Assembly: GCF_003628535.1 (NCBI RefSeq)
Contig: NZ_RBCI01000001.1
Coordinates: 620,001-684,000, forward strand
From: Flavisolibacter nicotianae
GTDB taxonomy: Bacteria > Bacteroidota > Bacteroidia > Chitinophagales > Chitinophagaceae
Length of the DNA: 64,000 nt
Direction: 5' to 3'
The position numbers and the translations under genes are program-made. A model generated the notes under the pieces. That model was not told the DNA's origin. It worked only from the letters and a program-made list of their open reading frames with translations, and made no database searches. Shown piece by piece: positions 1-64,000 of this stretch (its first letter is position 1; each line of letters starts with the position of its first letter).

Positions 1-1
1 C

Positions 2-847
2 GAAACAGGCCTGGCGCTGGTTTATTTCTCCTTCTTTCTCGTGATGTACCGCGAAGGCCTCCCGTCCACCATCCTGGTGATCGGCTTTTTGGTCGGCGTA
101 ATCGTTGTGTGCGCCCTGCTGATGGAAACCAAAGTGCTCCTGATCGTGCTTTCGGCCCTGGCCATCGTTATCTCGTTTATCGTGTTTCAGCGCAACCGCC
201 GGCGCATTTTGTCCATCGTCCCGGTGATTTTTCTCTGGCTCCTGAGCATGGGTTTTGTGGGCGTTGGTGTGCCGTATTTCTTCAAGCACATGCTGAAGCT
301 TTACCAGGTGGAACGCATCTTCAGCACCGTGGGCCGCGAAGTGCCGCCGGAATATATCCAGGCGCACAGAAAAGAATTCGGGCAGGCCGCAGCCGGCAAA
401 CCCAAAGACACCGACTATAACGTAAAGCAATCCAAGATCGCTATTGGCTCCGGCGGCGTGATCGGCAAAGGCCTGCTCAAAGGCACGCAGACCCGTTACG
501 ATTTTGTGCCCGAGCAGCGCACCGACTTTATCTTTTGCACCATCGGCGAAGGCTTTGGCTTTGTGGGCACAACAGCCGTGTTGCTGATTTACCTGTTGCT
601 GCTGTTTCGCATTATTGCCATGGCCGAGCGGCAGCGCAGTGTGTTCAGCCGGTGTTATGCCTACGGCGTGGCCGCGGTCTTTTTCTTTCACATCGTCATC
701 AATATCTGCATGACCATCGGGTTGGCACCGGTGATTGGAATCCCGTTGCCGTTTATCAGCTATGGCGGCACCTCGCTGCTGACCTTTTCGATCCTGCTGT
801 TTGTTCTCATCAGGCTTGATGCCGACCGACAAATGGTGCTGCGGTAA
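2..847 (+). CDS. rodA: Rod-shape peptidoglycan polymerase RodA (C-terminal part, 5' end outside window)
   Basis: SEDS-family glycosyltransferase that polymerises lipid II for lateral wall growth, working with a class B PBP in the inner membrane. The open frame runs in from the window edge, so the N-terminus is missing. The visible part has about six hydrophobic segments, a long periplasmic loop (residues about 100-150 of the fragment) and the family signature GIPLPFISYGGTS near the C-terminus. The long loop and the phrase MYREGLPS fit RodA better than FtsW. An upstream PBP2 gene would be expected but lies outside the window. Assignment to the SEDS family is secure; RodA rather than FtsW is inference. 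Confidence 0.9.
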   Translation, partial: ETGLALVYFSFFLVMYREGLPSTILVIGFLVGVIVVCALLMETKVLLIVLSALAIVISFIVFQRNRRRILSIVPVIFLWLLSMGFVGVGVPYFFKHMLKLYQVERIFSTVGREVPPEYIQAHRKEFGQAAAGKPKDTDYNVKQSKIAIGSGGVIGKGLLKGTQTRYDFVPEQRTDFIFCTIGEGFGFVGTTAVLLIYLLLLFRIIAMAERQRSVFSRCYAYGVAAVFFFHIVINICMTIGLAPVIGIPLPFISYGGTSLLTFSILLFVLIRLDADRQMVLR

Positions 848-852
848 CTCGA

Positions 853-860
853 TACCTTTG
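853..860 (+). promoter_or_regulatory. Bacteroidota -7 promoter element for the MBL-fold gene
   Basis: TACCTTTG matches the Bacteroidota sigma-A -7 consensus TAnnTTTG exactly and lies 14 bases before the ATG at 875. No TTG is present at the usual -33 spacing, so the call rests on the -7 match and position only. Confidence 0.5.
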
Positions 861-874
861 CAAACAACTTTTTT

Positions 875-1621
875 ATGAAGATTATCCCGCTTTCCGAAGG
901 TTCGTTTACCATTGACAAAACCAAACTCTTTGTTCCTTTTGACGAAGACCTGCACGAACTGCAGGACCGACCGGTAGGAAGCCTGTTGGTGGAGATCCAG
1001 CCGTTTGCCGTGGTGACGGCAAGAGATGTTTTGGTGCTGGATGCGGGCCTGGGTTTCAGCGACAGCAATGGTGAGCTGCAGATCCATAAAAATTTGAAAG
1101 CAGCCGGCATCAACCCGGCCGAGGTAACCAAAGTTTTAATGTCGCACCTGCACAAGGACCACACAGGCGGCGTTGCCTTTGGGCCCAACCGGCAATGGCT
1201 GTCGTTTCCCGAAGCCACGTATTACGTACAGGAACGGGAACTGAATTTTGCGCTGGAGAAGGGCTTACCGTCTTTTCACCCGGACGAGATTGAGATCCTG
1301 AAAGACCACCACCAGGTGCACCTCCTGCGTGATGACGAAGGCGTGATCGATGACTATATTTTTTACCAGCATACCGGCGCCCACTCACCGCACCACCAGG
1401 CTTTCTGGATCAAAGAAGGCGGCGAAACGATCTTCTTTGGTGGCGACGTGGCGCCCCAACTCCAGCAAATGAAGATCCGCTACAAAACCAAATACGATTA
1501 CGACCCGGACAAAGCCGTGGCCTACAGGCAGGACTGGTGGAAGCGGGGCAACGACGAAGGCTGGACGTTTTTGTTTTACCACGATATCAAAACGCCGGTG
1601 TACAAGCAAACAAGCCGTTGA
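875..1621 (+). CDS. MBL-fold metallo-hydrolase
   Basis: Metallo-beta-lactamase-fold hydrolase of 248 residues, probably cytoplasmic (no signal peptide). The zinc signature HLHKDH is at residues about 91-96, followed by a third metal ligand region TGAHSPHH near 168-175 and the bridging aspartate in FFGGDVAP near 195. This layout is that of single-domain lactonase-like or arylsulfatase-like MBL hydrolases; the substrate cannot be read from sequence. Start ATG at 875 follows a promoter-like TACCTTTG. It stands alone between rodA and a convergent gene, so context gives no function. Confidence 0.85.
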   Translation: MKIIPLSEGSFTIDKTKLFVPFDEDLHELQDRPVGSLLVEIQPFAVVTARDVLVLDAGLGFSDSNGELQIHKNLKAAGINPAEVTKVLMSHLHKDHTGGVAFGPNRQWLSFPEATYYVQERELNFALEKGLPSFHPDEIEILKDHHQVHLLRDDEGVIDDYIFYQHTGAHSPHHQAFWIKEGGETIFFGGDVAPQLQQMKIRYKTKYDYDPDKAVAYRQDWWKRGNDEGWTFLFYHDIKTPVYKQTSR

Positions 1622-1659
1622 GAGAACGGCAGCGGCAGGTTTTGAACCCGGAAACATCG

Positions 1660-2160
1660 TTACAATGAAAGGGTGTTTTCCTTTTGCTGCGCAGACAGCC
1701 TTTCTCTTTCTTCCGCGATATTCAAAACAACCGTCGCCCTAAAATCCTGGTAGCTAATGATGATGCCAATGACGTGGAAAAAGCAAAGAACGAGCAAGTA
1801 AACTCCCTCAAACATGCCAGCCTGCGGTGGGCTCATTGCAGCCCAATTGACTTCATGGATAAGCAGGAAAGCAATAAAACTATAAGGCAAAAGCATCCAT
1901 GCCAGCAAGCTAAAGAACAAGCTGTATGCGACTTTACGGTAACAATTCAAAAACGCTGAAAGCGTAAGCATGCCTGTAAGGCCCGAAAAGAATACATTTT
2001 TCAGCAGGGCCTGGCAGAAGCTGTTTTCGGCAACAAGCTGCCAGCTATAATCTCCATGTATCCAGATACCACCTACGATAAAAAATCCAATGAAGCAGGC
2101 AAGGTAAAATGGCACCAATACAGCGGCTTTAAAGTAAACCCGGAGAATGTGAAAGGCCAT
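1660..2160 (-). CDS. Small membrane protein of unknown function
   Basis: A 166-residue protein with four predicted hydrophobic segments (about 10-30, 55-75, 85-100 and 120-140) and a charged, Gln/Glu-rich C-terminal tail (AEERERLSAQQKEN). I do not recognise a family. It lies 66 bases downstream of kynA on the same strand and could be co-transcribed with it; nothing in the sequence links the two functionally. It converges with the MBL gene, with only 38 bases between the stops. Confidence 0.7.
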   Translation of the reverse strand: MAFHILRVYFKAAVLVPFYLACFIGFFIVGGIWIHGDYSWQLVAENSFCQALLKNVFFSGLTGMLTLSAFLNCYRKVAYSLFFSLLAWMLLPYSFIAFLLIHEVNWAAMSPPQAGMFEGVYLLVLCFFHVIGIIISYQDFRATVVLNIAEERERLSAQQKENTLSL

Positions 2161-2226
2161 AGGCAGTCAGATTTTGCTTTTCAGAAGATTGCCCAAAATA
2201 CAATTTGTTGCGAGAGAATTTTACAA

Positions 2227-3735
2227 TCAATCTTCCACCGCAAAACCCAGCTTTCGTTCTACCTCTTTCGGCAATTGCGGCAGCCTTCTTCGCTCGATCA
2301 AGAACGAGGTGAGCTGCGCAATTTCCTTGAAGATGTAATGCTTGTCTGCAGCAGCTTTCAGGTAATCTTTTCCGCTGCTGCCACCCGTGCCAATGCGGGT
2401 ACCGATCATGCGGTGCACCATGTTCATGTGACGGTGCCGCCAGGTGCTGAGCTGTTCGTCGATATCCAGCAAATTATTCAGCAACTGAAACGGCAATTGC
2501 AGCAAAGGGTAGCCGCGGTAAAGCATAATGAACAAAGCGGCGCGGTTGGCCTTCGCGGAAAAAGTATAATGCGATTCACGCTGCTGAATGAAGACTTCAT
2601 CAAACGCTTCGAGGTTATTTTTCTCGGCTTCGGCCAAACTGTTTTCGTACGCCTCTTTGTACGCCATCCAAAAATCAAAAGCCCCCCACCCCCCCGAGGG
2701 GGGAGTGGCATACGCACCGGCCTCGCTTATGCTCGTTTTACTTTGGCGGCTATTATTTTTTAAGGCTTGAAGAATTTTGTTTAGGACCTGATCTAAACGA
2801 TGAGTAATCTCTTCATTTGTAAACCGCACAACGCGATACCCCTTGCTTTGAAGCCACTGTGTTCGTGCTTCATCACTTTCTTTGTTTGCCGGCAACTGGT
2901 GAATAAGGCCGTCCACTTCGACAACCAGTTTCTCCGGCAGGCAAACAAAATCGGCTATATAATTGCCAATGATATGTTGCCTTCTGAACTTGTAGTTCGC
3001 CAATTGCTTCTCCCGCAATTGCTGCCAGAGAGCATCCTCTGCCTGCGTCGGTTTGCTCCGATGTTCTTTCACAATTTGTTTGAGCAATCCGTAGTTCATT
3101 GGATCGGCTGTTCTGTATTCTGCTTCCTCTTCCGCCAGTGCATCAGTGTCATGTTCAAGCGGGCTCTGTGCTTCGGCCACTCCCCCCCTGGGGGGCGGGG
3201 GGGCCAAAGGCATCCGCTCCAGCCAGTCATTAACCAACTGCAGAAACGACTGTTCACTTTCCGCTTTCTTGATCATTACAACATGCTCTTGCCGCAACTG
3301 CGAGGTGTAATATTCCTTGCCATGGCGATAATCAAACTTCAGTCCCAGCTTTGCCTCCAGTAGCTTGAACTGCCAGCTTTGAAAGCCCGACGCCGGCCGC
3401 AGCATGTCGCGGAAGTCCAAAAAATCCATAGGTGTCATTGTTTCCAGGATATCGATCTGGTGCACCAGCACACGCAGGATTACGCCCATCCGGTTCAGCC
3501 GGTGTACAACGGTTTGCAGTTCCGGCGAATTATCATTTAAAGACGGCTTGCGCATGATCCCGTGCAGCGAATCCACTTCGAAATGCAGTTGCTTGAACCA
3601 AAGCTCATAGGCCTGGTGAATGATGATGAACAGCATTTCGTCGTGTGCGGAGGCGTTGTGTTTATCGCTTTCAAGCGTTTGCGCTGCAAGTATTTTATCC
3701 AGTTGCAAATAATCGTGGTAGTGAACGTCTGTCAT
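2227..3735 (-). CDS. kynA: Tryptophan 2,3-dioxygenase interrupted in frame by a DUF559 nuclease element
   Basis: Heme enzyme that opens the indole ring of tryptophan to N-formylkynurenine. Both halves of the enzyme are intact: the distal heme-pocket region IIIHQAYELWFKQLHFE has His40, and the C-terminal half has WRHRHMNMVHRM (about 432-443) and the substrate loop GTGGSSGKDYL (about 449-459). Between them, residues about 178-352 are foreign. That segment carries Pro/Gly-rich ends and a complete DUF559 domain (about 213-325; RRQHIIGNYIADF, VVEVDG). Removing these 175 codons leaves about 327 residues, the usual bacterial length, in frame. ATG at 3735 is preferred over a TTG at 3765, because the latter overlaps a -7-like CATCTTTG. 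Whether the fused product is an active dioxygenase is unknown. Confidence 0.93.
   Translation of the reverse strand: MTDVHYHDYLQLDKILAAQTLESDKHNASAHDEMLFIIIHQAYELWFKQLHFEVDSLHGIMRKPSLNDNSPELQTVVHRLNRMGVILRVLVHQIDILETMTPMDFLDFRDMLRPASGFQSWQFKLLEAKLGLKFDYRHGKEYYTSQLRQEHVVMIKKAESEQSFLQLVNDWLERMPLAPPPPRGGVAEAQSPLEHDTDALAEEEAEYRTADPMNYGLLKQIVKEHRSKPTQAEDALWQQLREKQLANYKFRRQHIIGNYIADFVCLPEKLVVEVDGLIHQLPANKESDEARTQWLQSKGYRVVRFTNEEITHRLDQVLNKILQALKNNSRQSKTSISEAGAYATPPSGGWGAFDFWMAYKEAYENSLAEAEKNNLEAFDEVFIQQRESHYTFSAKANRAALFIMLYRGYPLLQLPFQLLNNLLDIDEQLSTWRHRHMNMVHRMIGTRIGTGGSSGKDYLKAAADKHYIFKEIAQLTSFLIERRRLPQLPKEVERKLGFAVED
2681..3205 (-). mobile_element. DUF559-encoding element with C6/G6 hairpin inverted ends, inserted in frame in kynA
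   Basis: About 525 bp (175 codons), bounded by inverted repeats of about 30 bp. The + strand left end, GCCCCCCACCCCCCCGAGGG, continues into GGGAGTGGC. The right end, read on the minus strand, has GCCCCCCAGGGGGGGAGTGG. Each end is itself a hairpin (C6 then G6) followed by AGTGGC. Between them lies a Vsr-like DUF559 endonuclease frame with the motifs RRQHIIG, ADFVC, VVEVDG and IHQ, and a possible own ATG at 3099. There are no intein splice residues. The same ends recur at 32175-32375 in nadE. DUF559 is known to share the PD-(D/E)XK-type Vsr fold; the mobility is my inference. Confidence 0.82.
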
Positions 3736-4009
3736 AAAAATGCCGGTGATTTTTGTTCGCCGCAAAGATGACGAAGTTTCTTACGCAACAGGTCGCACTC
3801 ACCCCAATACATACTTTTCTTTTCCGCCGATTACATTTTGCTCCCGGACTTTGACCAATGCTTACGTCTGTGAATACGGAAAAGCCCACGGGAAAAATGA
3901 CCAGGCCACCTCCCCTGTTCACCCGCTATGAAAACACCACGCTAACCAGCCCCATTGAAAACGCCATGCTATCCGGCCGCTTTTATTTCCTCACCTTAAA
4001 ATTGAACGT
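3736..4009. other. Divergent intergenic region between kynA and the sugar dehydrogenase
   Basis: About 270 bases without a convincing gene. On the minus strand, CATCTTTG at 3763-3770 is one mismatch from TAnnTTTG and is a candidate kynA promoter. I find no perfect promoter word for the + strand gene and no hairpin of note. Short open frames here lack any recognisable protein character. Confidence 0.4.
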
Positions 4010-5464
4010 ATGCAGTTCAAACAAAAAACAAAGCAAGGACATGTCCTGATTCGCAGCCTGCTGCTGGTACTGTTTTGCTGGCTGGCAGTCGAAGGCTGCA
4101 AAAAAACAGATGCCGGCACCGCAACCGGCGATGCAACGGCAACATCAAAGAACGGCACCAATCCTTCGCGGGACCTGGACCTGCAACTAATGGCCGACAA
4201 TTTTGTGTCGCCCATCACCCTCGCAGAGCCACCCGATGGTTCGCACCGACTGTTTGTGGTGGACCAGATCGGTAAAATCTGGATCATTGATGCCAATGGG
4301 CAAAAGCTGGCCCAGCCCTTCCTCGAATTCCCGGCCGGCAAAATGGTGCCCTTACGGGCAGGGTACGACGAAAGAGGATTGCTTGGCCTGGCATTCCACC
4401 CCGACTACAAGAGCAACGGGAAGTTTTATCTTTTTTACACCGCGCCGCCACCCCCTGGCGGGCCCACGACCAACGCAGGCAACACGAATTTGCCGATGAC
4501 ATGGGACAACACCACGACCATTTCCGAGTTTACCGTTTCCGCAGCCAATCCCAACCTGGCCAACCTGGGTTCGGAAAGGAAAATTCTGCAGGAGCCGCAC
4601 CCGCAGGCCAACCACAACGGCGGGACGATCGCTTTTGGTCCGGATGGCTATCTCTATATTTCCATCGGCGACGGTGGCAACAAAAATGACCTTGGCCCCG
4701 GGCATGTGGAAGACTGGTACGCGGCCAATGCAGGTGGCAATGGACAGGACATCGAACAAAACCTGATGGGCAACATTTTGCGGATCGATGTGAATGCATC
4801 CGGCGGAGGGAAAAATTACGCTATTCCCCAGAGCAATCCGTTTGTGGGCAAACCGGGCCTGGATGAAATCTGGGCATACGGTTTCCGCAACCCCTATCGT
4901 TTTTCGTTCGACATGAGCGGTTCGCAAAGCCTGCTGGTGGGTGATGCCGGTCAAAGTTTATACGAAGAGATCAGCGAAGTGACCAAAGGCGGCAACTACG
5001 GCTGGAACGTGAAAGAAGGAACGGCCTGTTTCAATGCGGCCAACGAGTTAACCGAACTTTCGAGTTGCCCGGACAGGGATGTGTATGGCAACCAATTGAT
5101 CGACCCGGTGATCCAGGCGCCCAACGCGGCGAACCCGGAAGGCGGGCATTTCGTGGTGATCGTGGCGGGCTATGTTTACCGCGGCCATTCCATTCCGGGC
5201 ATGGAAGGCAAATATATCTTCGGCAATTTTTCATCAAACTTCACTCCAAGGGGTGAGGTCTATGCCAGCAACCCGGCCGGGCACGGGTTGTGGAGCTACG
5301 ACAAGCTGACGTTCAAAAGCTTTGGCGCCGACAACATCGGGAATTTTATCAAAGGCTTTGGCCAGGACTCAGGCGGCGAGGTTTACGTACTGGGTTCACA
5401 ACGACTGGGCCCGGCCGGCACCACCGGCAAGGTGTACAAAATTGTAGCCGAGAAAAAACAATAA
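4010..5464 (+). CDS. PQQ-dependent sugar dehydrogenase lipoprotein (GSDH/sorbosone dehydrogenase family)
   Basis: Predicted periplasm-facing lipoprotein of 484 residues that oxidises a sugar or aldose using pyrroloquinoline quinone and passes electrons to the respiratory chain. A hydrophobic leader (about 15-27) ends in a lipobox-like VEGC. The rest is a six-blade propeller of the soluble glucose dehydrogenase type: DERGLLGLAFHPDYK (about 120), NHNGGTIAFGPDGYLY (about 203), IWAYGFRNPYRFSFD (about 286) and GNYGWNVKEG (about 330). The PPPPGGP stretch near residue 146 is normal for this family and is not a repeat insertion. A strong terminator follows. The physiological substrate is unknown. Confidence 0.87.
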   Translation: MQFKQKTKQGHVLIRSLLLVLFCWLAVEGCKKTDAGTATGDATATSKNGTNPSRDLDLQLMADNFVSPITLAEPPDGSHRLFVVDQIGKIWIIDANGQKLAQPFLEFPAGKMVPLRAGYDERGLLGLAFHPDYKSNGKFYLFYTAPPPPGGPTTNAGNTNLPMTWDNTTTISEFTVSAANPNLANLGSERKILQEPHPQANHNGGTIAFGPDGYLYISIGDGGNKNDLGPGHVEDWYAANAGGNGQDIEQNLMGNILRIDVNASGGGKNYAIPQSNPFVGKPGLDEIWAYGFRNPYRFSFDMSGSQSLLVGDAGQSLYEEISEVTKGGNYGWNVKEGTACFNAANELTELSSCPDRDVYGNQLIDPVIQAPNAANPEGGHFVVIVAGYVYRGHSIPGMEGKYIFGNFSSNFTPRGEVYASNPAGHGLWSYDKLTFKSFGADNIGNFIKGFGQDSGGEVYVLGSQRLGPAGTTGKVYKIVAEKKQ

Positions 5465-5482
5465 GCGGTAATTGGGTGAAGA

Positions 5483-5510
5483 GAAAAGGCAGGACAAATC
5501 CTGCCTTTTC
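5483..5510. terminator. Bidirectional terminator between sugar dehydrogenase and purD
   Basis: Perfect 12-bp stem GAAAAGGCAGGA / TCCTGCCTTTTC with a four-base loop, flanked by A and T runs on both strands, placed between two convergent stop codons (5464 and 5552). Confidence 0.85.
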
Positions 5511-5551
5511 TATTGCATTCCGTTCATCTGAAATGCGCTGAAACAAAACCG

Positions 5552-6838
5552 TCACGGTTTTTCCTGCACAAATTCATAACCGATATCGGTGCGGTAATAC
5601 ATTTTTTCGAAGTCGATTTGTTGCAGTTGTGCCTTGCTTTTGGCAAGCGCTTCCTGCAGGCTTTCGGCCAGTGCGGTGGCGCAAAGCACCCGTCCGCCAC
5701 TGGTGACGATTTTGCCGTCGGCCGCCTTGGTGCCCGCATGAAACACAATGCCATCCGCCGTAGAAGCCTCCAGTCCTTTTATTTCAAATCCCTTCTGAAA
5801 ATCTTCGGGATAACCGCCGCTGACAGCGACGATCGTTGTGGCAAAGCGGGGATCTTTTTCGATGGACAAGTTTGTTAACGCACCTTTCGCGGTGGCTTCC
5901 AGGAGTTCCACCAAATCGTTCTTGATTCGCGGGATGACCACTTCGGTTTCGGGATCGCCCATGCGGCAGTTGTATTCGATCACGTAGGGTTCATCACCCA
6001 CTTTGATCAAACCAAAAAACACAAAGCCTTTGTAATCGAGGTTGTCGATTTCCAATCCCCGGATGGTCGGTTCCACAACTTTCGAGATCACCTTTTGCAT
6101 AAAAGCGTCATCGGCAAACGGCACCGGGCTCACGGCGCCCATGCCGCCGGTGTTCAATCCTGTATCGCCTTCGCCAATGCGCTTGTAATCCTTGGCTTCG
6201 GGCAGCAGCAAATAATTCCGTCCGTCGGTGAGCACAAAAACCGATAGCTCGATGCCCGATAAAAATTCTTCCACCACTACCCGCTGGCTCGCTTCACCAA
6301 ACTTTGCCTGCCGGATCATCGCTTCAAATTCAGCAAGGGCTTCTTCGCGGCTTTGGCTGATGATCACACCTTTCCCGGCCGCCAGTCCATCGGCTTTTAA
6401 AACAATGGGCAGCGCATGCTGTTGCAGGTAAGCCACGCCATCCGCAAAATTTTCTTTCGTGAATTCCTGGTACGCAGCCGTGGGAATGTTGTGCCGCTGC
6501 ATAAAGGCTTTTGCGTAGGCTTTGCTTCCTTCGAGTTGGGCTGCTTCTTTGGAAGGACCGATAAGAAGAAGTTCGGGATCGAGTTCTGTCTTCAGGTAAT
6601 CCACCAGGCCTTTTACCAGCGGTTCTTCCGGGCCTATAATGACCATGTCGATTTCGTTGTCGAGGCAGCACTGGCGGATGGCCTCGAAATCGGTGACTAC
6701 AAAGGGCATGTTAATTCCGCACTGTGCCGTGCCGGTGTTGCCGGGTGCAATGAACAGTTTGGAGCAATGCTTGCTCTGCGAGAGTTTCCAGGCAAGTGCA
6801 TGTTCCCTGCCACCGGAGCCAAGTAAGAGAATAGTCAT
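5552..6838 (-). CDS. purD: Phosphoribosylamine-glycine ligase (GAR synthetase)
   Basis: ATP-grasp enzyme joining glycine to 5-phosphoribosylamine in the second step of purine synthesis; cytoplasmic, 428 residues, the usual length. It shows the N-terminal LLLGSGGREHALAWKL, the ATP-grasp regions LKADGLAAGKGV (about 146) and GDTGLNTGGMGAVSP (about 225), and the metal-binding YNCRMGDPETEVVIPR (about 285). It is a single gene, convergent with the dehydrogenase; purH is 14 kb away, so purine genes are scattered as in most Bacteroidota. Confidence 0.97.
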   Translation of the reverse strand: MTILLLGSGGREHALAWKLSQSKHCSKLFIAPGNTGTAQCGINMPFVVTDFEAIRQCCLDNEIDMVIIGPEEPLVKGLVDYLKTELDPELLLIGPSKEAAQLEGSKAYAKAFMQRHNIPTAAYQEFTKENFADGVAYLQQHALPIVLKADGLAAGKGVIISQSREEALAEFEAMIRQAKFGEASQRVVVEEFLSGIELSVFVLTDGRNYLLLPEAKDYKRIGEGDTGLNTGGMGAVSPVPFADDAFMQKVISKVVEPTIRGLEIDNLDYKGFVFFGLIKVGDEPYVIEYNCRMGDPETEVVIPRIKNDLVELLEATAKGALTNLSIEKDPRFATTIVAVSGGYPEDFQKGFEIKGLEASTADGIVFHAGTKAADGKIVTSGGRVLCATALAESLQEALAKSKAQLQQIDFEKMYYRTDIGYEFVQEKP

Positions 6839-6964
6839 AAGCCTTGATTAACGCGGTGCGAATATCGGAACAAAAGTGAAAGCGGTTTTTGGAAAGGTAA
6901 ATTCACGTATTTTGAGCCATTCATAGTTTCCCGAGTCTACCGATTCATTTACTAAATTAAACAC

Positions 6965-8764
6965 ATGGAAAAAAAGGATGTTTTAGGCAGTACACCCACT
7001 AAAGCCAGGCACCCGCGGGCCCTGTATGTTCTCTTTCTGACCGAAATGTGGGAGCGCTTTGCTTACTACCTGATGGTGGGCATTCTGCTTCTGTACCTGA
7101 TTGATGACAAAACCGGCGGCAAAGGTCTTTCGCAGGATCTCGGCGCCGATATCGTGGGCAGCTTTATTGCCCTGGTTTACCTTACGCCGTTCATTGGCGG
7201 CCTGCTTGCCGACCGTCACCTCGGCTACATCAAGTCCATCTTCCTGGGTGGCAGCCTGATGGCGCTGGGTTATTTTGGTCTTTCCATTCCCGGCAACACG
7301 GCCTTATTTGTTTCACTGGGGATGATCATTGTCGGCAACGGTTTTTTCAAACCCAACATTTCCACGCTTCTCGGCAACATTTACAACCGTGAAGAATTGC
7401 GGCCACTGAAGGACAACGCCTACAACATCTTTTACATGGGCATCAACGTCGGTGCATTCATCTGCAATTTCGTGGCGGCCTACCTGCGCAACAAATACGG
7501 CTGGGGCTATGCGTTTGCAGCCGCCGGCGTGGGCCTGATCATCGGCCTGATCGTCCTCGCCATGAACCTGAGCAAGGTTCGCGAAGGCGATGTAAAAAAG
7601 GCGGTGCAGCGGGAAGACATGCCCACCAGCAAAATCTTTGGCGTGGTGTTTCTACCGGCCATCATTGCCGCTATCATCGGCTGGTTTTTGCCCACCCTTC
7701 TTTTTCACAAACCCCTCATGGGATCGCAGGCGAGTGACGCCTTCATCTTTGCCTGTCTGCCGGTGATCGCGTTTTATGTTTCCCTGTATGTACGGGCAAA
7801 AGGACAGGACAAAAAAGGGATCGGTGCCCTGCTTTTCATCTTTGCCATTTCTGTTGTCTTTTGGACAATTTACAACCTGAACTCCACGGCGTATACGCTG
7901 TGGGCCGAAAAATATACGGACAGAACCCTGTCGCCAACCACGCAAAAAATTACCGGCTCCATCGGCGCCCTGCAAACCGTCAGCGACAAGCCCCGCTGGG
8001 TGAACAAGGTGGATGCGCAACTGGTGGAGGTAAAGGATGGGAGTCCCATTGTTCGTTTGGATTCTATGATGGAAGTCAAACAGGCTGGCGAGAAGCAGGA
8101 AACCGTGAAAACAATCTTCGGCATTACCGCCAACGGCAACCGCATCGATACCGCCAGCAAGGTGGTGCAGGTGCAGGGTCCTGATCCTTATTTCAACAAC
8201 GTACCGCCGGATCAGCGGCCCGGAGGCAATGAGGTGAAACTGATGAACACGGAGCTGTTCCAGTCCATCAACCCGCTGTTCATTGTGGCCCTGACGCTCA
8301 TCTTCGTACCGTTCTTCAGCTACCTGCGTACGAAAGGCAAAGAACCGTCTACGGCTTCCAAGTTCGGCATGGCCCTGTTTATCTGCGGGCTCTCGGCGCT
8401 GGTGATGGTGTTTGCCGTGATGTCCGTGCCTTCTGTGTATACGCACAAAACATCGCCGATCTGGCTGTGGATGACTTACGGTGTGTTTACCGTCAGTGAA
8501 ATTTTTTTAAGCCCGATTGGTCTTTCACTGGTTTCCAAACTGGCACCGGCACGGCTAACCGCCCTGCTGATGGGTGGCTGGTTTTTGTCGACCTCCATCG
8601 GCGGAAAGATCGCCGGTATCATGACCAGTTACTGGGATGATTTCTCCGACAAAAAAATCTTCTTCCTCATCCTGGTGGTCGCGGCGTTTATCGGCGGTAT
8701 CCTGATCTACTCCCGGCTGAAATCGCTCAACGAAATCGTGCGGGAGAAAACCGGATCGGCATAG
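6965..8764 (+). CDS. POT-family proton-coupled di/tripeptide transporter
   Basis: Major-facilitator peptide importer of the PTR2/POT family, 599 residues with 12-14 hydrophobic segments. The family hallmark LTEMWERFAYY appears at about residue 26, and NGFFKPNISTLLG and FYMGINVGAFI follow. A hydrophilic stretch of roughly 120 residues (about 310-430) separates two membrane segments near the middle; such insertions are common in Bacteroidota members. It lies directly upstream of an OPT transporter on the same strand, but a terminator lies between them. Together the two suggest use of peptides as carbon and nitrogen sources. Confidence 0.93.
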   Translation: MEKKDVLGSTPTKARHPRALYVLFLTEMWERFAYYLMVGILLLYLIDDKTGGKGLSQDLGADIVGSFIALVYLTPFIGGLLADRHLGYIKSIFLGGSLMALGYFGLSIPGNTALFVSLGMIIVGNGFFKPNISTLLGNIYNREELRPLKDNAYNIFYMGINVGAFICNFVAAYLRNKYGWGYAFAAAGVGLIIGLIVLAMNLSKVREGDVKKAVQREDMPTSKIFGVVFLPAIIAAIIGWFLPTLLFHKPLMGSQASDAFIFACLPVIAFYVSLYVRAKGQDKKGIGALLFIFAISVVFWTIYNLNSTAYTLWAEKYTDRTLSPTTQKITGSIGALQTVSDKPRWVNKVDAQLVEVKDGSPIVRLDSMMEVKQAGEKQETVKTIFGITANGNRIDTASKVVQVQGPDPYFNNVPPDQRPGGNEVKLMNTELFQSINPLFIVALTLIFVPFFSYLRTKGKEPSTASKFGMALFICGLSALVMVFAVMSVPSVYTHKTSPIWLWMTYGVFTVSEIFLSPIGLSLVSKLAPARLTALLMGGWFLSTSIGGKIAGIMTSYWDDFSDKKIFFLILVVAAFIGGILIYSRLKSLNEIVREKTGSA

Positions 8765-8768
8765 ACCA

Positions 8769-8913
8769 GCAAGTAGTGAATGGCCAGTGGCGAGTAGCCA
8801 TCAAGGTTCAACATTCATTCCAACAAAAAAACCTCCAGCAAACGCCGGAGGTTTTTTGTTAGGAAAACAGCCTGCATAAAACGGCTACTCGCTACTCGCA
8901 GCTTACCACTTGC
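8769..8913. repeat. Word-built imperfect inverted repeat enclosing a terminator
   Basis: 31-base arms at 8769-8799 and 8883-8913. GCAAGTAGTG / CACTTGC-type ends and GGCGAGTAGCC / GGCTACTCGC pair well, and the middles are diverged. The repeated word is close to GGCTACTCGC (TACTCGC occurs twice in the right arm). The arms bracket the terminator at 8826-8857. It is one of about ten spacers of this design in the window. Confidence 0.7.
8826..8857 (+). terminator. Rho-independent terminator after the POT transporter
   Basis: Stem AAAAAACCTCC / GGAGGTTTTTT with a ten-base loop, ending in a T6 run, 62 bases after the POT stop codon. Confidence 0.85.
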
Positions 8914-8948
8914 TTTCTTCTTACATTTAGCCCAACCAAATCCATTTT

Positions 8949-11039
8949 ATGGCCGAAACAACAGAGACGTTCAAACCATTTATTCCTGCAGAGAAAAAGG
9001 TTGCTGAATTCACCCTCAAGTCCATCGTCACAGGTTCCATCTTTGGGATCATTTTTGGCGCTGCCACCGTGTACCTGGCGCTGAAAGCCGGTTTAACGGT
9101 AAGTGCCTCTATTCCTATTGCCGTTTTGGCTATTGCCCTGAGCAAAGCGTTTTTGAAAACAACCATCCTCGAAAACAACATCATCCAAACCACTGGTTCG
9201 GCCGGCGAAAGCATTGCGGCCGGCGTGGTGTTTACGCTGCCCGGTTTTTTGTTTCTGAGCGAAGCCAAAAGCGGCGACTACTTCAACTATTTTACCATCC
9301 TGGTGCTGGCCATCTTCGGCGGCATCCTCGGTACATTGATGATGATTCCCCTGCGCCGTTCGTTGATTGTAAAAGAACACGGCACCCTTCCCTACCCCGA
9401 AGGCACAGCCTGCGCATCGGTGCTGAAAGCCGGTGAAAAGGGCGGCGACATTGCCCGGACGGCCTTCCTCGGACTGGGTGTTGCCGGTGTGTATGCACTG
9501 CTGCAAAAAGTCCTGCACGTGATTGCCGAAACGCCGGAATTTGCCACGCGGCAAACACAGCGCTTTTTTCCGTCGGCAAAAATCAGCGGCGAGATCACGC
9601 CGGAATACCTGGGTGTGGGTTATATTATCGGTCCCCGCATTGCGGGTGTGCTGGTAGCCGGTGGTGTGCTAAGCTGGTTTGTCTTTATTCCCTTGCTTGC
9701 ATCGCTGGTGCCGGCCGATGTTATCGCTGCCCAACTGGCCAAGCTGGGTTATTTGAAAAGCGTAGGCACTGCGGGTGGTCCCGGCGGATGGGACCCGGTC
9801 ACACACAATTTTGCCGACTGGACAACAGCCATCTACCGTGCCTATGTGCGGCAGATCGGGGCCGGTGCGGTGGCGGCCGGCGGCTTCATTACGCTGATCA
9901 AAACCATTCCGACAATCATTTCTTCGTTCAGGAGCAGTATTGGCTCCATTAAGAAAAGCGGTATCGAAGGCGCGGATGAAGCAGTGAAACGAACAGACCG
10001 GGACCTTTCCATCAAAGTAGTAGGCATTGGCAGTTTGATTCTTGTTCTGTGCGTCGCGTTGATGCCTTCTACGTTAATTCCAGGGCAAAATATCGGGAGC
10101 AAGTTGCTGCTTGGTTTATTGGTGATCATCTTTGGTGCCTTCTTCGTAACGGTTTCATCCCGCATTGTGGGTTTGATCGGTTCTTCCAACAACCCGATCA
10201 GCGGCATGACCATCGCTACGCTGATGGGAACCTGCCTGGTATTCATTGCCGTAAAATGGACCGGCTATTTTTACGAGCCGATGGCCCTGGTGGTTGGCGG
10301 CATGATCTGTATTGCGGCGGCAAACGCAGGTGGAACCTCACAGGATTTAAAAACAGGCTATATCGTCGGCGCCACGCCAAAATACCAGCAGATTGCTCTT
10401 TTCATCGGCGCTATTGTGTCGTCGCTGGCCATCGGTGCAACGGTAAAAATATTGGATACGCCAACCGCTGAAATGGCCCGCCAGGGAATCCAGCACGCCA
10501 TTGGTACCGATGCCTACCCGGCTCCACAGGGCACGCTGATGGCAACGCTCATCAAAGGAATCCTTTCCTTCAACCTCGACTGGCAGTTTGTACTGGTCGG
10601 TGTGTTCATTGCCATTACGCTGGAATTATGTGGCATCAAATCGCTTTCCTTCGCGGTTGGTACCTACCTGCCGCTTTCCACCACGCTGCCTATCTTTATC
10701 GGTGGCGCCATCCGGGGAATTGCCGAATGGCGGCAAAAGAAAAAAGGGGAAGCGGCTGCGGCACCGGAAGAAGAAGACCTTGGAAAAGGCAACCTGTTTG
10801 CAACAGGCCTGGTGGCCGGTGGTGCACTGGCCGGCGTGATCGTGGCCTTTTTATCCGCGTTTGAAAACACCAACGCTGGTTTGCAAAAACTGAGTGCGGA
10901 AGATGCGCTATCGGGTGGCCTTGGTGAACAAGGATACAAATGGCTGGGCGTTCTTTTCTTTGGCCTGATGGCCTTTATTCTTTACCGGGTTGCCACCAGT
11001 AAGGTCAAGGCAGGCGAACAGATTGACGTAAGCCGGTAG
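8949..11039 (+). CDS. OPT-family oligopeptide transporter
   Basis: Inner-membrane transporter of 696 residues with about 15 hydrophobic segments, of the OPT/YSL family that imports oligopeptides or metal chelates. Visible landmarks are an early TGSIFGIIFGAATVYLALK (about 29), the TTGSAGESIAAGVVFTLP region (about 81), the PYPEGTACASVLKAGE segment (about 147) and RIVGLIGSSNNPISGMTIAT (about 405), all typical of prokaryotic OPT proteins. The partner POT gene lies upstream. A TACATTTA about 20 bases before the ATG is one mismatch from the -7 consensus. Confidence 0.93.
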   Translation: MAETTETFKPFIPAEKKVAEFTLKSIVTGSIFGIIFGAATVYLALKAGLTVSASIPIAVLAIALSKAFLKTTILENNIIQTTGSAGESIAAGVVFTLPGFLFLSEAKSGDYFNYFTILVLAIFGGILGTLMMIPLRRSLIVKEHGTLPYPEGTACASVLKAGEKGGDIARTAFLGLGVAGVYALLQKVLHVIAETPEFATRQTQRFFPSAKISGEITPEYLGVGYIIGPRIAGVLVAGGVLSWFVFIPLLASLVPADVIAAQLAKLGYLKSVGTAGGPGGWDPVTHNFADWTTAIYRAYVRQIGAGAVAAGGFITLIKTIPTIISSFRSSIGSIKKSGIEGADEAVKRTDRDLSIKVVGIGSLILVLCVALMPSTLIPGQNIGSKLLLGLLVIIFGAFFVTVSSRIVGLIGSSNNPISGMTIATLMGTCLVFIAVKWTGYFYEPMALVVGGMICIAAANAGGTSQDLKTGYIVGATPKYQQIALFIGAIVSSLAIGATVKILDTPTAEMARQGIQHAIGTDAYPAPQGTLMATLIKGILSFNLDWQFVLVGVFIAITLELCGIKSLSFAVGTYLPLSTTLPIFIGGAIRGIAEWRQKKKGEAAAAPEEEDLGKGNLFATGLVAGGALAGVIVAFLSAFENTNAGLQKLSAEDALSGGLGEQGYKWLGVLFFGLMAFILYRVATSKVKAGEQIDVSR

Positions 11040-11057
11040 GGGTGGAGGGTTGCCGAT

Positions 11058-11150
11058 GTTGGATATTTAGATACTGGGTTATTGGATATTGGGTTAATGA
11101 GATGCAAGCAAATCCTACTCGCCTATTGGTCAAATTCTAAATAGCCTGCG
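11058..11150. repeat. Low-complexity spacer of repeated TTGGATATT words
   Basis: TTGGATATT and TTATTGGATATTGGGTT occur in quick succession at 11058-11098. A weaker complementary part at 11123-11150 includes CTAAATAG, against TATTTAG in the left part. It resembles the other word-built spacers, but its inverted symmetry is poor. Confidence 0.4.
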
Positions 11151-11191
11151 ACAGGTCCTGTAATTGAAAAGAAGATTCGTAAGAGTACTTC

Positions 11192-11231
11192 AAAGAAAAA
11201 TGCCGTATGAGGTCATACGGCATTTTTCTTT
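11192..11231. terminator. Perfect 19-bp palindromic hairpin after OPT gene
   Basis: Arms 11192-11210 and 11213-11231 are exact reverse complements (AAAGAAAAATGCCGTATGA in the left arm) with a GG loop. The T-run TTTTTCTTT closes the + strand copy and A/T symmetry makes it active in both directions. It sits about 150 bases after the OPT stop, which is far for that gene's own terminator. Confidence 0.75.
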
Positions 11232-11378
11232 GTCCGTTCATCCGGGGTCTTCGCAGGCAGCCTGTGCCCGGGGCGAGATCCCGGAATTTTCATCATCTTG
11301 TTTTATTTCGTAAACAGCCTTTTCACCGCTTGTGAAATTTATTCCTGAAAGCCGGGATCATACGGTCCGCGCTGCCCT
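11232..11378. other. Spacer between two related hairpins, possible small RNA locus
   Basis: About 150 bases without an open frame of any character. They lie between two terminators that share GGCATTTTTCTTT. The stretch contains a second TCATACGG (11368-11375) matching the upstream hairpin. I see no exact promoter word, so a transcribed small RNA is only a possibility. Confidence 0.3.
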
Positions 11379-11380
11379 GG

Positions 11381-11410
11381 AAAATGCCTTATCGCCGGAT
11401 AGGGCATTTT
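11381..11410 (+). terminator. Second terminator hairpin with GGCATTTTT end
   Basis: Stem AAAATGCCTTATC / GATAGGGCATTTT with loop GCCG and one G-T pair, followed by TTCTTT. Confidence 0.75.
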
Positions 11411-11421
11411 TCTTTCCAACA

Positions 11422-11450
11422 AAAAGGCCACCTGCAAGAGGCAGCCTTTT
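11422..11450 (-). terminator. Terminator for the DUF1501 gene
   Basis: Read on the minus strand, AAAAGGCTGC - CTCTT - GCAGGTGGCCTTTTT forms a stem ending in a T run, 28 bases beyond the DUF1501 stop codon. Confidence 0.7.
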
Positions 11451-11477
11451 CCTTACTGATATTTTTTTCACGGTCTA

Positions 11478-12677
11478 TTAGATAAATGTCAGTTTTTCGT
11501 AGTTACGGCCTAGTATCTTTTGGTCATCTGAATGTAACCATTTATTCAATACGGTTGCATAGACATTTTTGAAATCGACGTTGTACTTCAGGTCACCTTC
11601 GTCCAAATCGTTCAGATCGGGAAGAGCGTTCAAAATCCCTTTTTCTTTCAGGCCGCCACTCAGCAGGAACATGTTGTTGGCCGTGCCATGATCGGTGCCG
11701 CCGCTGGCATTTTGCGAAACCCGCCGGCCAAATTCTGAAAAGGTAAAAAACAGCACGTCGTTGAACCGGCCGGCTGCTTTCAGGTCTTTGACAAAAGACG
11801 CGACCGCATCGTTCATTTCCTTGAACAGCCGTTGCTGCTGCGCTTCCTGGTTGATGTGGGTGTCAAAGCTTCCCAGCGAAACATAATAGACTTTGGTGTT
11901 GATATCGGAAAAAATCAGCGACGCAATCGTCTTTAAATTTTTGCCCAGTTCCGTGTTGGGATAATCGGCGGTGGAGGGATGCAGCTTCGATTGTTTGAAA
12001 ATATAATCGGCCGATGAAAGGGTGTTGGCCATGGTCTTGTACAGGTAGTCCACCGGCTGCTCGTCGTGATGACCGGCATGGTTGGCCGCAATGTCTTTGA
12101 AAAATTTTTCATTGCTGGTCCCATAAAGACGCCGCGGATCTTTCAGCGCAAGGCCGTTCTCCTTTTCGCCCTTCAATGCCAGGCTCAGAACATCGTCGAT
12201 CTCCAGGGCCTGTGTCGGCTTGTCGCAACCGTTGCACTGCGCATCGAGGTAACGGCCGATCCAGCCCGACGAAACATACTCATTGCTTTTGCTGGCGGTG
12301 TGCCAGATATCCATGCTGCGAAAATGCGAACGGTCCGGGTTGGGATAACCCACGTTATTCAGAATGCCCAGCGAGCCATCGTGGAAGGCATCGGCAAACG
12401 CTGTCAGTGCCGGATGCAGTCCCACTTCATCGGTTACCGACACGGCATTGCTACGCTGGATACCCAGCTTTGGACGCGAACGGTAGTAAATATCGTTGCG
12501 TACCGGGATAACGGTATTCAGGCCATCGTTACCGCCACTGAGTTGCAGCACCACGACCACCTTGTTGCCGGGGGGCACAAATGGTGCACCGTCGAAGGCC
12601 TTTAAAAATTTCGGCACCAGGAAGGAGGCGGTGGCCAGGGAGCCTGCCTGAAGAAATTCTCTTCTTTTGATTAGCAT
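11478..12677 (-). CDS. DUF1501 protein with twin-arginine-like leader
   Basis: Secreted protein of 399 residues, related to the alkaline-phosphatase/sulfatase superfamily; its substrate is unknown. The N-terminus IKRREFLQAGSLATASFLV has a twin-arginine-type signal. Family landmarks are VVVLQLSGGNDGLNTVIP (about 43), the paired metal-site regions NPDRSHFRSMDIWHTAS (about 113) and SLGSFDTHINQEAQQ (about 268), and FSEFGRRVSQNASGGTDHGTA near 310-330. It lies directly downstream of its usual partner DUF1800 on the same strand, so the two are almost certainly one transcription unit and probably act together outside the cytoplasm. Confidence 0.9.
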   Translation of the reverse strand: MLIKRREFLQAGSLATASFLVPKFLKAFDGAPFVPPGNKVVVVLQLSGGNDGLNTVIPVRNDIYYRSRPKLGIQRSNAVSVTDEVGLHPALTAFADAFHDGSLGILNNVGYPNPDRSHFRSMDIWHTASKSNEYVSSGWIGRYLDAQCNGCDKPTQALEIDDVLSLALKGEKENGLALKDPRRLYGTSNEKFFKDIAANHAGHHDEQPVDYLYKTMANTLSSADYIFKQSKLHPSTADYPNTELGKNLKTIASLIFSDINTKVYYVSLGSFDTHINQEAQQQRLFKEMNDAVASFVKDLKAAGRFNDVLFFTFSEFGRRVSQNASGGTDHGTANNMFLLSGGLKEKGILNALPDLNDLDEGDLKYNVDFKNVYATVLNKWLHSDDQKILGRNYEKLTFI

Positions 12678-12690
12678 AGGTATTTTTTGA

Positions 12691-12765
12691 GGCTTCCGGC
12701 TTCAGGCTACACGCTACAAGCAAATGAACAAAGGCTTGCAGCTTGCGGCTTGTCGCCTGAAGCTG
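12691..12765. repeat. Word-built imperfect inverted repeat between DUF1800 and DUF1501
   Basis: Left arm 12691-12721 (GGCTTCCGGCTTCAGGCTAC...) and right arm 12734-12765 (GCTTGCAGCTTGCGGCTTGT...) pair imperfectly. Both are made of variants of GCTTGC/GGCTTC. It fills the whole gap between two genes that should be co-transcribed. Confidence 0.65.
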
Positions 12766-12767
12766 TT

Positions 12768-14225
12768 TTAACAGAGTTGGTATTCCGGTGTGCTCATGAT
12801 CTGCAGCGTGGCGCTTTTCACAAAGGCCTCGCGGCTGCTGCTGTCGGCATATTGCTGGATAAGGTTGCTGCCGAACGCCGGCGTCACCTGCAGCAGGGAA
12901 CCATTCATCACATCCACCAGTTTTTCTTTCGGTGTGGAATCAAAGTTTTTCACATAGGTGCTCCAGTCAACCACGGCCCTGATCGGCCTCCCGATTTTAC
13001 CGACGGCTTTTTTGGAACTCACCATCGCATTGCCTTCGTCCATCCGCCCCATCATCTGGTCGTCGTCGCTTTTGGGACGAACGTTGAGTTCATCATTGTC
13101 GGAGATCAGTTGCGGCAGGCGCAGGCGGAACATCAGGGTCGATGAATCAATCCATGTTTTCCCGCCGGGCCAGCCAGCCACATTGGGCGGATAAAAAAGC
13201 ATTTGCCCAAGGAGCCGTTGCACAAGTAATTGTGCATCGGCATTTTCAATTTCCATGGGCAGCATGCGGCGGATACCTGCAATCAGTTCAATGGGGCTCT
13301 TGATTTTTGCCCCGATATTTTTTTCCTCGTAAAACCAGTCCGATGTGAAGATGTCTTCCATCAGGCCGCCGATGTTATAATCGTGCTGAAAGAAGCGCTC
13401 TGCGAGCCAGTCAACCTTTGCCTGGTCAACGGAATCATTGACAAAAAAACGGTAGATCTTTTGGGTGATAAACCTCGCGGCCTGCTTCTGTTGCAACAGG
13501 ATATCGAGAATGTTTTCGCCAACAAAATTGCCGGTATGGCCCAACACGGTTTTCGTGCCTGTATCGTGCTGGAATTTGCGGAAGACAAAATCACCCTGCA
13601 GGTTGGCACCCCAGCCGGTAAAGGCACGTGCCGCTTCCTTGATATCGTTCTCTGTATAATTGCCACGACCCAGGGTAAACAGTTCCATCACCTCGCGGGC
13701 AAAGTTTTCGTTGGGATGCCCCTTGCGGTTTTGCTGCGCATTCAAAAAATTCAGCATGGCCGCGCTTTTGGAGACGCCGTGCAGCAAATCCCGGAAGCTT
13801 CCCAATGCATTTTGCCGGATCACATCCAGCAGTTGCTGCTGGTAAAAAACATTCAGGTTGCGGGATGCAAAATGGCCATGCCAGAAGAACGCCATCTTTT
13901 CCCGCAACTGCGCATTGGCATTCACCATTTCATCCAGCCACAGGAGGTTCAATCCCTTGACCGCCTGCTTTGTTTGCTGCTGGATGTTGCGGCGCTCTTC
14001 CTTGTCGAGCATCTGGCGCACCCCTTCTTCCTGGATTCCCTTGAACAGGCCTTTGAGGTAATCGTCGGTGGCATCGAGAGAGGCAGGCGAATTGGCCGAA
14101 GCCTTTTGCAGGGCCTTGTAAAGCTGTGATGGTGCAAGTGTTTGCAACTGCGCCAACTGGCTGGCCGCCGGGCCGAAGCCGGCACGCCACATGAGGTGCT
14201 GATTTTTCAATTGGTTCGAGATCAT
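12768..14225 (-). CDS. DUF1800 family protein
   Basis: A 485-residue member of DUF1800, a family that almost always pairs with DUF1501; no biochemical role is established that I can name. Recognisable segments are LMWRAGFGP at the N-terminus, EKMAFFWHGHFAS (about 109), LNFLNAQQNRKGHPNENFAREVMELFTLGRGNYTE split around residues 158-195, ARAFTGW and FYPPNVAGWPGGKTWID (about 355). No clear signal peptide is visible from the ATG at 14225. It precedes DUF1501, with a 90-base gap filled by an inverted repeat. Confidence 0.9.
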   Translation of the reverse strand: MISNQLKNQHLMWRAGFGPAASQLAQLQTLAPSQLYKALQKASANSPASLDATDDYLKGLFKGIQEEGVRQMLDKEERRNIQQQTKQAVKGLNLLWLDEMVNANAQLREKMAFFWHGHFASRNLNVFYQQQLLDVIRQNALGSFRDLLHGVSKSAAMLNFLNAQQNRKGHPNENFAREVMELFTLGRGNYTENDIKEAARAFTGWGANLQGDFVFRKFQHDTGTKTVLGHTGNFVGENILDILLQQKQAARFITQKIYRFFVNDSVDQAKVDWLAERFFQHDYNIGGLMEDIFTSDWFYEEKNIGAKIKSPIELIAGIRRMLPMEIENADAQLLVQRLLGQMLFYPPNVAGWPGGKTWIDSSTLMFRLRLPQLISDNDELNVRPKSDDDQMMGRMDEGNAMVSSKKAVGKIGRPIRAVVDWSTYVKNFDSTPKEKLVDVMNGSLLQVTPAFGSNLIQQYADSSSREAFVKSATLQIMSTPEYQLC

Positions 14226-14290
14226 GGCAAAATGAAGTAGGTGTCTGACCGGAAAGATACCGGAACGTTTAACCGGCTTTTAGTAGTAAC

Positions 14291-14323
14291 GCCGGATCCG
14301 GCCCATTATTTTTTTTAGCTTTG
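14291..14323 (+). promoter_or_regulatory. alkB promoter with a 12-bp palindrome over the -33 region
   Basis: TAGCTTTG at 14316-14323 matches TAnnTTTG and ends 11 bases before the alkB ATG. A perfect palindrome, GCCGGATCCGGC, covers 14291-14302, where the -33 element would be expected. That placement would suit a repressor or activator site, but this is inference from position only. Confidence 0.5.
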
Positions 14324-14334
14324 AAAAAGCCGCC

Positions 14335-15456
14335 ATGCCAGTTCGTGCATTTAAATATTTGTCGCCTTGCCTGTTGTATTTCGGTGCCCTCACCGGCTTC
14401 CTGGGACATGGCTTTGGTGTGTGGCTCCCTTTGATTTATGCCTGGGCCATCATTCCCCTGCTGGAGCTTTTCCTTCGTCCCGATGCGTCCAACCTTTCCG
14501 AAGCGGAGGAAGAACTGGCGAAGCGCAACCGCTGGTACGACTACCTGCTGTACCTGATCGTGCCGCTGCAATACGCCGCCCTGGCGTTGTTCCTGTACAA
14601 TATCACGTATACCATGCAGCCATGGGTAGACGTAATGGGAAAGACACTCGTGATGGGATTGCTCTGCGGAACCTTTGGCATCAACGTGGGCCACGAACTG
14701 GGCCACCGCAGCAACCGCGGCGAACAACTGCTGGCGAAGCTGCTGTTGCTGACATCCCTGTACATGCATTTTTTTATTGAACACAACAAGGGCCATCACA
14801 AACGGGTGGCAACACCGGAAGACCCCAGCAGTGCACGCTACGGGGAGGCACTCTATGCCTTTCATGTTCGTTCCATTGTTTTCAGCTATGTCAGCGCCTG
14901 GCGAATTGCGGCCCGGGATGCGCAGAAAAAAGGACACAAGGTTTTTTCGCTGCACAACGAAATGATCCGGTTTCAACTGGTGCAAGTTCTTTTTGTTTCG
15001 GTCATTTTTTTCTTTTTCGGCGGACTCACCACCCTCCTGTTTTTCGTGGCGGCAGGCCAGGGTATTTTGCTCTTGGAAACCGTCAACTACATTGAGCATT
15101 ACGGTTTGCAACGCCAACAGATTGCCGGTGGAAAATACGAAAGAGCGCAGCCGGTACATAGCTGGAACAGCAACCATGTCATCGGCCGCGTGATGCTGTT
15201 TGAACTGAGCCGCCACAGCGATCATCACTACCTGGCCAGCCGTAAATACCAGGTGCTGCGCCATCACGACAATTCACCGCAAATGCCCACCGGCTATCCC
15301 GGCATGATGATCCTGGCCACCATTCCGCCGCTGTGGTTTCGCGTCATGCACAAACGGTGGCCGCTGGCTTTCGTGAACAAAAACATCCCACCTCACACGG
15401 CCTTTCCTTCCGACACAAAAAAGGCTCTCACGCCAGTGAAGCATAAGAGCCTTTAA
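14335..15456 (+). CDS. alkB: AlkB-type alkane 1-monooxygenase
   Basis: Integral-membrane non-heme diiron hydroxylase, 373 residues, that oxidises the terminal carbon of n-alkanes or related fatty chains using rubredoxin electrons. All the histidine boxes are present: HELGHRS (about 120), EHNKGHHKRVATPEDP (about 149), NYIEHYGLQR (about 255) and LSRHSDHHYLASRKY (about 288). Hydrophobic segments surround them. No rubredoxin or rubredoxin reductase lies next to it, so electrons must come from elsewhere. It is preceded by a good -7 box and ended by a terminator that overlaps its stop codon. Confidence 0.93.
   Translation: MPVRAFKYLSPCLLYFGALTGFLGHGFGVWLPLIYAWAIIPLLELFLRPDASNLSEAEEELAKRNRWYDYLLYLIVPLQYAALALFLYNITYTMQPWVDVMGKTLVMGLLCGTFGINVGHELGHRSNRGEQLLAKLLLLTSLYMHFFIEHNKGHHKRVATPEDPSSARYGEALYAFHVRSIVFSYVSAWRIAARDAQKKGHKVFSLHNEMIRFQLVQVLFVSVIFFFFGGLTTLLFFVAAGQGILLLETVNYIEHYGLQRQQIAGGKYERAQPVHSWNSNHVIGRVMLFELSRHSDHHYLASRKYQVLRHHDNSPQMPTGYPGMMILATIPPLWFRVMHKRWPLAFVNKNIPPHTAFPSDTKKALTPVKHKSL
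15420..15454 (+). terminator. Terminator overlapping the alkB stop
   Basis: AAAGGCTCT (15420-15428) pairs with AGAGCCTTT (15446-15454) around a 17-base loop, and an A run follows the stop. The last codons of alkB therefore form part of the hairpin. Confidence 0.65.
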
Positions 15457-15480
15457 AAAATACGGGGAAACTACCGCCGT

Positions 15481-16125
15481 TTATTTTCCAAGCACAAAAC
15501 GGAACCCGATCGTAAGAGGCGACGCGGTGCTGACATTGGTGGAAAACCCAAATCCGGAACCTTTGCTCGTTGTCGTGCCTCCTAGTGACGACGTTACTGT
15601 TTTGTTTTCATTGTAGGACAGGTCAACCAGGTTGTTCAGGCCTGCTTCAAGATGAATTTTCCTGCTAACGGCATAGGCCACACCGGGGTAAAAATTTAGG
15701 CCGATGCTACCCATTTTCTGCGTGGACATAAAGTCCGGCATTTTGTTGGTTAGTTCGCTATGGATGTAATACGCAGCTCCTTCACCAAACAAATAAAATT
15801 GCTTGCCCAGGCTCTTATACTTTCTGTAAAACAAGCCGGCGCCATAGCTCTTTTGTTCCTGTTTGTAAGAACTGTTATCCGGACCTGATTTTGAATGGGA
15901 ATATGAAAGGCGCAACCCTGTAACAGTATTCTCTTTTACAGCCAGGCCAATGCTGGGATACAAAGCCAATGATGAATACTTATTTTCCTGGTTGTTGTTT
16001 TCCGTTGTATTTCTGCCACCGCTGATGCCGCCGCCCAGCAGCACCGAGCCTTTGGTAATTTGTGCAGAAGACGTCAGCGAGAAAAGACAGAAAGCAATGC
16101 AGGTTAAGAGTGCAGTTTTCTTCAT
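15481..16125 (-). CDS. Outer-membrane beta-barrel protein
   Basis: A 214-residue protein with a clear signal peptide: MKKTALLTCIAFCLFSLTSS then AQ. The mature part alternates short polar and aromatic strands (GSVLLGGGISGG, SSLALYPSIGLAVKEN, FYRKYKSLGKQFYLFGEGAA, LTIGFRFVLGK at the end), typical of a small OmpW/OmpA-like porin-family barrel with a C-terminal hydrophobic strand. The start at 16125 is chosen because it opens the signal peptide; the frame extends further upstream without character. Function unknown. Confidence 0.8.
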   Translation of the reverse strand: MKKTALLTCIAFCLFSLTSSAQITKGSVLLGGGISGGRNTTENNNQENKYSSLALYPSIGLAVKENTVTGLRLSYSHSKSGPDNSSYKQEQKSYGAGLFYRKYKSLGKQFYLFGEGAAYYIHSELTNKMPDFMSTQKMGSIGLNFYPGVAYAVSRKIHLEAGLNNLVDLSYNENKTVTSSLGGTTTSKGSGFGFSTNVSTASPLTIGFRFVLGK

Positions 16126-16214
16126 GTGCAGATGATTTAGCAAACGAATATGAACAAGGAAATCAACAAGCAAAAGTTGGCGCGGCTGCTTTAACAACGA
16201 TTTAGTAGGAAGAG

Positions 16215-16526
16215 TCAGTTTCCTTTTGCACCGGAAAAAACATAGGCACTGACGTTAACCGAATCGGCCGCCTGCAACCGCGCCTTTCGGATCATCACGG
16301 TTAAAATCGGTTCCCATTCCTGCGCACTGTATTTCTGTACCGGCTTCAACCCATGACAACGTCCGCAGCGGTTGGTGTATACAACCCTGCCTTGTGCAAC
16401 AGCACTTGCATTGTATGTTCGGGGAGGAATGTTTTCGTTTGCTTTGGTTCTGGAAGCAGGCACCGTTTTGCGGCTGCAGGCAAGGACAAGCAAAACAGGA
16501 ATGAGCAGGAGAAGACATTTTTTCAT
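16215..16526 (-). CDS. Small c-type cytochrome lipoprotein
   Basis: A 103-codon protein with an MKKCLLLLIPVLLVLAC signal and lipobox, so probably lipid-anchored and facing the periplasm. It has one heme-binding CGRCH motif (about residues 54-58) after VVYTNR, followed by GLKPVQKY and a helical stretch with a Met (LTVMIRKARL) that could supply the axial ligand. The pattern is that of single-heme class I cytochromes or their truncated relatives. It sits between an outer-membrane protein gene and a YgjV-like gene on the same strand; its electron partner is unknown. Confidence 0.8.
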   Translation of the reverse strand: MKKCLLLLIPVLLVLACSRKTVPASRTKANENIPPRTYNASAVAQGRVVYTNRCGRCHGLKPVQKYSAQEWEPILTVMIRKARLQAADSVNVSAYVFSGAKGN

Positions 16527-16700
16527 ACGGTCCGATTGATTCCAACTGACCGCCAAAAAGCCAGGAGGTTAAAAGCGGTGAACGAATTTGCAAAAAGAAT
16601 TAGACCATTTTCACTTCAGCTGCCTGGTAGTGGAGACTGTGATAATGGTGAAACAAAAAATCCAGGTAGCCCACTATCCTGCTATCAAACCGAAGTGGTA

Positions 16701-17333
16701 TTAGAGGTTTTTGACAACGCATTCCCGCCCGTTCACTTCCTCTTTTTGAAAGCCCATTTTTTTCAGGAAGTCTGCATGGCCTTTGTTGGCCACTTCTGTG
16801 TACACCAGTTTTCGAATGCCCCGGGTGAGCAGGTAAGCCTTTTCTTTCTCGAAAATAAAATACCCCACTTTGTAATCGCGGTATTTGGGAATGGTGTAGT
16901 TCAATTTCACCGTTGCCGTTCCATCCGGCGCCAGCGTGGCCACAAACACATTGGCCAGTACCATGTCGCGCAGCACCACAAACCGGATATCGCTTTCGTC
17001 TTCCTGCAAAGCGAACGACGGGAAATAGGTTTTGATGTCGGCTTCGTAAAAGCGGAGAAATTTTTGGATCAGCCTTGCATCGGGACCGAATTCGAGCAGG
17101 TCGAAGGCTTCTTTTTTGCGATAGATTTTCACCAGCGCAAACACGTTGATGAAAAACAAAAGTGCGTTCGTCAGGATAATCGGGAAGGCCTGGAGCAAAC
17201 CACCGTACACGATAAAAGCCAGGCAACCGCCGGTGTTCAGCCAGCGAAAGCGCAGGTCGTTGGTTACGAGCAACGAAAGGGCCAGCAGCAGCGAAGCCAG
17301 GTAGCCGGCGATCTGTATGATGAGTGCTGTCAT
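16701..17333 (-). CDS. YgjV-like membrane protein fused to an acetyltransferase-like domain
   Basis: A 210-residue protein. Residues 1-75 form three hydrophobic segments (ALIIQIAGYLASLLLALSLL..., GGCLAFIVYGGLLQAFPI, LTNALLFFINVFALVKIYR) like the Imp-YgjV family. Residues about 85-205 look like a soluble GNAT fold: IRFVVLRDMVLANVF, YFIFEKEKAYLL, VANKGHADFLKKMGFQ. The start at 17333 is chosen because it places the first membrane segment at the N-terminus. I cannot name a substrate; the GNAT call rests on the strand-helix pattern, not on a confirmed acetyl-CoA loop. Confidence 0.65.
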   Translation of the reverse strand: MTALIIQIAGYLASLLLALSLLVTNDLRFRWLNTGGCLAFIVYGGLLQAFPIILTNALLFFINVFALVKIYRKKEAFDLLEFGPDARLIQKFLRFYEADIKTYFPSFALQEDESDIRFVVLRDMVLANVFVATLAPDGTATVKLNYTIPKYRDYKVGYFIFEKEKAYLLTRGIRKLVYTEVANKGHADFLKKMGFQKEEVNGRECVVKNL

Positions 17334-17380
17334 GGGATTTTTTTGGGAGTGCGAATGTAGCAAAAGCCGGATGATGCCTG

Positions 17381-18613
17381 TTGCAGGAGATCGAAACAAG
17401 GCCGCAGTCTTATCTTCAGCGTGTGAAAATCATCAACCGCACTGTCCTGGTTTTGTCGCTGGTTTCGCTGTTTGCCGATATCGCCAGCGAAATGCTCTAC
17501 CCGATCATCCCGGTCTACCTGAAAGAGATCGGTTTTTCGTTTTTGCTGATTGGATTGCTGGAAGGGATGGCCAATTTCACCGCTGCCATCAGCAAAGGCT
17601 ATTTCGGGAAATGGAGCGACGAAAAAGGGCTGCGGCTTCCCTTCATCAAGCTCGGTTATTTTTTCAGCGGCATTTCCAAACCCCTGATGGCGGCATTCAC
17701 CTACCCGTTGTGGATCTTTTTTGTGCGGGCAACCGACCGCCTGGGCAAGGGACTGCGAACCGCCGCCCGGGATGCCCTGCTTTCACAAAACGCCACGCCA
17801 GAAACCAAGGCCCGGGTGTTTGGCTTCCACCGGTCGATGGACACGCTGGGCGCTGCCATCGGGCCGGCGCTGGCGCTGCTGCTCTTTGTTGTCTTTCCCA
17901 AAAACTACATGCTGATCTTCCTGCTGGCGGGCATACCCGGCATTGTTTCCGTGCTCCTTGTTTTTTTGCTCAACGAAAAAAAGCAGCCGTCTTCCACGCT
18001 GGGCAAAGGCAATTTCTTTTCGTTTTTCCGGTACTGGAACATTGCCTCAACGCCGTACAAAAAACTCGTGACCGGCCTGTTGCTGTTTGCCCTTTTCAAC
18101 AGTGCCGACGTATTTCTGCTGTTGAAAACAAAAGAAGTGACGGGTGACGACCGCCTCACCATCGGTGCGTATATTTTGTACAACGTGGTGTTTGCCCTGG
18201 CGGCTTATCCACTCGGGGCACTGGCGGATAAAATCGGGATCAAAAAAGTTTTCCTGTCCGGGCTTTTGCTGTTTGCCGGCGTCTATGCGCTTTTTGCCTA
18301 TGCGCCGTCCGTTGTCACCATCTTTGTTGCCTTTGTTTTGTACGGGATTTATGCGGCCGCTACCGAAGGCATCACCAAGGCCTGGATCACCAATCTCTCG
18401 CATGGCGAAAACACGGCAACGGCCATTGGCTTTTACACGTCCTGCGAAAGCATCTGTGCGTTTTTTGCCAGCGTGCTTGCCGGTTGGATCTGGGGTGCAT
18501 TGGGCAGCGCCACGACGTTTTTTGCAACGGCCGGCGTTGCGGTGCTGGTGTTCTTCTATTTCCTGCTGGCCGATCGGCCGGCCCGTCAAAAGGCAACAGT
18601 TGCAGAAGCGTAA
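17381..18613 (+). CDS. MFS transporter
   Basis: Major-facilitator membrane transporter of about 410 residues and 12 segments. The first helix is FLVLSLVSLF-like (VLVLSLVSLFADIASEMLY), and the cytoplasmic loop GKWSDEKGLRLP carries the typical MFS motif A spacing; a second such loop is GALADKIGIKK. DxxRTAARDALLSQ (after LGKGLRTAARDA) resembles a group of bacterial efflux MFS proteins. No ATG begins the frame: TTG at 17381 or GTG at 17423 are the candidates, with the latter giving a shorter cytoplasmic tail. The substrate is unknown. Confidence 0.85.
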   Translation: MQEIETRPQSYLQRVKIINRTVLVLSLVSLFADIASEMLYPIIPVYLKEIGFSFLLIGLLEGMANFTAAISKGYFGKWSDEKGLRLPFIKLGYFFSGISKPLMAAFTYPLWIFFVRATDRLGKGLRTAARDALLSQNATPETKARVFGFHRSMDTLGAAIGPALALLLFVVFPKNYMLIFLLAGIPGIVSVLLVFLLNEKKQPSSTLGKGNFFSFFRYWNIASTPYKKLVTGLLLFALFNSADVFLLLKTKEVTGDDRLTIGAYILYNVVFALAAYPLGALADKIGIKKVFLSGLLLFAGVYALFAYAPSVVTIFVAFVLYGIYAAATEGITKAWITNLSHGENTATAIGFYTSCESICAFFASVLAGWIWGALGSATTFFATAGVAVLVFFYFLLADRPARQKATVAEA

Positions 18614-18634
18614 AATCGTTTTTACCTTTTGGGA

Positions 18635-20704
18635 ATGGCTGCACGGCTCTGGCACAAAGCCCCGTTTGTCCGTTTGCTGGCTGCATTGGCAGGCGGCGTC
18701 GTGCTGCAATGGTATGGGCAATTCCCGCTAACAGCGCTGCTTCTTTGTTTTGCGTGCTGTCTCTCTTCGCTGCTTCTTTACTCTGTATTGCCGTTGCGCT
18801 GGCGATACAGGCTGCGGGTAAGCAATGGCCTTGCACTCCTGTTGCTGCTGGTAGCCCTGGGCGGCATTTCTGTTTGGCTGCACGATACGCGGAACAACCC
18901 GTTGTGGTTTGGCAATACATACCGCAACGGTGATTTTGTCCAGGTGATCCTGGAAGAACCCCTCGTGGAAAAAACAGCTTCGTACAAGGCACTGGCCACC
19001 GTGCATTCGCTGCGCACAAAAGCAGGCGAACGAAAAACAGAAGGAAGGATCATCCTCTATTTCAAAAAAGATTCGGCCCTGCCGCCGCTGCAATACGGCA
19101 GCCTGGTTGTTTTTCAACAAAACCTGCAACCTATTAAGAACGCAGGCAACCCCGGTAGCTTCGATTATCAAACCTACAGTCTTTTCCAGGGCATTACGCA
19201 CCAGGTGTACCTGGCGCCGTCCGATTTTGTTGTGCTGCCGGCCACACGGCAAGACAGGGTGCAGGCATTTATTTACAACAGTCGCTCCTGGGTCGTATCG
19301 ACACTGCAAAGGTTTATTCACGGCGAAAAGGAACAGGGTCTTGCCGAAGCGCTCCTGATCGGCTACAAGGATGACCTGGATAAAAACCTGGTGCAGGCCT
19401 ATTCCAATACCGGCGTGGTGCACATCATTGCCATTTCGGGATTACACTTAGGATTGATCTACTGGTTGCTGCTCCTGCTGACAAAGCCGCTCAAACATGT
19501 CCGCAAACTGCGTTGGCTGCGTTTACTCCTCATCATTTCTTCGCTTTGGCTGTTCAGCATCCTGGCCGGCGGCGGACCGTCGGTGCTACGGTCGGCACTG
19601 ATGTTCACCCTGATTGCAGGGAGTGAAATGGCCCTGCGAAAAACAAACATCATCAACACCCTTGCGTTCTCCGCCTTTGCGCTTCTTTGCATCAACCCGT
19701 TTTGGTTGTGGGATGTTGGTTTCCAGCTTTCGTATGGAGCGGTGCTGAGCATCGTGCTTTTCTTTCAGCCCATCTACAACTGGCTGCAGTTTCACAACCG
19801 GATGGTTGATTTTGTCTGGAAGCTGACAGCCGTCACCATCGCGGCGCAGATCCTTACGCTGCCCATCAGCATTTACCATTTTCACCAGATGCCGCTCCTG
19901 TTTTTGCTCACCAATTTTATCGCCGTACCGCTGAGCAGCTTGATCCTGATGGGAGAGATTTTGCTTTGTGCACTTTTCTTTCTTCCCGCTCTTGCCGGTT
20001 TTACGGGACTCCTTTTAAAAGCAGGTATTGCCTTCATGAACAGCTACATTGAAGGACTCGACCGGTTGCCGTTTTCCACCTGGAATTTTCTTTCGATCAA
20101 CCTGGTGCAGGCTATCCTGTTGCTGGTCTTTTTCCTGGCATTTTGCTACTGGCTGATGGAAAAGCAGCGGCGGCAGGCCTGGATTGCTTTTTCGTCGCTG
20201 GCTGTTTTTATGCTGATCAGGGGACATTCTTTTTTTGATGCCTACCGGCAAAAAAAACTGATCGTGTACAATGTGCCGAAACATCCTGCAATGGATATCA
20301 TCGACGGCAGGAGCTTTGCTTTTTGGGGCGATTCGTCGCTGCTGCTGGACGGCTTTGAACGGAACTTTCACCTGCAACCTTCCCGCGTCATGCACCGCAT
20401 TTCGCCGGCGACAACGGCAGCATTGCAAAAGGCTTTCGTGCTGGGTGGCAAACGGGTACTGGTGCTCGATGAAGCGATGGCTGTCCCTGATTCCGCAACA
20501 AGGCAAACGATCGATGTCGTGATCCTGTCGAAAAACCCAAAACTGTTTATGGCGGACCTGGCCAGGTCGTTTCAAATCGGGAAAGTAGTCATCGACGGCT
20601 CGGTGCCGCCGTGGAAGGCCACGCTGTGGAAAAAAGACTGCGACTCACTGCAAATCCCCTGTTCCAACGTCAGCGAGGATGGCGCCTTTGTGATGAACTG
20701 GTAG
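18635..20704 (+). CDS. comEC: ComEC/Rec2-type DNA channel protein
   Basis: Inner-membrane channel for single-stranded DNA uptake in natural transformation, about 690 residues. An N-terminal DUF4131-type region (about 1-200) is followed by the Competence domain with HIIAISGLHLGLIYW (about 268), GGGPSVLRSALMF (about 313) and WDVGFQLSYGAVLSIV (about 360). The C-terminal 130 residues resemble the reduced soluble domain of Bacteroidota ComEC and lack a HxHxDH metal site, so the nuclease-like function seen in Firmicutes is absent or done by another protein. ATG at 18635 is preferred to TTG at 18629. Confidence 0.92.
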   Translation: MAARLWHKAPFVRLLAALAGGVVLQWYGQFPLTALLLCFACCLSSLLLYSVLPLRWRYRLRVSNGLALLLLLVALGGISVWLHDTRNNPLWFGNTYRNGDFVQVILEEPLVEKTASYKALATVHSLRTKAGERKTEGRIILYFKKDSALPPLQYGSLVVFQQNLQPIKNAGNPGSFDYQTYSLFQGITHQVYLAPSDFVVLPATRQDRVQAFIYNSRSWVVSTLQRFIHGEKEQGLAEALLIGYKDDLDKNLVQAYSNTGVVHIIAISGLHLGLIYWLLLLLTKPLKHVRKLRWLRLLLIISSLWLFSILAGGGPSVLRSALMFTLIAGSEMALRKTNIINTLAFSAFALLCINPFWLWDVGFQLSYGAVLSIVLFFQPIYNWLQFHNRMVDFVWKLTAVTIAAQILTLPISIYHFHQMPLLFLLTNFIAVPLSSLILMGEILLCALFFLPALAGFTGLLLKAGIAFMNSYIEGLDRLPFSTWNFLSINLVQAILLLVFFLAFCYWLMEKQRRQAWIAFSSLAVFMLIRGHSFFDAYRQKKLIVYNVPKHPAMDIIDGRSFAFWGDSSLLLDGFERNFHLQPSRVMHRISPATTAALQKAFVLGGKRVLVLDEAMAVPDSATRQTIDVVILSKNPKLFMADLARSFQIGKVVIDGSVPPWKATLWKKDCDSLQIPCSNVSEDGAFVMNW

Positions 20705-20709
20705 CTCTC

Positions 20710-20752
20710 TTGACAGACCTCGGAGGTTTTGAAAACCTCCGAGGTCTGTCAA
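20710..20752. repeat. 43-bp perfect palindrome
   Basis: 21-base arms (20710-20730 and 20732-20752) are exact reverse complements around a single G; the core is GACAGACCTCGGAGG. It begins six bases after the comEC stop. It lacks a following T run, so it is not a standard terminator. I recall this sequence as common in Bacteroidota genomes, which would make it a REP-like dispersed repeat, but I cannot verify that here. Confidence 0.85.
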
Positions 20753-20782
20753 AACCAGTGAGGTCGTTAACACAATGCATCC

Positions 20783-20790
20783 TACTTTTG
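20783..20790 (+). promoter_or_regulatory. purH -7 promoter element
   Basis: TACTTTTG, an exact TAnnTTTG match, lies 18 bases before the purH ATG at 20809. Confidence 0.55.
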
Positions 20791-20808
20791 CGGCTCATTC
20801 GCACAATC

Positions 20809-22317
20809 ATGGATAAGAAAATCACCTCTGCACTCATCTCCGTTTTTTACAAAGACGGTCTCGAACCCGTTGTTCAACAGTTAAAAGCCATGGGCGCCAC
20901 CATCTACTCTACGGGTGGTACCCAAAAATTCATTGAAGACCTGGGCATCGATGTCGTTCCGGTGGAAAACCTCACCTCCTATCCTTCCATCCTGGGCGGA
21001 CGGGTAAAGACACTCCACCCTTCCGTTTTTGGAGGCATCCTCGGCAGACGGAACAACGAGACCGACATACAGGAAATGCAGCAGTATAACATTCCCATCC
21101 TTGACCTTGTGATCGTTGACCTCTACCCGTTTGAAGAAACCCTGGCGCAGACAAAGGACGAAAAAGCCATCATTGAAAAAATCGATATCGGCGGACCTTC
21201 CATGATTCGTGCCGCCGCCAAAAACTTTGCAGATGTAACCGTGATTGCCTCCAAGGAAGATTACCAGCCGCTGGTTGACCTGCTTCAAAAGAAAAGCGGC
21301 AGCATTTCGCTGGAGCAGCGCAAAACCTTTGCGGCAAAAGCCTTTCAGGTAGTGGCCAATTACGACATTGCCATCAACAACTATTTCAATGCATCGTCGC
21401 CGCTGACCGTGATTGGTGCCGGCCCCCAAACACCCCTGCGCTACGGCGAGAACCCGCACCAGAAAGCCGTTTTCTTCGGCAACCTCTCTGGCTGCTTTGA
21501 CCAGCTGCACGGCAAGGAAATTTCGTACAACAACCTGGTGGACATTGACGCGGCCATTGAGCTGATTAAAGAATTTACCGACACGACCTTTGCCATCATC
21601 AAACACACGAACGTTTGCGGTATTGCCAGCAGGAACTCCGCTGCGGACGCCTGGAAGGATGCGCTGGCCGGTGATCCCGAGAGCGCATTCGGCGGCGTGC
21701 TGGTTTGCAACAAAGAGATCGATGCCGCAACGGCCGATGCGATCAACGAGATCTTTTTTGAAGTGCTGCTCGCACCCTCCTTTGCTGCCGATGCATTGGA
21801 AAAGCTGAAAACAAAAAAGAACCGCATTTTGCTGCAACTGAAAAACACCGACACCACATCCAACATTTACAAGAATGTCGTGAATGGCACCTTGCAACAA
21901 GGCAAAGACGAAGGCAATTACGAAAAATGGGAAGAAGCCGGCGGCCGCGAAACCACCGCTTCGGAAAAAGAAGATCTGCTGTTTGCCAACATTGTTTGCA
22001 AGCACCTGAAAAGTAACGCCATCGCCCTTGTCAAAAACAGGCAACTCGTGGGTAAGGGCTGCGGACAAACCAGCCGTATCGATGCCCTGCGCCATGCCGT
22101 GGAGAAAGCAAAGCAGTTCAATTTCGATTTGAACGGCGCCGTGATGGCCAGCGATGCCTTCTTCCCTTTTAACGACTGTGTGAAGATGGGGCACGACGTT
22201 GGCATCACCGCTTTCATCGAACCCGGTGGCTCCATCCGCGACAAAGACAGCATTGCGTATTGCCAGGAAAACAACCTGGCGCTGGTGATGACGGGCCTGC
22301 GGCATTTCAGGCATTAA
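20809..22317 (+). CDS. purH: Bifunctional AICAR transformylase / IMP cyclohydrolase
   Basis: Catalyses the last two steps of IMP synthesis; cytoplasmic, 502 residues. The N-terminal MGS-like cyclohydrolase domain opens with ITSALISVFYKDGLEPVV and has STGGTQKFIEDLG (about 31), GGRVKTLHPSVFGGIL (about 63) and DLYPFEETL. The transformylase domain has LRYGENPHQKAVFFG (about 209), the catalytic Lys-His in FAIIKHTNVCG (about 263), and DAFFPFNDCVKMGHDVGITAFIEPGGS (about 448-474, read in two parts). ATG at 20809 is chosen over an upstream extension that would run through the palindrome and promoter. Confidence 0.97.
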   Translation: MDKKITSALISVFYKDGLEPVVQQLKAMGATIYSTGGTQKFIEDLGIDVVPVENLTSYPSILGGRVKTLHPSVFGGILGRRNNETDIQEMQQYNIPILDLVIVDLYPFEETLAQTKDEKAIIEKIDIGGPSMIRAAAKNFADVTVIASKEDYQPLVDLLQKKSGSISLEQRKTFAAKAFQVVANYDIAINNYFNASSPLTVIGAGPQTPLRYGENPHQKAVFFGNLSGCFDQLHGKEISYNNLVDIDAAIELIKEFTDTTFAIIKHTNVCGIASRNSAADAWKDALAGDPESAFGGVLVCNKEIDAATADAINEIFFEVLLAPSFAADALEKLKTKKNRILLQLKNTDTTSNIYKNVVNGTLQQGKDEGNYEKWEEAGGRETTASEKEDLLFANIVCKHLKSNAIALVKNRQLVGKGCGQTSRIDALRHAVEKAKQFNFDLNGAVMASDAFFPFNDCVKMGHDVGITAFIEPGGSIRDKDSIAYCQENNLALVMTGLRHFRH

Positions 22318-22408
22318 CCTCACCCCGGCCACCAAAGGAAGGAGTGGCTCGGCACAGACCTGCGGCCTCCCCAAATCCCTCCGGGGAGGGCTTTCCATCG
22401 CACAGACC
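22318..22408 (+). mobile_element. Decayed copy of the C6/G6 hairpin-end element after purH
   Basis: Starting at the purH stop, CCACCAAAGGAAGGAGTGGC (22329-22348) aligns with the left end of the nadE and kynA elements (CCCCCCAGGGAGGGAGTGGC), and the next bases GGCACAGACC resemble GAAGCACAGAGCC in the kynA copy. A second C-rich/G-rich half, CCTCCCCAAATCCCTCCGGG, follows at 22367-22386 and again ends in GCACAGACC (22400-22408). The interior is gone. The relationship is inferred from these short matches. Confidence 0.55.
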
Positions 22409-22429
22409 CTTGCTTTTGCACGATATAAC

Positions 22430-22465
22430 GAAGCCTTCATCATTCATTTTGATGGAGGCTTTTTG
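22430..22465 (+). terminator. Terminator after purH
   Basis: AAGCCTTCATCA pairs with TGATGGAGGCTT (one G-T pair), followed by a T5 run. Confidence 0.8.
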
Positions 22466-22603
22466 CTGCCGTTTGGCGTCCCTGCCAACGGCATTTCTTT
22501 TGCCCCGAAAGAGCAATATATTTTATGTCACCAGCAATAGAATAGCCATTGAGCATCCGTTGCGTCGCACTCTTCAGCGTTCGGAACGCAGGGCGGCAAA
22601 AAA

Positions 22604-22632
22604 GAATTCCATCCCTCAGAGGGATGGAATTC
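22604..22632. repeat. 29-bp perfect palindrome
   Basis: GAATTCCATCCCTC and GAGGGATGGAATTC are exact reverse complements around one A. It lies 45 bases beyond the glycosyltransferase stop, in a spacer of about 360 bases that also holds the decayed element and the purH terminator. It has no T run. Probably a dispersed repeat rather than a terminator. Confidence 0.8.
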
Positions 22633-22676
22633 TTCGGCCGATTAAACATATCCTGGCCGAGCTAAACATGTGTTGG

Positions 22677-23450
22677 CTACACTCCGCTTTTCGACGCGAC
22701 GGGAGAGACCCGCTCATACATCTTCCGCTTCAGCAATCCCCATTTGCACAGGCGGTGCACCAGCGATACCCGCAACACACCCAATCCGTAGATCGAACTT
22801 CGTTTGAAATTGATGCTGGAGGCTTCTTCAAAATACTTGGTCGGGCAGGTTACTTCTGCCACTTCGTATCCAAAATAGATGATCTGCGAAATCATTTCGT
22901 TGTCGAAAACAAAATCATCGCTGTCGATTTCGTAATTCACTGTTTGCAGCACTTCCCGCGAGAAAGCACGATAGCCTGTGTGGTATTCCGAGAGCTTCTG
23001 TCCTACCAAAATATTTTGCGTAAAGGTGAGCACCCGGTTGGCGATGTACTTGTATAGGGGCATCCCGCCACGCAGGGCACCGTTGCCAAGGATGCGGGAT
23101 CCCATCACCACGTGGTAAAGATTGTTGGCGATCAAATAGGCCATGGAGGGAATCAGCATGGGCGTGTACTGGTAATCGGGATGCAGCATGATCACGATGT
23201 CGGCGCCCAGTTCCAGCGCCTTGTTGTAGCAGCTTTTCTGGTTGCCGCCATAGCCGCGGTTGCGTTGGTGCTCTACGATATGACGAATGCCAATCTCCCT
23301 GGCCTTTTGCACGGTTTCGTCCTTGCTCAGGTCATCCACCAGCACCACGTCGTCCACGATGTCAAAAGGAATCTCCCTGTAGGTTTGTTCCAGCGTCTTT
23401 GCTGCATTGTAAGCAGGCAGGACTACCACAATTTTTTTTCCGTTCAGCAT
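22677..23450 (-). CDS. Family 2 glycosyltransferase (dolichyl-phosphate-mannose-synthase-like)
   Basis: A 257-residue soluble GT-A enzyme that moves a sugar from a nucleotide donor to a lipid phosphate or glycan acceptor. It opens with KKIVVVLPAYNAAKTLEQTY, then DDVVLVDDLSKDET (about 35), EHQRNRGYGGNQKSCYNKAL (about 60) and the metal-site IVIMLHPDYQY (about 86), where HPD takes the place of the usual DxD. SEYHTGYRAFSREVL (about 160) is typical of the DPM1-like group. ATG at 23450 is chosen since it opens the conserved first strand and lies next to a -7 box. The acceptor is unknown. Confidence 0.88.
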   Translation of the reverse strand: MLNGKKIVVVLPAYNAAKTLEQTYREIPFDIVDDVVLVDDLSKDETVQKAREIGIRHIVEHQRNRGYGGNQKSCYNKALELGADIVIMLHPDYQYTPMLIPSMAYLIANNLYHVVMGSRILGNGALRGGMPLYKYIANRVLTFTQNILVGQKLSEYHTGYRAFSREVLQTVNYEIDSDDFVFDNEMISQIIYFGYEVAEVTCPTKYFEEASSINFKRSSIYGLGVLRVSLVHRLCKWGLLKRKMYERVSPVASKSGV

Positions 23451-23457
23451 GAGGCGG

Positions 23458-23465
23458 CAAAAGTA
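23458..23465 (-). promoter_or_regulatory. -7 promoter element for the glycosyltransferase
   Basis: Minus-strand TACTTTTG, seven bases before the ATG at 23450, so the transcript would have almost no leader. Confidence 0.5.
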
Positions 23466-23614
23466 AGCGTCCTGCTGCATTTGCAGGCAGCGAAGCTGCA
23501 CAGGACCGGAATTTGAGACGTCTGCCGTTTCCTCCTGTTGGCCAGGACGCCTAACCAGCGCAAATCAACCCACCGCAGCGGGTGATTGGGAACAATGATT
23601 TATTTTCACGGCCT

Positions 23615-24409
23615 ATGTCGTCGTTAACATTCACTTTGATCCAGACAGCGCTCCATTGGGAAGACAAGAAGGCCAACCTGCAGATGCTGGAAGAAAAAAT
23701 CAACAGCATCCGCGAAAAAACACAGGTGGTGGTATTGCCGGAAATGTTCAGCACCGGTTTCAGCATGAAGCCGGAGCAACTGGCCGAAACCATGGAAGGC
23801 GAAACGCTGGCCTGGATGAAGCGGATTGCTGCCGCGAAGAAAATCATCCTCACCGGCAGCGTCATCATCGAAGAGGACGGCAATTATTTCAACCGCTCCA
23901 TCTGGATGTTACCGACCGGGGAATATGGCTATTATGACAAGCGGCACCTCTTTGCCTTTGCCGAAGAAGACAGGCATTATACCGGCGGCACCAGCCGCTT
24001 TATTGCGTCGGCCAATGGGCTGAAATTAAACCTGCTGGTGTGCTACGACCTGCGTTTCCCGGTGTGGGCACGGCAGCAGTTTGACGAGGAACAAAACTTC
24101 GAATACGATGTGCTGATCTATGTGGCCAACTGGCCCGAGCGCCGCAACACGGCCTGGAAAACCTTGCTGCAGGCAAGAGCCATCGAAAACCAGTGCTACG
24201 TGATTGGCGTAAACCGCGTGGGCAACGACGGCAACGGCATTTATCACAGCGGCGACAGCATGGTGGTTTCTCCACTGGGCGAAGTGCTTTACCACAAGGC
24301 ACACGACGAGGACATTTTCACCATCACGCTGAAAAAAGACGACCTCGATGAGGTGCGAAAGAAGTTCCAGTTCTGGCGGGATGCAGACGACTTCCAGATC
24401 GAACCGTAA
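23615..24409 (+). CDS. Nitrilase-superfamily omega-amidase (YafV-like)
   Basis: A 264-residue carbon-nitrogen hydrolase. The catalytic triad is visible: Glu in VVVLPEMFSTGFSM (about 43), Lys in YGYYDKRHLFAF (about 110) and Cys in LLVCYDLRFPVWAR (about 144). Spacing and the phrases NWPERRNTAWKTLLQARAIENQ-like (about 173-190) and GVNRVGNDGNGIYHSGDSM match the YafV/omega-amidase branch, which deaminates alpha-keto-glutaramate and alpha-ketosuccinamate. The ATG at 23615 is preferred to a GTG 33 bases earlier, since family proteins begin close to the first strand. Confidence 0.9.
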   Translation: MSSLTFTLIQTALHWEDKKANLQMLEEKINSIREKTQVVVLPEMFSTGFSMKPEQLAETMEGETLAWMKRIAAAKKIILTGSVIIEEDGNYFNRSIWMLPTGEYGYYDKRHLFAFAEEDRHYTGGTSRFIASANGLKLNLLVCYDLRFPVWARQQFDEEQNFEYDVLIYVANWPERRNTAWKTLLQARAIENQCYVIGVNRVGNDGNGIYHSGDSMVVSPLGEVLYHKAHDEDIFTITLKKDDLDEVRKKFQFWRDADDFQIEP

Positions 24410-24426
24410 CCCGCAAAACAGCCTGC

Positions 24427-25137
24427 TTAGGATAGCTGCTTCATTACACCATTGCGATACAATTTGCCGATCGGAATTTCCGCATTGCCAATTTCCACCA
24501 GTTCGGTTGTAAACGATTTGATCTTGCCAAGGGAAACAATAAAGGAGCGGTGTGTGCGGACAAACTGTTTTTCCGGCAGCATGGCTTCCACGGAAGAAAT
24601 GGATTGCTTGGTCACGATCGTATTGCTACAGGTAAACACCTTGACATAATCTTTCATGCTTTCGATGTAAAGAATATCGCCCAGCACCACTTTCACCATC
24701 TTCCTGTCGGCACGGAAATACACAAACGATTCGTTTTTCTTTTCAGCAGGCAGCAGGGCTTCTTCCGCAAGCGGCTTACTGCCCTGCAGGGAAAACGCTT
24801 TGTTCACCGCTTTCAGAAACCGGTCAAACCGGACCGGCTTCATGAGGTAGTCCACCACATCCAGTTCGTAACCTTCCAGCGCATACTCCGGGTAAGCCGT
24901 TGTCAAAATCACCTTCGGCGGATGTTTGATGGTCTTCAGGAAATCGGTGCCGTTGAGTTGCGGCATGCGGATGTCCAGAAACAGGAGGTCAACGGCTTGC
25001 TGCTGCAAGGCGGCAAAAGCCTGGATAGCATTGGCACATTCACCCGCTACCTGCAGCATCGGCAGTTCTTCCACGTAGCGCCGGAGCACGTCACGTGCTG
25101 GGGGTTCGTCGTCAACGATCAGGCATTGTATGCGCAT
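24427..25137 (-). CDS. LytR/AlgR-family response regulator (REC-LytTR)
   Basis: A 236-residue two-component regulator. The receiver domain (1-120) has acidic pocket DDEPPAR, phospho-acceptor Asp in LLFLDIRMPQLNG (about 55) and the switch Lys in MKPVRFDR (about 103). The LytTR DNA-binding domain (about 135-235) has the usual YIESMKDYVKVFT and FVRTHRSFIVSLGKI. It lies seven bases downstream of its histidine kinase and surely forms one unit with it. Target genes are unknown; LytTR sites are short direct repeats I did not try to place. Confidence 0.95.
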   Translation of the reverse strand: MRIQCLIVDDEPPARDVLRRYVEELPMLQVAGECANAIQAFAALQQQAVDLLFLDIRMPQLNGTDFLKTIKHPPKVILTTAYPEYALEGYELDVVDYLMKPVRFDRFLKAVNKAFSLQGSKPLAEEALLPAEKKNESFVYFRADRKMVKVVLGDILYIESMKDYVKVFTCSNTIVTKQSISSVEAMLPEKQFVRTHRSFIVSLGKIKSFTTELVEIGNAEIPIGKLYRNGVMKQLS

Positions 25138-25144
25138 AAAAAAA

Positions 25145-26308
25145 TCAGTTTTCAAGAATGGCCATCGCCGGCGGGGGAGCCGCAACAGCAACGCCTTTCA
25201 TTCTTTCGAGTTCCAGTTTCAGGTTTACAATAAAAACTTCGTCTTCGCTGGTGATGGAAAGCTCGTGTTTACCGGGATAGAGCAACTGCAAGCGGCGGCG
25301 TACGTTTTCGATGCCGAGTCCCGGATGATTCGCCGGCTCTCCGCTCACGGCCTTGCTGTTGACCAACTGCACCGCCAGGAGGTTGCCCGTGATGGACACC
25401 TGCAGGTTAAGCCAGGGCTGTTCCAGCATATTGCTGATGCCATGCTTAAAGCAATTTTCTACAAAGGGCAGCAACAGGAGCGGCGCAATGGAAAACCCGT
25501 TGGCCTCTCCAGGGAAGTCCACGTGCAGGTCAAGCCTGTTACCGTAGCGGATAGTTTCCAGGCCGATGTAATCATCAATCATTTTCAGCTCTTTTTCCAG
25601 CGGAACCAGGGGTTGATTGCACTCGTACAACATGTAACGCAGGATATCCGAAAGACCCATGACCATCCGCGAAGCTGCCGGCGAAGTGTTTTGTGTGAAC
25701 GAGAAAATGTTGTTCAGCGTGTTGAACAAAAAATGCGGATGCACCTGCGCCTTTAACAACTGGAGTTGCGATTCAACGGCCACTTTTTGCAGTTGCAGGT
25801 TGCGCTGTCCTTCCACGTACCAATGCTTCATCAGCTTGATGGCAGCCGCCAGCCCGCCAACAGTAATACCGCCCCGAAGCCCGGCCAGGAAGGCCAGGTG
25901 AAAACTGCCTCTTTCCGCCGGACTGGTATGAACCTGCATCTGCAGACCCTGCGGCAAAACCGCCTCCCGCACCGGCAGCACGACGTAGATAGAAAGGAAG
26001 GAAGAGAGCAATGCCGTTGCAAGGATAAAAGCAAAGGTCCACAAAGCCGCCGACAGGTATTTGTTTCTCACCACGTAAACCGGGATAACAAAATACATGA
26101 GCGCATAGGATAAAAAAATATGAATCGGCAGAAACAACAGGGAGTCCAGCATCGTTTGCGGCAGGCGGTGCAGGTAGTCCATCGAGGGCGAAAGACTGAT
26201 AAAAGCATAGAGGAATCCCTGGAACACCGCCCAGAACAACCAGAAAGCCACGTGCCGCTTGACACGCTGATGAGGGGCATTGGAAAAGATGAACGGGTGC
26301 TGATTCAT
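25145..26308 (-). CDS. LytS/YpdA-type sensor histidine kinase
   Basis: Membrane sensor kinase of 387 residues. Four hydrophobic segments in the first 150 residues form the input region, with a short extracytoplasmic loop. They are followed by the His_kinase domain with phospho-acceptor His in KAQVHPHFLFNTLNNIFS (about 192) and a HATPase domain with PLLLLPFVENCFKHGIS (N box, about 288) and HPGLGIENVRRRLQLLYPG split near 345-360. This is the standard partner of LytTR regulators, here the next gene. The signal sensed is unknown. Confidence 0.94.
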   Translation of the reverse strand: MNQHPFIFSNAPHQRVKRHVAFWLFWAVFQGFLYAFISLSPSMDYLHRLPQTMLDSLLFLPIHIFLSYALMYFVIPVYVVRNKYLSAALWTFAFILATALLSSFLSIYVVLPVREAVLPQGLQMQVHTSPAERGSFHLAFLAGLRGGITVGGLAAAIKLMKHWYVEGQRNLQLQKVAVESQLQLLKAQVHPHFLFNTLNNIFSFTQNTSPAASRMVMGLSDILRYMLYECNQPLVPLEKELKMIDDYIGLETIRYGNRLDLHVDFPGEANGFSIAPLLLLPFVENCFKHGISNMLEQPWLNLQVSITGNLLAVQLVNSKAVSGEPANHPGLGIENVRRRLQLLYPGKHELSITSEDEVFIVNLKLELERMKGVAVAAPPPAMAILEN

Positions 26309-26416
26309 GACTCTCTTTTAAAGATACAACATCAGCAAAGCAAGCGGCGGCGGGATTGCCGGAAGGAACTGTTTTGAAGACAAACAGCATTTAGCGATGA
26401 CAAATGGTGGTGCTAA

Positions 26417-26767
26417 TTAGTTTTTCAGGGCCACGGCCACCAGCATTTTATTTTCGCTGGCAACGTGCTGTGCTTCCCAGGCAGCAAGCGACTGCTCCAG
26501 CACCGCCTTCAGGTTTTTTAAAACCCGTTTTTTCTGCAATTTGATTTTGACGCCGCGAATGGTCTCTTTATACACCAGCACATTATCCAGGTTGTAGAAA
26601 TAAATCGTGCTGTTCTTCGGCGTATGAATGTTGCTTTCCACCACCCAGTAGCCGTTGTCGGGCACCCACGATGGCTTGTTTGCTGTGCGAAGGTCCTGGG
26701 CAACCCCTGTGGTGATGAAGCCGCAAAAAAACACAAGAAACATAGGGAAAAAAAACTGCTTTTTCAT
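26417..26767 (-). CDS. Small secreted protein of unknown function
   Basis: A 116-residue protein with a signal peptide (MKKQFFFPMFLVFFCGFITT, cleavage likely after GVAQ). The mature part has a strand-rich centre (YWVVESNIHTPKNSTIYFYN, VLVYKETIRGVKI) and a helical end. I recognise this shape from Bacteroidota genomes but know no named function. It is monocistronic by position, with about 190 bases upstream in which I see no clear promoter. Confidence 0.7.
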   Translation of the reverse strand: MKKQFFFPMFLVFFCGFITTGVAQDLRTANKPSWVPDNGYWVVESNIHTPKNSTIYFYNLDNVLVYKETIRGVKIKLQKKRVLKNLKAVLEQSLAAWEAQHVASENKMLVAVALKN

Positions 26768-26960
26768 AATCGATGTTTTACGGTGAAACGGGTGTAGGTC
26801 CGTTGCACCCTAAAACTAGCTTGCAGCCCTGCGGGAAAAAGGCAAAGTCGCTCACTGTTGCCTGCCTGCATCCAGACATGCAAAGAAGAAAGACCAACAG
26901 GAAGAACAAGAGACGAACACCTTTTGTCGATGAAAGAAAAAACCTGCAGACAAAAAGGAT

Positions 26961-28430
26961 TTATTGTGTTGATTTTTCGCGGATCAGTGCCTTTACTTTT
27001 TCCAGTTTGTAGTCGCGGTTTTTCCGAATATCCTCCACGCTTGGCGGTGCGGGCACCTGTGGGATAACGCCGCGGCCCTTTACTTCGTTTTTGTCAATCA
27101 CCAGGCGAAACAGCGGAAGGCGAAAACGGACCTTCGTATTGGGCAGTGTAACATCCGGGATCAGCCAGGCCGTATTGCCATAGGCGCCGCCCCCGGTTTC
27201 TTCTCCCACCACAACAACGTTCTCCTGTTTGTATAGCGCCTTCGTAAAAAGCGAGGCGGCCGAAAACGTGTTGCCGCCGGTAATGATGTAGGTCATACCG
27301 TTGAAATGATACCGGTTTTTGGGTTTGAATTTTTTGGATTCAAACCAGGTAAAATGATAGCGTCCGTCGGCCTTTTTCCGGGTGAGAAACTGGAGAAACA
27401 GCCAGTTAAGAAACCGGTTTTCCCGGTACTTGCCGTAATGGCTGCTGCGCCGGATGGCGTACAGGGTATCGGCAATGGTAAACGGTGCCCTGGCGATGTA
27501 CTTGGTGAGCAGGTTGGAAAGGATCACGCTTCCGCCGCCGTTGCCCCGCATGTCCACCACAAGGTTGGGAAGATGCTGCTTATTTATCGTGCGGAACGAA
27601 CGCCTGAAAAAGCGGCGCAGGCCATAGCCTTTTGTAAACGTGTTCACCTCGAGAAAAGCCGTATTCAGGGCCGTGTCGATCCGGAAATTTCGCATCATCT
27701 CCCGTTCCATCTTTTTGCGTTCCCGCCGTGGGATCTTTGGCGGTTGTTCGCGCCGGCCGCGGGCCGTGTCGGCTCTTGCATTGTAGAGCGAAAGCATCGC
27801 CGTGCGAAGCTGGTTGGCCGTGTCGAGAAAGGTGACGGGTGTGCGCAACCGCAGGCCATAGACCAATGCATAGAGGTTGCGGAAATTACTGCCGTTACTG
27901 AGCGTTTGGTATTTGTGTGTAAGGTTGTACCCGTCGGCCGGCAGGTACGCGAACAGCGAGTCGACGATCTGCGGGATGGGCCGGTTGTCGATGCTTTTCA
28001 ACACCACGCCGCGAACAACCGCCGAGTCGCGGCGGTTGATGTTGGCTGTCACCACCACCGTGTCGGGCCAGGCTTTGATGTAAAGCGGGAACGGCGCATT
28101 TTGCCCTGGCCCTTCTGTTGCAGCCTTCGACGGCCGCACCGACGCGTGGCCATCGCGGATCTTTGCGATCACGTAGGAAAGAACGGTGCGAAACTGGCCT
28201 TCGGTCAGCGAGTCCTTCAAGCGGTTGCGGCCGGTCTCGAAATAAAAATCCATGCTGTCTTTGGGAGTGTACCAATACAGGCTGGGATGGGCTTCTTCGA
28301 GACTGGCGCGGAAGATGGCATAGTCTTCCTGCAGTTGCCCTGCCGAAAACTTCCTGGCAGGATTGTACTTGCCGGCTACGCAGCTGCCCAGCAGCACAAC
28401 GAGACTTAAAAGCAAGCCACTTCTTCCCAT
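26961..28430 (-). CDS. S41-family peptidase lipoprotein
   Basis: Lipoprotein (MGRSGLLLSLVVLLGSC) of about 489 residues with a tail-specific-protease-type C-terminal domain. NLVVDMRGNGGGSV (about 296) and YIITGGNTFSAASLFTKAL (about 391) carry the S41 signature with the nucleophile Ser, and VVVGEETGGGAYGNTAW follows. There is no obvious PDZ domain, and the middle has an unusual basic run (REQPPKIPRRERKKMERE). It begins five bases after thiL ends, so it is the third gene of the IMPase-thiL unit. The ATG at 28430 is chosen for the lipobox. Its protein substrate is unknown. Confidence 0.86.
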   Translation of the reverse strand: MGRSGLLLSLVVLLGSCVAGKYNPARKFSAGQLQEDYAIFRASLEEAHPSLYWYTPKDSMDFYFETGRNRLKDSLTEGQFRTVLSYVIAKIRDGHASVRPSKAATEGPGQNAPFPLYIKAWPDTVVVTANINRRDSAVVRGVVLKSIDNRPIPQIVDSLFAYLPADGYNLTHKYQTLSNGSNFRNLYALVYGLRLRTPVTFLDTANQLRTAMLSLYNARADTARGRREQPPKIPRRERKKMEREMMRNFRIDTALNTAFLEVNTFTKGYGLRRFFRRSFRTINKQHLPNLVVDMRGNGGGSVILSNLLTKYIARAPFTIADTLYAIRRSSHYGKYRENRFLNWLFLQFLTRKKADGRYHFTWFESKKFKPKNRYHFNGMTYIITGGNTFSAASLFTKALYKQENVVVVGEETGGGAYGNTAWLIPDVTLPNTKVRFRLPLFRLVIDKNEVKGRGVIPQVPAPPSVEDIRKNRDYKLEKVKALIREKSTQ

Positions 28431-28435
28431 TTCCG

Positions 28436-29470
28436 CTATCCTTGTTTGAAGGCATTCCATCCCTGTGCGGTGATGGGATGCTTGCTGCCGCCTTTGGTGA
28501 TAATGTGGGCGCCGGCTTCTTCATCGGTCATGTAACCGATCACGCTGATGTCGGCATTGGACGCAATTTTTTCGTAGTCGTCCTGCTTCACTGTAAAGAG
28601 CAGTTCATAATCTTCGCCGCCGCTGAGAGCGCAGGCGGTCGGGTCCATGTTGAATTTAAACGCAGCCAGTTTTGTTTCTTCCGCGATCGGAATTTTTTCT
28701 TCGTACAACACGCAACCCAGCTTGCTTTGCCGGCAGAGATGCAGGATCTCCGAACTCAGGCCGTCGCTCACATCGATCATGGCCGTGGGCTGCACATGGC
28801 TGGTGGTAAAAAAATCAACGATGTCCACCCGAGCTTCCGGTTTCAGGATCCGGCCAACGATGTGCCGTTCGCCTTCAAGGTCCGGCTGCACCTTGGGGTT
28901 CTCCAGGTAAATCTGCTTTTCCCTTTCCAGCAGCAGGAGGCCCAGGTAGGCAGCGCCAAGGTCGCCGCTGACGCAAAGCAGATCGCCCTTGCCGGCGCCC
29001 TTTCGGGTAACAAACTTGTCGGGCGCCACTTCGCCAATGGCCGTGCAGGAAATGATAAAGCCTTTTTGCGAGGTGGATGTGTCGCCGCCAATCAGGTCCA
29101 CTTTGTACTGGTTGCAGGCAGCCAGCACGCCTTCGTAAAATTCTTCCAGCGCTTCCACGCTGAAGCGGTTGCTGAAGGCAAGGCCAAGGACGATCTGTGT
29201 CGGCGTGGCGTTCATGGCGCAGATATCACTCACGTTCACGGCCACGGTTTTATAGCCCAGGTGCTTTAGCGGGGTGTACATCAGGTCGAAATGCACCCCT
29301 TCGATCAGCAGGTCGTTCGACACCACGGTTTGCTTGCCGAAATGATCAATCACGGCTGCGTCGTCGCCAACGCCCAGGATCGAGGAGGCGTTGTGTATTT
29401 CGATGTTTTTGGTCAAATGATCAATGAGTCCAAATTCCCCCAAAGAGGAGACTTCCGTTCGTTCGCTCAT
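28436..29470 (-). CDS. thiL: Thiamine-monophosphate kinase
   Basis: Phosphorylates thiamine phosphate to the active cofactor thiamine diphosphate; cytoplasmic, 344 residues. The PurM/ThiL-like fold shows SILGVGDDAAVID (about 31), LIGGDTSTSQKGF (about 125), MIDVSDGLSSEIL (about 227) and ALSGGEDYELLFTV (about 275), all expected for ThiL. ATG at 29470 is preferred to the TTG two codons earlier. It lies nine bases after the IMPase gene and five before the S41 peptidase gene. No other thiamine genes are near. Confidence 0.95.
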   Translation of the reverse strand: MSERTEVSSLGEFGLIDHLTKNIEIHNASSILGVGDDAAVIDHFGKQTVVSNDLLIEGVHFDLMYTPLKHLGYKTVAVNVSDICAMNATPTQIVLGLAFSNRFSVEALEEFYEGVLAACNQYKVDLIGGDTSTSQKGFIISCTAIGEVAPDKFVTRKGAGKGDLLCVSGDLGAAYLGLLLLEREKQIYLENPKVQPDLEGERHIVGRILKPEARVDIVDFFTTSHVQPTAMIDVSDGLSSEILHLCRQSKLGCVLYEEKIPIAEETKLAAFKFNMDPTACALSGGEDYELLFTVKQDDYEKIASNADISVIGYMTDEEAGAHIITKGGSKHPITAQGWNAFKQG

Positions 29471-29479
29471 ATACAATAA

Positions 29480-30265
29480 TTAGGATTGTTGCGGTATCTC
29501 ACCTTTCACCCATTGTATCAGTTCGTCGTGAATAGTGCCGTTGCTGGCAATGATGCCGTGCTCGTAGGGTGAATAGGGTTCGCCTTTCATGTTTGTTACT
29601 TTTCCGCCGGCTTCCTCCACCAGCAAAAAGCCGGCAGCACTGTCCCAGGCCTGCAGCTTGTGTTCAAAAAAACCATCAAAACGACCGCAGGCCACCCAGG
29701 CCAGGTCGATGGCGGCAGAGCCCAGGCGGCGCACCGGAACACCCTTGCGGATAAACCGGCCGAACACTTCCAGCGGGCCGTTTGGCTCGTCGAGGTAGGT
29801 GTAAGGAAAACCCGTTACCAGGCAGGCCGCTTCCACCGATGTTTTGGTACTGACGGAAATCTTTTTATCGTTCAGCGTGGCACCCTGCCCTCTTTCGGCA
29901 AGGAACAATTCGTTGAGAAACGGATTGAACACGCCACCCAGAATCATTTTTCCATTGTGCTCAAGGCCGATGGAAACACAGCAGATCGGAATGCGGTTGG
30001 CAAAATTGACCGTGCCATCAATGGGGTCGATGATCCATTTGTATTGCGAGTCCTGCACCAGGTCGCCGCACTCCTCGCTCAGGATGTGGTGATCGGGAAA
30101 GGATTCCTTGATGGTTGCAATGATCACTTCTTCGGCAGCATGATCCACTTCCGTTACGAGGTTGTTGATGCCTTCCTTGGAGGAAATTTTAAAGTCGGTT
30201 TCATCAAAGCTCCGGATTTTCGTTCCCGCGGTTTCGAGTGCTTTTAGGAGGGTGTTTTTAAACAT
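29480..30265 (-). CDS. Inositol-monophosphatase family protein
   Basis: Mg2+-dependent sugar or nucleotide phosphatase, 261 residues. Motifs are complete: the first metal glutamates in ILSEECGD (about 68), WIIDPIDGTVNFANRIP (about 81) and AWDSAAGFLLVEEAGGK (about 210). The family includes SuhB, CysQ and fructose-1,6-bisphosphatase-like enzymes; the substrate cannot be fixed here. It leads the unit with thiL and an S41 peptidase. The promoter directly upstream has textbook spacing, and the ATG at 30265 lies just three bases after its -7 box. Confidence 0.92.
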   Translation of the reverse strand: MFKNTLLKALETAGTKIRSFDETDFKISSKEGINNLVTEVDHAAEEVIIATIKESFPDHHILSEECGDLVQDSQYKWIIDPIDGTVNFANRIPICCVSIGLEHNGKMILGGVFNPFLNELFLAERGQGATLNDKKISVSTKTSVEAACLVTGFPYTYLDEPNGPLEVFGRFIRKGVPVRRLGSAAIDLAWVACGRFDGFFEHKLQAWDSAAGFLLVEEAGGKVTNMKGEPYSPYEHGIIASNGTIHDELIQWVKGEIPQQS

Positions 30266-30268
30266 GCC

Positions 30269-30298
30269 CAAAGATAACCGCAGATCGGTGTACAACAA
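30269..30298 (-). promoter_or_regulatory. Complete Bacteroidota promoter (TTG-N19-TATCTTTG)
   Basis: On the minus strand, TTG at 30298-30296 is followed after 19 bases by TATCTTTG (30276-30269). That is the best match in the window to the TTG-N19-21-TAnnTTTG consensus. The start codon of the IMPase gene follows three bases later, so transcription would begin at or inside the start codon, giving a leaderless or internally started mRNA. Confidence 0.65.
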
Positions 30299-30321
30299 TT
30301 GCCCACCCTGATCGCACCGCC

Positions 30322-31416
30322 TTACTTCGGCTTATACTTTGCGCCCTCGAAAATCTTCCGGGCCGGCGTGTGAAGAATTTGCGCCACGGAAAGTTTTTTG
30401 TTGCGCTGTTCAAACCGGTCGATGATGCGCCAGCCGATCCACGGCCCGATATTGCCCGGCGCTCCTTCGCCGTTGGTGCCGTGTGGCAGGGTTTGGGTAA
30501 ACGGCGCTTCGCCAATATAGCTTTGCACGGCCGCCTGCTCCACCGAGAACAGGTTCTCGTTTTGGTTGATATAACCCCACACATTGCCCTCTTCCTGGAT
30601 CACCCAGTCCATTTGCCTGGCCGAGTAGCCGGTGATCAGGCTGTCGGGGGTATCGGGAAGGAACTTCTTCATCAGCCACCATTGCTTTCCCTTTTCAATC
30701 ATCTGCTCTACCAGCGAAGCGGACTGGCTGGTGTCGGGATAAATCCCGCTGGCAATGGCCCGTATGGAGTTGGGCACGATGTAGGCCGGCTCGAAGCGGC
30801 GGCGAATGTAGTCCGGGTATTGCGCCGGGTCGTAAACTTCGAAGTTGCGGCCCAGGAACATCTGCAGGCTGATGACCAGCGTATCCTGGTAGTACGTGGT
30901 GCCGTAAATCTCATCGGGGTTCTGCGGGTTGAGGCTTTCAACGGTCGTCAGCACCGCCGGTGTTTTGAACGACGGAAAATAGTATTTGACGTAGCGGAAT
31001 TGATTGCTTAGTCCTTTTTCAATCGGCTCGGTGCGGGGAAAGTTTTTTTCCACCGTGTTGTACAACGGCCGTATCATGCGGATGTAGTCCAGCAAGGCGT
31101 CGCCAAAGGCAAGGTGGCGCTGCTCGGCAATTTCCCGCACCGGCGCAAAGAACTTGAAATAGAGCGGCAGGAAGTCCGGGTATTTTGCTTCCAGGGCCTG
31201 GAGCGAGGGTTGCAGGCGAGTGGTGTCGAGGGCAAAAAAATCCCTGTCGAAACGCTGCAGCTTTACTTCTGTTTTGATACCGGAAACATCCGGCGCCTCA
31301 CGCTTACCCGTACAGGAAAAAACGGCCAGCACAAGGACCGGCAATAACCACGGCAGCAAGGAAGACGGCGTTGTTTTTGATTTATTACAGAACTTTGAAA
31401 AGGATTGAATATTCAA
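30322..31416 (-). CDS. gldB: Gliding motility lipoprotein GldB
   Basis: Lipoprotein of 364 residues linked to the Bacteroidota gliding machinery and the type IX secretion system. Signal LLPWLLPVLVLAVFSC carries the lipobox. The mature protein matches the GldB pattern: VKLQRFDRDFFALDTTRLQ near the start, PLYNTVEKNFP, YYFPSFKTPAV, YIVPNSIRAIASGIYPD-like and PGNIGPWIGWRIIDRF at the end. gldC, which often follows gldB, is not here. It is transcribed away from nadE, with only five bases between the two start codons. The N-terminal 18 residues before the signal core are unusually long, so a shorter start is possible. Confidence 0.9.
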   Translation of the reverse strand: MNIQSFSKFCNKSKTTPSSLLPWLLPVLVLAVFSCTGKREAPDVSGIKTEVKLQRFDRDFFALDTTRLQPSLQALEAKYPDFLPLYFKFFAPVREIAEQRHLAFGDALLDYIRMIRPLYNTVEKNFPRTEPIEKGLSNQFRYVKYYFPSFKTPAVLTTVESLNPQNPDEIYGTTYYQDTLVISLQMFLGRNFEVYDPAQYPDYIRRRFEPAYIVPNSIRAIASGIYPDTSQSASLVEQMIEKGKQWWLMKKFLPDTPDSLITGYSARQMDWVIQEEGNVWGYINQNENLFSVEQAAVQSYIGEAPFTQTLPHGTNGEGAPGNIGPWIGWRIIDRFEQRNKKLSVAQILHTPARKIFEGAKYKPK

Positions 31417-31421
31417 GAGAG

Positions 31422-33290
31422 ATGAAAATTTATTTAGCCCAGCAAAATTATCACATTGGCAACTTTGAAGCGAACACGCAGAAAATTATAGACGGAATTA
31501 ACAAAGCAAAAGCCGCAGGTGCAGACTTGGTGCTGTTTTCGGAGCTTTGCATTTGCGGTTACCCACCCCGTGATTTCCTGGAATTTCATGATTTCATTCA
31601 CCAGTGCTATGCGGCCGTTGACGCCGTAAAAGCACACGCCGACACGATTGGTGTGCTGATCGGCAGCCCGGCCCGCAACCCGCGACCCGAAGGCAAGGAA
31701 CTCTTCAACGCCGCTTTTTTGCTGTACGAAGGGGAAGTGAAAGCCGAGATCCACAAAACCCTGTTGCCCACCTACGACGTATTTGACGAGAACCGCTATT
31801 TTGAACCGGCCTTCGAGTGGACCTGCATCCCGTTCAAAGGGAAAAAACTCGCCGTGACGATTTGCGAAGATATCTGGAACCTGGGCGACAACCCGCTTTA
31901 CCGCCAGACGCCCATGGAAGTGCTGATCAGCGAAAAACCGGACGTGATGCTGAACCTTTCGGCTTCGCCCTACAACTATGCGCAGGACACGGTTCGGAAC
32001 AGCATTGTAAAAGCGCATACGGAGAAATACCGCATCCCGATGCTGTACTGCAACACCGTTGGCTCGCAAACCGAGATCGTATTCGATGGCGGCAGCCTGG
32101 TCTACGATGCGCAGGGCAACAAGGTGAAGGAGATGAAGTATTTTGAAGAAGACTATTTTCTGTATGAGCTGACAGCCCCCCTGCCCCCCAGGGAGGGAGT
32201 GGCCAACACGCAAGGCCAACTTACGCAAGATGCCCCCATACAGATGGAAACTTCTTTAGGGCAAAACAGTACGGCTGAAAATATTTTACAAAAAGAACTG
32301 TCGAAGGCAAACACCGTGTCGTCGCAAAGCGAGGCTTCGCAGCCGGGCCAATCCCCCCTTGGGGGGCAGGGGGACCGGGCCCCCTATTATTATTCTGCCG
32401 CTGACGTAGGCAAAGGGTCCGATATCATCGCCTACCTTACCGACGACAAGAACATTGACGAAATTTACCGGGCCCTGCTCCTTGGCATCCGGGACTATTT
32501 TCAGAAAATGGGGTTTCAAAAAGCCACGCTGGGTTCCAGCGGCGGCATCGACAGTGCCGTGGTACAGGCCCTGGCAGTGGAAGCACTCGGCAAAGAAAAC
32601 GTTCATGTCCTGCTCATGCCTTCACACTATTCGTCTTCCCATTCGGTGAGTGATGCAGAGCAGTTGAGCCGCAACCTCGGCAACCGGTTCGACGTGGTGG
32701 CCATCAAAGACATTTACGATTCGTTCCTGTCGACGCTGAAACCGATCTTCGGCGACCTGCCATTCAGCGTGGCGGAAGAGAACATCCAAAGCCGTGTGCG
32801 GGGAAACCTGCTGATGGCGGTGGCCAACAAATTTGGCTACATCCTGCTCAACACCTCCAACAAAAGCGAACTGGCAACGGGCTACGGCACGCTCTACGGC
32901 GATATGGCCGGTGGCCTGAGTGTGCTGGGCGATGTGTACAAAATGCAGGTCTTTGCCCTGGCCCGGTACATCAACCGCAAAAGCGAGATCATTCCCGAAA
33001 ATATTCTCACCAAGCCACCGTCGGCCGAACTGCGTCCGAATCAAAAGGACAGCGACAGCCTGCCGGAGTACGATATCCTGGACCGCGTGTTGTACAATTA
33101 CATCGAGTTGCGGCAGGGGCCGAAGGAGATCATTGCACAGGGCTACGATCCCGCGCTGGTGACGAGAACCCTGCGCCTGGTGAACCTGAACGAGTACAAG
33201 CGCAACCAGTTTTGTCCCATCATCCGCGTCAGCAGCAAAGCCTTTGGTGTAGGACGGCGGCTGCCGATCGTGGCGAAATACCTTTCCTAG
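31422..33290 (+). CDS. nadE: Glutamine-dependent NAD+ synthetase carrying an in-frame element
   Basis: Final enzyme of NAD synthesis, two domains in one chain of 622 residues. The N-terminal nitrilase-type glutaminase has Glu in LFSELCICGYPPRD (about 45), Lys in IHKTLLPTYDVFDE (about 113) and Cys in LAVTICEDIW (about 150). The C-terminal synthetase has the P-loop LGSSGGIDSAVVQ (about 368), then NTSNKSELATGYGTLYGD and KPPSAELRPNQ. Residues about 252-318, exactly at the domain linker, are foreign and Pro/Gln/Ser-rich; without them the length is about 555, the normal value. ATG at 31422 is chosen over an upstream extension. Both active sites are intact. Confidence 0.95.
   Translation: MKIYLAQQNYHIGNFEANTQKIIDGINKAKAAGADLVLFSELCICGYPPRDFLEFHDFIHQCYAAVDAVKAHADTIGVLIGSPARNPRPEGKELFNAAFLLYEGEVKAEIHKTLLPTYDVFDENRYFEPAFEWTCIPFKGKKLAVTICEDIWNLGDNPLYRQTPMEVLISEKPDVMLNLSASPYNYAQDTVRNSIVKAHTEKYRIPMLYCNTVGSQTEIVFDGGSLVYDAQGNKVKEMKYFEEDYFLYELTAPLPPREGVANTQGQLTQDAPIQMETSLGQNSTAENILQKELSKANTVSSQSEASQPGQSPLGGQGDRAPYYYSAADVGKGSDIIAYLTDDKNIDEIYRALLLGIRDYFQKMGFQKATLGSSGGIDSAVVQALAVEALGKENVHVLLMPSHYSSSHSVSDAEQLSRNLGNRFDVVAIKDIYDSFLSTLKPIFGDLPFSVAEENIQSRVRGNLLMAVANKFGYILLNTSNKSELATGYGTLYGDMAGGLSVLGDVYKMQVFALARYINRKSEIIPENILTKPPSAELRPNQKDSDSLPEYDILDRVLYNYIELRQGPKEIIAQGYDPALVTRTLRLVNLNEYKRNQFCPIIRVSSKAFGVGRRLPIVAKYLS
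31443..31450 (-). promoter_or_regulatory. gldB -7 element inside nadE coding sequence
   Basis: Minus-strand TAATTTTG, an exact TAnnTTTG match, 26 bases upstream of the gldB ATG and about 20 bases inside nadE. A properly spaced -33 TTG is not present. Confidence 0.4.
32175..32375 (+). mobile_element. Non-autonomous in-frame element in nadE with the same hairpin ends as the kynA element
   Basis: About 200 bp. The left end GCCCCCCTGCCCCCCAGGGA continues into GGGAGTGGCC, and the right end (GGCCAATCCCCCCTTGGGGG then GCAGGGGG) is its inverted copy. The encoded start APLPPREGVANTQ parallels APPPPRGGVAEAQ in the kynA copy, and NILQKELSKANTVSSQSEA parallels NKILQALKNNSRQSKTSISEA-like residues at that element's end. 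The DUF559 core between them is missing, so this looks like an internal-deletion derivative in the same orientation and reading frame. About 67 codons are added. Confidence 0.8.
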
Positions 33291-33766
33291 TGTTTGAGGT
33301 TGACGATGAGCGACACATTCTGCGCCATGATAACCGTGTCTTTCGTCAGGGTGAAGTTGGTTGCCGTCAGTGTTTTGATGGCCGTTTTCCCGTTCAGCGC
33401 CGAAAATACGTTGCCGCTGATCACCAGGTTGGTTTCGTTGTCGGCAAAGGCCCAGTTGAACGTGGAGGTCTGCGGATCGGCCGCGTCGCATTTGCTGCCG
33501 CCTTCATCGGCGGTGGCGGTTTTGTCTTTTTTAAACGTCAGCACGTTGTCGAGGCGACAAGACGCGATGCCGGCAGTAGCGGAAGGAATGTCGATGGTGC
33601 CGTTTTTGTCCACGTCCACACCCGAACTTTCGTGCACCCAGGCGGAAGACGTGAGATAATCTGTTTTGGTAGGCGTGGCCGGGGGTGTCTGGTCTGATTC
33701 TTTCTGGCAGGAAAGAAAAGCGACTGTCAGCGCAAGCAGCCGTACGGAAGTTGAAAAGATTTTCAT
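33287..33766 (-). CDS. Lipocalin-like lipoprotein
   Basis: A 159-residue lipoprotein: signal MKIFSTSVRLLALTVAFLSC with lipobox, then a Pro/Thr linker and an antiparallel strand-rich domain (LTSSAWVHESSGVDVDKNGT, NVLTFKKDKTATADEGG, STFNWAFADNETNLVISGN). This resembles the lipocalin-like domains common on Bacteroidota lipoproteins. It converges with nadE, and the two stop codons overlap on a single CTAG. No function can be assigned. Confidence 0.78.
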   Translation of the reverse strand: MKIFSTSVRLLALTVAFLSCQKESDQTPPATPTKTDYLTSSAWVHESSGVDVDKNGTIDIPSATAGIASCRLDNVLTFKKDKTATADEGGSKCDAADPQTSTFNWAFADNETNLVISGNVFSALNGKTAIKTLTATNFTLTKDTVIMAQNVSLIVNLKH

Positions 33767-33838
33767 AATAATGCGGTTTGTGTTAACGTATTTTTATTCA
33801 GGCAAACTATTTGATAATCGACGAGACGAAATTTATCT

Positions 33839-34837
33839 ATGACGACATCTGAACAAATCCAACACCTGACGAATCTTATTAAAGACAGACACAATATAAA
33901 GCAAAAGCTCTTTTCCGAATTATCCAAAATCATTATAGGGCAGGAAAAAATGCTGGAACACCTTACCATTGCCCTGCTGGCCAACGGCCATATTTTGCTG
34001 GAAGGTATCCCGGGACTGGCCAAAACCCTTGCCATCAAATCGCTGGCACAGGCCATCCAGGCAAAGTTCAGCCGCATCCAGTTTACGCCGGACCTCCTGC
34101 CCGCCGACGTGATCGGCACCATGATCTACAACCAGCAGCGTAACGAATTCGTGGTGCGCAAAGGCCCCATCTTCGCCAATTTCGTGCTGGCCGACGAGAT
34201 CAACCGGGCCCCGGCCAAGGTGCAGAGCGCTTTGCTGGAAGCCATGCAGGAACGCCAGATCACCATCGGTGAAACCACTTACAAGCTGGATGAACCCTTC
34301 CTGGTGCTGGCCACGCAAAACCCCATCGAGCAGGAAGGAACCTACCCGCTGCCCGAAGCACAGGTCGACCGTTTTTTGCTCAAAGTCGTGGTTTCTTATC
34401 CCACCATGCGCGACGAACAAATGATCATCCGGCAGAATGCCGAGGGCTTTACACCACCTGCGATCAACCCCATTCTTTCGACGTTCGAGATCAACGAATC
34501 CCGCAAACTGGTACGGCAGATCTACATGGACGAAAAAGTGGAACAGTATATCCTGGGACTGGTGTTTGCCACCCGCGAGCCGGAAAAGTTTGGTCTCAGC
34601 AGCCTGAAGCCCACCATTTCTTACGGCGCTTCGCCGCGGGGAAGTATTGCGCTGGCACTGGCGTCGAAGGCGTCGGCCTTTCTCAACGGCCGTGGCTATG
34701 TAACACCCGATGACGTTCGCAGCATTGCACACAGCGTGTTGCGCCACCGCATCGGTCTTACCTACGAAGCCGAAGCCGAGAACGTGACGACAGAAAATGT
34801 CATTGACCAGATTTTAGGAAAGATAAATACGCCATAA
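33839..34837 (+). CDS. MoxR-family AAA+ ATPase
   Basis: A 332-residue AAA+ chaperone-like ATPase that in this family acts with VWA-domain proteins to mature or assemble envelope complexes. Walker A is LLEGIPGLAKT (about 46-56) and Walker B FVLADEINRAPAKVQSALLE (about 117-136); the sensor-1 region is LVLATQNPIEQEGTYPLPEA and sensor 2 SYGASPRGSIALALASKA. It is the first gene of a cluster followed by DUF58, a BatD-like protein and BatA, the standard Bat arrangement. Confidence 0.95.
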   Translation: MTTSEQIQHLTNLIKDRHNIKQKLFSELSKIIIGQEKMLEHLTIALLANGHILLEGIPGLAKTLAIKSLAQAIQAKFSRIQFTPDLLPADVIGTMIYNQQRNEFVVRKGPIFANFVLADEINRAPAKVQSALLEAMQERQITIGETTYKLDEPFLVLATQNPIEQEGTYPLPEAQVDRFLLKVVVSYPTMRDEQMIIRQNAEGFTPPAINPILSTFEINESRKLVRQIYMDEKVEQYILGLVFATREPEKFGLSSLKPTISYGASPRGSIALALASKASAFLNGRGYVTPDDVRSIAHSVLRHRIGLTYEAEAENVTTENVIDQILGKINTP

Positions 34838-34908
34838 ATGAGTGACGAGTGAGGAGTAATCAGTGAGGCCGCCTTCCTGCTCATCACTCATCACTAATCA
34901 TTCATCGC
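34838..34908. repeat. Word-built imperfect inverted repeat between moxR and DUF58
   Basis: The left arm 34838-34868 repeats GAGTGA/GAGTAATC-type words, and the right arm 34880-34908 repeats their complement (CATCACTCATCACTAATCAT). It occupies the whole gap between two co-oriented operon genes, starting right at the moxR stop codon. Confidence 0.65.
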
Positions 34909-34909
34909 C

Positions 34910-35785
34910 ATGCTGACCATAAAAGAAATACTCAAAAAGGTCCGGCAGCTTGAGATCAAAAGCAAGCAGCTCACGACAAACCTTTTCTCGGGCGAATACC
35001 ACAGCGCCTTCAAGGGGAAAGGCATGCACTTCAAGGAAGTGCGGGAGTACGCGGCAGGTGACGACATCCGCTTTATCGACTGGAACGTGTCGGCACGCTT
35101 TGGGCACCCGTTCTCGAAGGTGTTTGAAGAAGAGCGGGAATTAACGGTGATGCTGCTCGTGGATGTGAGTGCCTCTTCGCTGTTTGGTACCACCACCACG
35201 TCGAAGAAAGGATTGAGTACGGAGATCGCCGCGGTGATCACCTTCTCCGCCATCAACAACGGCGACAAAGTAGGCGTGATCCTTTACAGCGACAGGATCG
35301 AAAAATACATTCCCGCAAAAAAAGGAAGGGACCATGCACTGTTCATCATCCGCGAACTGCTTTCTGTTTCATCTGCGAAGAAAAAAACAAACCTGAGCAC
35401 GGCCTTGCGGTATTTTTCCAACATCAACAAGCACAAAAGCATTGCCTTTATCCTGAGCGATTTCATCGACACCAACTATGCCGACGCCCTGCGTGTCGCA
35501 GCCGCACGGCACGATGTGGTCGGTGTAAAAATTTACGACAAGATGGACCTGCAGCTACCCAGGATTGGCATGCTTCGCATCGAAGATGCGGAAACCGGCG
35601 AACAAAAATGGATGGACACATCCAACAACTACGTCCGCCACGAATACGAAAAAGATTTTTTTAACCGAACCGAATATTGCACACGAACCTTCAAAAAAAG
35701 CGGCTCCGATTTATTGCACATTCGCACCGATGAAGACTATGTAAAAGTGTTGCAGAAATTTTTTATCAGCCGCAACAAACGATGA
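34910..35785 (+). CDS. DUF58 protein (VWA-like, Bat cluster)
   Basis: A 291-residue cytoplasmic protein. The N-terminal part FSGEYHSAFKGKGMHFKEVR and EYAAGDDIRFIDWNVSARFG (about 25-65) is the DUF58 signature, and the von Willebrand-like part follows with a metal-site DVSASS (about 84-89). It is partner to MoxR in the Bat group, where it probably bridges the ATPase to membrane VWA proteins. It overlaps the next gene by four bases (ATGA), showing translational coupling. Confidence 0.9.
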   Translation: MLTIKEILKKVRQLEIKSKQLTTNLFSGEYHSAFKGKGMHFKEVREYAAGDDIRFIDWNVSARFGHPFSKVFEEERELTVMLLVDVSASSLFGTTTTSKKGLSTEIAAVITFSAINNGDKVGVILYSDRIEKYIPAKKGRDHALFIIRELLSVSSAKKKTNLSTALRYFSNINKHKSIAFILSDFIDTNYADALRVAAARHDVVGVKIYDKMDLQLPRIGMLRIEDAETGEQKWMDTSNNYVRHEYEKDFFNRTEYCTRTFKKSGSDLLHIRTDEDYVKVLQKFFISRNKR

Positions 35786-36639
35786 AAGTATTTTTTGCCT
35801 TTTGCTTATTGCTTATTGCCAATTGGCTCCCGGCACAGGTGATCAACCTGACCTACGACAAACAGCGGATCCTGCTGGGCGAACAAATGGGCGTCAGCGT
35901 CAAGGCCTTTGTCGACAAAGGAAAAACCTTTGAGGACTTTCCGCTCGACACGCTGCCCCACCTCGAAGTGCTGGAAAGTTCGAAGGTGGACACGGTTCTT
36001 GTGGGCAACACTCTGCAGCTTTCGCAAAAAATGATTGTCACCAGTTGGGACAGCGGTAAATGGAACGTGCCCACTGTCATTGCCGGCGGCCTGCCGTCCA
36101 AACCAATTTCGATTGACGTGGCCTATACATCGCCCTGGGACCCGAACCAACCCTACCACGATATCAAGGGAATTGTGCCGGTAAAAGATCCGGGCCGCTC
36201 CACCTGGTGGTGGTATGTCATTGGCCTGGCCGTGCTGGTTGCGCTTTTCCTGCTGTTTTTCCCCGAAGGCAAAAAAGAAAAAGGAGAAGTGGAACTGGAC
36301 AAAAGCGCCTACAAGAAAGCATTGCAGCAACTGGAAAAACTGCAGAAAGAAAAACCCGGCGATGCAAAACAGTTTTACACGGAACTGATCAACATTTTCA
36401 GGGCCTACCTGAAAGGCGCAAAGGGAATCCAGTCGTTTTCCAAAACCACCGATGATTTGAGCATCCAACTGCAATCGCAGAAAATGCCTTCAGCCGAATA
36501 CAACGGCCTGGTGCAAACCCTGCGGTTGAGTGACCTGGCAAAGTTTGCCGCCTACAGGCCCGACGAACGCCTGAACCACGAAGCACTGAACACCATTCAA
36601 CAAAGTATAACGACCATTGAGCACGGAAATGCTGTATGA
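35782..36639 (+). CDS. BatD-like membrane protein
   Basis: A 285-residue protein with a signal peptide (VFFAFCLLLIANWLPAQ), a strand-rich extracytoplasmic domain (residues 20-130), one transmembrane helix (WWWYVIGLAVLVALFLLFF, about 140) and a cytoplasmic helical tail with a Lys/Glu-rich stretch (KKALQQLEKLQKEKPGDAKQ). This is the layout of a shortened BatD/DUF4381-like protein. It overlaps DUF58 by four bases and BatA by eleven, so the three are translated together. Family assignment rests on layout and position. Confidence 0.75.
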   Translation: MKVFFAFCLLLIANWLPAQVINLTYDKQRILLGEQMGVSVKAFVDKGKTFEDFPLDTLPHLEVLESSKVDTVLVGNTLQLSQKMIVTSWDSGKWNVPTVIAGGLPSKPISIDVAYTSPWDPNQPYHDIKGIVPVKDPGRSTWWWYVIGLAVLVALFLLFFPEGKKEKGEVELDKSAYKKALQQLEKLQKEKPGDAKQFYTELINIFRAYLKGAKGIQSFSKTTDDLSIQLQSQKMPSAEYNGLVQTLRLSDLAKFAAYRPDERLNHEALNTIQQSITTIEHGNAV

Positions 36640-37624
36640 TTATTTTCAAAATATAACCTTCGCCAACGTTTGGGTACTGCCCTTTCTCATCATGCTGCCC
36701 GTTATAGTGTGGCTGCGTTATACCACCCTTGGCAAAATCAAATCCACCCTTACGCTTTCCACCGTCCAGGGGATCAATTACCGTACGGCAAAAAACTACC
36801 TCGTTCATGTTCCATTCTGGCTTCGTCTGCTGGTGCTTGCCTGTTTGCTGCTGGCACTGGCCCGTCCGCAGATCCGCAATGTTCAAAGCCGCAACAAAGG
36901 CGAAGGCATCGACATCGTGTTGTGCATCGACGTGAGTGGCAGTATGCTCTCGCAGGACTTTGCCCCCAACCGCCTGGAGGCCGCTAAATCCGTTGCGGTT
37001 GATTTTGTGAAAAGCCGCCCGGTCGACCGCTTTGCCCTTGTCACGTTTTCCGGCGAAAGCTTTACACTGTCGCCCCTGACCACCAACCACGAGGTTGTGC
37101 TGCAGCAGATCAAAAGCCTGAAGAGCGGCATGCTGCAGGACGGTACGCTGATTGGCGAAGGCCTGGCCAAATCGGTGGAGCGTCTTTCGTCGGTTGGCAG
37201 TGCCAAAAGCAAGGTGGTGATCCTGTTGACCGATGGCAAGGAAGAAGCGCCGGATACCCGTATCATCGATCCCCTTACGGCCCTGCAGATCGCCAAAGTA
37301 AAAGGGGTGAAAGTCTACACCGTCGGCATGGCCGGCGATCCCATGGCACAGCGCTATACGCAAAACTTTACCCGCACCAGCAACCTCGATGATGCCCTGC
37401 TGCAGCGCATGGCCAGAGAAACAGGTGGCGCTTATTTCAAGGCCCGGGATAAAGAAGGACTGGAGGTCATTTATTCGCAGATCGATCGCCTCGAAAAATC
37501 AAGCTTCGAACGCATCACCAAAACCCGCGTGGAAGAACAGTTCATGTATCTTCTGCTGGCTGCACTCTTCTTCCTGTTTTTGGAAGTAATTTTGAGATAT
37601 ACTTACCTGCGGAGTTTTCCGTAA
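36629..37624 (+). CDS. BatA-like VWA-domain membrane protein
   Basis: A 331-residue inner-membrane protein: two N-terminal membrane segments (WVLPFLIMLPVIVWLRY, LLVLACLLLALARPQ), a VWA domain with an intact MIDAS (DVSGSM at about 99-104, a later Thr in GTLIGEGLAKS, and LLTDGKEEAPDT), and a C-terminal membrane helix. This is the BatA architecture, needed for envelope stress tolerance in some Bacteroidota. The usual batB, batC and batE genes do not follow: rsgA comes next, after a repeat. ATG at 36629 lies within the preceding gene's last codons. Confidence 0.9.
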   Translation: MLYDYFQNITFANVWVLPFLIMLPVIVWLRYTTLGKIKSTLTLSTVQGINYRTAKNYLVHVPFWLRLLVLACLLLALARPQIRNVQSRNKGEGIDIVLCIDVSGSMLSQDFAPNRLEAAKSVAVDFVKSRPVDRFALVTFSGESFTLSPLTTNHEVVLQQIKSLKSGMLQDGTLIGEGLAKSVERLSSVGSAKSKVVILLTDGKEEAPDTRIIDPLTALQIAKVKGVKVYTVGMAGDPMAQRYTQNFTRTSNLDDALLQRMARETGGAYFKARDKEGLEVIYSQIDRLEKSSFERITKTRVEEQFMYLLLAALFFLFLEVILRYTYLRSFP

Positions 37625-37808
37625 TGAGTAATGAATAATGAGTGATGAGTAGATTCCAAACATCAAAAGACTTTCCGATGAGGAAGCCGTTTGCCGTGCA
37701 AGCGGTAAAGTCAACCTGTGTGCAAGCAACGACGCCCAACATTTTTGTTGCAACACATCATTCATTGCGGAGATTTTATTACTCATCACCGATCACTCAT
37801 CACTCATC
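37624..37808. repeat. Spacer with ATGAGTAATGA-type inverted word repeats
   Basis: The left arm (37624-37651) has GAGTAATGAATAATGAGTGA, and the right arm (37777-37808) has ACTCATCACCGATCACTCAT. The words match those in the moxR-DUF58 spacer 3 kb upstream, the only pair of spacers in the window that share a word. About 125 bases of unremarkable sequence lie between the arms. Confidence 0.65.
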
Positions 37809-38735
37809 ATGACGGGCCTTGTGTATAAATCAACCGGCAGTTGGTACAGCGTGAAAGACGAAAGCGGAACCTTCCGGAATGCCCGCATCAAAGGCGTTTT
37901 CAAGATCGATGACATCACCTCCACCAACCCGATCGCCGTGGGTGATGTGGTGGATTTCGAAAACGAAAACGAAAAAGAAGGCACCGTTACCATCATCAGG
38001 ATACACGACCGCAGAAATTACATTAACCGGCAATCGCCGCGGGCCAAATACCAGCATCATATCATCGCAGCGAATCTCGACCAGTCGCTGCTGCTGGCCA
38101 CCCTGAAGGAGCCGCGTACCTCGCAGGGCTTTATCGACCGTTTCCTGGTGGCTTGTGAAATGTATCATGTTCCGGCCATCGTGGTTTTCAACAAAACCGA
38201 TTTGTACAAAGACAAGGAATGGGCGCAGTACGAACGGTTGAAAGACGTATACGAAACCGTTGGTTATGCTGTATTTCCCATCAGCATCAAGGAAGGCAAG
38301 GGCGTTGACGACGTCAGGCAATTGCTGAAAGGAAAAACAACCCTGCTCAGCGGTCATAGCGGCGTGGGTAAATCAACCTTTATCAATGCGGTGATGCCGG
38401 GATCAAAGATCCGCACGCAGGATGTGAGCGGCTGGAGCGGCAAAGGGCTGCACACCACCACCTTTGCCGAAATGTACGACCTGCCTTTGGGCGGCCGGAT
38501 CATCGACACACCCGGCATGCGGGAGTTTGGCCTGGTGGATGTGGAGAAGGAAGAACTGTCCGGCTATTTTCCGGAAATGCGCCAGCGGCTGAACGACTGC
38601 CAGTTCAACAACTGCCAGCACATCAACGAACCGGGATGCGCCATCAAGGAGGCCGTGATTGCAGGAGAGATCGACGAAGACAGGTATGTGAGTTATGTCA
38701 ATATCCTGGAAAGTTTGAAAACGGAAAAGTGGTAA
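37809..38735 (+). CDS. rsgA: Ribosome small-subunit GTPase RsgA
   Basis: Circularly permuted GTPase that helps late maturation of the 30S subunit, 308 residues. An N-terminal OB-fold (about 1-70) is followed by G4 NKTDL (about 124), G1 GHSGVGKST (about 182) and G3 DTPGMREFG (about 233), the permuted order, then a zinc site with CQFNNCQHINEPGC (about 262-275). Start ATG at 37809 lies directly after an inverted-repeat spacer. Confidence 0.96.
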   Translation: MTGLVYKSTGSWYSVKDESGTFRNARIKGVFKIDDITSTNPIAVGDVVDFENENEKEGTVTIIRIHDRRNYINRQSPRAKYQHHIIAANLDQSLLLATLKEPRTSQGFIDRFLVACEMYHVPAIVVFNKTDLYKDKEWAQYERLKDVYETVGYAVFPISIKEGKGVDDVRQLLKGKTTLLSGHSGVGKSTFINAVMPGSKIRTQDVSGWSGKGLHTTTFAEMYDLPLGGRIIDTPGMREFGLVDVEKEELSGYFPEMRQRLNDCQFNNCQHINEPGCAIKEAVIAGEIDEDRYVSYVNILESLKTEKW

Positions 38736-38736
38736 T

Positions 38737-38793
38737 CGTTTACGAGTTGGTGAACGAAAACTTGTGATCCCGTAAACGCGTAAACTCGTGAAC
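38737..38793. repeat. Word-built inverted repeat between rsgA and the Sua5-like gene
   Basis: The left arm CGTTTACGAGTTGGTGAACG and the right arm GTAAACGCGTAAACTCGTGA pair imperfectly; the word is close to GTTTACGAGTT. It fills the whole gap. Confidence 0.65.
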
Positions 38794-38794
38794 T

Positions 38795-39400
38795 ATGCTC
38801 ATACACATTCACCCGGATAATCCGCAGCAAAGGCTGCTCAGACAGGTCGCAGACATTTTGCGCAATGGTGGCGTCATCATCTATCCCACCGACACCCTTT
38901 ACGGTTTGGGCTGCGACATCACGCAGCAAAAAGCGGTGGAACGCATCTGCCGCATCAAGGGCGTGGATCCGCAAAAGGCCAATCTCTCCTTTGTCTGTTA
39001 CGACCTCAGCGACCTGAGTCACTATGCCAAGCAATTGGACACCTCGGTTTACCGTACGCTGAAGCAATACCTTCCCGGGCCATACACATTTATTCTCGAA
39101 GCCAGCCGGCAGGTTCCCAAAATATTAAAGACAAAAAAAGACACGGTTGGTATCCGTGTACCCGACAACAACATTGCCCGGTGCATCGTAAAAGAACTGG
39201 GCAATCCCATCCTGAGTGCTTCCCTTCCCGGTGAGTACGTGGAAGAGTATACCGACCCGGACCTGATCCACGACAAGTTTGAAAAACTGGTGGACCTTGT
39301 CATTGACGGAGGCGCTGGCGGCATGGTTCCGTCCACCATCATCAGCTTTGTCAGCGGCGAAGCGGAAGTAGTGCGGGAAGGCGCCGGCGAAGTGCGATAG
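38795..39400 (+). CDS. Sua5/YciO/YrdC-family protein (threonylcarbamoyl-AMP synthase-like)
   Basis: A 201-residue YrdC-fold protein; the family makes threonylcarbamoyl-AMP for the t6A modification of tRNA. Present are the substrate-binding region GGVIIYPTDTLYGLGCD (about 26), RICRIKGVDPQKANLSFVC (about 51) and PGPYTFILEA then KDTVGIRVPDN (about 115-127). The K-R pair and the length are nearer to the YciO branch, whose role is less certain, so I do not give a tsaC symbol. It is co-oriented with rsgA, another translation-related gene. Confidence 0.88.
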   Translation: MLIHIHPDNPQQRLLRQVADILRNGGVIIYPTDTLYGLGCDITQQKAVERICRIKGVDPQKANLSFVCYDLSDLSHYAKQLDTSVYRTLKQYLPGPYTFILEASRQVPKILKTKKDTVGIRVPDNNIARCIVKELGNPILSASLPGEYVEEYTDPDLIHDKFEKLVDLVIDGGAGGMVPSTIISFVSGEAEVVREGAGEVR

Positions 39401-39403
39401 AAA

Positions 39404-39472
39404 AGCTGAATGCTAAATTTTGAAGGTTGACTAAGGATTCTATCAATTCAACATTCAGCATTTAAAATTCCA
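39404..39472. repeat. Word-built inverted repeat between convergent genes
   Basis: GCTGAATGCTAAATTTTGAA on the left pairs with TTCAACATTCAGCATTTAAA on the right; the word is near TTGAATGTTGAAT. It could act as a bidirectional transcription end for the Sua5-like gene and sixA, but has no clean T run. Confidence 0.65.
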
Positions 39473-39478
39473 CATTTC

Positions 39479-39982
39479 TCACAAGGCTGCCAGTGGATTT
39501 TTCGGGTAGTCGTAAAACAGGAAACTTTTCTCTGCCCTGGCAAAAGAAGACCAGTCGTCGATCGCTGCCTGCACGGCAAAGATGCCACAGGTGGGCATGT
39601 TATCGGTTCGCACAGTGCAAAGCGTGTTGATGTATTCTGTTATGCCGGGATTGTGCGAGAACAGGGCCACGGTTTCGAACTTTTCTTTCAGCGAAGCGAT
39701 CACCTGCGCAAACTCCTCCGGCGTTGCTCCATAGAGCGCTTTTTCAACAATGATCCCGTCTTTCTTTTCATCGAATTCTTTGGCAAAATAACGGGCCGTA
39801 CGAAAGGCCCTTTCGGCCGGCGACGACACAAAAGCATCGATGTTCAATCCTCTTTTGCGCAGGCGTTTGGCCATTTCGGGGGCGTCTTTTTTGCCTCTGT
39901 CGTTCAGCGGACGTTCGCTGTCGCTCATGCCGGGTGCATCCCAACTGCTTTTTGCGTGCCGTATTAAAATCAGGGTTTTCAT
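39479..39982 (-). CDS. sixA: SixA-type phosphohistidine phosphatase
   Basis: A 167-residue histidine-phosphatase-superfamily enzyme. The catalytic RHG-type motif is LILIRHAKSSWD (about 4-15), and the second catalytic His is in VALFSHNPGITEYI (about 113). ERPLNDRGKKDAPEMAKRL and SSPAERAFRTARYFAKEF complete the family pattern. SixA removes phosphate from His-containing phosphotransfer domains in E. coli; here the target is unknown, and the nearby LytS-type kinase has no HPt domain. Confidence 0.9.
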   Translation of the reverse strand: MKTLILIRHAKSSWDAPGMSDSERPLNDRGKKDAPEMAKRLRKRGLNIDAFVSSPAERAFRTARYFAKEFDEKKDGIIVEKALYGATPEEFAQVIASLKEKFETVALFSHNPGITEYINTLCTVRTDNMPTCGIFAVQAAIDDWSSFARAEKSFLFYDYPKNPLAAL

Positions 39983-40011
39983 ACTGTAAAATTTCGTCTG
40001 TGCGGAAACGA

Positions 40012-41847
40012 TTATTTCCGCTTCAAGTTACGCCTGTTCATTTTTCCATCATGCATCTGCCCGGCATCTTTTGCCGCCAGCAAATAGATCAGCGAGGCCG
40101 TTCCGTCCATCGTTGGCTCGTTGGTGCTGTAGTCGCCATAGTCGTCGTGGTAAACCGCAAGACGGCTTTGAAAAGCCGCATATTCGTCGGGCTCGTACAG
40201 GGTAATTCCGATCAGGCTATTGTAGATGCTTCCGTACACCGGCCCGTCCACCAGGCCGCCGTCTATCGGATAGTGGCCCAAATGCGTAAACGCCGAATGC
40301 GGATCAACCGGCGTATCGCCCCGGGAGGGTAAGCCATACACCATCGACGTCCCCCATGGATTGCAGCCAAAGAGCCAGTCGAAACCGGCCTGCTCCAGTT
40401 CGTCGAATGTTTTATCGCCGGTAAGTTGCCTGTACCAGTAACACTGAATGGCAAAAGAGGCTGTCAGATTGTTGCTGCACCAGATGAAGGGAACGCCTCG
40501 AAAGAAGGCGTTTTGTTTGGCTTTGTTCCAGACGCGTTGAATGCCTTCTTTGTAGTAGCCAATGATGGTGTCTCTTTGTTTTCCTTTTAGCTGCTTTGCC
40601 AATTCATAGTGACCCAGGTTGATGAAGGGATACCATTGGTAGTGTTTTGCCGTATCGGCCCCGAGCCATGGAGTGACAGGTTCATCACCGGCAAAGGCGA
40701 AACTTTTTTCCAGCGGCAAGGAAGGGTTTTCAGGAAAGCGATACGTTTTGTTGAGTGCAGCATACATCAGTTCCACGTCATCCGTCCAATTGTCTTCTGC
40801 ATAGATATAGGGCGATCGTACCGAAGCCGTTTGGGTAACTCCTGGCTTTTTTAATGCAAAGTTGTATGCCGACAAAGCTTTTTGCTGCAACAGCGCCTGG
40901 TAACTCTTATCTGAATAGAACACCTCTGAGCCCAGTGCAAAGGCACTTGAAAATTTTGCCGCCGTGGAAGAAGTCCCGGTTGTGTTGTTCATGAACTTAC
41001 CCCGCTGTTGCGGCTCACCCGAAACAAAATAGACCGGCCGCTCAAAGCCTTTGCGGTAAAACGTATCTTCTTTTGGCATGCGCATGCCCATGTGGTCGCG
41101 GTCGTCGGCGATCTGGTTGAACATCCACTCTTTCCGTGGATGCATTTTCAGCAACCAGTTCAGGCCCCATTTGGCTTCATCGAGCACATCGGCCACACCA
41201 TTCTTTCCGTCAAGACCATTGGCTGATTTTTCATCACCAAAAACAGAGGGAAAATCGCGGTACGCCATCAGCAAGTGATACGTGGCATTCGCAGAAGTGG
41301 TGGAATATTGCAGGTAATCGCTGGCATCGTGCCAGCCGCCCACGGCATCGATGTGCGTGCTGTCTTTGAGACCGGCTTTTTCGCCGTACAGCGAATACCC
41401 GTCATGCGTGTGGCAACTGTCTTTCAGAAAAGGGTTGAAACCGCAACGCTGCTGCCGCATGTAGCGCAGGCAAAAATCTGCCGCGCCTTTGTACACGTTT
41501 TCAGCAATGCTGAAAACCGGCGATTCAACCGCGCCAGCCCGGAGCTTGTAGTTGCCGGCCTTCGTAAAGGAGGAAAAGTTGAGCCGGCAGGTTTGCGCAA
41601 ACGGTCCGTAAGCGCCCATGGCCTTGCCTGCTCTTCCCTCGTAAACCGTTTTGTTGGTGACAGCATCCACCAATTGAAACCGGTCAACTGCGTCCGCCCC
41701 TTTCGAACACCAGACAGCAACCTTGACGCCACCCGGTTTGTAGCCCAACTGGTTGATGCGGATCCACGATTGTTCATCGTCCCTGTCATGGAAAGAAAAC
41801 AACGAAAACGAAAACAAAAGCAGGAGAAGGAAAAAAAGCCTGGTCAT
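40012..41847 (-). CDS. Glycoside hydrolase family 9 (endoglucanase-type) secreted enzyme
   Basis: Secreted enzyme of 611 residues that cuts beta-1,4-glucans or related chains. Signal MTRLFFLLLLLFSFSLFSF is followed by an N-terminal Ig-like CelD_N domain (WIRINQLGYKPGGVKVAVW, about 28-110) and a GH9 (alpha/alpha)6 barrel. Catalytic features are GGWHDASDYLQY (nucleophile-side Asp, about 170), the His in HSAFTHLG after YGLPSRGDTPVDP (about 510-525), and the proton-donor Glu in DYSTNEPTMDGTASLIYLL (about 575). No carbohydrate-binding module or type IX sorting tail is present. The ATG at 41847 opens the signal peptide. It is a lone gene, not in a SusCD locus. Confidence 0.92.
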   Translation of the reverse strand: MTRLFFLLLLLFSFSLFSFHDRDDEQSWIRINQLGYKPGGVKVAVWCSKGADAVDRFQLVDAVTNKTVYEGRAGKAMGAYGPFAQTCRLNFSSFTKAGNYKLRAGAVESPVFSIAENVYKGAADFCLRYMRQQRCGFNPFLKDSCHTHDGYSLYGEKAGLKDSTHIDAVGGWHDASDYLQYSTTSANATYHLLMAYRDFPSVFGDEKSANGLDGKNGVADVLDEAKWGLNWLLKMHPRKEWMFNQIADDRDHMGMRMPKEDTFYRKGFERPVYFVSGEPQQRGKFMNNTTGTSSTAAKFSSAFALGSEVFYSDKSYQALLQQKALSAYNFALKKPGVTQTASVRSPYIYAEDNWTDDVELMYAALNKTYRFPENPSLPLEKSFAFAGDEPVTPWLGADTAKHYQWYPFINLGHYELAKQLKGKQRDTIIGYYKEGIQRVWNKAKQNAFFRGVPFIWCSNNLTASFAIQCYWYRQLTGDKTFDELEQAGFDWLFGCNPWGTSMVYGLPSRGDTPVDPHSAFTHLGHYPIDGGLVDGPVYGSIYNSLIGITLYEPDEYAAFQSRLAVYHDDYGDYSTNEPTMDGTASLIYLLAAKDAGQMHDGKMNRRNLKRK

Positions 41848-41860
41848 AAGCTGAAAAACG

Positions 41861-41868
41861 CAAAAGTA
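41861..41868 (-). promoter_or_regulatory. -7 promoter element for the GH9 gene
   Basis: Minus-strand TACTTTTG, the same variant as before purH and the glycosyltransferase gene, 13 bases upstream of the ATG at 41847. Confidence 0.5.
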
Positions 41869-41923
41869 AATATTCAATAAGGGATCACCGGACAGGCCGC
41901 AATTTTTTCAGCCTGGCTTTCGC

Positions 41924-42202
41924 TTATTGCGGCCGCCAGGTGGCATTCGGCTTTTTCTCCAGGTAATCCACGTAGTCTTTGGAACCGGCCCGGATAAAAA
42001 CAGGCAGGGATGTCAGCTTTTGCAACTGCACCTCTTTTTGACAGAAAAAAGACAGGTGTTGGTTGTAGAAATTTTGCGGCAAAACCCGGATCGACAAGTT
42101 TCCGGCAGCGGAATCGGGAATCGGCGCAAACCGGTGCTGGGCAAGAACCTGGCCGTGATTTAACAGCAACCCGCAAAAGAAAAGAAGCACCATCCGGCCC
42201 AT
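41924..42202 (-). CDS. Small secreted protein of unknown function
   Basis: A 92-residue protein with a signal peptide (MVLLFFCGLLLNHGQVLAQ) and a mature part of about 70 residues with one Cys (LSFFCQKEVQLQKLTSLPVF). The second Met is three residues after the first and is an equally good start. It belongs to no family I recognise. It is divergent from rpoN with 98 bases between them. Confidence 0.6.
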   Translation of the reverse strand: MGRMVLLFFCGLLLNHGQVLAQHRFAPIPDSAAGNLSIRVLPQNFYNQHLSFFCQKEVQLQKLTSLPVFIRAGSKDYVDYLEKKPNATWRPQ

Positions 42203-42286
42203 GGATTGGGATTTGCTGTAAATTTACGGCTTGATTTTTGTGAAACCGGCAGCCTTTTTAAATAACCCGTAAAACAGGCAGCTATC

Positions 42287-42293
42287 AGAGGAG
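42287..42293 (+). promoter_or_regulatory. Shine-Dalgarno site of rpoN
   Basis: AGAGGAG seven bases before the rpoN ATG is a strong ribosome-binding site. It is worth noting because nearly all other genes in the window lack one, as is usual in Bacteroidota. Confidence 0.7.
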
Positions 42294-42300
42294 AACCCAA

Positions 42301-43797
42301 ATGAGCCTTAGCCAGAATTTACAACAAAAACTTCTTCAGAAGCTTTCGCCCCAACAGATTCAATTAATGAAACTGTTGCAGGTGCCAACGGCCAATCTCG
42401 AAGAGCGTATCAAGGAAGAACTGGAAGAAAACCCGGCCCTTGAAGTCACCGATGAAGAAGGCGCTGATGCCTACGAAGAGAAAGACGAATTCGCAGACTC
42501 GACAACACCCGAAGAAGAATATGACACCGAGGAAAGAGACCAGGACGACCTCTATGAAAACATCGATATTTCGGATTATGTACAGGAAGGCGACGACGAC
42601 ATCGCCGACTACAAGCTCCGCGACGAAAATTACGGCGAGCAGGAAGAAAAAACCACCATGCCCTACCGCATCGAGACCTCGTTTTACGAGATGCTCGAAA
42701 ACCAGCTGGGCATGCTGAACCTCGACGAACGGCAGTACAGGATTGCGGAACAAATTATCGGCAGCATCGATGAAGATGGCTACCTGCGCCGGGAAACATC
42801 GGCCATCGTGGACGACCTGGCCTTTCGGCAGAATATTGATACCACCGAAGAAGAGGTGGAAGAACTGATCCACCGCATCCAGAACTTCGATCCGGCGGGT
42901 GTTGGTGCACGGACCTTGCAGGAATGTTTGCTGTTGCAACTGCAACGACACAAGGTAGAAGGCAAGGAAGTAGAACTGGCCATCCAGGCGCTGACCCGCT
43001 ATTTCGATGAGTTCACCAAGAAGCACTACGAAAAAATTCAACGCGGTCTTAACCTGAGCGATGACGAATTGCGAGAGGTGATGATCCAAATCACCAAGCT
43101 CAATCCCAAACCGGGGGGTAATGTTGGTGAAATCAACAAAGCCGAAAGCTATATTGTTCCCGACTTTTTTATTTACAACAACAGCGGCAAGCTGGAGCTG
43201 ACCCTGAACTCCAAGAATGCACCGGAGCTGCGCATCAGCGAAGGTTATCGCGATATGCTGAAAGAATACGACCGCGGGGCGAAAAAAGACCGTCGTCAGA
43301 AAGAAGCGGTGCTGTTCATTAAGCAAAAAATCGATGCAGCCAAGTGGTTTATCGACGCCATCAAGCAACGGCAGCACACGCTGATGAGCACTATGACGGC
43401 CATCATGAACCACCAGTACGACTTCTTTATCACCGGCGACGAAACCTCTCTGCGACCGATGATCCTGAAAGATATTGCCGAGAAAACAGGACTGGATATT
43501 TCCACGGTGAGCCGTGTGGCCAATTCTAAATTCGTGCAAACCGAATTCGGCACCTACCGCCTGAAATTCTTTTTCAGCGAATCGCTGACAACCGATTCGG
43601 GAGAAGAAGTATCGACCCGCGAGGTGAAAAAGATCCTGAGCGATTTGATCGAAAATGAACACAAGAAAAAACCGCTGAGCGACGAGCGCCTCACGGAACT
43701 GTTACAGGAAAAGGGCTACAACATTGCCCGCCGCACCGTGGCCAAATACCGCGAACAGTTGAACATCCCGGTTGCACGGTTGCGCAAAGAACTGTAA
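42301..43797 (+). CDS. rpoN: RNA polymerase sigma-54 factor
   Basis: Alternative sigma factor of 498 residues that directs polymerase to -24/-12 promoters and needs an activator ATPase. Region I is the Gln/Leu-rich QKLLQKLSPQQIQLMKLLQV (about 8-27). Region II is strongly acidic (about 45-110). The core-binding and DNA-binding parts follow, with the HTH near ISTVSRVANSKFVQTEFG (about 400) and the RpoN box ARRTVAKYREQLNIP (about 476-490). No -24/-12 site was found in this window with confidence. A terminator follows. Confidence 0.97.
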   Translation: MSLSQNLQQKLLQKLSPQQIQLMKLLQVPTANLEERIKEELEENPALEVTDEEGADAYEEKDEFADSTTPEEEYDTEERDQDDLYENIDISDYVQEGDDDIADYKLRDENYGEQEEKTTMPYRIETSFYEMLENQLGMLNLDERQYRIAEQIIGSIDEDGYLRRETSAIVDDLAFRQNIDTTEEEVEELIHRIQNFDPAGVGARTLQECLLLQLQRHKVEGKEVELAIQALTRYFDEFTKKHYEKIQRGLNLSDDELREVMIQITKLNPKPGGNVGEINKAESYIVPDFFIYNNSGKLELTLNSKNAPELRISEGYRDMLKEYDRGAKKDRRQKEAVLFIKQKIDAAKWFIDAIKQRQHTLMSTMTAIMNHQYDFFITGDETSLRPMILKDIAEKTGLDISTVSRVANSKFVQTEFGTYRLKFFFSESLTTDSGEEVSTREVKKILSDLIENEHKKKPLSDERLTELLQEKGYNIARRTVAKYREQLNIPVARLRKEL

Positions 43798-43823
43798 GAC
43801 ACAAAACAGATTTTACGATAGCA

Positions 43824-43852
43824 GGGGCACGCTGTAGCGTGTCCCTTTATTT
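43824..43852 (+). terminator. Terminator after rpoN
   Basis: GGGGCACGCT / AGCGTGTCCC stem with one G-T pair and a GT loop, then TTTATTTT, 26 bases after the rpoN stop. Confidence 0.85.
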
Positions 43853-43941
43853 TGCACAGTCGATTGGAAAGGCAACCGCCATGGCCGATTCCTGCAACGC
43901 TGTACCAACCCTGCCAACTTTAGGAAAACTAAAAGCAGCGA

Positions 43942-43975
43942 TTGATGTTTCACGATTGGCGAAAACCTATGTTTG
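43942..43975 (+). promoter_or_regulatory. Promoter for the PAP2-like gene
   Basis: TATGTTTG at 43968-43975 matches TAnnTTTG exactly. TTG at 43942-43944 lies 23 bases upstream, slightly longer than the usual spacing. The box ends five bases before the ATG at 43980, so either the mRNA is leaderless or translation starts at the Met at 44010. Confidence 0.45.
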
Positions 43976-43979
43976 CGCC

Positions 43980-44630
43980 ATGAACGACGTCCACGCACCA
44001 AGAGAAAGCATGTTCCATCCGGCCATCCGGGTTGCGGCGAAAGTGATCTCCTATCTTTTTCACCCGCTCTTTATTCCGGTGTACATGGGCTGGTTCTTCA
44101 TCAAGGTGCTCCGGCTTTTTTCCGCATTGGACGAATGGCACCAGACCTTGCTTCTCGTTCAGTTCTTTGTCAACTACACCCTGCTTCCGCTCGTTACCGT
44201 TTTGATCGCAAAAGGCGTCGGCTTTATCGATACCATTTACCTGAAAACACAACGTGACCGCATTATTCCGTACATCGCGGTGATGATCTTTTACTTCTGG
44301 GTGTGGTATGTGTTCCGCAACCAGGGTTTTCCAAAAGAGGTCATCCTGTTTAGTTTCGCCACCTTTCTGTCGATCTGCTTTGGTGCTTTTGTCAACACGT
44401 TTTTTAAGGTCAGTATGCACGCTCTTGCCATGGGCGTGGTCATCACCCTGCTGGTAATTTTATCGCTCAAAAGCAATCTCAATTACGGCCCTTATGTTTC
44501 CGTTGGCTTGTTTATCGCCGGGCTGGTTTGCACGGCACGCCTGATCAACAAAGACCACCAGCCATTTGATGTGTATGCGGGGCTTGTGCTTGGCGCACTG
44601 GCGCAGGTGATTGCGTGGCTGTTTGTGTAA
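43980..44630 (+). CDS. PAP2-related integral membrane protein
   Basis: About 216 residues with six hydrophobic segments. The pattern of helices and the C-terminal TARLINKDHQPFDVYAGLVL, with KVSMHALAMGVV in the middle, resemble PAP2-type lipid phosphatases (the S-H and D-H residues of their motifs 2 and 3), but motif 1 is not evident, so activity is doubtful. An upstream extension to 43839 would run across the rpoN terminator and is unlikely. Function unassigned. Confidence 0.72.
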   Translation: MNDVHAPRESMFHPAIRVAAKVISYLFHPLFIPVYMGWFFIKVLRLFSALDEWHQTLLLVQFFVNYTLLPLVTVLIAKGVGFIDTIYLKTQRDRIIPYIAVMIFYFWVWYVFRNQGFPKEVILFSFATFLSICFGAFVNTFFKVSMHALAMGVVITLLVILSLKSNLNYGPYVSVGLFIAGLVCTARLINKDHQPFDVYAGLVLGALAQVIAWLFV

Positions 44631-44696
44631 GCGGTCCCAGGCCGGTGTTTCATCTTCGATCAGCGTCCTGGTTTTTTTGGCCATTTCGGGTGTCAT
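44631..44696 (-). pseudogene. Possible 5' relic of a truncated gene
   Basis: On the minus strand an ATG at 44696 opens a 22-codon stretch, MTPEMAKKTRTLIEDETPAW then DR, whose codons (GAA, GAT, CTG, ATC, GCC) are like those of real genes here. The frame then runs into the antisense of the PAP2-like gene and loses all protein character. It may be the start of a gene whose remainder was lost when the neighbouring gene arrived. Chance cannot be excluded in so short a stretch. Confidence 0.3.
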
Positions 44697-44762
44697 CCCT
44701 ACCTATCGCGATACCCGGAAATTTTGTTTCACCACTATCGCACTATCATACTATCTCATAGC
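44692..44762. repeat. ACTATC word repeat
   Basis: CACTATCGCACTATCATACT then ATCTCATAG repeats an ACTATC-type word three times, with a short complementary piece (ACCTATCGCGATACCC) upstream. A weak member of the word-built spacer class. Confidence 0.4.
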
Positions 44763-44778
44763 AGGCGATTGAATGGTG

Positions 44779-46698
44779 TTAGAACGCTTTCTTTTCCGCG
44801 TTGGCCGCCTCTGTTTTTTTCATCACAATTTTTTGCGTGTCGTCCTGGCTGATCTCCTCAAAAAAAGACCTGATTTCGCCAAAAGCGGTTGCCGGTATTT
44901 TGTGCTTGCGCAGCACCAGGGTAGTAACCGTATACGCCGCTTTTTCCGCTTCGTTGTACCAGGTTTTTGCCTGGTAATAGGTGTAGGGGGTTTTGCACTC
45001 CTTTTCTGCGGGGAGTACATCCGGCTGAAAGCCGGCCGGAAACCGCAGCACGGTCGTGTCTTTTTTGACGTAGGGATAATGGAAATAATAATCCAGTTTT
45101 CGCTTGTCTGCTTTTGGCAACCGGCCGGACCATATCTTCTGGATGCGTGGATTAAAAAAATATTTCGAGCCAGCCGCAAATTCCGGCAGCTTGCGAATGC
45201 GCATCTTCACGACGGTTTGTTGTTTGGCGCTTCCTTCACCGGCGGCCTGGTAAAGGAAATCCTCCGGCTCCCGGTAACCCAGGTAAAAAACCAGGGCTTG
45301 CTTTTGCTCGTCTTTGTTTTCCTTTCCCAGTTCCGTCATTATTTCACCCAACTCGCCGCTGGCATTGATGGCCGTTTGGCTGATGGCCGAAAGGTCGCTG
45401 TCCACATCAACCGTTGTGTACGTACTGAGTGTATTGGCAACCGGGTCGCTGGGAGGCGTGGAAACGAGCACCCCGCCTTCCTCGGTAATCAGCAGGGCGT
45501 TGCGGTTTTCCGTAAACGTACCCAGCCGGTTGAATTCGGCGGTATTGCTGGTGCATTCCAGCCAGATCGAATCCTTACCGGGTACGCATAGCACCACGTG
45601 GTTGAAACTGTTGGCCGGGAAGTCCCTGTCCACCGGTTCTTCGTTGTAGCCCGCATTGATGATGGCCACGCAACTCCGGATACCAACGGCTTTCAGGGCC
45701 GCCTTCATGTAATTGCTCAGGGCTTTGCAATCGCCGTATTTTTTTTCATCGGTGAACGCTGCGGAAAATGGCCGCAGGCCGCCAATGCCCAACTGGATGC
45801 TGACATACCGGAAATTCTGTTGCAGGTACTGATAGATGCGGCGGATCTTTTCTTTTTCGTCCGGCGCATCCCCGACCAGTTGCTGTAAAAACTGCTGGCG
45901 CTCCGGCGACAGTGCATCGAGGCCGTTGTACAAGCCGTTGATCCAGCTGCCAAAGCTTTTCCACGACGAAAGGTCGCCACGGAAACCGTAGTGGGAAAAC
46001 TGGTCGGAAACGATGCTGACATAGGGAAAACGGTCCCTTGAAGAAACGCTGCCCTCTTCATTTTCGATTGCCGGCAGGTTGCTGACCGACCATTGGTACG
46101 TGGTGCCTTTTTCGCCTTCCGTCATCACGGGAGTGAGTGAGCAGAATTTGGCTTTGTAGCGTAGTTTCATCCCCGCGGGGACCGTGGCGGTATAGGTCGA
46201 CTGCACAATGGCTTCCCCATCGTGAATAAACCGGTAATCGGGAATGGCAAACGTGCTTTTCAGCTTTTGTTCATAGCTGAATTCAACGGTGACCGGGTAG
46301 GCAGACGACTTGACCTGGTAGTAGGTTACCGCGCCATCCTCGATCAGGCCTTCGCCAACCGCAACGGTGCTCATGTCTTTTTTCTTGTGTTTTTCAACCA
46401 CCTTTCCCAAGAGGTCGTACACTTTGATCTCCGCATCGTCCAGCGTCAGGTATTTGGTGGAATACTCGTTGAACACAAGCGCATCTTTCCCTTTTTCATC
46501 CAAAACCGTAAACAGCTTTTGCACCTTTAACGTGGCCTCGTCCAAACCGTCTACATTGAGATGGATGGTTTCGGAATGCACAATCACCGAAGCGCCTTCT
46601 TTTAGCTTTTCCGGGATTGATGAGAGGTTCACAGGTGCCGACTGGGAAAAGGCAAGGAACGGCATCGATGCGAGGCAGAAAAGGAAACGCCACTTCAT
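44779..46698 (-). CDS. DUF3857/transglutaminase-like protein (intact triad)
   Basis: A 639-residue secreted protein: signal MKWRFLFCLASMPFLAFSQS, an N-terminal DUF3857 beta domain (about 20-230), then a transglutaminase-like domain with Cys in KKYGDCKALSNYMKAALKA (about 335), His in SFNHVVLCVPGKDS (about 375) and an acidic residue in IWLECTSNTAEFN (about 390), and a C-terminal beta domain. It lies ten bases after a longer paralogue, so the two are co-expressed. Bacteroidota carry many such pairs; the role is unknown. Confidence 0.88.
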   Translation of the reverse strand: MKWRFLFCLASMPFLAFSQSAPVNLSSIPEKLKEGASVIVHSETIHLNVDGLDEATLKVQKLFTVLDEKGKDALVFNEYSTKYLTLDDAEIKVYDLLGKVVEKHKKKDMSTVAVGEGLIEDGAVTYYQVKSSAYPVTVEFSYEQKLKSTFAIPDYRFIHDGEAIVQSTYTATVPAGMKLRYKAKFCSLTPVMTEGEKGTTYQWSVSNLPAIENEEGSVSSRDRFPYVSIVSDQFSHYGFRGDLSSWKSFGSWINGLYNGLDALSPERQQFLQQLVGDAPDEKEKIRRIYQYLQQNFRYVSIQLGIGGLRPFSAAFTDEKKYGDCKALSNYMKAALKAVGIRSCVAIINAGYNEEPVDRDFPANSFNHVVLCVPGKDSIWLECTSNTAEFNRLGTFTENRNALLITEEGGVLVSTPPSDPVANTLSTYTTVDVDSDLSAISQTAINASGELGEIMTELGKENKDEQKQALVFYLGYREPEDFLYQAAGEGSAKQQTVVKMRIRKLPEFAAGSKYFFNPRIQKIWSGRLPKADKRKLDYYFHYPYVKKDTTVLRFPAGFQPDVLPAEKECKTPYTYYQAKTWYNEAEKAAYTVTTLVLRKHKIPATAFGEIRSFFEEISQDDTQKIVMKKTEAANAEKKAF

Positions 46699-46708
46699 TG
46701 CAAATGGA

Positions 46709-48706
46709 TTAAGGTTTAGCCGTTTTTTTCCGAACCACAAATTGTTCATTCAGGATCTCGAAAAGCCGTTGGTAAAATACCTGCAGATCGCCATACTCTG
46801 TTACCCCATACATCGGCTTTTTGAAATCGAGCTGAATTTTTGTCTGCAACAAATTTCCGTTGACCTGCGACTGGCGTGAGATGGCGATGCTGGTGTCGGG
46901 CATGATCATCCGGATATTTTTGGGAAGTTCGTCAAACTCGTAGCCCTCCGGTGCGGAGAAGGTGCCGTAAATAATCGTGTTTTGATTGTAGCCAAAGAAA
47001 ACGTCGGCGGAACGGTTGTCGGCAACAAACGGGTTTTTCTCCAGTCCTGTCAGCAGGTTGGCGGAAAAATACCTGTAATCGCCTGTCGTGTTCAACGTCT
47101 GTTTGAATTTGACCGTTTGGAGAAGGGGGAGACTGTCGGATTGCACGTTTTCAAATTCTACCGCATCAACCGCAAGCCTCGCATTGGGATCGGTCGCATA
47201 GCGCTCAATGAATTTTTCTTTTCCGGCTTTGACGGTCCCGATACGGGCCAGACGGGCATAATCGAAACTGTTGATGACGGCCTCGCCGGACATTTTTCCA
47301 CCTTCGTCAATCGTGCCGTTGATCCGGATAACATTCTTTGCTATTGTTCCGTCTTTCCAAAGGGTTTTCCATCCCCACTCCTGCGTTTCGATCTTTTCAA
47401 TTGCCAGTCCCTGCGTCATCAAAATGTCCATGGGGATCAGGTGAACGGGTGTTCCCTTTTGCGTCGCATCCAGGACGTAGGGAACCCCATTCAGCTCCAG
47501 GTAAGCTACCACTTTATTGAACTGGTTAAAGCCGGGGTAGTCTTTCGTGCCGGCATCAACCGTGTTGACGACACCGTAGTCGTGAGAGCTTACCAGCAAG
47601 GGATGAGCATTCAGCCCCGCATCCTTTAACAGGTTTACCAGGATCAGGTTCATTTCACCCGCTGTCCCTTTTTTGTCTTTCCAGGCGCTTTTTACACCAT
47701 CCAGTGCCCAGATGCCTGTGTACTCATTCCACTGCATATTGTCCTGGACATACTTATAGATGGTCTTCATCCGCTCGTAGGGCGACGTGATGGTTTTGAG
47801 CTTTTCGTCCAGGTCGGCTGTGCGGGGAATGTTTTTCTTTACCTGCGTACCAAAATCTTCGTCTTCCATCAGGAATTTGATCACATCCATCCAGTTCACC
47901 ACGCGGTTGAACCTGCGTCCTTCAATATTAAAAGCCACCACTTTTGTCTCGAGCCGGTCGCGGTACACATCTTCGTTGATCACAAAGGGCTCGTCATGGA
48001 GGGCGGGCACTTTGCTCATGATGTAGGTGTCGACAACCCGGGTGCCGGGTGTTTCGTGCGTTTTCTGGTATTCATGCGCACAGAAAGGAATAACGGCCAC
48101 GTCGATCTGGTCCGGAAAATCAAGCCTGAAGCGACTGTAGCGCACCGGTATCGAACGCTGGAAGTACCAGTCGATCAACCCTGCGCCGTTGTATTTGTAT
48201 TTGTACTCGATGATAGAACCCACTTTGACCTGCGGAAAGGTGAAGACTTTTTCAGCGTTACGCTTGCTCAGCTTTTTATCGTACACGAGTTTTTTGTCCA
48301 CCTTGGTCGTAACGACATTGCCCGCTTCGTCGAGGTTGTAGGTCTGTGCCTCGATGTCGGAGATATACTGGGAGCCGCCGGTTTCGATGCGATAGGGAAG
48401 ATGAACGTTGGCCCAATCCAGCCCCTTGGTATTGAGAATTTTAATGCGCAGCCGACGGTTCAGCTCCATTCCGGTGTTCGGGATGTAGGCAAGTTCGCCG
48501 TCGTCGAGTATCACCATGGCCTCGGCCTTGTCGTCGAAATCGCATTCTTTCATCAACAGGTCTGTCTTTTCCACCTGGCCAAATGCCGGGAGGTTTGGAT
48601 CGACTGTTTTGTTTTTTTGTGCAGATAGATGAAAAACGCTGACTATAGCAAGAGATAAAAGAATGGATTTCCCGCGGATAGGGCTATGCGACACACAAGC
48701 TTTCAT
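46709..48706 (-). CDS. DUF3857 protein with a degenerate transglutaminase site
   Basis: A 665-residue paralogue of the next gene, with signal SILLSLAIVSVFHLSAQ, a DUF3857 domain (about 40-280) and a transglutaminase-like fold in which the expected Cys is absent: the segment reads WKDKKGTAGEMNLILVNLL, and the His position reads FNKVVAYLELNG. So the fold is kept but the catalytic residues are lost. It ends like a DUF3858 domain. The ATG at 48706 is chosen to open the signal peptide. Perhaps it is a structural partner of the intact paralogue. Confidence 0.85.
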   Translation of the reverse strand: MKACVSHSPIRGKSILLSLAIVSVFHLSAQKNKTVDPNLPAFGQVEKTDLLMKECDFDDKAEAMVILDDGELAYIPNTGMELNRRLRIKILNTKGLDWANVHLPYRIETGGSQYISDIEAQTYNLDEAGNVVTTKVDKKLVYDKKLSKRNAEKVFTFPQVKVGSIIEYKYKYNGAGLIDWYFQRSIPVRYSRFRLDFPDQIDVAVIPFCAHEYQKTHETPGTRVVDTYIMSKVPALHDEPFVINEDVYRDRLETKVVAFNIEGRRFNRVVNWMDVIKFLMEDEDFGTQVKKNIPRTADLDEKLKTITSPYERMKTIYKYVQDNMQWNEYTGIWALDGVKSAWKDKKGTAGEMNLILVNLLKDAGLNAHPLLVSSHDYGVVNTVDAGTKDYPGFNQFNKVVAYLELNGVPYVLDATQKGTPVHLIPMDILMTQGLAIEKIETQEWGWKTLWKDGTIAKNVIRINGTIDEGGKMSGEAVINSFDYARLARIGTVKAGKEKFIERYATDPNARLAVDAVEFENVQSDSLPLLQTVKFKQTLNTTGDYRYFSANLLTGLEKNPFVADNRSADVFFGYNQNTIIYGTFSAPEGYEFDELPKNIRMIMPDTSIAISRQSQVNGNLLQTKIQLDFKKPMYGVTEYGDLQVFYQRLFEILNEQFVVRKKTAKP

Positions 48707-49004
48707 AAGTGTTAGTTTGGTTGGTAAAATCTCCTGGAAGGAAACGGAGCCAAAATAGAAAACTTCACGTACTCTGTCAATTCCTTTTGGAAGAAGAACC
48801 AAAAAAGATCTTTGCGTACGTATTTCCACCTATTCTAACCCCTTGCCGCGGTAAGGCGGTGTTTCTGTTTCAAAAAAGCCTGCGGGAAACGGCAATTTTA
48901 AATGCACAAAGACACCAGAATTCTAAAGGATTCGTGCCTGGTAATGGGCAGACCAAACTCCAAGGTTGGTGCTGCGGTCTGTTGTAACTTGATGTAGGTT
49001 TGAC
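48707..49004. other. Divergent intergenic region
   Basis: About 300 bases between the DUF3857 gene and the PPC-domain gene. Minus-strand CTATTTTGG (near 48752-48759) is a one-base-short -7-like word for the DUF3857 operon; on the + strand TAGGTTTG is given separately. No convincing gene or structured repeat is seen in the rest. Confidence 0.4.
48995..49002 (+). promoter_or_regulatory. -7 element before the PPC-domain gene
   Basis: TAGGTTTG is an exact TAnnTTTG match ending four bases before the GTG start at 49007. Confidence 0.45.
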
Positions 49005-49006
49005 GT

Positions 49007-49465
49007 GTGAGACAAGTCGTTTTTGCCCTGCTATTATTCCTTAGTTCCTGTCAATCCAAAATGAGTAAAACGCATCCGCTGCGCCTGAAGCCGGGAGCCG
49101 ATCTGAAAAAAGAGATCGAACAATATGTAAAAGCCAACAAGATTCAGGCTGGGTGGATCAGCACCTGCGCCGGAAGTTTAACCCATTACAATATCCGCTT
49201 TGCCAACCAGCCCACTGGCAGCACGGCGGAAGGGCATTTTGAAATTGTAAGCCTGGCGGGAACGGTTTCCGTCAATGGCTCGCATCTTCATATCAGTGTT
49301 AGCGATAGCACGGGAACCACTATCGGCGGTCATTTGCTGGATGGCAATCTTGTTTATACGACAGCAGAAATTATTCTCCAGGAAGATGAGAACTTTCTTT
49401 TTACCCGTGAAAAAGATGGCACCACGCCGTGGGAAGAACTACAGATCAAACGAAAGGATCAATAA
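49007..49465 (+). CDS. PPC/DUF296-domain lipoprotein
   Basis: A 152-residue protein with a GTG start, a short signal and lipobox (VVFALLLFLSSC), and a PPC (DUF296) domain: LRLKPGADLKKEIEQYVKAN, AGWISTCAGSLTHYNIRFAN, GHFEIVSLAGTVSVNGSHLH and GTTIGGHLLDGNLVYTTAEI. The two His-bearing turns (HLHI, GGHL) suggest the metal site of the bacterial PPC trimer. If the Met at residue 19 is the true start the protein would be cytoplasmic, as most PPC proteins are; the lipobox favours export. Function unknown. It converges with DUF420 with a seven-base overlap. Confidence 0.8.
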   Translation: MRQVVFALLLFLSSCQSKMSKTHPLRLKPGADLKKEIEQYVKANKIQAGWISTCAGSLTHYNIRFANQPTGSTAEGHFEIVSLAGTVSVNGSHLHISVSDSTGTTIGGHLLDGNLVYTTAEIILQEDENFLFTREKDGTTPWEELQIKRKDQ

Positions 49466-50037
49466 TACCGGCTGATCATCCAGTAAACGATGGGACCCGT
49501 TACTGCCACGTAAAACCACATCGGCCAGGTAATCTTTGCAATTTTCCGGTGACGGGCATTGTCGTTGGTCAGGGCCCGGTAAGCGCTAAAAAGAATAAAC
49601 GGCAGTGAAATACCCGCAAGCAGAATGTGGGTGCTCAACAAAATGCGGTACACATAACGGCTGGTGCCGGCAGCCAGTTTTTCTGCTTCGTCTACAATAC
49701 CATTTTTGTCGAGGTCACCGTATAAAGTCGATCCCGAAAACAAGTGGTGAGCAATGTAGCTAAACAGGAACAGGACCGACAGCAAAATGGCGGCAAGCAT
49801 GAGATTGCGGTGTACGGTATAGTAGCCGCTTTTGGCCGCTGCCAGACCGGCCACCAGTAAAAGCGATACAAACGAGTTGATAACGGCGCTGACAAACGCA
49901 AAAAGGTGCGGGTTGAACCCGAGCTGCACATTGAGTGTCACACGTTCCAATGCGGTTACTGCCAGGAAAATGATTGCGGAAAACGCAAGGATAAGAATGC
50001 GTGCTTTTTTGTCATTTTTTACCAGTGTCAGGCTCAT
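49459..50037 (-). CDS. DUF420 membrane protein (oxidase-associated)
   Basis: A 192-residue membrane protein with five hydrophobic segments and conserved His residues (YTVHRNLMLA, YIAHHLFSG, LSTHILLAGISLP). DUF420/YozB proteins regularly sit next to heme-copper oxidase genes. Here it follows SCO1 with a four-base ATGA overlap, so it is translated with it. A role in oxidase assembly is inference from context. Confidence 0.87.
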   Translation of the reverse strand: MSLTLVKNDKKARILILAFSAIIFLAVTALERVTLNVQLGFNPHLFAFVSAVINSFVSLLLVAGLAAAKSGYYTVHRNLMLAAILLSVLFLFSYIAHHLFSGSTLYGDLDKNGIVDEAEKLAAGTSRYVYRILLSTHILLAGISLPFILFSAYRALTNDNARHRKIAKITWPMWFYVAVTGPIVYWMISRYY

Positions 50038-50858
50038 ATACTCTTTTTCGTTTTCAAAACAAACACCAAAACGATCACGCCCAGAACTGCGACAAGCATC
50101 ACAACGCCGATCAGCGGCAGTTCGTCAGCCAGAAAAAATTTGCCTTTCTTTTCTTTTTCCAGGCGCAGAAGAATGATGTCTTCGGCAATATTCTTTACGT
50201 CGTTGGAGTCTAAACCATTGTATAGTTTGATATTTCCAAGGCTGTCGTGCCGGGCCCGGATCACGCGGTCTTTGTCGATCAGCACCATGGACTGCGAATG
50301 GATAAACGCGGTGTCAACCTCGGTTTCGTTGATGCCCAGTTTCATCCCGTTCAGTGCCAGGTCGTAGATCTGTTTTTTATCGCCGGTTAGCAACCACCAG
50401 TTTTGCGGGTTGATCTGGAAACGGTCGGCATATTTCTTCAATTCCGCAACGCTGTCGTGAAGCGGGTCTACCGTAATGGAAAGAAACTGCACAAAATTGG
50501 CCTCGTTGGTACCGGCCCTGTTGTTGTTCTTCACTGCCTCCTGCAGGCGCTTCATATTTTCCGTCAGCCGCGGGCAGATCTGGGGACAGCGGGTAAAAAA
50601 GAAATTGGCAACAATAACCTTTCCCTCCAGGTTTTTCCAGGATACTTTTTCGCCCTGCTGGTTGGTAAGTTGGAAATCGGGCACACGGCTCCAGACCGTG
50701 TCGTCCGTTTCCTTGCCATTTTTCACCGTTTTGCGAACGTCGTCATAAAACAGGCGGTACGGCATTACGTTTGCCGGCGGAATAAAGCGCATGATGAAAT
50801 AGGCGGTTACCGGAATAAAAACGCCCAGGATCAAACCGTATAAGGCTGTCTTGTTCAT
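50034..50858 (-). CDS. SCO1/SenC copper chaperone
   Basis: Thioredoxin-fold protein of 274 residues that delivers copper to the CuA site of cytochrome oxidase subunit II. It has an N-terminal anchor (LYGLILGVFIPVTAYFIMRF), the copper ligands in FFTRCPQICPRLTE (CxxxC, about 92) and His in VDTAFIHSQSMVLID (about 186), and, unusually, a second hydrophobic anchor at the C-terminus (PLIGVVMLVAVLGVIVLVFV). The ATG at 50858 opens the anchor. It has its own -7 box about 100 bases upstream and is separated from the oxidase genes by a terminator. Confidence 0.92.
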   Translation of the reverse strand: MNKTALYGLILGVFIPVTAYFIMRFIPPANVMPYRLFYDDVRKTVKNGKETDDTVWSRVPDFQLTNQQGEKVSWKNLEGKVIVANFFFTRCPQICPRLTENMKRLQEAVKNNNRAGTNEANFVQFLSITVDPLHDSVAELKKYADRFQINPQNWWLLTGDKKQIYDLALNGMKLGINETEVDTAFIHSQSMVLIDKDRVIRARHDSLGNIKLYNGLDSNDVKNIAEDIILLRLEKEKKGKFFLADELPLIGVVMLVAVLGVIVLVFVLKTKKSI

Positions 50859-50960
50859 ACGTGTCGGTCTCACGGATTTTTTAAGTTGCGCAGAGTCGAA
50901 CGGGTGAAGACCGTGAGAACGGTGGTTGTTCTGCGAAACCATACAAATGAAAAACCGCCG

Positions 50961-50968
50961 CAAAGGTA
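50961..50968 (-). promoter_or_regulatory. -7 element for SCO1-DUF420
   Basis: Minus-strand TACCTTTG, exact TAnnTTTG match, about 100 bases before the SCO1 ATG. It suggests the chaperone pair can be made apart from the oxidase operon. Confidence 0.5.
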
Positions 50969-51005
50969 AGCGGCGGCGGAAGAATTATTTGTTTACAAAA
51001 AGAGA

Positions 51006-51032
51006 AGATGAGCCAAACCAATTAGCTCACCT
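51006..51032 (-). terminator. Terminator at the end of the oxidase operon
   Basis: On the minus strand GGTGAGCT...GGCTCATC forms a stem followed by TTCTCTTTTTG, 15 bases after the subunit IV stop codon. Confidence 0.6.
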
Positions 51033-51046
51033 TCGATTTTTAATCG

Positions 51047-51481
51047 TTATTGCAGCGGGGCAACCGTGGTGTCTTTTTTCTCTACCGGTGCCTGCGTGGT
51101 CTTGTACTCCATAGACGGGTCGTAGCGGTTGCGGTTTGTGCGATAGGCATTGCCATCCCACAAAAATGCGCCGATAAACCAGATAAACAGGGTAAGCGGA
51201 ACCACTACTGTCATGATCATGTTCCGCAGCTCGTCGCCCAGGTGCATGAAGATGCTCACGATATAGAAGGCTTTTGCCAGCGACAGGATCACGATTACAC
51301 CCTTAAGAAACAGGACGACGCCGTGCGACAGGCTGCCATGGAAAAGGTACATGGTGAAACCCAGCGCCAGTTCAATGAGGGTAATGATCAGGAGGAGCCA
51401 GAATGTTTTCCAGATCCGCTTTGTTCCTTCTGCCGGCTCGTGGTGAAACGTAATTTCCGAAGATGATGTATGTTGTTCCAT
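51047..51481 (-). CDS. Cytochrome c oxidase subunit IV (bacterial type)
   Basis: A 144-residue small subunit with three membrane segments (FWLLLIITLIELALGFTMYL, VVLFLKGVIVILSLAKAFYI, MTVVVPLTLFIWFIGAFLW), the form of the prokaryotic COX4 family. Its soluble ends are short. It is the last gene before a terminator and follows subunit III by 21 bases, completing the aa3-type oxidase. Confidence 0.88.
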   Translation of the reverse strand: MEQHTSSSEITFHHEPAEGTKRIWKTFWLLLIITLIELALGFTMYLFHGSLSHGVVLFLKGVIVILSLAKAFYIVSIFMHLGDELRNMIMTVVVPLTLFIWFIGAFLWDGNAYRTNRNRYDPSMEYKTTQAPVEKKDTTVAPLQ

Positions 51482-51502
51482 TTGTAAAATCTGTTATTGA
51501 GG

Positions 51503-52384
51503 TTAGATGAGATAAAAACACAAGAATACGAATACCCAAACAAGGTCTACGAAGTGCCAGTACAAACCTGCCTTCTCGATCATCAGGTAATGGCCGCGTT
51601 TTTCAAAAACACCATTCGCTGTCAGGATCAGCATGATGATGTTGATACACACGCCGGAGAATACGTGAAAGCCGTGGAAGCCGGTAATGCCGTAGAAATA
51701 GCCGCCGAACGCAACAGGCCCGGGTTCGCTGACATGCAGGTGTCCTTCAGCAATGCCGTTGTTGATCATCGACATAAGCTGTCCGTGGTTCATGGCTTCC
51801 AGTTGTTCGTGTCCCAGTGTAAGGTCAACACCATGGGCCATTTTTACCAGGATTTCGTGTGGTGTATTGGCCAGTGCCTGTGAAACCTGGGCACCGCTCA
51901 GGCGGGGACCCCAGGGGTTCTGGCTCATGGTCTGTCCCATCAATTGGATCTTGTTGTTCACCAGCACGGCATGCTCGCCGGTAATCAAGTGCGTCCACTC
52001 CCATGCCTGGCAGGCCAGGAAGGCAAAACCACCGACGATCGTCCAGGCCAGCCACTTCATCACACCTTTCCTGTTCATATGGTGGCCTTCGTGCACGGCC
52101 AGCACCATCGTTACAGAACTCATGATGAGGATGAAGGTCATCAGGCTCACAAATGCCAGCGGCAAGTTCATGTGTCCCGTTCCCGGGAAAGCGTTGAACA
52201 CTTCGTTCGGGTTGGGCCAGTAGTTTTGCGAAAAGCGAATGGTGCCATACGAGATCAGGAAGGCGCCAAAAGTAAACGCATCACTCATCAGGAAGTACCA
52301 CATCATCAGTTTGCCGTATTCCACGTTGAAGGGGCTTCTCCCTCCGCTCCACCAGTTTGTCCTTGTTGCCGTAGCAGTTGCCAT
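51503..52384 (-). CDS. Cytochrome c oxidase subunit III (long)
   Basis: A 293-residue membrane subunit with at least six hydrophobic segments and the family signature YWHFVDLVWVFVFLCFYLI at the C-terminus. An insertion of about 90 residues between membrane segments (about 145-235), rich in His, Met and Gln, sets it apart from the shorter subunit III encoded next. Tandem long and short subunit III genes are usual in Bacteroidota aa3 operons. Confidence 0.92.
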   Translation of the reverse strand: MATATATRTNWWSGGRSPFNVEYGKLMMWYFLMSDAFTFGAFLISYGTIRFSQNYWPNPNEVFNAFPGTGHMNLPLAFVSLMTFILIMSSVTMVLAVHEGHHMNRKGVMKWLAWTIVGGFAFLACQAWEWTHLITGEHAVLVNNKIQLMGQTMSQNPWGPRLSGAQVSQALANTPHEILVKMAHGVDLTLGHEQLEAMNHGQLMSMINNGIAEGHLHVSEPGPVAFGGYFYGITGFHGFHVFSGVCINIIMLILTANGVFEKRGHYLMIEKAGLYWHFVDLVWVFVFLCFYLI

Positions 52385-52388
52385 AATT

Positions 52389-52459
52389 TAGTTTATAGTT
52401 TATAGTTTGTAGTTTTTAGTTCTTTTCGTTCAACTGAAGACTAAAAACTATCGACTGAC
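52389..52459. repeat. TAGTTTA word repeat between the two subunit III genes
   Basis: The left arm 52389-52421 is five near-copies of TAGTTTA/TAGTTTG (AGTTTATAGTTTATAGTTTG), and the right arm has GACTAAAAACTATCGACTGA. It fills the gap inside the respiratory operon. Confidence 0.7.
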
Positions 52460-52464
52460 TTCGT

Positions 52465-53028
52465 TTATCCGATCCAAATAAAGAACACAAATAAATAAAT
52501 CCACAGCACGTCCACAAAATGCCAGTAGGTGCTCATGATCTCAATGGGTGTTACATTGTAGCTCCGGAATCGGCCGATATACTGCCGGATAAACAGAGAC
52601 ACCAGTGCAACAAGACCTCCCAAAACGTGCAGGGCATGCAACCCGAAAATGATGTAAAGGAATTGCCCTGCACCCGACGATCCTTCAAAATGTACTCCTC
52701 TGTCCCAAAGCCACAAAAAACCTTTGTACTGGATCACCACAAAGGCAAGCCCAAGAACCAGCGTCGCCAGCAACAAAGCCCGGAAGGTCGCCATGGAACG
52801 GTGCTTAAAGCTCCGCAAGGCAGCCTGTATGGTGATGCTGCTGGTTAACAAAAGAGCGGTGGAGTACCAAAAAAGCATCGGGGTTTTTACCTCGTGCCAT
52901 CCGGCCTGTCCACTTTTCACAATGTATGCACTCGTGAGACCGGCAAACATCATAATGATGCTGCCAATCGCAATCCACAAGGTAAACTTATGCGGATGAA
53001 TTTTATTTCGTTGTTGCGTACTCACCAT
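52465..53028 (-). CDS. Cytochrome c oxidase subunit III (short)
   Basis: A 187-residue subunit III with five membrane segments and the end signature YWHFVDVLWIYLFVFFIWIG. It is preceded by ctaB and followed by the longer subunit III. ATG at 53028 is preferred to a GTG four codons upstream. The short form is similar in size to the five-helix subunit III of caa3-type enzymes. Confidence 0.92.
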   Translation of the reverse strand: MVSTQQRNKIHPHKFTLWIAIGSIIMMFAGLTSAYIVKSGQAGWHEVKTPMLFWYSTALLLTSSITIQAALRSFKHRSMATFRALLLATLVLGLAFVVIQYKGFLWLWDRGVHFEGSSGAGQFLYIIFGLHALHVLGGLVALVSLFIRQYIGRFRSYNVTPIEIMSTYWHFVDVLWIYLFVFFIWIG

Positions 53029-53121
53029 CACAGATTCCACTAGTTATTTTTTCGGCTACACAGTTTGATGATTCAACAGATTGAAAGGCCGTGCAACCGC
53101 TTCTTTTCCCATCAATCCGGG

Positions 53122-54048
53122 TTAGTTTTTACTTGCCAGCAATGCCAAAAGCACGATTGGCAGGTAGATATAGCTGCTAAACATCACTCTTCGTGCCGCT
53201 TTAGCATTCATTTCCTTGTAAAGCCGTACGCACTGTGCGATCAGAAAGAAATTCGCCAGCATCACAATGACCAGGCAAACCAGGCCCTTGGTGCTTTGGT
53301 ATTCCGTCATGCCGATGAAATACGGTAACACACACACCGGGATCAGGAGCACTGCATACATCACGGTTTGAATGGCCGTGAATTTCGTTGGCCCTTTTTC
53401 TGCCGGTAGAAGGCGAAAGCCCGCACCCGAATAGTCTTTGTGTGCAATCCAGGCAATTGCCCAGAAGTGCGGAAACTGCCAAAGAAACTGGATCAGGAAA
53501 AGTAGCCAACCTCCCCAGGCGTTGACATTGCTTTCAAAACCCATCACCGAGTCATTTCCGGCCGCCCAGCCAATGAGGCAGGGAAGAGCACCGGGAATGG
53601 CTCCTACCAGAACGGCAATTGCATTCACCTTTTTCAAGGGTGTGTATACAAAGGCGTAGAGAAACAGGCTGAAAGCGGCCAGCGCACCACTCAGGAAATT
53701 GAAGAAGTAGCTCAAAATCGCCACCCCGGCAACACCGGTGATCACGGCAAACGCCCATCCCTGCGTTTCACTCAGTCTGCCTGAAGCAACCGGTCGCGTA
53801 GACGTTCGCTTCATCATCCTGTCTGTCTCCTTTTCCACGGTCTGGTTGATCGCATTGGCACTGCCTGCCACAAGGAAACCTCCAATAAATAAAAGAACAA
53901 TCATCAGCCCATCATACTGGACCACTTTGGGTGCCAGCAGATAGCAAATCACACTTGAAAAAACCACCATGATCGTCAGCGATGGTTTTGTCAACTGGAT
54001 GTAATCTTTCAATTGTGCTTTCGCACTGTTGTTCGCTCCGGTTTCCAA
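53122..54048 (-). CDS. ctaB: Protoheme IX farnesyltransferase (heme O synthase)
   Basis: UbiA-superfamily prenyltransferase that adds a farnesyl group to heme B for the oxidase; integral membrane with about eight segments. The two metal-diphosphate motifs are NAINQTVEKETDRMMKRT (about 75-95, NxxxDxxxD-like) and HFWAIAWIAHKDYSGAG (about 215), and TSTRPVASGRL is typical. There is no ATG near the start. TTG at 54078 gives 318 residues, but a perfect -7 box overlaps it, so I prefer the TTG at 54048 (308 residues). It sits within the oxidase operon. Confidence 0.92.
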   Translation of the reverse strand: METGANNSAKAQLKDYIQLTKPSLTIMVVFSSVICYLLAPKVVQYDGLMIVLLFIGGFLVAGSANAINQTVEKETDRMMKRTSTRPVASGRLSETQGWAFAVITGVAGVAILSYFFNFLSGALAAFSLFLYAFVYTPLKKVNAIAVLVGAIPGALPCLIGWAAGNDSVMGFESNVNAWGGWLLFLIQFLWQFPHFWAIAWIAHKDYSGAGFRLLPAEKGPTKFTAIQTVMYAVLLIPVCVLPYFIGMTEYQSTKGLVCLVIVMLANFFLIAQCVRLYKEMNAKAARRVMFSSYIYLPIVLLALLASKN

Positions 54049-54075
54049 TGTTTTTTTATTAGATGCCTTTGCAAA

Positions 54076-54083
54076 CAAAACTA
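54076..54083 (-). promoter_or_regulatory. -7-like element before ctaB
   Basis: Minus-strand TAGTTTTG, exact TAnnTTTG match in the 68-98 base gap between ctaD and ctaB. It could give extra transcription of ctaB and the cox III genes, and it bears on the ctaB start choice. Confidence 0.4.
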
Positions 54084-54146
54084 TCTCAAATAACTTTTAT
54101 TTGCCCGCAGCGATGCCTTTCGCATCCTGCTCAACGGCTAATTGAC

Positions 54147-55970
54147 TCAATGCTTTGATTCGTTCGCGCCAATGGGTTCTGTTTGCGGAATAAAATCACG
54201 GCCATCTTTTCCATAATCGTATGGCCAGCGATGAACTTCCGGAATTTCACCAGCCCAGTTTCCGTGACCCGGGTGGATTGGTGTGGTCCATTCCAGCGAA
54301 GCCGAATTCCATGGGTTTTGCGTACGCAATTTTCTTCCCTTGAACATGGAGTAGAAGAAATTGAACACAAACATCAGGTTCACAGCAAACACGATGATCG
54401 TTACCACGGAGATCATCTGGTTCAGGCTGTTGAACTGGTTAAAGCTTTTCCAGATGCTAAAATCCAGGTAGCGGCGCGGAACACCTGCCAGTCCCATGTA
54501 GTGCATGGGCCAGAAGATCAGGTAAGCACCGGCCAAGGTCACCCAGAAATGGATATAACCCAGCGTGTTGTTCAGGTAGCGGCCAAACATTTTCGGGAAC
54601 CAGTGGTAAACACCGGCAAACATGCCGAAGAAGGCCGACACACCCATTACAATATGGAAGTGTGCAATAACAAAATACGTATCGTGAACGTGGATGTCGA
54701 TCGTAGAGTTACCGAGCCAGATACCGGTTAAGCCACCGGAGATAAACAGGCTCACAAATCCGATAGAGAACAACATAGCCGGTGTGAAGCGGATGTTGCC
54801 CCGCCAGATCGTCGTGATCCAGTTGAACACTTTGATAGCCGATGGAATGGCGATCAACAGCGTTAGCAAAACGAACACGGATCCCATGAACGGGTTCATA
54901 CCCGATACAAACATGTGGTGCGCCCAAACCAGGAAGGCCAGCACGCAGATGGCAAACAAAGAACCCACCATCGCCATATAACCGAAGATCGGTTTGCGGC
55001 TGTTCACACTCATGATTTCGGACACCATACCCATGGCGGGCAGGATGATAATGTATACCTCGGGGTGACCCAGGAACCAGAACAGGTGCTGGTAAAGAAT
55101 AGGACTACCGCCTTCGTTGGGCAGCGCCTGGCCAGCAGTATAGATATCGCTCAGGTAGAAAGACGTTCCAAGGTTACGATCGAACAGGAGCAGGATAAAA
55201 CCAGACAGCAGTACCGGGAAAGAAAGGATACCGAGGATCGCGGTAAAGAACAGGCCCCAGATCGTCAGCGGCATGCGTGTCATGCTCATCCCTTTTGTAC
55301 GCATGTTCAGGATCGTAGCCACGTAGTTCAAACCGCCCAGCAGCGATGACACAACGAACAGGGCCATCGACGTAATCCACAAATCGGTACCGATACGGGA
55401 ACCCAGGTTAGCTTGTCCCAGTGCGCTCAGCGGTGGATACATCGTCCATCCGCCCGATGCGGGACCAGTTGAGACAAACAGGGAAGACATCATCACCACG
55501 CTGGCCAGGAAGAAGAACCAGTACGACAACATGTTCATAAACGGAGACGCCATGTCACGGGCTCCCACCTGCAGGGGAATGAGCAGGTTTGCAAACGTAC
55601 CGCTCAGACCTGCCGTCAATACAAAGAATACCAGGATGGTTCCGTGCATCGTGATCAGGGCATAATAAAATTCAGGTGCAATGCGGCCGCCTTTTGCCCA
55701 TTTGCCAAAAAAGGTTTCAAGAATCGGGAAGGATTCATCCGGAAAACCCAATTGCAAACGGAACAGAACGGAAAACAAGGCACCAATAATGGCCCAGATC
55801 ATACCGGTGATCAAAAACTGTTTAGCGATCGTTTTGTGATCCTGGCTGAAAATATATTTGGTGATAAACGTTTCCTTGTGATGATGATGGCCATCATGAC
55901 CATTCCCGTTGTGGTGAACATCATGTGTCACCGCCCCTTCCTGCACATGTGATTGAGATTCGTTGTTCAT
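54147..55970 (-). CDS. ctaD: Cytochrome c oxidase subunit I
   Basis: Catalytic subunit of the aa3 oxidase, 607 residues and 12 or more membrane helices; reduces oxygen and pumps protons. Present are the low-spin heme His region ALITMHGTILVFF (about 105), the Cu_B His-Tyr pair in WFLGHPEVYIIILP (about 297), the HH in WAHHMFVSG (about 349) and the high-spin heme region TYFVIAHFHIVMGV (about 430). A His-rich N-terminus (HDVHHNGNGHDGHHHHKE) may bind metal. It lies between ctaC and ctaB. Confidence 0.97.
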   Translation of the reverse strand: MNNESQSHVQEGAVTHDVHHNGNGHDGHHHHKETFITKYIFSQDHKTIAKQFLITGMIWAIIGALFSVLFRLQLGFPDESFPILETFFGKWAKGGRIAPEFYYALITMHGTILVFFVLTAGLSGTFANLLIPLQVGARDMASPFMNMLSYWFFFLASVVMMSSLFVSTGPASGGWTMYPPLSALGQANLGSRIGTDLWITSMALFVVSSLLGGLNYVATILNMRTKGMSMTRMPLTIWGLFFTAILGILSFPVLLSGFILLLFDRNLGTSFYLSDIYTAGQALPNEGGSPILYQHLFWFLGHPEVYIIILPAMGMVSEIMSVNSRKPIFGYMAMVGSLFAICVLAFLVWAHHMFVSGMNPFMGSVFVLLTLLIAIPSAIKVFNWITTIWRGNIRFTPAMLFSIGFVSLFISGGLTGIWLGNSTIDIHVHDTYFVIAHFHIVMGVSAFFGMFAGVYHWFPKMFGRYLNNTLGYIHFWVTLAGAYLIFWPMHYMGLAGVPRRYLDFSIWKSFNQFNSLNQMISVVTIIVFAVNLMFVFNFFYSMFKGRKLRTQNPWNSASLEWTTPIHPGHGNWAGEIPEVHRWPYDYGKDGRDFIPQTEPIGANESKH

Positions 55971-55996
55971 ATCAAATTCTTTTACGCTAAACTGGA

Positions 55997-57091
55997 TTAA
56001 TGTGTTTTCTGAGACGCTGCTGCACCCTGCACGGTGGTTGGCATGGCAGCCTTTGGCTTCGTTGTGTCGTTGGCTGGCACAGCCGTTGGAACAGCGGCTG
56101 GCGTTGCGGCCGGCGCGGCTTCGTTGGCCAGTGCGTATTGTGCCTTTTGCTTGGCCATGTACTCATCGTATTCGGCCTGCGATTCAACAACAACTGTACC
56201 TCTCATACTAAAGTGACCTTTTCCGCACATCTGGTCGCAAGAGATTTCATACACAAATTCATCGCCGTATTTCTGCTTCATCTGCTTGGTCGTGAACTTC
56301 GGCGTAAACCACATGGTTGTTGGCGTACCTGGTACGGCATCCATTTTCATGCGGAAGTGCGGCAGACCCACGTCATGGATGACATCCTTTGAATAGATAA
56401 CCAGCTTGACCGGCTTGTTCACCACAAGGTGCAGATCCTGGCTGGTTACGATGTCATCCTGGTTGGCAGGGTCGGCCCATACCTGACCCAATGGATTATT
56501 CTTCATCGGATCGATTTCTTTGTAATAACGTTTACCCAATTTGCCATCGGCTCCCGGATAACGGAATTCCCATTTGAACTGGCTGCCGGTTACTTCCACG
56601 GTCTGCGCATTGGCAGGCGCTTCGCCGGTAATCTCGAACCAGTAGTAGAGACCAAATCCAACGAGCACGGTCAGCGTGATGGCGGGAATAACTGTCCAGA
56701 TCAGCTCCAGCTTGTTGTTGTGGGGATAGAAATACGCCTTCTGTCCTTCTTTCTCCTGGTATTTATAGGCAAAGTAGAAGAGAGCCACCTGGGTGATCAC
56801 AAATACGACAAAGGTGATGGCGAGGGTGATGTACAGCATCGTGTCGATGCGTACGCCATGATCGGATGCCGGCTCACCCAGGATCTTGTCTTTCAGTGTA
56901 TGGTTGCAATACCATACGCCAAACAGACCCACGATTAAAAAAGCGAGAAGCATAAAACCATTGATGCGGTTCGATTCTTTGCGGTTTCTTTCTTCTCCTC
57001 GTAAGATGGCAACGTACTCGCTGGCCTTCGCGATCTGGAAAACGATCAGAAAGCCTAAAATAAATGCGACTATAATCCAGGTAGATGACAT
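55997..57091 (-). CDS. ctaC: Cytochrome c oxidase subunit II
   Basis: Electron-entry subunit, 364 residues. It has three N-terminal hydrophobic segments (one more than usual: WIIVAFILGFLIVFQIA, MLLAFLIVGLFGVWYC, then the standard pair near 90 and 130), and a cupredoxin domain with the CuA ligands in HDVGLPHF (about 253) and CDQMCGKGHFSM (about 294-305). There is no C-terminal cytochrome c domain, so the enzyme is aa3 rather than caa3. The last 45 residues are Ala/Pro/Thr-rich (EAAPAATPAAVPTAVPAND). It follows actF by 79 bases. Confidence 0.95.
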   Translation of the reverse strand: MSSTWIIVAFILGFLIVFQIAKASEYVAILRGEERNRKESNRINGFMLLAFLIVGLFGVWYCNHTLKDKILGEPASDHGVRIDTMLYITLAITFVVFVITQVALFYFAYKYQEKEGQKAYFYPHNNKLELIWTVIPAITLTVLVGFGLYYWFEITGEAPANAQTVEVTGSQFKWEFRYPGADGKLGKRYYKEIDPMKNNPLGQVWADPANQDDIVTSQDLHLVVNKPVKLVIYSKDVIHDVGLPHFRMKMDAVPGTPTTMWFTPKFTTKQMKQKYGDEFVYEISCDQMCGKGHFSMRGTVVVESQAEYDEYMAKQKAQYALANEAAPAATPAAVPTAVPANDTTKPKAAMPTTVQGAAASQKTH

Positions 57092-57170
57092 ACTTTCTTT
57101 AATTATTGGTCACAAGGCAAAATTCCTTCAGAATACGCCTCATATCAGTTGATTCAAACAAACTTTCACA

Positions 57171-58415
57171 TTACGTGTGATGAATGATACTTTCCTTCAG
57201 GAACGGGTGGTTTTTGGCCACCAGCGAGTTCTTGGCAAGCGCACGGCCAGTCACAAACATGATCAGGCCCACAAAACCAAGACCGATACCAATGTCAGGA
57301 AGCATATTCGGAACATACGTTTGTTTTGTTTCCGGGTTCATCACCGCTGTCGGCATTACCATCTGGTAAAAGTCCAGCCAGTGACCAAAGATCACCAGTA
57401 CGGCCATCATGGTGATGGTGCCATAGTTGCGCTTGGATGAACGTTTCATCAGCAACAGCAGCGGTGCCAGGAAGTTGATGATCAGGTTCAGGAAAAAGAT
57501 TGCACGGTACGGACCCTGCAAGCGGGGCTTGAAATAAATGGTTTCTTCCGGGATGTTGGCGTACCAGATCAGCATGAACTGCGAGAACCACAGGTAGGTC
57601 CAGAAGATCGAGAAGGCAAAAATGAATTTACCCAGGTCGTGCAGGTGTTCCTTCGTGGTCAGTTCCAGGTAGCCATTGTTCTTCAGGTAAACCACGAACA
57701 GCGTGATCAGTGAAAGAGCCGAAACCCAGGAAGAAGCAAAGGTGTACCAGCTATACATTGTAGAGTACCAGTGCGCATCGATGCTCATGAGCCAGAACCA
57801 GGGAATGGACGACAAGACGGTCAGGGCAAACAAAACAGCATACACGGCAGCCCATACGGTGTTGTTCCAGATATAACGCTTTCCCTCTTCCACACTCAGT
57901 GGTTTGTTGTCGATTTCCGTCGACAACGTACGAAGCTTTTTACCCAACCACGACCATCCAACGATGGTGATGATCGTCCATACGGCAAAAAACGTTTTGT
58001 TCAAAAAGCCGGCTTTGTGCTCGATACCCGGGTCATGTGCAGCTTCGGGACTGGCCCAATGATAAATGGCATGATTGCCACCGAAAACCAGCGCCAACAA
58101 CACGATGCCGGCAATGCCGCCCAGGAAGGGAACGCAGGCTGCAATGGCTTCGGGAACACGGCGAAATGACATTTGCCAGCCGCCCCAGGCAAGCGTTGTA
58201 GCGGCGATAAAAAAGATGCAACCATTTGTAACCATCAGAAAGAAAACGCTGTTCTGCAGAATGGATGCCCAGAAACGGGCAGCCACATGCTCATCGCTGC
58301 TTGTGCCATGGGTGATGAATAAAATGATCAACGACAGCACACCAATGGCCATCAACACAAGCGAGAAGGTGTTGTATCGTTTCGGTACTACAAATTGCTC
58401 TTTTAAAGTGGTCAT
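57171..58415 (-). CDS. actF: Alternative complex III subunit ActF
   Basis: A 414-residue NrfD-like membrane subunit of the quinol:cytochrome c/oxidase oxidoreductase, with about ten helices. TLAWGGWQMSFRRVPEAIAA (about 73), HWASPEAAHDPGIEHKAGF (about 117-136), SIPWFWLMSIDAHWYSTMYS (about 205-224) and KWTYLWFSQFMLIWYANIPE-like residues near 275 are typical. In the known Flavobacterium structure, ActC and ActF are paralogues and form the membrane core; the same holds here by gene order. It is followed by ctaC, agreeing with an ACIII-oxidase supercomplex. Confidence 0.93.
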   Translation of the reverse strand: MTTLKEQFVVPKRYNTFSLVLMAIGVLSLIILFITHGTSSDEHVAARFWASILQNSVFFLMVTNGCIFFIAATTLAWGGWQMSFRRVPEAIAACVPFLGGIAGIVLLALVFGGNHAIYHWASPEAAHDPGIEHKAGFLNKTFFAVWTIITIVGWSWLGKKLRTLSTEIDNKPLSVEEGKRYIWNNTVWAAVYAVLFALTVLSSIPWFWLMSIDAHWYSTMYSWYTFASSWVSALSLITLFVVYLKNNGYLELTTKEHLHDLGKFIFAFSIFWTYLWFSQFMLIWYANIPEETIYFKPRLQGPYRAIFFLNLIINFLAPLLLLMKRSSKRNYGTITMMAVLVIFGHWLDFYQMVMPTAVMNPETKQTYVPNMLPDIGIGLGFVGLIMFVTGRALAKNSLVAKNHPFLKESIIHHT

Positions 58416-58444
58416 TACGCTCTTTCTTTTATTCTGTGTTCGAA

Positions 58445-59128
58445 TTAAGGTTGTGTTTTACCGCCGGTTGTTGCAGTGGCAGCAGCCGGTGCATTTTGCG
58501 TGGCTTTACCGGTTGAGTCAGACGTGCTGGCCCCGCCCTGTTTGCTACGGATATAGCTGACGACCATCCAGCGCTGCTCGGGACGAAGTTGGGAAGCATA
58601 GCTACCCATTGCATTCTTACCATAGGTGATGGTATAGAAGATCGAGCCGTCGCTCAATGCTTTTGCATATTCCCCATTCAATGGACGGGGAGCTGCCGGG
58701 TAAGGACCGTCGCCGCCTTTGTACAAGGGGCCGTTACCATCCAGCGCCGTGCCGTGGCAAATGCCGCAGTTGACCAGGTAAAGTCGCTCGGCTTCTTTCA
58801 TTTGCTCCGGCACTTTGGAAAGGCTGTCCAGCGGATTTTTCAGGCCGTTGGCTATTTTCAATCCGGCAGAGTCACCTGTCAAATGGGTTGGCAGCTCTTC
58901 ACCCCGTGCAACGGTTCCGGCAACGGTCAATGAAGTGTAACTGATCCCTCTTTTGCGAAGGCTGTCATATTCCCCGTTTACCATGTTGTAGCCATACGCT
59001 TCGTACGCACGGGAGTAATACATATCCGGCATGTAGGCATGACCAGGATCGTCGCCATGTGCGCCACCGCAGCTCCAAAGGCAAAGGCTCATCGAAAGAA
59101 CAGATGCAGCAAAAACTATTTTTTTCAT
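58445..59128 (-). CDS. actE: Alternative complex III cytochrome c subunit ActE
   Basis: A 227-residue lipoprotein (signal FAASVLSMSLCLWSC) with a single c-type heme site, LVNCGICHGTALDGNG (about 136-150), and a later Met in ITYGKNAMGSYASQL (about 175) as the probable axial ligand. It carries electrons out of ACIII to the oxidase. An Ala/Thr-rich tail ends the protein. It lies ten bases after actD and 29 bases before actF. Confidence 0.94.
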   Translation of the reverse strand: MKKIVFAASVLSMSLCLWSCGGAHGDDPGHAYMPDMYYSRAYEAYGYNMVNGEYDSLRKRGISYTSLTVAGTVARGEELPTHLTGDSAGLKIANGLKNPLDSLSKVPEQMKEAERLYLVNCGICHGTALDGNGPLYKGGDGPYPAAPRPLNGEYAKALSDGSIFYTITYGKNAMGSYASQLRPEQRWMVVSYIRSKQGGASTSDSTGKATQNAPAAATATTGGKTQP

Positions 59129-59138
59129 TCAGCGTTTA

Positions 59139-59735
59139 TTATGATTGTACAACGGGTTCTACGGGTTTGCCAAAAATTTCCGTGTCTTTGTCATAGCGGC
59201 CTATCCACCAGCCTGTTTCTTTGTATTGCGTGCTGACTTCAATTGCTCCCAGGTTACGTAAAAAGTCGGAAACCTCGCTGTCGTTCGTTTTCTCTGTACA
59301 CTCCACCGCCATCACAAACAGGTCGTCGGTGGCCCGTAAATGGAAATGGTCTTTTTTCACGAAGGGCGCCAGCTGGCAGAGATAGCAGAACGTCAGTACC
59401 ATGCCAACGGCCGAGAACAATACGGTCAACTCGAACATGATGGGAATCCAGGCGGGCAGGGAGAAATAGGGCTTTCCACCAATGTTCAGCGGCCAGTCGT
59501 ACGTCAGTGCCCACGTGATAAAACTAAAGGCTGTGGTTGTACCGGTAATACCATAGATAAAACCGGCGGTGTGCAGGCTCGTATCACGCAAACCCATCGC
59601 GGCATCTAGGCCGTGGATCGGCATAGGTGTATAGACATCGTGAATTTTATAGCCCGTTTTCCGCACATTTTTTACCGCAGGAAAAAGGGTCTTTTCATCA
59701 TCGAAACAAGCGACCACAAATTTTTTAACTGCCAT
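59139..59735 (-). CDS. actD: Alternative complex III subunit ActD (DUF3341)
   Basis: A 198-residue protein: a soluble N-terminal part (about 1-50) beginning KKFVVACFDDEKTLFPAVKN with YTPMPIHGLDAAMGL, then two membrane helices (about 60-85 and 100-125), and a C-terminal soluble part with FHLRATDDLFVMAVE. The function is structural as far as known. It is followed closely by actE and preceded by an inverted-repeat spacer after actC. Confidence 0.93.
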   Translation of the reverse strand: MAVKKFVVACFDDEKTLFPAVKNVRKTGYKIHDVYTPMPIHGLDAAMGLRDTSLHTAGFIYGITGTTTAFSFITWALTYDWPLNIGGKPYFSLPAWIPIMFELTVLFSAVGMVLTFCYLCQLAPFVKKDHFHLRATDDLFVMAVECTEKTNDSEVSDFLRNLGAIEVSTQYKETGWWIGRYDKDTEIFGKPVEPVVQS

Positions 59736-59740
59736 AGTTT

Positions 59741-59854
59741 AAGCTTTATGCTTTGAGCCGCAGGCAGCAAGCCGGCGAGCTCTGTTTTTTCTTTCCTGTT
59801 TATTTTCTCCGTTTCTGCGATGCTTGTAGCTTTTGCTAAAAGCGTGCAGCTTTT
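59741..59854. repeat. GCTTTA/GCTTGT word repeat between actC and actD
   Basis: The left arm 59741-59772 (AAGCTTTATGCTTTGAGCCG) and right arm 59819-59854 (GCTTGTAGCTTTTGCTAAAA) are built from AGCTTT-type words in opposite senses. It lies within the respiratory operon and would form a long imperfect hairpin in the mRNA. Confidence 0.65.
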
Positions 59855-61297
59855 CTAATGTGCATAGGTATGCGCAAACTCCTCCACTGATTCCTGTTCC
59901 ACTTCGCCCATTTCTTCTTTGTAGTTCTCACCACTCTTTTTCAGGATATGCTTGATCTCGGCAATCGCAATGACCGGGAAGAACTTGCTGAAAAGGAAGT
60001 AACAGGTAAAGAACAGTCCAAATGTTCCGATATAGAAACCAACTTCCCAGATCGTTGGTGTGTAGTACACACTCCAGGAAGAGGGCAGGTAATCGCGATA
60101 CAACGATGTAACGATGATCACAAAACGTTCGAACCACATACCGATGTTCACCAGGATCGACATAAAGAAGGTCACAACGATACTTCTTCTCATTTTTCTG
60201 AACCAGAAGATCTGCGGCGACAGTACGTTACAGCCCATCATCAGGTAATAGGCCCATCCGTATGGACTGGAGAGATCAACACGGTTGAAACGGAAGGCAA
60301 ACCACTCGTATTCTACGTGTGAATACCAGGCCATGAACAGTTCCGTCAGGTAAGCGATACCCACGATAGAACCGGTCAGCACAATAACCTTGTTCATGAC
60401 TTCGATGTGCTCGATCGTGATATAATCTTCCAGGTAAAGAACTTTTCTTGTTACCAGCAACAGGGTTTGCACCATGGCAAAACCGGAGAAGATGGCACCC
60501 GCTACGAAATAAGGCGGGAAGATGGTTGTGTGCCATCCGGGAATAACCGAGGTGGCAAAGTCAAAGGATACAATCGTGTGAACCGAAAGTACCAGTGGTG
60601 TTGCAAGGCCTGCCAGCACCAATGACAGTGCTTCGTGCCGCTGCCAGTGCTTGGTCGAACCTGTCCAGCCGAAGGAGGCCAGGCCGTAAAACATTTTCCG
60701 CCATTTTTCTTTTGCCCGGTCGCGAAGTGTTGCCAGGTCGGGCAGCAAACCGGAATACCAGAAAAGAAGCGATACGGTAAAATACGTGGAGATGGCAAAT
60801 ACGTCCCAGAGAAGCGGGGAGTTGAAGTTCACCCAAAGCGGGCCGCGGGTATTGGGATAAGGCAGGGTAAAGAAGGCATTCCAAACACGACCCATGTGGA
60901 AGATCGGGAACTGGCCGGCGCACATAACCGCGAAGATGGTCATCGCTTCAGCCGCACGGTTCACCCCCGTTCTCCATCCCTGGCGGAAGAGTAAAAGGAT
61001 CGCCGAGATCAGGGTTCCTGCGTGACCGATACCCACCCACCATACGAAGTTGGTGATGTCCCAGCCCCAACCCACTGTTTTATTCAGGTTCCACTGCCCG
61101 GTACCAAACCATACCTCGCGGGTAACAGAGATGACACCAAAAAGAAGACAGAGGACAGAAAGAATAAATCCCACCCACCAGGCTTTTGAGGGCCTGTTTT
61201 CCACCGGGCGGCAAATATCTTCTGTAACCTGATGATAGCCTTTCGCTCCATCGACCAGTGGTGGTCTAACCTGCGATTCGTATTTCATTACTGCCAT
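59855..61297 (-). CDS. actC: Alternative complex III quinol-binding subunit ActC
   Basis: A 480-residue NrfD/PsrC-type membrane subunit with about ten helices. It starts with the typical VRPPLVDGAKGYHQVTEDIC. Helix-linked motifs are WWVGIGHAGTLISAILLLFR (about 90), FPIFHMGRVWNAFFTLPYPN (about 133), STKHWQRHEALSLVLAGLAT (about 215), SFDFATSVIPGWHTTIFPPY (about 248) and EVGFYIGTFGLFFTCYFLF (about 425). It probably contains the quinol site next to the ActB iron-sulfur clusters. An in-frame Met three residues on is an alternative start. Confidence 0.95.
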   Translation of the reverse strand: MAVMKYESQVRPPLVDGAKGYHQVTEDICRPVENRPSKAWWVGFILSVLCLLFGVISVTREVWFGTGQWNLNKTVGWGWDITNFVWWVGIGHAGTLISAILLLFRQGWRTGVNRAAEAMTIFAVMCAGQFPIFHMGRVWNAFFTLPYPNTRGPLWVNFNSPLLWDVFAISTYFTVSLLFWYSGLLPDLATLRDRAKEKWRKMFYGLASFGWTGSTKHWQRHEALSLVLAGLATPLVLSVHTIVSFDFATSVIPGWHTTIFPPYFVAGAIFSGFAMVQTLLLVTRKVLYLEDYITIEHIEVMNKVIVLTGSIVGIAYLTELFMAWYSHVEYEWFAFRFNRVDLSSPYGWAYYLMMGCNVLSPQIFWFRKMRRSIVVTFFMSILVNIGMWFERFVIIVTSLYRDYLPSSWSVYYTPTIWEVGFYIGTFGLFFTCYFLFSKFFPVIAIAEIKHILKKSGENYKEEMGEVEQESVEEFAHTYAH

Positions 61298-61304
61298 AAG
61301 TGTA

Positions 61305-61403
61305 TGCTATGAGCTTTCAGCCTGTAGCTTCCAGCCTTTTCCTTAAAATACTTTTATTCTCTGTTCAGCTCTCAACCCAGCCGTTGACTGGAGGCTGAAA
61401 GCC
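61305..61403. repeat. AGCTTTCAGCC word repeat between actB and actC
   Basis: GCTATGAGCTTTCAGCCTGT on the left and GACTGGAGGCTGAAAGCC on the right pair through GGCTTTCAGCCT/AGGCTGAAAGC, with further AGCTTCCAGCC copies. It is the third such spacer in the respiratory operon. Confidence 0.7.
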
Positions 61404-61408
61404 GATTA

Positions 61409-64000
61409 CTATTTGTGCTCTGTTGCCGGCTCCTGCTGCGGAGTCACCGGTTCGCCCTTCTGCTGGCGGGCCTGCTCGTTTGAACTTCCTTCACCTTCGA
61501 TCACCTCGTCGGTGTTGCGGATTTTGGCCAGGTAACTCACGTTCGGCAGCGTGTGGATTTGTTCCAGCACATAGAACAGGCGTCTTGGGTTTTGCTCCCT
61601 TGTTTTCGCCACCGCGCTGTTCGTATCGTTGGCGTTGCCAAAGACGATCGCACCGGTAGGACAAGCCTGCGCACAAGCCGATTGAACTTCATCGCCGCCG
61701 ATCTTGCGGTTCTCGATCTTTGCCTGGAGTTTACCGAGCTGGGTACGCTGTACGCAGAATGAACATTTTTCCATCACACCACGGCTGCGGGTTACCACAT
61801 CCGGGTTCAGCACCATCCGGGTCAGTTCGTCGTTCATCTGGTGAACAACGGTATCCAGTTTACCCACACCGCTGTTTGGTCCGAGCACACCGTGCGTAGA
61901 GGCACCGGTATAATCACCCCAGTTGAAGCGGCGTACTTTATACGGACAGTTGTTGGCACAATACCTTGTACCGATACAACGGTTGTAAGCCATTTGGTTG
62001 ATACCCTCGGTGTTGTGCATGGTGGCAGCAACAGGGCAAACGTTTTCGCAAGGTGCGTTTTCGCAATGCTGGCACAGCATGGGCTGGAAAACGACAGCCT
62101 TCAGGTTGTCCGGATTTTTTTCATCCGTTACAAAATAACGGTCGATGCGCAGCCAGTGCATTTCGTGTGCACGCAGCACTTCGTTCTTGCCCACTACCGG
62201 AACGTTGTTTTCCAGGTGACAGGCCACCACACAGGCGCCGCAACCATAGCAGGCATTCAGGTCGATGGACATGCCCCACTTGATCTCGTGGGTACGCAGT
62301 GCAGGATCATCATACAAGGTACCTTCTGCACGGTAGTCGCCCGAACGTTTGGCAAAATCTTCTTGCAGCTCTTCGCGGAACTTAAGGAAGGCATCCGGTT
62401 GTGCTTTGAAGGTTGCCAGCGTCGTTTCCTTTACGACGGCTGTTCGGCCTTCGTAAGAATTATGCATTTGGATGCGGGCAATCTTGTAGGCATCGCCGGC
62501 CTTGGTCGATGTGGTAACCTCGTTCCAGTATTCGCGAACTTTTGCAGCGGCGTTCCAGCGGGCAAAACCAAATACGTTTTGTCCCAGTCCGGCGGCGGCT
62601 TTGGAGAAGTTTTCGCTGCGGCCATAACCAACTGCAACCGCAATTGTATCGGGGTTCATACCCGGAACCACCATCGCCGGCAGCGATACTTTCCTGCCAT
62701 TTACCGTCAGGTCGATCAGGGGCTTCTCCTGGTAGTATTCGTAATCCACTCCCTCGTAGTCGATGCCCAGCTCCTTTGCCTTTTTGGTGGAGATCATGGC
62801 ATAGTTCTCATACGTGGTGCGGGTGATGGGATCCGGCAGTTCCAGCAACCAGGGGTTACCGGCTTGCTTGCCCGAAAGAATATTGACTTGCTGGAAGAGA
62901 ACGATTTCGTCTTTCCCGGCCTTGCGTTGTCCTGTGATTGCGGTAACGGCGGCTGCCAGGTTACCTGTCGGCGCGGCGGTTGTTGTAACCGGCGTTACCG
63001 CCGGAGTGGGAACCGGCGCAATCGCGGCTCTGACCGTGTCGGCAATTGTAGCAGGTTGTGCTGCAGACTGGCTGCCTGCACTACCCAGTACACCATCTTG
63101 CAGGGCTTTGTCCAGCGCTGCTTCGCTGCCCAGTCTTCCCACCCAATACGTGCGGAAGTACGTCTCGTAATCCTGGTTGTTGCCACTCCACTTCAGCAGT
63201 GAAGTCTGGAAAGGACGTGTTTTGAACAGCGGGTAGATGGCCGGCTGGATAAAGGAAATATAACCGCTTCTGGGCTCTGCATCACCCCAGCTTTCGAGGT
63301 AGTGGTGGGCAGGCACCAGGTATTGACAAAGCTCCGAAGTCTCGTCGAGCTTTTCGTTGAAAGAAATAGTGAGCTTCACTTTGGCCAGGCCATTGGTGAA
63401 AGCTTTGGCATCCACATAATCGTAGGCAGGGTTGGCACCGTAGAGCAACAGGGCACCAATACGGCCGGCATTCATATCGTCCACGAGGGTTGCCATCGCG
63501 GCATCATCACCCTGGCGATAGTTCAAGGTCGTCGCCGTGTCGAGCGTTGTTCCGAATGCACCGGCGGCGCGGTTGATTTCGCGAACCACTGTTTGCACAT
63601 TGGGGTCGTTGCTGCCGCAAACCACGAGGGCTTTGCCGGCATGTGCTTTCAAATCCGCTGCTACTTTTTGGATGGTCTTTGTCAGGTTTGCATCCAGGGA
63701 AGGCGCCGTTACACCACCACCGAGAGCGGCCAGCAATGCAAGGGCCACTGCGCCGGTTTCGGAGGGCCGGTGTGTAAAGCGTTCGTCGGCACTTGCACCC
63801 GTTGGACTCAGGTGGCTTTCAAAAACGTAAAGTTTGCTCATGCCGTCTTCCGGGCTGCGCAGTTTGCGCTTGCTCGAAAACTGGCGGGCAAATTCCACCG
63901 GGGCCAGCCAGGTCGCAAGGAAATCGGCACCCAGGCTCACCACCAGGTCTGCACGGTCGAAATTGTGTGCCGGGATGCGGCCACCATGAGCCGTGCTCAG
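61409..64000 (-). CDS. actB: Alternative complex III iron-sulfur subunit ActB (N-terminus outside window)
   Basis: Large extracytoplasmic subunit of ACIII. The frame stays open to the window edge (TAHGGRIPAHNFDRADLVVS precedes the first in-window GTG), so the 5' end is missing. The first part is a molybdopterin-oxidoreductase-like domain that lacks the cofactor in known ACIII. After an Ala/Pro/Thr-rich linker (APVPTPAVTPVTTTAAPTG) and a B1-like domain comes the ferredoxin domain with four Cys groups: ACYGCGACVVACH, CQHCENAPCENVCP, CIGTRYCANNCP and CSFCV...CAQACP. Known structures have three 4Fe-4S and one 3Fe-4S cluster. ActA is expected further upstream. Confidence 0.95.
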   Translation of the reverse strand: MSTAHGGRIPAHNFDRADLVVSLGADFLATWLAPVEFARQFSSKRKLRSPEDGMSKLYVFESHLSPTGASADERFTHRPSETGAVALALLAALGGGVTAPSLDANLTKTIQKVAADLKAHAGKALVVCGSNDPNVQTVVREINRAAGAFGTTLDTATTLNYRQGDDAAMATLVDDMNAGRIGALLLYGANPAYDYVDAKAFTNGLAKVKLTISFNEKLDETSELCQYLVPAHHYLESWGDAEPRSGYISFIQPAIYPLFKTRPFQTSLLKWSGNNQDYETYFRTYWVGRLGSEAALDKALQDGVLGSAGSQSAAQPATIADTVRAAIAPVPTPAVTPVTTTAAPTGNLAAAVTAITGQRKAGKDEIVLFQQVNILSGKQAGNPWLLELPDPITRTTYENYAMISTKKAKELGIDYEGVDYEYYQEKPLIDLTVNGRKVSLPAMVVPGMNPDTIAVAVGYGRSENFSKAAAGLGQNVFGFARWNAAAKVREYWNEVTTSTKAGDAYKIARIQMHNSYEGRTAVVKETTLATFKAQPDAFLKFREELQEDFAKRSGDYRAEGTLYDDPALRTHEIKWGMSIDLNACYGCGACVVACHLENNVPVVGKNEVLRAHEMHWLRIDRYFVTDEKNPDNLKAVVFQPMLCQHCENAPCENVCPVAATMHNTEGINQMAYNRCIGTRYCANNCPYKVRRFNWGDYTGASTHGVLGPNSGVGKLDTVVHQMNDELTRMVLNPDVVTRSRGVMEKCSFCVQRTQLGKLQAKIENRKIGGDEVQSACAQACPTGAIVFGNANDTNSAVAKTREQNPRRLFYVLEQIHTLPNVSYLAKIRNTDEVIEGEGSSNEQARQQKGEPVTPQQEPATEHK

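Follow-up and report, generated by a model that had tools for sequence, protein, structure and literature searches.

DUF559 nuclease elements with hairpin ends in frame within conserved enzymes of Bacteroidota: probable homing-like selfish DNA

The gene for tryptophan 2,3-dioxygenase (TDO) of Flavisolibacter nicotianae contains, in frame, an element that encodes a DUF559 nuclease, and elements of this class recur inside conserved genes of its relatives. The insertion is recurrent and in frame, the reading frame is continuous, the nuclease is intact, the repeats at the element ends are dispersed and three types of allele are found; the element class as such is well supported. We consider it probable that the elements are selfish and homing-like, driven by their nuclease, that they stay in the host protein, and that they give rise to nuclease-less derivatives; cutting, copying and an unspliced product are inferred. 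We also lean towards the broader proposal of phylum-wide selfish elements whose nuclease remains unspliced inside conserved enzymes (LeuRS, MetRS, other class I synthetases, MetH, AroC and TDO), drives its own copying and sheds translated palindromes. The element family is apparently undescribed and widespread in Bacteroidota.

The window, which is the whole 64,000-nucleotide stretch analysed, corresponds to G000:C1:620001-684000 of the 6.09 Mb F. nicotianae genome (G000), and its features are collected in Table 1. The TDO frame (2227-3765 on the minus strand, 512 aa) has TTG 3765 as the first listed start and ATG 3735 as the likely one. Its Pfam Trp_dioxygenase match (E 2e-77) falls into two stretches, split by a DUF559 match at residues 229-335 (E 2e-35). 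The first-pass annotation had described the frame as over-long by one discrete block with inverted-repeat ends and a complete DUF559 nuclease inside, and all three points are borne out: the block is 175 codons long, and its ends (2681-2728 and 3157-3204) form inverted copies of 48 nt that are 77% complementary. The insert is thus discrete and in frame, but it is not a clean addition, since a variable loop of ~5-30 residues, which lies between WLERMP and FW in empty alleles, is missing from the occupied ones. An internal ATG at 3099, suggested earlier to let the nuclease be made alone, is in frame but not conserved, as the nuclease-bearing TDO of the sister species G301 has no Met there; a Met lies within 15 codons ahead of the DUF559 domain in 35 of 89 in-gene copies. 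Since the reading frame runs through the element, the nuclease is expected to form an additional domain of the host enzyme, and the TDO product appears to be translated with the nuclease as part of it.

Table 1. Positions of the TDO insert and related repeats in the window
Feature	Position	Strand	Evidence
TDO frame with insert	2227..3765	-	PF03301 in two stretches around PF04480; TIGR03036 in two stretches
Inserted element, in frame, 175 codons	2680..3204	-	position is that of the variable loop of empty alleles
DUF559 PD-(D/E)XK-type nuclease domain (DF ... E-x-D-G-x-x-H)	2761..3081	-	E 2e-35; nearest solved structures 3hrl, 3r3p
5' end repeat (outer C-tract, CCCCCC/GGGGGG hairpin, AGTGGCC, tail)	3157..3204	-	model 70.5 bits at 3147-3204(-)
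3' end repeat, inverted copy of the 5' end repeat	2681..2728	+	model 62.7 bits at 2681-2736(+)
Facing repeat pair, in frame in the NAD synthetase (NadE) gene 31371-33290, no nuclease	32175..32375	+	63.7 and 61.1 bits; PF02540
Weak further repeat-model match	22365..22425	+	20.7 bits

Insertion-free TDO alleles, which the annotation had proposed to seek among orthologues, make up 14 of the 17 found in the 18 genomes of the genus. The nuclease is present at the same point in G000 and G301, while G304 has two repeats at this point and no nuclease. The Pfam match is uninterrupted in 13 of the 14 empty alleles and split in G227, but the sequence of the latter has a short loop; sequence was displayed for 12 of the 14 (all except G296 and G298). 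In the family sample, TDO was found in 82 of 117 genomes, and the longest frame elsewhere is 401 aa, as compared to 517 aa (stop to stop) in G000, with the partial matches of G032, G043 and G082 left out of the comparison. The block is therefore no conserved domain of TDO: it occurs in two of the 17 genus proteins, and no other long frame is seen among the 82 family genomes. In the TDO host tree, the empty G299 allele lies between those of G000 and G301 (93/88 and 89/90, unstarred, with two outgroup rows lacking the C part), a placement that is suggestive only. In a separate observation, the TDO of G071 (L041) has the repeat-like peptides SHSPQGGQGA and EEWEGGRS in variable loops, and these may also be remnants of this type.

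Between G000 and G301, the TDO nuclease has a pN of 0.14 at a pS of 0.79, and the two host halves have pN values of 0.05 and 0.04 (pS 0.62 and 0.81). By this comparison the nuclease is under purifying selection, and its silent divergence equals that of the host gene, arguing against recent transfer at this locus. The linkers of the insert reach pN values of 0.24 and 0.34, and their lower silent divergence (0.55 and 0.36) suggests a DNA-level constraint on the element ends.

The M23 peptidase locus of the genus carries the nuclease in G004, G299 and G306, two repeats in G304 and a single-repeat remnant in G303, and it is empty in the seven other displayed genomes (G269, G000, G301, G300, G294, G296 and G298). 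Five further M23 frames, seen by length and not by sequence, measure 241-255 aa, and G302 has distant paralogues only. The nuclease host differs among species of the genus: TDO and an N-terminal ArgB fusion in G000, the M23 peptidase in G004, a MetH-like frame in G227 and LeuRS in G269, where the last two genomes have four DUF559 matches each, of which one was examined. The family genome search found no DUF559 in G104. A stand-alone DUF559 copy in G000 (L011, G000:C2:508371-508694) has a stop inside the match and lies near two genes with in-frame repeats.

The terminal repeat, for which the annotation had recommended a genome search, proved to be dispersed in G000. The two findings that the annotation had named as refuting it, a DUF559 block conserved in related TDO proteins and end repeats confined to this place, were both contradicted by the data. 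BLAST located it at seven other places, and our own count of CCCCCCAGGGGGG with up to one mismatch gave 15 distinct places, against 0 for the reversed-pattern control. A repeat model of 58 positions, built from ten copies, had at least 53 matches at E <= 0.1 when 150 of 2046 candidates were scored, ten being the model's own sequences. By our own reading, the genome contains 12 facing repeat pairs without a nuclease, and four further partner ends were matched at E <= 0.03. The pair in the NadE gene of the window is a nuclease-less derivative of the element. Pfam also identifies a GntR-aminotransferase regulator and a class-IV aminotransferase with in-frame repeats. Others, in which names come from reading the sequence and Pfam gives the wider family at most, as for IleRS and ArgB below, are Lhr-like and RecQ-like helicases and an RNA methyltransferase with in-frame repeats, and HisC, LeuB, GlyRS and an epimerase with repeats at the N-terminus. 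A nucleotidyltransferase of G000, likewise recognized by reading, has an N-terminal repeat, and a similar N-terminus holds the nuclease in G119 (L168).

Of the 294 family genomes, 156 contain DUF559, as do 222 of the 395 phylum genomes. We estimate by eye that long frames account for about two thirds of the ~150 DUF559 matches listed. We chose 80 family regions for long frames (>=280 aa) among the matches listed, so that the in-gene shares of this set are not prevalence. Their 89 host frames form 16 clusters, and one cluster separates into 33 LeuRS and 6 MetRS frames. At least 16 gene families in the family sample host DUF559 in frame. The hosts supported by Pfam are AroC, an IcmF-type mutase, MetH, homocysteine methyltransferase, CinA, Lhr helicase, adenine deaminase, acetyl-CoA synthetase, M23 peptidase, GcpE, GHMP kinase, nucleotidyltransferase, LeuRS, MetRS, HsdR and an amino-acid kinase, which we read as ArgB. 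The HsdR frame of G052 (L089 2170-6309) has, besides its DUF559 block, a separate in-frame GIY-YIG nuclease domain, and other nuclease types may live in the same way.

LeuRS is occupied at two sites. Site A, between WIGKSxGAEIxF and VxTTRPDTIFG, is filled in 26 of the 33 frames, and site B, ahead of RETNTMPGYAGSSWYF, in ten; both are filled in three (L093, L095 and L098), and several frames occupied at A have repeat-like peptides without a nuclease at B. When the carriers were searched for LeuRS, 31 of 33 had a single locus, the occupied one; the exceptions were G220, broken by contig ends, and G283, with two loci. Among the named genomes (the best 80 of at least 521 relatives, found with a query that favoured in-gene copies), a longer frame encloses 68 of 81 domains. 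By reading, hosts in this set include MetH in Winogradskyella, Marivirga, Salegentibacter, Flavobacterium and Leeuwenhoekiella, IleRS in Prolixibacteraceae and Marinilabilia, ValRS in Prevotellaceae and RecG in Flavobacterium difficile. A Pfam search of eight frames, seven of them from named genomes, returned two MetH, a class I synthetase (read as IleRS), ValRS, RecG, GH31 and a DegT aminotransferase. Two records titled as Limnohabitans and Ignavibacterium MAGs (L334 and L258) have DUF559 in RecG-like and MetH-like frames resembling those of Bacteroidota, and are possibly misbinned contigs.

The element ends were analysed by local alignment of the upstream DNA with the reverse-complemented downstream DNA, against shuffles. 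Inverted ends exceeded 95% of shuffles in 77/89 in-gene and 7/8 standalone copies of the family set, and in 54/66 and 12/12, respectively, of the named set. The medians of the family alignments were 16 for self, 10 for direct and 8 for shuffled comparisons. Because each end is itself a GC-rich palindrome, direct matches (48/97 in the family set, 21/66 and 7/12 in the named set) and non-self pairs of the named set (42% and 38%) also beat shuffles. Typical ends have the form CCTCACCCC-nnn-CCCCTCTCC-n-GGAGAGGGG or CCCC-nn-CCCCTAAAGGGG. Measured from end to end, 67 elements have a median length of 507 bp; their flanks showed no target-site duplication above the control (best matches of 0-6 nt versus 0-8 nt in the control), and no target consensus was seen in the flank list.

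The catalytic D/E/D/H residues are present in 177/178/177/178 of 178 copies. Profile searches matched the nuclease to 3hrl (E 3e-30), to 3r3p, the homing endonuclease I-Bth0305I (E 1e-5), and to the PADLOC 'homing endonuclease' entry (E 6e-5). A structure model (mean pLDDT 75; domain blocks mostly 82-94, with one at 71 and one at 55) retrieved 3hrl and 3r3p first in a fold search of the PDB (3r3p at E 1.3e-4, TMt 0.76), and E. coli Vsr at E 0.17. A quick nuclease tree, built on 113 columns and leaving 46 of its 94 inner branches open, requires 31 changes of insertion site, as compared to a shuffled mean of 67.5 and a minimum of 19. The ArgB copies (95*) and the Lhr copies (100*) each stay with one host, LeuRS site A shows at least four changes by starred branches, and copies from AroC, LeuRS A, LeuRS B and Lhr fall together in one starred clade. 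Taken with the sites, the tree fits a mixture in which some copies stay with one host and others change site.

The element, in our reading a selfish mobile one, measures ~500 bp, consists of a single DUF559 nuclease frame flanked by two inverted hairpin repeats, and occupies a few tolerated places in housekeeping genes: loops, domain linkers and N-termini. In the mechanism that we propose, the nuclease would nick or cut an allele without the element, or a resident repeat, and repair would copy the element into the cut allele in a homing-like manner. Insertions that spare the enzyme would persist; the nuclease could later decay, leaving repeat pairs or single ends that are still in frame. New targets would be reached occasionally, and decay to repeats would be frequent.

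The main counter-evidence to this homing-like reading comes from repeat numbers. One common end type has 650 copies in 100 of the 294 family genomes and none in the reversed-pattern control. It is found in 75/128 genomes with DUF559 and 25/166 without (p 7e-15), and within genera it also follows DUF559 (23 up, 6 down, 9 ties, p 0.002). This strong raw association arises mostly because the elements' own ends are counted, and it falls away once two ends per DUF559 copy are subtracted (28/128 versus 25/166, p 0.17); five or more copies then remain in 15 genomes with DUF559 and 7 without (p 0.024). Such a weak dependence on the nuclease leaves room for another mover.

One alternative, which we regard as unlikely, is REP/RAYT-like mobility, in which the DUF559 nuclease would act on single-stranded hairpin ends and move or copy the repeat pair to new sites. 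The end anatomy of an outer tract with a hairpin in inverted pairs, and the dispersed single and paired copies, resemble REP arrangements, and the lack of target duplication in the 67 elements fits as well. Y1_Tnp (RAYT-type) genes, present in 14 of the 18 genus genomes with three matches in G000, have a layout of the same type with other repeats: at 18 loci examined among the 59 matches listed, including all three of G000, the genes mostly carry their own flanking hairpins (L338-L355), with inverted ends beyond 95% of shuffles in 14. However, the DUF559 nuclease is PD-(D/E)XK-like and not a HuH Y1 enzyme, and the recurrence of the same few sites in distant genomes suits homing or tolerance better.

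It is quite improbable, in our judgement, that another cell factor, such as a Y1/RAYT enzyme or other transposase, mobilises the repeats with the nuclease as a captured passenger. The weak tie between repeat number and nuclease, and the Y1_Tnp genes of the genus, speak for it, as do repeat-rich genomes without strong DUF559: G039 has 27 copies of the common repeat and no DUF559 hit, and G233 has 51 copies and a weaker hit (E 8e-14). Against it, the nuclease is intact, under purifying selection and mostly framed by the ends, and none of the 18 Y1 loci matched the repeat model at E <= 0.5 (one did at E 0.63), so that the element's repeats look like a separate family and RAYT was set aside as their mover.

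It is very unlikely that the nuclease benefits its host enzymes as an added domain passed on by vertical descent: the TDO nucleases of G000 and G301 diverged along with the host gene and the ArgB fusions form one clade, but the hosts are unrelated, sister species have empty alleles, nuclease-less remnants occupy the same sites and the ends are hairpins. We give almost no credence to a disguised intein or intron, although genes expected to be essential tolerate the insert (31 of 33 at the sole LeuRS locus), because no splicing domain was detected in the window TDO protein or eight further occupied frames (E <= 0.001) or in 15 more (E <= 1e-10), Rfam gave no match at gathering score in window 2000-4000, the 175-codon frame is open throughout and the nuclease-less remnants stay in frame; the annotation, too, had denied that the insert is an intein.

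A nuclease gene that occupies an essential gene would be expected to stay hidden through splicing. In these elements, the nuclease seems to remain in a working enzyme, and in many enzymes across the phylum. If homing is shown, the homing-like elements proposed here would add to introns and inteins a further way in which an essential gene can house a nuclease gene. If the broader proposal is true, they provide a route by which conserved proteins acquire new loops, linkers and N-termini. They would also account for many of the odd insertions and loops rich in Pro and Gly that Bacteroidota enzymes contain. The finding bears on the annotation of tRNA synthetases and MetH in this phylum, and gives protein engineers domain-insertion sites that nature has already tested. 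In keeping with the annotation's remark that no such element had been described, the literature searched, seen in part and with subscription papers and bioRxiv mostly outside it, yielded no account of nuclease elements translated inside housekeeping genes, inteins and introns aside, and none of such elements that names DUF559 or PF04480.

Among known systems, every compared family except homing elements has a tested defining feature that the element lacks. The target-site duplication of DDE transposons and classical MITEs is absent from the 67 elements. Inteins, according to the available portion of one account, place an endonuclease in frame inside conserved genes at conserved insertion sites (PMC2814812); unlike them, the element has no detected splicing domain, and its remnants remain in frame. 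The Caulobacter VsrA protein, called Vsr-like in the extract consulted (PMC12907096), belongs to the same domain family but is free-standing, whereas the element lies inside a gene; for E. coli Vsr, the fold similarity of the nuclease model is weak (E 0.17). In REP/RAYT systems, too, a nuclease gene is flanked by small hairpin repeats, which are scattered as single copies and as inverted pairs. In the excerpts available, however, RAYTs are tyrosine (HuH) enzymes and REPs are extragenic, whereas here the enzyme between the repeats is DUF559, of PD-(D/E)XK type, and is often in-gene, in place of a Y1 enzyme flanked by the same repeats.

The annotation likened the element to Rickettsia palindromic elements with an added nuclease, and this comparison is upheld. 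The Rickettsia elements, as outlined in part of the source (PMC10969869), are ~150 bp long, in frame in unrelated genes and translated. The palindromic in-frame insert in unrelated genes is a shared feature and not sequence kinship; the phylum here is Bacteroidota, and the full copies carry a DUF559 nuclease, an enzyme of which the extract on the Rickettsia elements makes no mention, while enzyme-less derivatives also exist. Homing elements compare most directly, as the nuclease is homologous, by profile and fold, to a homing endonuclease family, and the fixed sites have empty alleles in relatives (LeuRS A/B, TDO and M23). The passages seen on I-Bth0305I, one of the EDxHD homing endonucleases, describe a phage-encoded, multi-domain enzyme that binds as a dimer to a target of nearly 60 bp (PMC3943268). 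Its nuclease core is homologous, and recurrent fixed sites in conserved genes are common to both. In contrast, the element has one domain of ~107 aa, hairpin ends, a frame continuous with the host enzyme and no intron found. If homing is shown, it would constitute a new branch of homing elements.
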